Positions 1-20,148 of a stretch of DNA of 20,148 nucleotides are shown here, piece after piece. Origin of the DNA: a virus. The notes under the pieces were generated by a model that was not told where the DNA came from, did no database searches, and saw nothing but the letters and a program-made list of their open reading frames with translations. Made by a program: the position numbers and the translations under genes. The stretch is taken from positions 1 through 20,148 of IMG/VR virus record IMGVR_UViG_3300010148_000172; one strand, written 5' to 3'. Numbering within the stretch: the stretch's first letter is position 1; each line of letters starts with the position of its first letter.

Positions 1-27
1 ACTAAGCGGCGAAACTTGGCAAAATGA
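1..27 (+). CDS. C-terminal end of an upstream gene (partial)
   Basis: Reading from base 1 in frame 1 gives eight codons (TKRRNLAK) and a TGA at 25-27. The stop overlaps the portal ATG at 24 as ATGA, the same junction type used at other gene boundaries here, so this is probably the end of a real gene cut by the window edge. Too little is present to say what it encodes; a head or packaging gene would be expected next to a portal gene. Confidence 0.45.
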   Translation, partial: TKRRNLAK

Positions 28-2030
28 AGAATAGACTACTAAATATACAGTTACAAAACGAAGTACAGCCTACAGTAACAGAAATAGGCGGTTTAGATTG
101 GGTACAATATGGCGACGGTAAGTATAAGAATTGCTACCCTCAATACCTTATAGAACTGTATAACAATAGCGCTACACACGCGGCTGTAGTTAACGCTACT
201 GCAGCTATGATAGCAGGCGAAGAATTGTTAGTAGAAGAAACAAAAGATTTACAGCAATACGTAGCGCTTAAAAAGATTATGGCTAACGTCGGCGACGGTC
301 AGACATTACACGAATTAATTACTAAAATATCTTTTGACTTAAAGCTACAGGGCGCTTACGCACTTAATATTATTTGGTCTAAAGATAAAACTAAGATAGC
401 AGCTATACACCATATACCTGTAGAACAAGTTAGAGTAGGTAAACCTAACGAAGACGGCAAAGTAACAGAATACTATATAAGTCCAGATTGGAAACAATAC
501 AGACGAAAAGAATACGCACCGCAGCGTATAGCAGCATATAGCGCAGAAGACAGGACAGAAGCTAGTCAGTTATTATACACAGGTTTATATAGTCCTGCTA
601 TGGAATTATACTATACACCTGACTACGTAGCTTCTACAAATTGGGTACAGATAGATAACCTTACTTCTGACTTTCACTTAAACAATATAAGTAACGGATT
701 TTCAGGTAGTTACTTTATTAACTTTGCAAACGGTATACCAACACCTGAAGAAAGAAGACAGATAGAAAAACAAATAACAGATAAACATAGCGGAACTAAC
801 AACGCAGGTAAATTTGTTTTAAGCTTCAGCGACGACGCAAATAGCAAGCCTGAAATAATACCTATACAGGTAAGTAACGCAGATAAACAGTATACAGTAT
901 TAAACGAATTATGTATACAGAATATAATGATAGGACACCGCGTAACTTCGCCTATGCTATTAGGAGTGAAGACAGAAGGGCAGCTAGGAGGGCGTAGCGA
1001 ACTTCTACAAGCACACGAACTGTATAATAATAGCGTAATAACACCTTTTCAAAATATTGTCTTAAAAACGCTTAAAAAGCTTTTAGCGGTAAACGGTATT
1101 ACTTTACCTATATCTATTAAGAATAACAAACCTTTAGATAGCGTGTTTGACGCAGAAACACTAAAAGAAGTTTTAACGCAGGACGAGTTAAGACAACAGT
1201 TAGGATTTGAGCCTTTGTCTGTTTCTGCAAGCAACGAAACTACAGACGCTATAAGTACTATAAGTCCTTTAGTAGCTACTAAAGTTTTAGACAATATGAG
1301 CCAAGAAGAAATACGTAGTCTTATTGGTTTAGATACTACCAAAGAACAAAAACAAGCTATTAAAGATGCGCAAAACGTAGAAGAAGTAGCTTTCTGTGCA
1401 AATCACGAAGACGTAGAAACACCTACAGACCAAGAAATGATTTGGTACATGGATAGTATAAGCGAAACAGAAGACGACCTGTTAAGTCAAGGCTACGAAT
1501 TAGTAGAAGAAGAAGACGTAGAAGAAGACGAAGCTAACTATAACTTCGCAGCTAACACTTCTGCTATAAAACCTACAGGTTTAGATAGTAAAAGTAGAAG
1601 GGCAGACGGTAAATTTTTTAAGATACGCTACGTATACAGACCTTTAACATTAAAAGACAATAGCCGCGAATTTTGTAAACACATGGTAAACAATCACGCG
1701 GAAAGCTTGTTTAGACGCGAAGACATTAGCACAATGTCTAGTAAAAAAGCTAACGGCGATTTCGGTTTTTACGACATATTCAAATTTAAGGGTAGGTTTA
1801 ATTGCTCGCATTATTGGCGTAGACGTACTTATGTACTACGTACAGCTAAAAGACGTACTGTTATAGACGGTAAAGTGTACGAAAAAGGCGACAAATTACC
1901 TGACTTAGCAAAAAACTACAAAAGTATTACTACTGCAGTAGCAGACGGCACTAGAATACCAACAAAAACAAGCGACGAAAACATAGCAGGCAAACGTAAC
2001 AAACAAGTAGGTAAAGGATATATAGAATAA
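24..2030 (+). CDS. Phage portal protein with fused C-terminal minor-head-like domain
   Basis: This is the portal, the dodecameric ring at the capsid vertex through which DNA is packaged and ejected and to which the tail attaches. The first roughly 420 residues have the typical pattern of Bacteroidota phage portals: an N-terminal segment where the chain is described as a polypeptide filling a vertex, a middle segment with NGFSGSYFINFANG and PTPEERRQIE, and then ITSPMLLG-like and GGRSELLQAHELYNN segments near residues 300-345. A long acidic linker (about 455-525) leads to a C-terminal domain (about 530-668) with RADGKFFKIRYVY, SREFCKHM and a NCSHYWRRR motif near 592-600. That domain resembles the C-terminal half of MuF/minor head proteins. 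At 668 aa it is longer than a plain portal. The next gene starts on its stop codon (TAATG at 2028-2032). Family assignment is from recalled sequence pattern; the fusion interpretation is less certain. Confidence 0.82.
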   Translation: MKNRLLNIQLQNEVQPTVTEIGGLDWVQYGDGKYKNCYPQYLIELYNNSATHAAVVNATAAMIAGEELLVEETKDLQQYVALKKIMANVGDGQTLHELITKISFDLKLQGAYALNIIWSKDKTKIAAIHHIPVEQVRVGKPNEDGKVTEYYISPDWKQYRRKEYAPQRIAAYSAEDRTEASQLLYTGLYSPAMELYYTPDYVASTNWVQIDNLTSDFHLNNISNGFSGSYFINFANGIPTPEERRQIEKQITDKHSGTNNAGKFVLSFSDDANSKPEIIPIQVSNADKQYTVLNELCIQNIMIGHRVTSPMLLGVKTEGQLGGRSELLQAHELYNNSVITPFQNIVLKTLKKLLAVNGITLPISIKNNKPLDSVFDAETLKEVLTQDELRQQLGFEPLSVSASNETTDAISTISPLVATKVLDNMSQEEIRSLIGLDTTKEQKQAIKDAQNVEEVAFCANHEDVETPTDQEMIWYMDSISETEDDLLSQGYELVEEEDVEEDEANYNFAANTSAIKPTGLDSKSRRADGKFFKIRYVYRPLTLKDNSREFCKHMVNNHAESLFRREDISTMSSKKANGDFGFYDIFKFKGRFNCSHYWRRRTYVLRTAKRRTVIDGKVYEKGDKLPDLAKNYKSITTAVADGTRIPTKTSDENIAGKRNKQVGKGYIE

Positions 2031-2608
2031 TGGCAGTACTATTTATAAGCGAAGACACGATAAAGAAGTCTACTACTATTAACGGTAACGTAGACGCAGA
2101 ATTATTGTTACCATACATTAAGGTAGCGCAGGACATACATATAACTAACCTGTTAGGTACAGATTTATACGATAAGTTGGCTGCTTTGATTACTGCAGGT
2201 ACTATGGCGGCTGGAGAAAACGACGATTACGAAACACTTATAGACACTTACGTACAGCCTGTGTTAATACATTACAGCCTATACGAATGTTTGCCGTTTT
2301 TATCTTACAAAATTATGAACAAAGACATAGTACGTAAGATTAGCGAAACGTCAAGCGCAGCATCTTTAGAAGACATTAAGTATATGCGCGATATAGTGTT
2401 AAATACTGCAGAATACTACGCACAAAGACTAGTAGACTACTTGCGTAATAATACAAAAAAGTACGCAGAATATAATAGCAATAGTGGCGCAGACATAAGT
2501 CCTTCTAAACAAGCTTACTTTAGCGGTATGCAGTTAGGCGACGACATGCAAAAGACAACTAGAATAACACTAAGACACTTTTTAACGCCTGACATATCGC
2601 CTTACTAG
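2030..2608 (+). CDS. Head-tail connector / adaptor protein (DUF6712-like)
   Basis: This 192-residue, mostly alpha-helical protein resembles the gp6-like head-tail connectors that bind beneath the portal. Near residues 28-50 it has YIKVAQDIHITNLLG followed by GTDLYDKL, the hallmark of the DUF6712-type family common in Bacteroidota phages. It then has a long loop, a helix around YVQPVLIHYSLYECLPF, and a tyrosine-rich C-terminal helix (YYAQRLVDYLRNN). Its place directly after the portal, with a TAATG overlap, agrees with a head-completion role. It would act in the assembling virion, closing the capsid and presenting a site for the tail. The stop overlaps the next small ORF as TAGTG. Confidence 0.7.
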   Translation: MAVLFISEDTIKKSTTINGNVDAELLLPYIKVAQDIHITNLLGTDLYDKLAALITAGTMAAGENDDYETLIDTYVQPVLIHYSLYECLPFLSYKIMNKDIVRKISETSSAASLEDIKYMRDIVLNTAEYYAQRLVDYLRNNTKKYAEYNSNSGADISPSKQAYFSGMQLGDDMQKTTRITLRHFLTPDISPY

Positions 2609-2697
2609 TGAGTAAAAGAAAAACATACAAACCAAAACCGCAAAACACAGTAAAGTTAAAACAGTATTTAGATAAAAAACAATGCAAAAAACAATAA
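2608..2697 (+). CDS. Small basic ORF, 29 aa, unknown
   Basis: A GTG at 2608 overlaps the connector's TAG (TAGTG). It opens a 29-codon frame beginning (M)SKRKTYKPKP and ending at TAA 2695-2697, overlapping the start of the next gene by 16 bases. The product is strongly basic, with about a third Lys or Arg, and has no recognisable domain. The reason to believe it is translated is that it exactly bridges the gap between two genes in a genome where almost every junction is a stop/start overlap, and the same TAGTG junction starts two other genes here. It may be a structural micropeptide or simply a translational coupler. I cannot assign a function. Confidence 0.4.
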   Translation: MSKRKTYKPKPQNTVKLKQYLDKKQCKKQ

Positions 2698-3710
2698 CAT
2701 TACTTTTTATACTATGTGCTTTTACTGCAGAAGCACAAATAAAAAAGCTGTTCAAATTTTCTACATTTTACATAGCGTCTAACGGCGGCACGTCATTATC
2801 TGACAAAGACGTATACAGCGTTTCTAACGAACTTTCTAAAGAAGTAATACAAACACCCTACGACTACAGCTTAACTGCAGGTATACGTAAGATAAAGCGT
2901 TTTCAATACGAAGGCAGTACGCCTTTCAAAGACGGTACAGAAAGCGCCTACGGCGACGGCGCTACAGTTGGGCGTAACCCTTTCGAATACTTGTTCGAAA
3001 TAGACTACAGAAGACAGGAAGGCGTAGAATACATAGACCAAAACCATTTTCTTAGATATGTAAAAACAAAATGGTTATCTAAAATAGAATATGTTAAAGA
3101 CGGTTTTGCAGACATAGAGTATTTTCAGTCTTCGCAAAGGTTACGTATAAGAGGTAATAAGAAACTGTCTTTTAATATAGGCGCAATACAAAGACTATCA
3201 GAGCCTTACGGCTATAACCCTTTAGAAGAATGGCTGTTAGATAACGGTAACCTACACTATACATACTTAGCAATACAAGAAGGCTACAGCGTAGACGTTA
3301 ACGCGTCAGAATACAAAAACCCTGCAGGCGAAATAGTAGCTACAAGTACTGACGTATGGCAGCAAGTCGTAATACCTAGCGTGTTATCTGACTATGTGCA
3401 AAGAAAACGTAACGAGTTAGCTAACCAATGGGTACACTCTTTAGTGTTAGGCTTTGATTACTACACATACAGCAAAAAGTTTTGGTTGCATACTTGGGCA
3501 AACTTCATGCCTTATCATTACGACGACGGCGGACAATATACATACCATAACTTTAACAATAACGAACAATGGTACGACTATAGCGGCGGACTTATACTAG
3601 GCTGTAAGCTTAACAAAAATCTAGGCGCTTTTGTAGAAGGTAGATATAACAACTATTGGTCTAAAGAATGGTACGACTATAAAATAGGAATTAATTACAT
3701 AATATTTTAA
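2682..3710 (+). CDS. Predicted exported outer-membrane beta-barrel-like protein
   Basis: This 342-residue protein starts with a clear Sec signal peptide (MQKTITLLFILCAFTAEA, probable cut after Ala18). The mature part is rich in Tyr, Trp and Phe, with alternating polar/hydrophobic stretches typical of beta strands (for example KFWLHTWANFMPY and YSGGLILGCKL, then LGAFVEGRYNNYW). It ends in YDYKIGINYIIF. A C-terminal strand closing with aromatic Phe is the signal recognised by the BAM machinery in Gram-negative outer-membrane proteins. These are direct observations; that it folds as a barrel in the host outer membrane is inferred. I do not recognise a named family. It is not an obvious virion protein because of the signal peptide. 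Possible roles are superinfection exclusion, receptor masking or envelope permeability. Codon usage matches neighbouring phage genes, so it is not a very recent import. Confidence 0.6.
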   Translation: MQKTITLLFILCAFTAEAQIKKLFKFSTFYIASNGGTSLSDKDVYSVSNELSKEVIQTPYDYSLTAGIRKIKRFQYEGSTPFKDGTESAYGDGATVGRNPFEYLFEIDYRRQEGVEYIDQNHFLRYVKTKWLSKIEYVKDGFADIEYFQSSQRLRIRGNKKLSFNIGAIQRLSEPYGYNPLEEWLLDNGNLHYTYLAIQEGYSVDVNASEYKNPAGEIVATSTDVWQQVVIPSVLSDYVQRKRNELANQWVHSLVLGFDYYTYSKKFWLHTWANFMPYHYDDGGQYTYHNFNNNEQWYDYSGGLILGCKLNKNLGAFVEGRYNNYWSKEWYDYKIGINYIIF

Positions 3711-3711
3711 C

Positions 3712-3795
3712 ATGAAAACTATTTGTAACATTATTAGCTTTTTAACTTTTGGTAAAATCTGTTTTAATAAGTGCGAAAAAAAGTGTAAAAAATGA
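3712..3795 (+). CDS. Cys-rich micropeptide, 27 aa
   Basis: An ATG one base after the preceding stop opens 27 codons (MKTICNIISFLTFGKIC... then a Lys/Cys-rich tail), ending in TGA 3793-3795 that overlaps the next ATG as ATGA. It has a hydrophobic segment at about residues 4-17 and four Cys, two of them in a basic C-terminal tail. It could be a tiny membrane or exported peptide. The tight packing between two genes and the ATGA junction are the main evidence that it is translated; there is no family match I can recall. Confidence 0.4.
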   Translation: MKTICNIISFLTFGKICFNKCEKKCKK

Positions 3796-4064
3796 AAGAG
3801 TTAAACGAAGAAACATCATTCAAAATAAGTATAAAAACTTTAGGCGGTATAGCCGCTTTAATTTTTACGCTTGTAGGTATGTGGTTTACGCTACAAGGCG
3901 ATATAGCAGAAGCTAAAGAATTGCCTAAACCTGAAATTTCTAAAATGGAATTTGATATGAAAGACGTTAATATAAGACAGTCTATTAAGAACACAGAGCG
4001 TAACGTAGAAAAACTAGAAGAAAGAATGATTAGAATGGAGGATAAAATAGACGCTTTAAGATAA
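3792..4064 (+). CDS. Membrane-anchored coiled-coil protein (holin/spanin-like accessory candidate)
   Basis: The 90-residue product has a charged N-terminus and one clear transmembrane segment at about residues 17-36 (LGGIAALIFTLVGMWFTLQG). After this come a short linker with ELPKPEIS and a C-terminal amphipathic helix (about 58-90: NTERNVEKLEERMIRMEDKI) with heptad spacing typical of a coiled coil. Small proteins with this architecture are found near lysis genes (compare XhlA-like hemolysin and inner-membrane spanin subunits), but the arrangement here is TM first, coiled coil last. It most likely sits in the inner membrane with the coiled coil in the periplasm. It is embedded in the exported-protein cassette by ATGA upstream and TAATG downstream. 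A lysis role is an inference. Confidence 0.5.
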   Translation: MKELNEETSFKISIKTLGGIAALIFTLVGMWFTLQGDIAEAKELPKPEISKMEFDMKDVNIRQSIKNTERNVEKLEERMIRMEDKIDALR

Positions 4065-4387
4065 TGAAAGCGCTTTTAACTATACTAGCTTTACTTGTTA
4101 ACACAGTAGCGCTATGTCAAATAAAAGCAGTACACTTTAACGCAGAATGGAACGAGCAGAACAACGTAGAATGGTTTAACAAACTAAGCGACTGCAATAA
4201 AAAATCTTTAACTATCGACGGTAACGACCTACAACAAAAACACCAAATAGCAATAGTACCTACTATAATTATATTTAACGATAACGAAGAAGTAAAACGT
4301 TTTCAGGCAGATATAAGTTTCAAAATGCCTGCTACTAAAAACGATATACAGGAATTTATAGATAACCTTATAATGTCTGAATTTTAA
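4064..4387 (+). CDS. Exported thioredoxin-fold protein lacking the CXXC active site
   Basis: The 107-residue product has a signal peptide (MKALLTILALLVNTVALC, residues 1-18). A compact thioredoxin-like domain follows. A beta strand and loop read VHFNAEWNEQN at 23-33, where a catalytic thioredoxin would have WCxxC; here the position of the cysteine pair holds N-E-Q-N. The cis-proline loop is present as IVPTIIIFN (Pro66), followed by the usual strand and turn (NDNEEVKRFQ). Two lone Cys (18 and 44) cannot form the redox motif. It should therefore be exported to the periplasm but not act as a disulfide oxidoreductase; a binding or chaperone role is possible. It lies just before a protein with many cysteines, which makes its location interesting. 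Fold assignment is by pattern recognition, moderately sure. Confidence 0.6.
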   Translation: MKALLTILALLVNTVALCQIKAVHFNAEWNEQNNVEWFNKLSDCNKKSLTIDGNDLQQKHQIAIVPTIIIFNDNEEVKRFQADISFKMPATKNDIQEFIDNLIMSEF

Positions 4388-6246
4388 TGAATAGGTTTAC
4401 AAAGTTTTTATACGCTTTTATAATGGTAGCTGTATTTACAATAGCTACAGCTTTCGGACAATGTCCGCCTAACACGTGGTCGCTTTATGTTACTATAAAC
4501 CCTGACCAATACCCTGAAGAAACTTCTTGGTATATTATGACTTTCTTCGGCGATACACTTATGCAGGGCGGAACATACGAGAATATAGTAGACTATCAGC
4601 CGCAATACGCTAGCGCATGTGCGCCTATAGATAGTTTTTACTTTGTATTAGAAGACGAATACGGCGACGGTATAGCAGGTAGTTTATGGGGCGGTAACGA
4701 CGGTAGCGTATATATAACACAATGTCAAGACACTATTTGGCAATTACCCTTTAGCGACTTTGGCTACCAAATATACGACACTATATATACTTCTAACTGT
4801 CCGCCCCCCCCACCTGTTTACGGTTGCATGGATATAAACTATACAGAGTTTGATTTAGCAGCTACAGTAGATACAGGTATGTGCTATACACCTGTAGTAT
4901 TTGGCTGTACCGATACACTAGCTTTTAACTATTTAGAAACAGCTAACACAGATATAGATATAGATAGCTGTATGCACGAACTAGAGTTAACAGACTTAGC
5001 AGGTAACGGTTGGGCAGGTTCTAGTCTAAAGCTGCTACAAGCTACTAGCATAATACCGCCTTTTAACTTTGTAGATATAGGTACATACACACTACTAGAC
5101 GGCTTCGACACTACGTATTATATTGACCTTGCTGCAGGCTATCCTGTACAGGCAGTATTTGAAATTACAGCGCAGTCAGATTTTACGGCGGTACAATGCG
5201 GCTACAGTCTATACGCAGAAGACTACGTAGCAATAGATATAGAAGGCGGTTTTGTAAACCCTATACCGCCTTTTTTCCCTATAACAGGGCAGCCTTATTG
5301 CGGAAATAGTTGTATAGAAAAAACTTACGGCTGTATAGATAGCCTAGCTATAAACTATAACGACGCAGTAAATACAGACGACGGTAGCTGTTACTATAAC
5401 GCAGGCTGTACTAACCCTTTATACTTAGAATACGACGCAGCATACGACTACGACGACGGCACTTGCGCTACGCTAATAGTATTAGGTTGTATGGATAGCA
5501 CAGCATTAAACTATAACCCTTTAGCTAACGTAGAATTAGAGGGCAGTTGTATAGAGGTTATAGAAGGCTGTACTAACCAATTAGCCTTTAACTATAACCC
5601 TAACGCAAATGTAGAAGACGGTAGCTGTATACCTGTTATATACGGTTGTATAGACGCTACTATGTTTAACTATTGCGACACTTGTAACACAGATAACAAT
5701 AGCTGTATACCGTTCTATTATGGCTGCACAGACAGCACAGCGTTAAATTACGACTATAACGCAAACGCAGATAACGAAAGCTGTATATACCCTTACTACG
5801 GCTGTACTGACGTAACAGCAATTAACTACAATGTAGAAGCTAATATAGAAGACAGCACTTGTTACTATAGTGCAGACTGCGCAGTAGGCGATATATACTA
5901 CGTGCCTAACGAATGTTTTGAATGGGTGATAGAAGTAGATAACTATTGCTGCGATAACACTTGGGATAGCACCTGCGATTACTTATACGAATACTGTATA
6001 GACGGTTGGACGGGTACTACAGACGTACAAAATATAAGGTCTAGTATGTTTAACGTATACCCTAACCCTACAAAAGACAACGTATACTTTACAGATTTAG
6101 TAGACGTTGAGGTATACGATATGTTAGGTAAAAAGATAATAGACAAAAAGCAAGTAAACACTATAAAGTTAACAATCAATGGTTTATATCTTTTACACAT
6201 TGAATACAAAGGTGTAAAAATTATTAGTAAAATTAACAAACGTTAG
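4387..6246 (+). CDS. Large Cys-rich surface protein with nine GCxD repeats and a T9SS C-terminal sorting domain
   Basis: This 619-residue protein has a signal peptide at 1-24 ending ATAFG. Two beta-rich domains carry DEYGDGIAGS and LTDLAGNGWAGSS, motifs I associate with secreted marine Bacteroidota proteins. Nine repeats follow the pattern GCxD(x2)AxNY(x2)xAN(x)DDGSC: two near residues 144-195 and seven consecutively near 313-495. Next is a CCDNTWDSTC module near 520-531, and a C-terminal domain from about 555 beginning VYPNPTKDNVYF, then VYDMLGKK, GLYLLHI and ISKINKR. The last is the pattern of the type A sorting domain (TIGR04183-like), which directs proteins through the Type IX secretion system to the Bacteroidota cell surface. 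So the phage protein should be Sec-exported, cross the outer membrane by the host T9SS and be displayed or released. Most of the gene uses phage-like codons. It could be an adhesin, receptor mask or virion-release factor; function unknown. Confidence 0.78.
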   Translation: MNRFTKFLYAFIMVAVFTIATAFGQCPPNTWSLYVTINPDQYPEETSWYIMTFFGDTLMQGGTYENIVDYQPQYASACAPIDSFYFVLEDEYGDGIAGSLWGGNDGSVYITQCQDTIWQLPFSDFGYQIYDTIYTSNCPPPPPVYGCMDINYTEFDLAATVDTGMCYTPVVFGCTDTLAFNYLETANTDIDIDSCMHELELTDLAGNGWAGSSLKLLQATSIIPPFNFVDIGTYTLLDGFDTTYYIDLAAGYPVQAVFEITAQSDFTAVQCGYSLYAEDYVAIDIEGGFVNPIPPFFPITGQPYCGNSCIEKTYGCIDSLAINYNDAVNTDDGSCYYNAGCTNPLYLEYDAAYDYDDGTCATLIVLGCMDSTALNYNPLANVELEGSCIEVIEGCTNQLAFNYNPNANVEDGSCIPVIYGCIDATMFNYCDTCNTDNNSCIPFYYGCTDSTALNYDYNANADNESCIYPYYGCTDVTAINYNVEANIEDSTCYYSADCAVGDIYYVPNECFEWVIEVDNYCCDNTWDSTCDYLYEYCIDGWTGTTDVQNIRSSMFNVYPNPTKDNVYFTDLVDVEVYDMLGKKIIDKKQVNTIKLTINGLYLLHIEYKGVKIISKINKR

Positions 6247-6248
6247 TA

Positions 6249-6386
6249 ATGGCTAAGGGAGTTAGTTTTACATATAGAAAAAAACCAAAAGTTAAACGTA
6301 AAGGTATACATAGCAAAAACCGCAGTAGAACTAAAGGCGGTAAGCAGTATACTAAATTGTATAACCAACAAGGCAAAAAATGTTAA
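6249..6386 (+). CDS. Small basic protein, 45 aa
   Basis: An ATG two bases after the preceding stop opens a 45-codon frame beginning MAKGVSFTYRKKPKVKRKGI and ending at TAA 6384-6386, overlapping the next gene by 7 bases. About a third of the residues are Lys or Arg, with no hydrophobic core. Short proteins of this sort (MAKGVSF... then SKNRSRTKG) recur near late genes of Bacteroidota phages, so it is probably real. A nucleic-acid-binding or virion-internal role is possible, but nothing in the sequence proves one. Confidence 0.6.
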   Translation: MAKGVSFTYRKKPKVKRKGIHSKNRSRTKGGKQYTKLYNQQGKKC

Positions 6387-6754
6387 ACTACTTTAATTTT
6401 GAAGAATTTGATAGTCCTGACGAAATAGGTAGCGGTCTACCTAAGTCGCAAGGCGGACAAATGGATATAGAATTTTTACACAAACTAGACGAAGCTAGAA
6501 TGTTAGCAGGTACACCGTTTAAGATAACTAGCGGTTACCGTACAGAAGCACATAATAAAAAGGTAGGCGGCGTTAAAGGTAGCAGCCATACTAAAGGGTG
6601 CGCAGTAGACATAGCTGTAAATAGCGGTTTACAACGCAGCGCTATAGTTTGTGCGTTAATCAAAGCAGGCTTTACTAGACTAGGTATAGCTAAGACTTTC
6701 GTACACGTTGATTTAGATAAAGATAAACAAAACTCAATTTGGCTATATGCTTAA
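6380..6754 (+). CDS. Peptidase M15-type endolysin (peptidoglycan peptidase)
   Basis: This 124-residue enzyme belongs to the M15 zinc peptidase family (VanY/peptidase M15A type), which cuts peptide bonds in peptidoglycan stem peptides. SGYRT at 51-55 is followed by HNKKVGG, then SSHTKGCAVDI (68-78), with His70 and Asp77 as zinc ligands, and finally FVHVD (107-111), supplying the third ligand His109. The length is that of a minimal single-domain enzyme with no cell-wall-binding domain. It has no signal peptide, so it would need the holin encoded next to reach the wall. The holin gene overlaps it by 8 bases. It is the lysis enzyme of this phage in all likelihood; D-Ala-D-Ala versus L-Ala-D-Glu specificity cannot be told from sequence. 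Confidence 0.87.
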   Translation: MLNYFNFEEFDSPDEIGSGLPKSQGGQMDIEFLHKLDEARMLAGTPFKITSGYRTEAHNKKVGGVKGSSHTKGCAVDIAVNSGLQRSAIVCALIKAGFTRLGIAKTFVHVDLDKDKQNSIWLYA

Positions 6755-7160
6755 CAATATATTAGGTGGTATACTCGGTAAGGTTGTAGATAACGCCGAA
6801 GGTATACTAGACGAAATAATAACAACTGACGAAGAACGCGAAGCTGCAAAGCTACAGTTAAAGAAACTGTTACTAGAAGCTGAACGCGAAGCATTTAACA
6901 AAGAAGTAGAAGACCGTAAAGACGCTAGAAGCCTTTACAAAGACGACGCAATAATACAAAAGGTATTAGCTACACTATTTACTGTGGCGTATTTTGGTAT
7001 TACTTACGTTATGTTTAGCTACTTTGTTACAAAAAGTTTAGAACTAGGAGAATTTGAAATTAGTTTTATATCTACAATTTTTGGTGCTATGTCTAGTAAA
7101 GTAAATACTATAATAGACTTTTTCTTCGGCGGTGCATCAAAACAAAATGGCAAACAATAG
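6747..7160 (+). CDS. Holin, 3-TM superfamily type
   Basis: The 137-residue protein starts with a hydrophobic/amphipathic segment (MLNNILGGILGKVVDNAEG), then a long charged helix (about 28-66) rich in Glu, Lys and Arg. Two strong transmembrane segments lie at about 70-95 and 103-128, the second ending in IIDFFFGGASKQ. This layout, with the terminal DFFFG-S motif, is typical of the Holin_3TMs family (PF11351-like). Such proteins oligomerise in the inner membrane and release the endolysin at a set time. Position directly after the endolysin gene supports this. Start is ATG 6747, overlapping the endolysin stop. Confidence 0.8.
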   Translation: MLNNILGGILGKVVDNAEGILDEIITTDEEREAAKLQLKKLLLEAEREAFNKEVEDRKDARSLYKDDAIIQKVLATLFTVAYFGITYVMFSYFVTKSLELGEFEISFISTIFGAMSSKVNTIIDFFFGGASKQNGKQ

Positions 7161-7866
7161 GTACAGATTAAAAGCAGACGAAGAAGCACTATTACTAAAC
7201 TATCGTAAACACAAAGAAAGTAACGTACTAGTTATAGGCGATCTACACGAACCGTTCTGCTTAGACGAATACCTAGACTTCTGTATAGAGCAATACAGTA
7301 TACACAACTGCGACGAAGTCGTATTCATAGGCGACGTAATAGACAACCACTATAGCAGCTATCACGAAACTAGCGCGGACGGTATGGGTGGCGCTGACGA
7401 ACTAGAATTAGCTATAAAACGTATAGCACGTTGGCGCGACGCTTTCCCTGTAGCTACTGTTTTAATAGGTAACCATGACCGTATAATAATGCGTAAAGCA
7501 CAGACTAGCGCAATACCTAGTAAATGGATAAAAAGCTACAAAGAAGTCTTAGAAGTACCTAAATGGAATTTCGTAGAACGCTATGTAAAAGACAACGTAC
7601 AGTATATACATGGCGAAGCAGGAACGGCACGTACAAAAGCACGTAACGATATGATGAATACCGTACAAGGACATTTACACACACAGGCGTACTGCGAACA
7701 CTACGTAGGTGCTAAATACAGAATATTCGGTATGCAGGTAGGTTGCGGTATAAACTTTAAGTCGTACGCTATGGCTTACGCTAAAGCAGGTAAGAAGCCT
7801 GCTATAGGTTGTGCTGTAGTAAAGAATAACGGTACACTACCTATTAATATCTTAATGCCCTTGTAG
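7147..7866 (+). CDS. Calcineurin-like metallophosphoesterase
   Basis: The protein (239 aa from ATG 7147) contains every signature of the metallophosphoesterase superfamily: GDLHEPF (about 32-38), GDVIDNH (about 63-69), GNHD (about 108-111), HGEAG (about 155) and GHLHTQ (about 175-180). The Asp, His and Asn in these motifs bind two metal ions. Substrates in this family include phosphoproteins, nucleotides and DNA ends; none can be chosen here. I prefer ATG 7147 (MANNRYRLK) to the GTG at 7132 because it gives a 14-base overlap with the holin, has the A-rich context usual here, and loses no conserved motif. It ends the late operon; a regulatory intergenic region follows. Confidence 0.85.
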   Translation: MANNRYRLKADEEALLLNYRKHKESNVLVIGDLHEPFCLDEYLDFCIEQYSIHNCDEVVFIGDVIDNHYSSYHETSADGMGGADELELAIKRIARWRDAFPVATVLIGNHDRIIMRKAQTSAIPSKWIKSYKEVLEVPKWNFVERYVKDNVQYIHGEAGTARTKARNDMMNTVQGHLHTQAYCEHYVGAKYRIFGMQVGCGINFKSYAMAYAKAGKKPAIGCAVVKNNGTLPINILMPL

Positions 7867-7913
7867 TCAGTCGATTACAAGTTTATCGTAACAACGAAAT
7901 AACACAAACAAGA

Positions 7914-7934
7914 ATAATACTCTTATAGTATTGT
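7914..7934 (+). terminator. Weak AT-rich hairpin, possible terminator
   Basis: AATACT at 7916-7921 and AGTATT at 7927-7932 are perfect reverse complements around a 5-base loop, extendable by one G.T wobble and one A-T pair. It lies 48 bases after the metallophosphoesterase stop. There is no T-tract after it and the stem is AT-rich, so it would be a weak intrinsic terminator at best, or part of the regulatory array. Confidence 0.3.
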
Positions 7935-7938
7935 AGTT

Positions 7939-7959
7939 ATTAACATATAGATTGTTAAT
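7939..7959. promoter_or_regulatory. Inverted repeat ATTAACA-N7-TGTTAAT, operator candidate
   Basis: Seven-base arms, ATTAACA (7939-7945) and TGTTAAT (7953-7959), are exact reverse complements separated by 7 bases. The site lies about 45 bases upstream of the -7 promoter element. The same TTAACA...TGTTAA core, with a shorter spacer, occurs in the other short intergenic region at 12160-12177, which suggests a binding site for a dimeric regulator. Such a regulator is not identified. Confidence 0.4.
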
Positions 7960-8001
7960 TACTTTTATATTTATAGTATTATATTTTAACAGAAATGTGT
8001 T

Positions 8002-8009
8002 TATATTTG
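8002..8009 (+). promoter_or_regulatory. Bacteroidota -7 promoter element TATATTTG
   Basis: TATATTTG is an exact match to TAnnTTTG, the -7 consensus of the primary sigma factor of Bacteroidota. It ends 21 bases before the ATG at 8031, leaving a short leader. A matching TTG-type -33 element is not evident around 7976-7985. This is the most convincing promoter in the window. Confidence 0.55.
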
Positions 8010-8030
8010 TCAAAACAAAAACAATAAACA

Positions 8031-8261
8031 ATGTTAGAAAAACTATTTAAGCAAAACAGTAAAAAACACGTTCATATTTATATGAGCAATGTAGAAAAGG
8101 TTTTAAGCGAAGCTAAAGCGCGTATAAAAGCACGCGAAACAGAAGCGTTAGCAAACAACGATTTTGAGCAAGCACACGCTTATACTATGGCTTTAACAGA
8201 ATTAGCCTTTATAAATTCTGAAATAATGTTAGAACAATTAAAAACAGAAAGCAATGTCTAG
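8031..8261 (+). CDS. Small helical protein, first gene of the early operon, unknown
   Basis: The 76-residue product is predicted to be mostly helical, with a Lys-rich start (MLEKLFKQNSKKHVHIYM) and a helix-rich remainder (EKVLSEAKARIKARETEALANNDF and so on). It has no membrane segment and no motif I recognise. It is the first gene after the promoter candidate. A second Met (YMSNVEKV, ATG at 8082) could be the true start, but 8031 has the A-rich context (AATAAACAATG) seen elsewhere. First genes of phage early operons often act on the host; that is not shown here. Confidence 0.6.
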   Translation: MLEKLFKQNSKKHVHIYMSNVEKVLSEAKARIKARETEALANNDFEQAHAYTMALTELAFINSEIMLEQLKTESNV

Positions 8262-8361
8262 TGAAACTAAAACAAATACGATCGTAGCTATTGTAGGCTT
8301 AACTATAGGTGTAATCCTAGTACACCTTTGTAACATACTAGGGATAACTTTATATATATAA
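8254..8361 (+). CDS. Small single-pass membrane protein, 35 aa
   Basis: ATG 8254 overlaps the end of the preceding gene by 8 bases and opens 35 codons (MSSETKTNTIVAIVGLTIGV...) ending TAA 8359-8361. Residues about 9-35 are hydrophobic, enough for one transmembrane helix. It fills the gap between two genes and ends 4 bases before the next ATG. Probably a real micro-membrane protein; function unknown. Confidence 0.5.
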   Translation: MSSETKTNTIVAIVGLTIGVILVHLCNILGITLYI

Positions 8362-8365
8362 TAAA

Positions 8366-8791
8366 ATGGATAAAAGAAGTAAAGTAGTTAGCGTACAGTC
8401 TAACGGAACGTGGGAAGGTCAATACGGCGTAATGTATAAATACGAAGTAGCTTTCGAAAATGGCGACGCAGGCGAATATAGTAGTAAGTCTGCAGAACAA
8501 AACAAATTTGTAAAAGGTCAAGAAACAGACTATCAATTTATAGACGGTAAGTTTCCTAAAGTAAAACCTGTAAGTAACTTTCAGCAAGGCGGCAACTTTA
8601 CGCCTGCACCTAAAAGCGATAAGGTACAAGAGTATATAGTAAAGCAGTCTAGTCTAAAAGCTGCAGTAGACTACGTTATAGCAAACGGCGGCGATAGTAA
8701 AACTGTTATAGATACTGCAGAAGTGTTTACAAATTGGGTGCTTAAAGGCGATAAGCCAACGTCTGCGCCTAGTAATGATATGCCCTTTTAG
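8366..8791 (+). CDS. Single-stranded-DNA-binding-like protein
   Basis: The 141-residue product looks like a phage SSB. The N-terminal half (about 1-75) has the alternating strands and aromatic residues of an OB-fold (VVSVQSNGTWEGQYGVMYKY, then YQFIDGKFPKVKPV). A flexible Gln/Gly/Pro-containing linker and a short helical region follow. The chain ends SNDMPF, resembling the acidic DDIPF tip with which bacterial SSBs recruit repair and replication proteins. It should coat ssDNA in replication and recombination. The acidic tip is reduced to a single Asp before MPF. Overall similarity to SSB is by pattern; a helical insert in the C-terminal part (about 85-125) is unlike E. coli SSB. Confidence 0.6.
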   Translation: MDKRSKVVSVQSNGTWEGQYGVMYKYEVAFENGDAGEYSSKSAEQNKFVKGQETDYQFIDGKFPKVKPVSNFQQGGNFTPAPKSDKVQEYIVKQSSLKAAVDYVIANGGDSKTVIDTAEVFTNWVLKGDKPTSAPSNDMPF

Positions 8792-8793
8792 TT

Positions 8794-8997
8794 ATGAGTT
8801 ATTATAAAAACCATAAAAAGAAAACTATACGTATACTTAGTTATGTAGCAAAACATATCAAAGAAAGCAGCGTAGACTACGAAGCTATAGACTTAGACAC
8901 AGCGCTAACTGAAGCTTTCGAACACTACAAACATTATTTAGAAATGAAACGCGACGCTAAGTATAAACCGACTATTGAACATAAAAGCTATAAATAA
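8794..8997 (+). CDS. Small basic helical protein, unknown
   Basis: Sixty-seven residues with a Lys-rich N-terminus (MSYYKNHKKKTIRILSYVAK) and two predicted helices. No domain recognised. It starts 2 bases after the SSB-like gene and its TAA forms TAATG with the next gene, so it belongs to the same transcript. Confidence 0.55.
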   Translation: MSYYKNHKKKTIRILSYVAKHIKESSVDYEAIDLDTALTEAFEHYKHYLEMKRDAKYKPTIEHKSYK

Positions 8998-9272
8998 TGA
9001 GAGCAGGAAGCGAAATAGGATATTGCGACAGCGACTATAGAGAAAATAACACACACAGTTATATATCTGACGACTTTGTAAACAATATAGTAGAAGCTGC
9101 AGGCTTTGATTTGTTCGACGCGCAGCTAGGCGAAAAAACTTTAGACTTGTATATAACAGATAAAGAAACAGATATAGACTACGACTATTATAATTTGTCT
9201 TACGACGAATTAGAAAGCTATACAAGAAAAGAGTTTCTAAATAATTACGACCAAAAACATACAGAAAAATGA
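8997..9272 (+). CDS. Small acidic protein, unknown
   Basis: The 91-residue product is very rich in Asp, Glu and Tyr (for example DIDYDYYNLSYDELESYTRKE), with predicted pI well below neutral. Highly acidic small phage proteins can act as DNA mimics that inhibit host DNA-binding proteins, but there is no specific similarity to a known one. Its start overlaps the preceding stop (TAATG) and it overlaps the next gene by 4 bases. Confidence 0.6.
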   Translation: MRAGSEIGYCDSDYRENNTHSYISDDFVNNIVEAAGFDLFDAQLGEKTLDLYITDKETDIDYDYYNLSYDELESYTRKEFLNNYDQKHTEK

Positions 9273-9682
9273 ACTTAAAAGAAGAAATACAAAAGCTAAA
9301 CACTATAACAGAAGAAATTTTAGAAGTAGATAACTTAAACCAAAAATGTAAAAGCGCAGAACTTGTATTAGGCAGAATGTTAGTTACTAACATACTTATG
9401 GATAACAGGATAAAGCCTAGCGTATTAGCGCAGCATTATTGTAAGGACAGAAGTAACTTTTACCATTACAGAAAAAAGCACTTACAGTATATAGAAAACC
9501 CTAAAATATATCCTGATTACATTAAACTATATATGCAAGTACACGACGAATATGTAAAGCGAGCAAAAGACCTAAAAACTTTATGTAACTTGCAGCGATT
9601 AGAAATACTAGACGCTATAAACAATAGCATAGACGAACTAATAACAAGAAAAGCAGAACTATTATTAACTTTAGAAAAATGA
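9269..9682 (+). CDS. DnaA domain IV-like DNA-binding protein (tentative)
   Basis: The 137-residue product has three parts: an N-terminal helix (1-35), a central segment (about 34-80), and a C-terminal helical hairpin (about 95-137). The central segment reads RMLVTNILMDNRIKPSVLA, then CKDRSNFYHYRKKHLQYI, and resembles the DNA-binding domain IV of DnaA, where a helix-turn-helix is followed by a GRDHTTVxHA-type signature helix. Here the equivalent is KDRSNFYHYRK. It lacks any AAA+ ATPase part. It may bind the phage replication origin or an operator. This is a weak family assignment. Confidence 0.45.
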   Translation: MNLKEEIQKLNTITEEILEVDNLNQKCKSAELVLGRMLVTNILMDNRIKPSVLAQHYCKDRSNFYHYRKKHLQYIENPKIYPDYIKLYMQVHDEYVKRAKDLKTLCNLQRLEILDAINNSIDELITRKAELLLTLEK

Positions 9683-9924
9683 AAAAGAAAACGCAAAACG
9701 AAATAGTGTTAGAACACTTACGTAAACACAAAACTATAACTAGTTGGGATGCTATAATGGAATACGGAATAACAAGGCTTGCTACTAGAATATTTCAACT
9801 TAAAGAAGAAGGGTACAATATACTTTCAGAACGTATAAACGTAACTACTAGACTAGGCAGAAATACAAATATAGCTAGGTACAGCTTAACAGAAACGCCT
9901 AGACAATTAAGTATACTAGACTAG
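9679..9924 (+). CDS. Winged helix-turn-helix protein (HTH_39-like)
   Basis: An 81-residue protein that is almost entirely one winged helix domain: QNEIVLEHLRKHKTITSWDA, then GITRLATRIFQLKEEGY (recognition helix and wing start), then ISERINVTT...YSLTE. This matches the small helix-turn-helix family (PF14090-like) found in many phages beside replication genes. It probably binds DNA as a regulator or replication accessory. Overlaps the preceding gene by 4 bases (ATGA). Confidence 0.68.
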   Translation: MKKKTQNEIVLEHLRKHKTITSWDAIMEYGITRLATRIFQLKEEGYNILSERINVTTRLGRNTNIARYSLTETPRQLSILD

Positions 9925-10514
9925 TGGACTTAGGCTACATAAAGCTACACCGTAAAATTTTAGATAACGGAGTGTTTGCAGACGCAGAACTGTTAAAGGT
10001 TTTTATTTGGTGTATACTTAAAGCCAACACTACACCGAACGTAGTATACGGACGCAAAGTAGATATAGGGCAGTTTATAACAGGTCGTATAACGGCTGCA
10101 GAAGAATTAAGGTTAAAGCCTAGCACAGTATATAAAAGAATACAGGTACTACAAAAGCAAGGCTATATAAAGATAAGCAGTAATACTAAAAATAGTTTAA
10201 TAACTGTAGTTAACTATAAGTCTTACCAACTGCAAGGCACTACAAAAAAGCGCGACTTAGAAAAAGTACATAATAAATTTAGCGACGAAGTATATAAGTA
10301 TAGTTACGATCTTGAAATGTCTAAAGAATTTATAGACTATTGGACAGAGCCTAACAGAAGTAAAACTAAATTGCGTTACGAATTAGAAAAAACATTTGAT
10401 ATAGGCAGACGCTTAAAGTCATGGCAAAAGCGACAAAAGCAGTACAATAAAACAGATAAGAAAAATATATTAGACACATGGCAGGAAGCTAAAAACATAA
10501 TAAACAATGGCTAA
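9924..10514 (+). CDS. Replication-initiation / replisome-organizer-like protein with N-terminal winged helix
   Basis: The 196-residue protein starts at GTG 9924, overlapping the preceding TAG (TAGTG). Residues 1-100 follow the pattern of phage replication-initiator wHTH domains: YIKLHRKILDNGVFAD, LLKVFIWCILKAN, GQFITGRITAAEELRLKPST, VYKRIQVLQKQGYIKI and a wing ending ITVVNYKSYQ. The C-terminal half is basic, with WTEPNRSKTKLRYELEK and a LKSWQKRQKQ helix. Such proteins bind the origin and recruit helicase or its loader. No helicase, primase or polymerase is encoded in this window, so these must be elsewhere in the genome or supplied by the host. Confidence 0.65.
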   Translation: MDLGYIKLHRKILDNGVFADAELLKVFIWCILKANTTPNVVYGRKVDIGQFITGRITAAEELRLKPSTVYKRIQVLQKQGYIKISSNTKNSLITVVNYKSYQLQGTTKKRDLEKVHNKFSDEVYKYSYDLEMSKEFIDYWTEPNRSKTKLRYELEKTFDIGRRLKSWQKRQKQYNKTDKKNILDTWQEAKNIINNG

Positions 10515-10671
10515 AAAACTAGTAACAAAATGTACATTTGAATTAATGTTTGGTTATGTACCGCAAAAAAGAGAATTAAATAGAATGGATTACTATAACG
10601 ATAAAAAATTAAAAAAGAAAAAACGAGAATATGACAAACAAAGAAGGGCAAATATGGTATCGCTATACTAA
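10507..10671 (+). CDS. Small basic ORF, 54 aa
   Basis: ATG 10507 overlaps the preceding gene by 8 bases and opens 54 codons (MAKKLVTKCTFELMFGYV...). A Lys/Arg-rich run (about 34-46) follows, ending at TAA 10669-10671, which overlaps the next gene by 41 bases. It fills the 116-base gap between two larger genes. Pro-translation evidence is the packing and A-rich start; the long overlap is against. No family recognised. Confidence 0.45.
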   Translation: MAKKLVTKCTFELMFGYVPQKRELNRMDYYNDKKLKKKKREYDKQRRANMVSLY

Positions 10672-11032
10672 CGACGAAACAAAATTAAAAAACGAATGTG
10701 TAGACATAGTTAGTAAGTGCTATTTAATGTTAGGTCAAAAGCCTGACACACAGCAAGTAGTTATAATGTCGCAGCTATTATATGAAGACTTGGCAAACAG
10801 GTATAGCAGTATGACTATGCAGGAAGTTAGCTTTGCTTTTGAACAAGGTATAAGAAACAGCGAAAGCGGCGGCTTTGTGAATGTTAGAAGTATGAACACT
10901 TGGCTAAAAGAATATAAAAAAGAAGCACAGCTTAAAAGACAGCAAGGCTTACTAACTGATTATCAACGACATAACGAAAACATGAAGTTAATAAGTAGCA
11001 CAATTAAGAAAGCAAAAAAACTAAACAAATGA
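10631..11032 (+). CDS. Phage replication-module protein, unknown (helical)
   Basis: The 133-residue, mostly helical product has KNECVDIVSKCYLMLGQ near 20-35, followed by MTMQEVSFAFEQGIRNSES near 80 and FVNVRSMNTWLKEYKKEAQ near 100-118. The segment pattern EVxxAFxxGxR...NxxTxxxWLxxYK occurs in small proteins beside replication initiators of Bacteroidota phages; in other phages the same slot holds helicase loaders or primase accessories. I cannot assign the activity. It ends ATGA with the next small ORF. Confidence 0.5.
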   Translation: MTNKEGQIWYRYTNDETKLKNECVDIVSKCYLMLGQKPDTQQVVIMSQLLYEDLANRYSSMTMQEVSFAFEQGIRNSESGGFVNVRSMNTWLKEYKKEAQLKRQQGLLTDYQRHNENMKLISSTIKKAKKLNK

Positions 11033-11178
11033 CAATACAAGAAGCAGCATTATTAGTAGTGTTAATTTTAGCAATAGCGTATACAGGTTTACATTTGTAC
11101 TTTACACACAGACAGGAAAAACAGTTAAAAGAATGGCGCGAAAAGCTAAAACGCACGCAAAGCTTAAAAAAGAACTAG
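11029..11178 (+). CDS. Small membrane protein, 49 aa
   Basis: ATG 11029 overlaps the previous stop as ATGA. The product has a hydrophobic segment (about 6-25: AALLVVLILAIAYTGLHLYF) and a basic tail with RQEKQLKEWREKLKRTQ. It ends TAG 11176-11178, overlapping the NinG-like gene by 46 bases. It is a plausible single-pass membrane protein with the tail in the cytoplasm, of unknown role. Confidence 0.45.
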   Translation: MTIQEAALLVVLILAIAYTGLHLYFTHRQEKQLKEWREKLKRTQSLKKN

Positions 11179-11534
11179 ACGCAGTATTTAGCAAGTATAT
11201 ACGTTGGTACTATGCAGACAGTAACGGTATAGTAGAATGTTATACTTGTGGCGTACAGAAGCCTGTTAAAGAAATGCAGAATGGTCATATGCAGTCGCGC
11301 AAGCATATGTCTACTCGATACCATGAAAACAACTGTAGGGTACAATGCCAACGCTGTAATATTTGGTCAGAAGGCGAAAAGATAAAGTTTTACAGAAGAC
11401 TGTGTAGCGAGATAGGCGAAGAAGCTGTAGAAGAAATTATACAGTTATCACATAAAAGCGTTAAGTATAGTAAAGGCGATTTAGAATACCTTATAGATTT
11501 ATATAAACAAAAGCTAAAAGACATATGCAGATAA
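11133..11534 (+). CDS. ninG: NinG/Rap-like recombination nuclease
   Basis: The 133-residue protein matches the lambda NinG (Rap) family, structure-specific nucleases acting on Holliday junctions and D-loops. It shows LKKELDAVFSKYIRWYYAD (about 11-29), the zinc-binding CYTCG (36-40) and GHMQSRKHMSTRYHENN (51-67), then QCQRCN (71-76). These Cys/His pairs form the expected zinc-stabilised core. NinG sits beside replication and recombination genes in many phages and promotes homologous recombination. It overlaps the next gene, a methyltransferase, by 10 bases. Confidence 0.82.
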   Translation: MARKAKTHAKLKKELDAVFSKYIRWYYADSNGIVECYTCGVQKPVKEMQNGHMQSRKHMSTRYHENNCRVQCQRCNIWSEGEKIKFYRRLCSEIGEEAVEEIIQLSHKSVKYSKGDLEYLIDLYKQKLKDICR

Positions 11535-12160
11535 CAAATGAAGACAATATGCAGTTAATGTCAAGATATGAAGACAATTACTTTAACCTAGCTATAGTAG
11601 ACCCACCTTACGGAAAAAACCCTCATAGAAATAGAGACGGTTTAGGACTTGCTAAAAGAAATTATGAAAGCGGTAGTACACAATGGGACAATAAACCTTT
11701 GAATAAATATTGGTATGAACTATTTAGGGTAAGTAAAAATCAAATAGTATGGGGTGGTAATTATTTTATTGAACACTTACATTCTACAAATTCTTTTATT
11801 TTTTGGGATAAAGAAAAGCGGTTAGAAAATTACGCAGATGGCGAATTGGCTTGGACATCTTTTAATAAATCTGCTAAAAAATATACTTTTGCTTGGAACG
11901 GAATGATTCAAGGCGATATGAAAAACAAAGAGCAAAGAATACACCCAACACAAAAACCCGTTAAGTTATATGAATGGCTACTAATGAACTACGCAAAAGA
12001 AGGCGATAAGATATTAGACACACACTTAGGTAGTGGTTCAATAGCTATTGCGTGCCACAATCTCGGATTTGATTTAACAGCTTGCGAATTAGATAAAGAA
12101 TACTACAACGCTGCTATAAAAAGAATAAACAATCACAAAGCACAAGCTAGACTATTTTAG
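11525..12160 (+). CDS. DNA (adenine-N6 or cytosine-N4) methyltransferase, beta-type order
   Basis: The 211-residue protein has the catalytic DPPY (26-29, motif IV) first. HPTQKPVKLYEWLL (140-153) follows, and the SAM-binding DTHLGSGS (165-172, motif I) with ACELD (186-190, motif II) lies near the C-terminus. This motif order is the beta class of amino methyltransferases. It transfers methyl from SAM to adenine N6 or cytosine N4; the target is unknown. No cognate restriction enzyme is next to it, so it is probably an orphan that protects phage DNA or alters gene expression. Its codon use differs from its neighbours (more GAT, AAT and NNT-G junctions), suggesting more recent acquisition. Confidence 0.88.
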   Translation: MQITNEDNMQLMSRYEDNYFNLAIVDPPYGKNPHRNRDGLGLAKRNYESGSTQWDNKPLNKYWYELFRVSKNQIVWGGNYFIEHLHSTNSFIFWDKEKRLENYADGELAWTSFNKSAKKYTFAWNGMIQGDMKNKEQRIHPTQKPVKLYEWLLMNYAKEGDKILDTHLGSGSIAIACHNLGFDLTACELDKEYYNAAIKRINNHKAQARLF

Positions 12161-12177
12161 TTAACAACTTTGTTAAC
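12160..12177. promoter_or_regulatory. Inverted repeat GTTAACA-N4-TGTTAAC, operator candidate
   Basis: GTTAACA (12160-12166) and TGTTAAC (12171-12177) are exact reverse complements with a 4-base spacer, just after the methyltransferase stop. The stretch can also be read as a direct repeat of GTTAACAACT at 12160-12169 and 12172-12181. The TTAACA core is shared with the inverted repeat at 7939-7959. It lies about 50 bases before the sigma-like gene and may control it. No TAnnTTTG element follows; a T-rich tract (12207-12215) does. Confidence 0.4.
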
Positions 12178-12228
12178 AACTAGTTACTAACATATTAGGC
12201 TATTACTTTTTTTTTACTATTATGCGAT

Positions 12229-12783
12229 ATGCTAACGAACGCGTTATGTAAAGAACTTAAAGGTATAGCTGAAAACTTTATACCTGCAGAACATTTAGAC
12301 GACCTTACGCAGGAAGTATTTTTATACTTATTAGAAATGCCTAGTGGTAAGTTAGAGCAACTTATAGAGGACAAACAAATAAAGTATTATTTTATACGAC
12401 TGTGTAAAAATAACTACTACAGCAAAACGTCTAAATACCATTACAAATATAGAAAGCCTTACGAACGCGAACTAATAGACGTTATAACAAACGGCAAATA
12501 TTCTATAAAGAAAAAACACGATACGGCGGATTTATATTTTATAGAAGGCGACGGCTATATAGAAGACAGCGAATTAGTTAACGAAATACTAAGCGAGATG
12601 TATTGGTACGAACGCGAATTATTTAAGCTGTATGTACTAGGCGATAACGAGGGTAGGCGATATACTTACACTACTTTGTCTAACAAAACTAAAATTAGCA
12701 GAATGTCTATATATACTACATTAAAAGTAGTAAAAAATTATATAGCTAAACGCCTTAAAGAAATTAGGCAAAATGACATATAA
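12229..12783 (+). CDS. Sigma-70-like (ECF-type) factor
   Basis: The 184-residue protein resembles a short sigma factor. EHLDDLTQEVFLYLLEMP (21-38) has the region 2 pattern seen in ECF sigma factors (DDLxQEVFL). The segment IKYYFIRLCKNNYYSKTSKY (51-70) fits region 2.2-2.4, and the C-terminal part (about 144-180: YTYTTLSNKTKISRMSIYTTLKVVKNYI) is a helix-turn-helix like region 4. Phage sigma-like proteins redirect host RNA polymerase to later promoters, which would fit its position before terminase and tail genes. Region 4 is weak, so a sigma-derived regulator is also possible. It is preceded by the only sizable gap between 8 kb and 15.7 kb, which carries the inverted repeat. Confidence 0.65.
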   Translation: MLTNALCKELKGIAENFIPAEHLDDLTQEVFLYLLEMPSGKLEQLIEDKQIKYYFIRLCKNNYYSKTSKYHYKYRKPYERELIDVITNGKYSIKKKHDTADLYFIEGDGYIEDSELVNEILSEMYWYERELFKLYVLGDNEGRRYTYTTLSNKTKISRMSIYTTLKVVKNYIAKRLKEIRQNDI

Positions 12784-12988
12784 AGAATTTGTACAGTTTA
12801 TAGAATATAATATACCTTGTATAGAATTTTATAACGAAGAAGGAGAGTTAGAGTATAGCGTAGATATTGCAGAATATTCATTCCAAGATATAGACGTAAT
12901 ATTAAGCAAAGAATACGAGCCGTACGGAATAGTTAAATTACAAAGACATGACAAAGAGAAAGCCGAATCTAATGATAAAAGCGTATAA
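12773..12988 (+). CDS. Small acidic protein, unknown
   Basis: Seventy-one residues beginning MTYKEFVQFIEYNIPCIEFY; a short acidic alpha/beta protein with an EEGELEYSVDIAEY segment. It starts 11 bases before the end of the sigma-like gene and overlaps the next gene. No family recognised. Confidence 0.55.
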   Translation: MTYKEFVQFIEYNIPCIEFYNEEGELEYSVDIAEYSFQDIDVILSKEYEPYGIVKLQRHDKEKAESNDKSV

Positions 12989-13184
12989 CCTGTTAAAAGC
13001 AAGTTATAAGCATGCAAAAAATGGTTTTGAAACGACAGACGCAGGAACTTACTACGACAGAGTACATATTTGCAGTAGGTGCGACGATTACGACGATAGC
13101 GACTGTAGCTGTACTGTATGCGGTTGCCCTATTTCTGATAAGGCTTCGTGGAGTAGCGAAACATGTCCAAAAAACAAATGGTAG
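12948..13184 (+). CDS. Small zinc-ribbon-like protein
   Basis: The 78-residue protein has an N-terminal helix (about 9-24) then a conserved cysteine pattern: ICSRC (41-45), CSCTVCGC (53-60) and TCPKNKW at the C-terminus. This C-x2-C...C-x-C-x2-C-x-C...CP arrangement, ending CPxxKW, is found in a small phage protein family and should bind one or two zinc ions. Its activity is unknown; it probably binds nucleic acid or protein. ATG 12972 (MIKAYNLLK) is an equally likely start, shortening it by 8 residues and reducing the overlap with the preceding gene from 41 to 17 bases. Confidence 0.62.
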   Translation: MTKRKPNLMIKAYNLLKASYKHAKNGFETTDAGTYYDRVHICSRCDDYDDSDCSCTVCGCPISDKASWSSETCPKNKW

Positions 13185-13390
13185 TAACTAAAGAACAAAA
13201 AGCTAGAGCCTTAAAAGTATGGCAGCACATAAAGACTAGCAAAGCAGATAGCCACGAAAGTAAGGCAGAAATGATTAGCCTACATAACGAAATATATAAA
13301 ACAAATTATAAATTAACTAGCAACTGCGGCGCGTGTTTACGTAGCTGCTTTAATGGTATAAAACAGATAGTAGAAAATGAAGCACAGTAA
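13163..13390 (+). CDS. Small basic protein with Cys motif, unknown
   Basis: The 75-residue product has a helical start (MVVTKEQKARALKVWQHIK) and a Cys cluster near the end (NCGACLRSCFNG). It overlaps the preceding gene by 22 bases and the next by 14. ATG 13178 is an alternative start. The clustered Cys may bind a metal. No family recognised. Confidence 0.5.
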   Translation: MSKKQMVVTKEQKARALKVWQHIKTSKADSHESKAEMISLHNEIYKTNYKLTSNCGACLRSCFNGIKQIVENEAQ

Positions 13391-13682
13391 ATACTATTAC
13401 GACTACACACGTAACGGACGTACAGGCGTACCTGAATACTATATAGGTAAGACACATAAGTACGAAGCGTCTAAAGTTATAGAAGACTTCCAAGCAGATA
13501 ACTATAACATAGGCGTAGCTATTGCCTACTTGCTACGCTGCGGCAAAAAGGAAGGTAACCCTGTAGAACAAGAAATAAGAAAAGCTATAGACCATTTACA
13601 TTTTGAACTAAACAGAATAAACGCAGACAAAGAAACAGAAGCTAACTTAGTATATGCAAATACAGACATTACAAATAAGTAA
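13377..13682 (+). CDS. DUF3310 family protein
   Basis: The 101-residue protein follows the DUF3310 (SaV-like, PF11753) pattern: HKYEASKVIEDFQADNYNIG (27-46), GVAIAYLLRCGKK (46-58) and IRKAIDHLHFELNR (67-80). This family is very widespread in phages, next to DNA-metabolism genes, and has sometimes been annotated as a nucleotide kinase without good proof. Function is best considered unknown. The ParB-like gene starts 29 bases before its end. Confidence 0.8.
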   Translation: MKHSKYYYDYTRNGRTGVPEYYIGKTHKYEASKVIEDFQADNYNIGVAIAYLLRCGKKEGNPVEQEIRKAIDHLHFELNRINADKETEANLVYANTDITNK

Positions 13683-14082
13683 TATAAAACTAAACAGTAA
13701 TAACCCTCGTATAGTTAATAAGGCAAAGTTTGAAAAGCTAAAGCAGTCTATAAAAGAACTGCCTGAAATGCTACAGCTAAGACCGCTAATACTAAACGAA
13801 GACAATGTTATACTAGGCGGTAATATGCGTTATAAAGCGTTAGTAGAATTAGGCTACACAGAAGTACCTGTAATACGTGCAGAAAGTTTAACAGAAAGGC
13901 AGGCGCAGGAGTTTTTAATAAAAGACAATCTAAGTTATGGCGATTGGGATTTTGATATATTAGCTAACGAGTGGGATAGTGTAGACTTAGAAGAATGGGG
14001 GTTAGACGTATGGCAGAACGAAGACGATAAGATAGCTAACGAAAAAGAGCCTAAAGAAGTATGCGAATACTGTGGCAAATAA
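13654..14082 (+). CDS. ParB/sulfiredoxin-fold nuclease-like protein
   Basis: The 142-residue protein has the ParB-like N-terminal fold: NNPRIVNKAKFEKLKQSIKE (16-35), LRPLILNEDNVILGGNMRYK (42-61), and then ALVELGYTEVPVI (62-74) and LIKDNLSYGDWDFDILA (88-104). The GGNMR box is the conserved nucleotide-binding motif of the family. Phages often carry such a protein near terminase, alone or fused to a methyltransferase; here the methyltransferase is a separate gene 1.5 kb upstream. It ends CEYCGK, half of a zinc ribbon cut off by the stop. Likely DNA or nucleotide related, precise role unknown. Confidence 0.78.
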   Translation: MQIQTLQISNIKLNSNNPRIVNKAKFEKLKQSIKELPEMLQLRPLILNEDNVILGGNMRYKALVELGYTEVPVIRAESLTERQAQEFLIKDNLSYGDWDFDILANEWDSVDLEEWGLDVWQNEDDKIANEKEPKEVCEYCGK

Positions 14083-14100
14083 TATACAAAATTACACACT

Positions 14101-14448
14101 ATGCAAGATAGAACAGTAAAAGGTAAAGTAGCTATGTTAGAAGCGTTAGAACAAACGCTAGGCGTAGTTACTACAGCTTGTAAAATGGTAGGTATAGAAC
14201 GTAAGACGCATTATAATTGGTTAGAACAGGACGAAGACTATATGTTAGCTGTAAAGAGTATAGAAGACGTAGCTATAGACTTTGCAGAAAGTCAGTTACA
14301 TAAGCAGATAAAAAAAGGCAGCACGTCTGCTACAGTATTTTACTTAAAGACAAAAGGTAAAAAGCGCGGTTATGTAGAACGCCAAGAACACGAACTTAGC
14401 GGCGGTGCTAATCCTATTAACATACAAATAGAAATTGACGACGACTAA
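14101..14448 (+). CDS. terS: Terminase small subunit
   Basis: The 115-residue protein has an N-terminal helix-turn-helix (VVTTACKMVGIERKTHYNWL, about 22-41), a helical oligomerisation part (about 50-72) and an acidic C-terminal tail ending EIDDD. It recognises the packaging site in the phage DNA and stimulates the large subunit. Gene order directly before terL, and an overlap of the two genes, support this. Confidence 0.8.
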   Translation: MQDRTVKGKVAMLEALEQTLGVVTTACKMVGIERKTHYNWLEQDEDYMLAVKSIEDVAIDFAESQLHKQIKKGSTSATVFYLKTKGKKRGYVERQEHELSGGANPINIQIEIDDD

Positions 14449-15742
14449 GCTAACAAAGAAACAAGGGTTAGCGTTAAAGTATCTAAAGGATAACGTTACT
14501 ACAGAAGTTTTATTCGGCGGTTCTGCAGGTGGCGGTAAGTCTTACTTAGGTAGCGTATGGCTAATATACTTATGTACTAAATACGAAAGCATACGCTGTC
14601 TTATGGGCAGGAGTAAACTAGACAGCTTAAAGAAGACTACACTAAATACATTCTTTGACGTTTGCAAACAGTTTGGTATAAAGGCAAACGAACACTATAA
14701 CTATAACGCACAAAGTAATATAATACGCTTTACCAATGGTAGCGAAATAATATTAAAAGACTTGTTTCTGTACCCTTCAGATAAAAATTTCGATTCGCTA
14801 GGTTCGTTAGAAATTACTGCAGCATTTATAGACGAAGCTAACCAAGTAACAGAAAAAGCTAAACAGATAGTAAGCAGTAGAATACGTTATAAGTTAGACG
14901 AATATAACTTAACGCCTAAATTACTTATGACTTGTAACCCTGCTAAGAATTGGGTGTATAGCGATTTCTACAAGCCATACAAAGAAAGCAGAATACCTAC
15001 ACACAGAAAGTTTATACAAGCGCTCGTAGACGATAACAAGCATATATCTAAACACTACAAAGAACAGCTACTAAAACTAGACGAAATAAGTAAGCAAAGG
15101 TTACTGTATGGTAATTGGGAATACGACGACAGCGAAGACAAACTAATAAACTATAACGCTATACTGTCTGCTTTTGAGTTAGACAATACACCTACAGGCG
15201 AAAAGTTTATAAGCGCAGATATAGCGCGATACGGTAAAGACAAAACCTGTATTATATATTGGAATGGTTTACGTGCAGAACAATTTACAGTAATAGAAAA
15301 GAATAGCGTAACAGAAGCAGCCGAAGCTATACGTAAGCTACAGCAAACATACAGCGTGCCGCTAAGTAACATTATAGTAGACGACGACGGAGTAGGTGGG
15401 GGTGTACGTGATATATTACGCTGTAAAGCGTTTGTAAACAATTCTAAGGCACTTAAAGGCGAAAACTATATAAACTTAAAGACACAATGCTATTACGCTC
15501 TTAGCGACGCTGTAAATAAGTCTAAGATATATATAAGCACTAATAACATAACATACAAAAATTACATAGTACAGGAATTAGAACAAGTTAGGCGTAAGAA
15601 CTTCGACAAAGATACGAAGCTACAGCTAATAAGTAAAGACGCAGTTAAAAGCGCTATAGGGCGTTCGCCTGACTTTAGCGACGCTTTAGCTATGCGTATG
15701 TATTACGAATTAAAACCGCAGGGTAAGTATTATATACAATAG
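14435..15742 (+). CDS. terL: Terminase large subunit (ATPase/nuclease)
   Basis: The 435-residue motor protein has Walker A GGSAGGGKS (28-36), Walker B AFIDEAN (130-136) and the coupling segment LLMTCNPAKN (163-172). Its C-terminal RNase H-like nuclease has ISADIARYGKDKT (259-271, Asp262), IIVDDDGVGGG (313-323) and RSPDFSDALAM (410-420). These are the acidic residues that bind metal and cut the DNA. It pumps DNA into the procapsid through the portal and cuts the concatemer. The start is TTG 14435, inside the terS stop region (14-base overlap). No ATG or GTG occurs before Walker A; the first ATG is about residue 57, which would delete the ATPase motif. Translation is therefore probably coupled to terS. 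Confidence 0.92.
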   Translation: MTTTKLTKKQGLALKYLKDNVTTEVLFGGSAGGGKSYLGSVWLIYLCTKYESIRCLMGRSKLDSLKKTTLNTFFDVCKQFGIKANEHYNYNAQSNIIRFTNGSEIILKDLFLYPSDKNFDSLGSLEITAAFIDEANQVTEKAKQIVSSRIRYKLDEYNLTPKLLMTCNPAKNWVYSDFYKPYKESRIPTHRKFIQALVDDNKHISKHYKEQLLKLDEISKQRLLYGNWEYDDSEDKLINYNAILSAFELDNTPTGEKFISADIARYGKDKTCIIYWNGLRAEQFTVIEKNSVTEAAEAIRKLQQTYSVPLSNIIVDDDGVGGGVRDILRCKAFVNNSKALKGENYINLKTQCYYALSDAVNKSKIYISTNNITYKNYIVQELEQVRRKNFDKDTKLQLISKDAVKSAIGRSPDFSDALAMRMYYELKPQGKYYIQ

Positions 15743-15853
15743 AAAACGACAGCCGTTAAGCTGCCGTCTACTAAAACAATGAAAAGTCAAAAAGCTATTA
15801 TAGCTATAAAGAAATGCAAGTATAACGAAAATTAAGTTTTTATATTTTATATT
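15743..15853 (+). promoter_or_regulatory. Gap between terminase and tail genes with an imperfect hairpin
   Basis: This 111-base gap has an unusually GC-rich imperfect hairpin (15748-15768; GACAGC pairs partly with GCTGCCGTC) just after terL. An 18-codon frame (15779-15835, MKSQKAII...) precedes TATATTTT (15841-15848), one base off TAnnTTTG and only 5 bases before the tail ATG, so too close to be its promoter. A terminator or processing site followed by a new transcription unit would be reasonable. Confidence 0.35.
15748..15768 (+). terminator. Imperfect GC-rich hairpin after terL
   Basis: GAC...GTC and GC...GC pairs fold into a stem with two mismatches; the core CAGC-CGTTAA-GCTG is perfect. 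It stands out in AT-rich DNA and lies 5 bases after the terL stop. There is no clear T-tract, so it may end transcription weakly or protect the message. Confidence 0.3.
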
Positions 15854-16507
15854 ATGGAGTTAGTTATAAACAACGATAAATACTATATACCTAACAAGTG
15901 GAATGAAGTAGCTTTAGGCTGTTACATGGAGTTTGTAAAGCACTACGACGAAGAAGCAGAAGAAGTACAAAAGCAAACCGTACTACTATCTGCGTTTACA
16001 GGTGCGCCTATAGATATGTTAGGCAGCATAAAAAAGAAAGTGTTAGATAAGGCAGTAGAACGACTAAACGAATTATTTATTAAGCCTGCTAACAAAGACC
16101 TAAACCTAATAGTAAATATTGACGGCGTAGACTACGGCTTTCACCCTAACTTAGCAGACTTAAAATTAAAAGAGTTTGTAGACTTAGATAACAAACTAGA
16201 AAAAGGGTGGGAAGCTATGGACGCTGTAATGTCTATACTGTACAGACCTGTAGTAGAACAAAAAAAAGATAAATATAAAATAGAAGAATACGACTTTATA
16301 AGTGCTAACAAAAGGGCAGAAATATTTAAGAAGCAAATGTCTGTAGATACGGTAAACGGTGCAGCCGCTTTTTTTTTGAATATAGGAATAGACTACATAG
16401 CGATTACGAAGGCTTATTCAAAAACAATGCCGCAGAGGACAGCACGCCGCAAGGCTATAAAACAGACGAAGAAATATTTAACGAAAACTACGGCTGGTAT
16501 CAAATAA
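15854..16507 (+). CDS. Tail assembly chaperone, zero-frame product (gpG-like)
   Basis: The 217-residue zero-frame protein is a tail assembly chaperone candidate. The first roughly 170 residues form a globular acidic/helical domain: MELVINNDKYYIPNKWNEVA, a segment with CYMEFVKHYDEEAEE, and FHPNLADLKLKEFVDLDNKL near 97-116. At 16369-16377 there is a run of nine T. Reading on in frame gives a short basic tail, while shifting back one base opens the next frame for 84 codons. It is analogous to lambda gpG/gpGT, which coat the tape measure protein while the tube forms. Sequence identity to gpG was not recognised; the evidence is the frameshift arrangement and tail location. Confidence 0.68.
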   Translation: MELVINNDKYYIPNKWNEVALGCYMEFVKHYDEEAEEVQKQTVLLSAFTGAPIDMLGSIKKKVLDKAVERLNELFIKPANKDLNLIVNIDGVDYGFHPNLADLKLKEFVDLDNKLEKGWEAMDAVMSILYRPVVEQKKDKYKIEEYDFISANKRAEIFKKQMSVDTVNGAAAFFLNIGIDYIAITKAYSKTMPQRTARRKAIKQTKKYLTKTTAGIK

Positions 16508-16632
16508 TATATAACCTAGCGCAAGGCGATATATTAAAGTACGACCTAGTTTTGGAAAGGACAGTAGACGAAGTATTTAACTATATAATGTATACGACTG
16601 ATTTAGCACACATACAAAACAAACAGAAATAA
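16330..16632 (+). CDS. Tail chaperone extension in the -1 frame (gpT-like), made by frameshift
   Basis: The -1 frame is open from 16330 to TAA 16630-16632 with no ATG start in its first 80 codons. It encodes, among others, NNAAEDSTPQGYKTDEEIF and NYGWYQIIYNLAQGDILKYD, then VLERTVDEVFNYIMYTTD. GWYxIIYxLAxGD is typical of tail assembly chaperones of Bacteroidota phages. Ribosomes slipping back one base at T TTT TTT or T TTT TTG (16369-16378) would make a fusion of about 259 residues. The frame's stop overlaps the next tail gene as TAATG, showing that it is really used and filling what would otherwise be a 124-base gap. Confidence 0.72.
   Translation, partial: EANVCRYGKRCSRFFFEYRNRLHSDYEGLFKNNAAEDSTPQGYKTDEEIFNENYGWYQIIYNLAQGDILKYDLVLERTVDEVFNYIMYTTDLAHIQNKQK
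16369..16378 (+). other. Slippery site for -1 programmed ribosomal frameshift (T9 then G)
   Basis: Zero-frame codons are GCT TTT TTT TTG, so both T TTT TTT and T TTT TTG fit the X XXY YYZ heptamer rule. After a one-base slip the reading continues GAA TAT in the -1 frame. I did not find an obvious strong downstream hairpin by eye. Confidence 0.6.
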
Positions 16633-17111
16633 TGGCAATATATCAAGGCTTTAACATAAAAAACATAACGCTAGAAAACTTATACAAAAAGATTAGCAGC
16701 GTACTGTCAGGCAACGTATTTGTAACTACAGTAACTAAAGGCGACATATTCGAAGTAGACTTAACAGAAGTAAACTACCCTTTAGCACATTTTGGTATAA
16801 CAAGTGCTAACTACGATACTAACACATTACAGTATGTATTTCAAGTTATTGTAATGGACTTAGTACACAAAGACGAAAGCGACGAAGAAAACGTATTAGG
16901 CGACTGCTTACAAGTTATAGGCGATTTAATAAGCCAACTTAAATACGAAGACGACGACGACTACGGCGACTTTATAAACGACGTAAGGTTATTAGACAGT
17001 GTAAGCTGCGAGCCTTTTACAGAACGTTTTGATAATGAGGTAAGCGGATTTACAGCTACAATAACTATAGAAGTAGACTTTAATTCTTCTGCTTGTACAG
17101 GCGATATATAA
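16632..17111 (+). CDS. Tail/neck protein (tail-completion or tail-terminator-like)
   Basis: The 159-residue product begins MAIYQGFNIKNITLENLYKK and has an alpha/beta core: QVIVMDLVHKDESDEENVLG at about 73-92, then DCLQVIGDLISQLKYED, then a strand GFTATITIEVDFN near the C-terminus. Proteins with this DCLxxIxDLIxxL helix and terminal strands look like tail-terminator/tail-completion proteins in Bacteroidota phages, but I cannot place it in a named family. It follows the tail chaperone with TAATG overlap. The final TAA lies in a tandem repeat. Confidence 0.5.
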   Translation: MAIYQGFNIKNITLENLYKKISSVLSGNVFVTTVTKGDIFEVDLTEVNYPLAHFGITSANYDTNTLQYVFQVIVMDLVHKDESDEENVLGDCLQVIGDLISQLKYEDDDDYGDFINDVRLLDSVSCEPFTERFDNEVSGFTATITIEVDFNSSACTGDI

Positions 17112-17130
17112 ATAGTTGATATATAAATAG
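17103..17130. repeat. Tandem repeat GATATATAAATAG, two copies
   Basis: GATATATAAATAG occurs at 17103-17115 and 17118-17130, a 15-base period, the first copy overlapping the stop codon of the preceding gene. It begins an extremely AT-rich tract up to the next gene. Confidence 0.6.
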
Positions 17131-17234
17131 ATATAAAAAAAGCGTAACAGCAAAGTAACACAAACAATAGATATATATATAATATAAATAGTAATATAAT
17201 AGATAGTATAATATAATATAAAGTATAATAGAAA
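17112..17234 (+). promoter_or_regulatory. AT-rich low-complexity leader before a structural gene
   Basis: This 123-base gap is nearly all A and T, with ATATAAT-like blocks repeated to the start codon (AATAGAAAATG). No TAnnTTTG element was found. Such a leader is consistent with a strongly expressed or A-rich-initiated structural gene, but no promoter can be named. Confidence 0.35.
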
Positions 17235-17690
17235 ATGGCTACTACAGTAACAACACAAACACTAACAGTTAACATAGGCGAAAGCATTACCATAAACGGT
17301 ACTACTTACGACCAAACAGTAACAAAATCGATAGCAGGAATAGGCAACGTATCTAAAAGAATACATACAATACCTGCAGCATCTACTACAACACTAGCAA
17401 CGTTTGCAAGTGCAGGCACAGGCGCTAACTTTGACGTAGAAGACTTAAAGTATATGCGTCTAACAAACTTAGACGATACAGAAAACTTAATACTAACTTT
17501 AGCTTTTAACGCTACTTCGGCTGCAGTAGAACTAAAAGCAGGTTGTAGTATTACCTTGTTTTCTCCTAACGGATTAGGCGCAGGTAGTAGCGCAGCTATA
17601 ACATCACAGGACGATATAGAAAGCTTATTTGTACGCAATAATCATGGCGGCAATACTGTAGATTTAGAAATGTTTGTAGCGACGGTATAG
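17235..17690 (+). CDS. Small beta-rich virion structural protein
   Basis: The 151-residue protein is Thr/Ala/Gly rich with few charged residues and long beta-strand stretches (MATTVTTQTLTVNIGESITI, then LTNLDDTENLILTLAFNATS). It has no signal peptide. The composition is that of a capsid decoration or tail tube/tail fibre-like protein. The A-rich leader and location after tail genes suggest high expression. I do not recognise the family; decoration, tube subunit or minor tail protein remain possible. Its TAG overlaps the next GTG (TAGTG). Confidence 0.55.
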   Translation: MATTVTTQTLTVNIGESITINGTTYDQTVTKSIAGIGNVSKRIHTIPAASTTTLATFASAGTGANFDVEDLKYMRLTNLDDTENLILTLAFNATSAAVELKAGCSITLFSPNGLGAGSSAAITSQDDIESLFVRNNHGGNTVDLEMFVATV

Positions 17691-18226
17691 TGAAAACAAA
17701 AAACGTAGAAAAAGTATTTGACACTTTTGGTAAGAAAGTAGTAGGCAGAGCAAAGTCTATATTGTCTTCTAAAAGTGTTAGCGGTAACTTAGCAGACAGT
17801 CTAGGCTACCAACTTAAAGTATACGATAGTGGCGCTTTAGAATTACAATTTTTAGGCGCAGGATATGCAAGGATAGTAGACGAAGGTGTAAGAGGTTCTA
17901 CAGGTAAAGCACACCCTAAAAAGGGCAAAGTATTAGCACCTAAAAGTCCTTTCAAATACACAAACAAACAGCCGCCTAGTAACGTTATAGACAAATGGGT
18001 AGTACGTAAAGGACTAAGCGCAGCACGCGACGAACAAGGTAGGTTTATACCGCGTAAAAGTTTAGTCTTTGCAATAGCTAGAAATATAAAGTTATTCGGT
18101 ATAGAGCCGTCTAACTTTTTTAGCGACGCACTAAACGAAGAAATAAAGAACCTACCTAAAGATATAGCTAGAGCCTATGCAAAGGATGCTAGCAAATTTA
18201 TAGCAACAGTAACACAAAACATGTAA
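17690..18226 (+). CDS. HK97 gp10-like tail/neck protein
   Basis: The 178-residue protein starts at GTG 17690 (TAGTG overlap). It has GNLADSLGYQLKVYDSGALE (about 31-50) and FLGAGYARIVDEGVRGSTG (about 54-72); GYAxIVDEGVRG matches the YAxyVdeG pattern of HK97 gp10-like neck proteins. The Lys/Pro-rich loop with HPKKGKVLAPKSPFKYT and the RKGLSAARDEQGRFIPRK segment follow. It probably completes the tail or the head-tail joint. Moderate confidence. Confidence 0.6.
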   Translation: MKTKNVEKVFDTFGKKVVGRAKSILSSKSVSGNLADSLGYQLKVYDSGALELQFLGAGYARIVDEGVRGSTGKAHPKKGKVLAPKSPFKYTNKQPPSNVIDKWVVRKGLSAARDEQGRFIPRKSLVFAIARNIKLFGIEPSNFFSDALNEEIKNLPKDIARAYAKDASKFIATVTQNM

Positions 18227-18227
18227 C

Positions 18228-19574
18228 ATGCCATCAGTATTACAATTTCCAACAAAAAGATTACAGCCTGCTTATAGTCGTTTAATGTTTGTCTTAGGCG
18301 AAAATCAAAATACTATAGCAGCCGCTTTTTATTATAGATATGTAGTTAAATGTGAAATACGCGAGTTTTTTCCTGACGACGGACTAATAGGACAAGAAAA
18401 CCACGAAATAACTTTTAAGATAGCGCCTAATAAAGAAAAAAAGGGTGTAGTAGATTTGTCTAACGTTGTTAAAGATTACGTTACGACAGACATACAAAGC
18501 CATTTGAATAATTACTCTATACACAAAACACAAAACATAGTTGACAATTTAAGGACAGTTATAAGGGTTAAACTTTATATAGGTAAAGAAAGTACTAATA
18601 GTCCTTTAGGCGCAGTAACTAGCGATATAGCTAATTATGCTGCTTACGAATACCTAATATTTAACGGCTGCCAACAAGATAAAGACGGTTTAGAATTTAA
18701 TTTAGATAAGTATTTGTTAACGACAGGTGTAAGCACAGGAGAAAACAATTTTTTAACTTGTTTTGACCACACAGTAGAACGCAAGGTAAGACTAACAGAC
18801 TACGGTACTGTAGCATTTGTTAACGGTATTTTAGGTAATTACGACGGTAGCACTATTATAACGAACATAGGCGGTATATTTGTTAAGTTTTACGATTCAA
18901 GTGGCACAATTATAACAGGCGACGGCGGCGCAAGTACAACACTAGATATAGAAAATACTGCTAACCAAGCTGTTAACGTACAAGGCGATTGTATAAGGTT
19001 TGCAGGTGTAGCACCTAAAAACTTAACAGACGCAGGACATACCATACCTGCTAATACAGACTACTACGAGGTATACGCATATCAAGAAAACGTAGCAGGT
19101 AACCCTGCAAATAGTCAAACATATAAATATAAAATAGTAGGCGAAGACTGCAAAGGACATGAAACAATACGTTTAGCTTTCCTTAATAGGGTAGGCGCTT
19201 ACGACTACTACAACTTTAACAAACGTAGTACGCGTGTTACAAATATAGACAGCGAAATGTTTACTAAGAATACAGGAAGTTGGCAAAAAGACACATTTAG
19301 CTACGAAACATACGAACACAAAAACACTACGCTAAACGTGCAAGCTGTAGAAACTATAGAGTGTAACACAGAATACATAACAGAACTAGAAGCAGAAGGG
19401 TTAGAAGAATTGTTTACTAGTCCGCGTGTTCTTATGTACGACGATGAAACAAAATGGCAGCCTGTTAACATAACAGAAAAAAGCTACACTAAACAACGTA
19501 ACGTAAGCGATAAGCTTATACAGTATATTGTAAGTGTAGAAAAATCAGTAGCAAAACGTATACAAACGAACTAA
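18228..19574 (+). CDS. Tail-associated structural protein (distal tail/baseplate type, unknown)
   Basis: The 448-residue protein has no signal peptide and begins MPSVLQFPTKRLQPAYSRLM. Strand-rich sequence continues with GKESTNSPLGAVTSDIANYA near 125 and ITNIGGIFVKFYDSSGT near 213. A conserved-looking IRLAFLNRVGAYDYYNFNKR lies near 316-335, and its end has SPRVLMYDDETKWQPVNITE near 400. FLNRxGAYDYYNFxKR resembles a motif in Bacteroidota phage tail proteins that sit between tube and fibre genes. Exact role (distal tail, tail-associated lysin hub) is not determined. Its TAA overlaps the next start. Confidence 0.55.
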   Translation: MPSVLQFPTKRLQPAYSRLMFVLGENQNTIAAAFYYRYVVKCEIREFFPDDGLIGQENHEITFKIAPNKEKKGVVDLSNVVKDYVTTDIQSHLNNYSIHKTQNIVDNLRTVIRVKLYIGKESTNSPLGAVTSDIANYAAYEYLIFNGCQQDKDGLEFNLDKYLLTTGVSTGENNFLTCFDHTVERKVRLTDYGTVAFVNGILGNYDGSTIITNIGGIFVKFYDSSGTIITGDGGASTTLDIENTANQAVNVQGDCIRFAGVAPKNLTDAGHTIPANTDYYEVYAYQENVAGNPANSQTYKYKIVGEDCKGHETIRLAFLNRVGAYDYYNFNKRSTRVTNIDSEMFTKNTGSWQKDTFSYETYEHKNTTLNVQAVETIECNTEYITELEAEGLEELFTSPRVLMYDDETKWQPVNITEKSYTKQRNVSDKLIQYIVSVEKSVAKRIQTN

Positions 19575-20148
19575 TGATTAGACTACAAGCAGTAAACCAA
19601 GTAACAGGAGTAGAAACAGAAATAGATTTATTTGGCGACGAAACTATATCTATAACACTTACAGTAGACGACCTACGCGACTTTGGTAATAAAAACGCTT
19701 CGTTTACTAAAGACTTCGACTTACCTGCTACAAAAAATAACAATAAGTTTTTTGAACAAGTATATAACCTAGACGTAGACAGTAGCTATAACCCTAGAGC
19801 AAAAACCGAAGCTGTAATATCGGATGACGGCGTAGTAATTTTTAGCGGTTCTATGTATCTTAATGAAGTGCTAGAAAAAAACGGTTTAATAGTTTACAGA
19901 GTTAATATATTTTCAGAAGTAATAAACTTTATAGACGCTTTAGGCGAATCTACGCTAGCAGACTTAGACTATACAGACTTAGCACACACTTACAACGCAA
20001 CTAACGTAGCTAACAGTTGGTCTGACCAAGGTATACAGTTAACTGCAGGCGGTTTTACAGATAATGTATTTTACCCTTTAATCGACACAGGTAACATAGA
20101 ATATAATAATGTAAACGGTTTGAACCTTAGTTACCATTCTGCATTAAA
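19574..20148 (+). CDS. Tail protein, 5' part (cut by window end)
   Basis: ATG 19574 overlaps the preceding TAA, and the frame is open for 191 codons to the edge. The start reads MIRLQAVNQVTGVETEIDL. It then has NKNASFTKDFDLPATKNNNK (about 38-57), FFEQVYNLDV and GVVIFSGSMYLNEVLE. SFTKxFxLPxTKxNN followed by a FxGxxxLxEV element is a repeated pattern in Bacteroidota phage and prophage tail proteins. It is therefore a probable tail structural protein, continuing beyond the window. Confidence 0.6.
   Translation, partial: MIRLQAVNQVTGVETEIDLFGDETISITLTVDDLRDFGNKNASFTKDFDLPATKNNNKFFEQVYNLDVDSSYNPRAKTEAVISDDGVVIFSGSMYLNEVLEKNGLIVYRVNIFSEVINFIDALGESTLADLDYTDLAHTYNATNVANSWSDQGIQLTAGGFTDNVFYPLIDTGNIEYNNVNGLNLSYHSAL

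Follow-up and report, generated by a model that had tools for sequence, protein, structure and literature searches.

Tail assembly chaperones of the lambda type bind the tape measure and the tube protein, are absent from virions and are made in a fixed product ratio. Where such a pair depends on a -1 ribosomal slip, T_TTT_TTT is all that the slip requires. Slippage of bacterial RNA polymerase is reported to be highly efficient at nine A or T, given a hybrid length of 9-10 bp, and T. thermophilus dnaX is cited as showing slippage insertions (PMC5009743). Selection against A/T runs is visible at nine in many genomes, according to the accessible part of PMC1088944.

The locus studied here belongs to a viral record of 20,148 bases, which was analysed over its whole length and is called the window. 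Its relevant features are as follows.

14101-14448, plus strand: terminase small subunit (profile search).
14435-15742, plus strand: terminase large subunit, immediately 5' of the zero-frame ORF (profile and similarity searches).
15854-16507, plus strand: zero-frame ORF with ATG start, 217 codons and 217 aa; phrog_32199, E 7e-10; AF2 model with mean pLDDT 85.
16369-16377, plus strand: T9 slip run, GCT TTT TTT TTG in the zero frame, with in-frame T_TTT_TTT at 16369-16375.
16369-16632, plus strand: -1 frame extension, putative T-like C-terminal domain with WGW[YF] motif; 85 codons after the slip, TAA at 16630-16632.
16378-16507, plus strand: dual-frame overlap, with a divergence pattern dominated by the -1 frame.
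16632-17111, plus strand: next gene, 159 aa; phrog_24173, E 4e-4, a family without assigned function.
17690-18226, plus strand: 178-aa ORF; phrog_29822, E 1.5e-25, a family without assigned function; weak tail-completion/Neck1 match (phrog_5, E 0.0019).

The short product consists of a G-like N-terminal domain and a tail of about 43 aa translated beyond the T9 run. The -1 frame is free of stops from 16330 up to the TAA at 16630-16632, which overlaps the ATG of the next gene at 16632; 124 bases (16508-16631) lie between the zero-frame stop and that gene. A -1 shift at T9 would give a predicted product of 174 + 85 = 259 aa. All coordinates in the preliminary description (zero frame ending at 16507, gap of 124 bases, T9 at 16369-16377, -1 frame open to the overlapping TAA) hold, and the computed length agrees with the fusion of about 259 aa given there. 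In this AT-rich window the T9 run alone is unremarkable, as two such runs were seen and 2.9 are expected; what exceeds chance is its conservation. The other T9 of the window (12207-12215) is situated between two ORFs, where a terminator-like hairpin was looked for and not found.

Relatives were collected in two sets, the first of which, with 83 loci, comprised L001 (the copy in the window itself), two loci obtained via the protein and the best 80 via the upstream terminase. In tblastn searches of this set, the zero-frame product and the -1 product each retrieve relatives separately. The -1 product matches 64 of the 83 loci, L001 included (best other E 4e-56, weakest 4.5e-4), and all -1 matches listed are in the -1 frame relative to the zero-frame match. 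Alignments of 41 members display conservation of both the zero-frame protein (alignment A1) and the -1 domain with its WGW[YF] motif (alignment A2). Upstream of the overlap, divergence at zero-frame codon positions 1, 2 and 3 is 0.32-0.33, 0.21-0.22 and 0.48-0.51, respectively, in three groups of 20, 11 and 33 sequences; within the overlap, the same groups give 0.22-0.26, 0.33-0.42 and 0.31-0.35. The overlap pattern reads as coding in the -1 frame, damped to some degree by the zero frame. The zero-frame stop itself, as read from the alignment, appears to arise mainly as a side effect of encoding G-V-[MI] in the -1 frame.

With both frames conserved and their -1 relation constant, this is, as far as sequence can tell, one gene read two ways, and the frameshift appears real and general within the sampled group. 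A real programmed fusion at the T9 locus is almost certain. The lambda G/GT logic that had been proposed for the gene is borne out in the form of a conserved -1 fusion. The same applies to the coding segment said to be missed by ordinary ORF calling: the GenBank records for two cultured phages, P12024S and P12024L, overlook it as well.

The extended set consisted of 482 loci, window included, and is a sample of the group, since in each scan the best 80 of at least 600 were kept. A zero-frame match was present in 477 of them, and the count leaves out the five loci without one, nine contigs ending before the site and 98 duplicates (identical over 200 nt). One further locus (L178) was excluded by a length rule; it carries T9 in an earlier tabulation. 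Near-identical rows were retained among the resulting 369 distinct sequences, so that sites are not independent. At least nine T are present at the slip site in 369 of 369: T9 in 348, T10 in 20 and T11, the longest run, in one (L371:2498-2508). The T9 runs occupy register 1 in 221 cases, register 2 in 74 and register 0 in 53. A match to the second domain was obtained for 366 sequences, and in 365 of these it is in the -1 frame; the exception (L235) has T9 and a frame break after the run, and in the three sequences without a match the contig ends there. The T run and both frames are hence conserved in relatives, as had been anticipated. Relatives with fused frames or without the run, named in advance as evidence against the frameshift, amount to none of the 369 distinct sequences. 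Outside this set, BFVD entry A0A6J5N0W0 (267 aa) matches the model of the zero-frame product at E 1.6e-12 and that of the -1 domain weakly (E 0.16, probability 0.98); it may represent a fused distant relative.

To judge from these sequences alone, what is new here is a run that occurs in all three codon registers and yet never falls below nine T. Length nine kept in three registers points to RNA-polymerase slippage rather than to the ribosome. We lean slightly towards slippage of RNA polymerase on nine T as the main mechanism and consider it slightly likelier than ribosomal frameshifting. According to this scheme, the majority of translation would yield the 217-aa zero-frame protein. RNA polymerase would slip on the nine T and leave an extra U in the transcript, ordinary ribosomes would pass into the -1 frame on the U-added transcript, and a minority of products would be the 259-aa protein with an additional helical domain. 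The polymerase as the slipping machine, the product ratio and the protein function are what we infer.

The principal alternative is that a tail assembly chaperone gene uses classical -1 programmed ribosomal frameshifting on T_TTT_TTT, as lambda G/GT does, and that the residues encoded in the two frames account for the retention of the two additional T's. It is quite tenable, if somewhat on the doubtful side. The -1 direction is constant, and -1 ribosomal frameshifting is the established mode in tail chaperones, according to the accessible part of PMC5009743. An in-frame T_TTT_TTT is present at all 369 distinct sites. The preliminary description had stressed that the heptamer is in the right frame; the register is as stated, but it does not establish a ribosome slipping there. 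The heptamer by itself proves nothing, because every run of nine T holds an in-frame T_TTT_TTT in any register.

The placement of the remaining T's is more telling of run length. At every site at least two T's lie beyond the heptamer: before it, after it or on both sides. Around the first in-frame heptamer, the extra T's (before + after) are distributed 1+1 in 216, 0+2 in 70 and 2+0 in 53 of 360 tree tips, the rarer placements being 1+2 (18), 2+1 (2) and 0+4 (1). A slip on the heptamer leaves unexplained this compensation between the first two bases of the preceding and following codons, with the total at nine or more. Residues flanking the run are hydrophobic in both frames, which suits the ribosomal alternative, and hydrophobic residues in both frames round FF could keep the T's. 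In register 1, the fourth codon encodes W, Y, S or C, and the codons for these residues have only the first-base T in common.

On a FastTree tree of 360 tips (nine of the 369 rows were too short), the run must have changed state at least 13 times. When flanks were simulated independently over these 360 tips, no tip fell below nine in 50 of 2000 simulations, and departures from nine were as few as the observed 21 in 29 of 2000, so that p under the independent-flank null is about 0.015-0.025. For a smaller set of 287, no tip fell below nine in 45 of 1000 simulations. Selection on run length thus receives modest support, suggestive and not decisive, since independent switches are few and many sequences near-identical.

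Homopolymers in other genes were compared with a synonymous shuffle of 875 other non-redundant ORFs (620 kb) from these loci. Runs of at least eight T number 8 against 20.8 expected (sd 3.0) and runs of at least nine A 16 against 57.5; for at least nine T alone (4 against 6.4), depletion is unclear. T7 is likewise depleted, less strongly (76 against 110.6 expected, sd 9.2), also when it stands in slippery register (59 against 87), which favours the ribosomal alternative. As T7 is depleted too, our estimate for polymerase slippage was lowered. A cruder shuffle of codon order gave stronger depletion; one such run still held three copies of the slip gene. Stops in the +1 frame would be useful if polymerase slippage also yielded the other frame. 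The observed pattern is mixed: such stops occur within two codons in 87% of register 2, 59% of register 1, 22% of T10 and 15% of register 0 cases, compared with 27% in the control.

Folding of RNA was likewise examined, in a sample of 45 of 165 sequences and with pseudoknot-free folding. A stimulatory structure consistent among these sequences was not found, which may speak against the ribosomal alternative: mean z is 0.0 upstream and -0.1 and -0.4 downstream, with controls at 0.0 to -0.25. Downstream windows of 60 nt with z under -2 make up 16%, compared with 7-9% of control windows, and leave room for structure in some members. In E. coli, moreover, U_UUU_UUU is less shift-prone than A_AAA_AAG, as stated in the accessible part of PMC5009743. 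A possible hairpin in nascent RNA 5' of the run (CGG/CCG) was rejected for the window, where upstream folding gives z of 0.2-0.6.

A second in-gene T9, aligned with codons as FFF, was observed in a gene 5' of the terminase (L032:2468, L033:265, L034:2293, L037:3178, L039:868, L076:2810 and L080:1117). The run is found in 7 of 32 distinct homologues, all of one subclade, and the other 25 have one to five T there. In the three cases examined, stops arise within 4-13 codons in the -1 frame and within 3-22 in the +1 frame.

The identity of the protein forms a separate question. We consider it probable that the gene encodes a tail assembly chaperone, on the strength of weak fold and profile matches and of a gene logic like that of known chaperones. 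By inference from lambda gpG/gpGT, the N-terminal domain common to both products would form a coat on the tape-measure protein, and the role of the -1 domain would be to bring in the tail-tube protein. In a structural comparison of residues 1-79 with the PDB, the HK97 tail assembly chaperone (2ob9_B) ranks first among 364 chains, with Z 3.7 across 73 residues and Z 3.1 for the runner-up; this weak match is within noise by itself, yet it falls on the expected family. All 41 members of A1 match phrog_32199, a family without assigned function, and 11 of the 41 weakly match phrog_166, annotated as 'tail protein' (best E 3e-4). The latter profile was not found in P12024S, 6H, 11b and phi10:1. The name 'tail assembly chaperone' in the preliminary description can be retained as probable; the fold match and the 'tail protein' profile matches behind it are weak, and the gene is not located beside a tape-measure gene.

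It is rather unlikely that the same programmed fusion instead produces some other late-gene protein in two lengths beside the terminase. This alternative draws on the absence of any match at E<=1e-3 when the model of the zero-frame product was compared with the PDB by Foldseek (the -1 model retrieved no chain at all), and on the best-matching profiles being without assigned function. In Pfam, no match of the zero-frame product exceeds the curated cut-off and no match of the -1 product is common to more than two of 41 members; no named chaperone profile matches the gene. In BFVD, none of the 39 matches of the zero-frame model at E<=1e-3 has a named function, a TAC-annotated model appears at rank 45 (E 6.4e-3), and nothing matches the -1 model at E<=1e-3. 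Against it stand the first rank of the HK97 chaperone, the 'tail protein' matches in 11 of 41 members, and the -1 domain, helical in its AF2 model (mean pLDDT 71), within a gene logic as in known chaperones.

Gene order also bears on this point. In a relative (L088), the terminase large subunit gene and the slip gene are followed by genes of 166, 151, 175, 474, 723 and 248 aa and then by a tape-measure-like protein (phrog_3336, E 6e-19), after which come protease and head-like genes. The tape measure is thus about 6 kb downstream in L088, and the window ends before such a gene. The slip gene directly follows the terminase gene and does not take the lambda-type position between major tail protein and tape-measure genes, which favours a non-chaperone. 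Gene sizes after the terminase run in a similar series in the P12024S record (compared by size only).

Phase variation, or sequencing or assembly error in the homopolymer, is most improbable: such tracts are mutable and error-prone and L235 has one frame break past the run, but at least nine T in 369 of 369 sites, a -1 relation in 365 of 366, no fused contig among 369 such as a switching tract should give, and the agreement of two cultured phages (P12024S and P12024L) all argue against it.

The host is probably a member of Bacteroidota. This is suggested by the closest terminases, which come from Flavobacterium, Cellulophaga, Bacteroides and Polaribacter phages, and by P12024S and P12024L, which infect Persicivirga; weaker terminase matches belong to Leptospira, Arthrobacter and Aeromonas phages. 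Three matches in otherwise-labelled MAGs are likely to be phage contigs binned with other genomes. Taken as a whole, our picture is a tentative one, somewhat short of an even call: a large and mainly uncultivated phage group, probably of Bacteroidota, would set the ratio of two tail chaperone proteins by polymerase slippage on a length-selected T9 that slides between registers, with no ribosomal frameshifting involved.

A large phage group gains by this analysis an unannotated, widely conserved frameshift gene, and for the cultured phages P12024S and P12024L the gene model becomes complete. If polymerase slippage proves true, another machine would be producing the conserved tail-chaperone fusion, and selection would be preserving the two products as a pair, not the ribosomal route to them. 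P12024S and its host permit direct testing.

Cultured relatives are these two Nonlabens (Persicivirga) phages, in which T9 is in register 1 and the gene is likewise located after that for the terminase large subunit. Their zero-frame product is homologous (BFVD I6R9M9; tblastn 9e-17 from L404 to P12024L), and P12024S has a -1 extension with a similar motif. In the named-phage collection, the zero-frame proteins of the window and of L115 have no match, those of L404 and L325 match only the P12024 phages, and that of L158 matches these and two others at E 0.2 and 0.4. The fusion is unannotated in GenBank, and the -1 remainder appears as a separate hypothetical gene, P12024S_39 or P12024L_41 (after P12024S_38 or P12024L_40). 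The C-terminal part, on the basis of these records, is located as follows.

L413:23570-23830: separately listed C-terminal part in P12024S.
L414:3028-3195: separately listed C-terminal part in P12024L.

Gp10 of Flavobacterium phage 6H (L415:10047-10352, minus strand; BFVD R9VW65, paired on the basis of length, 191 aa) is similar to the zero-frame product. Its gene is followed by an unannotated stretch of about 300 bases in which a segment of the -1 frame is open. Only T6 is present there, with a -1 stop close behind, so that the shift site, if any, differs.

In Flavobacterium phage 11b, also a Bacteroidota phage, a pair of genes (L084, 17864-18528) is in -1 relation at a nine-base run as well, in this case A9. 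No similarity of this pair to the slip gene was seen and, as read from position, it directly precedes a long tape-measure-like ORF, gp40. The overlap at A9 (L084:18173), between gp38 and gp39, is unannotated and chaperone-like. Searches for relatives of this site returned only 11b itself among viral contigs and phi10:1 at 29% among named phages. Cellulophaga phi10:1 was rejected as a second slip case, its second ORF being in +1 with its own ATG.

A homopolymer run of nine is shared with T. thermophilus dnaX and IS elements (PMC5009743). In the transcriptional slippage of dnaX, IS elements and Shigella spa13, an added base likewise leads to the -1 frame, according to the accessible parts of PMC5009743 and PMC1088944. 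Unlike the present gene, those are cellular, IS or secretion-system genes, with no phage tail chaperone among them in these parts of the sources. Within the accessible portions of open-licence literature, no report of transcriptional slippage in a phage tail chaperone was found. The resemblance to lambda gpG/gpGT lies in a short and a -1-extended protein with a common N-terminal domain, here on frame anatomy and conservation only, and in a slip site close to where the first ORF ends (accessible part of PMC5009743). In contrast to lambda and HK97 chaperones, the slip gene follows the terminase and is separated from the tape measure by several genes, and its T9 run may stand in any codon register, as opposed to a fixed heptamer.
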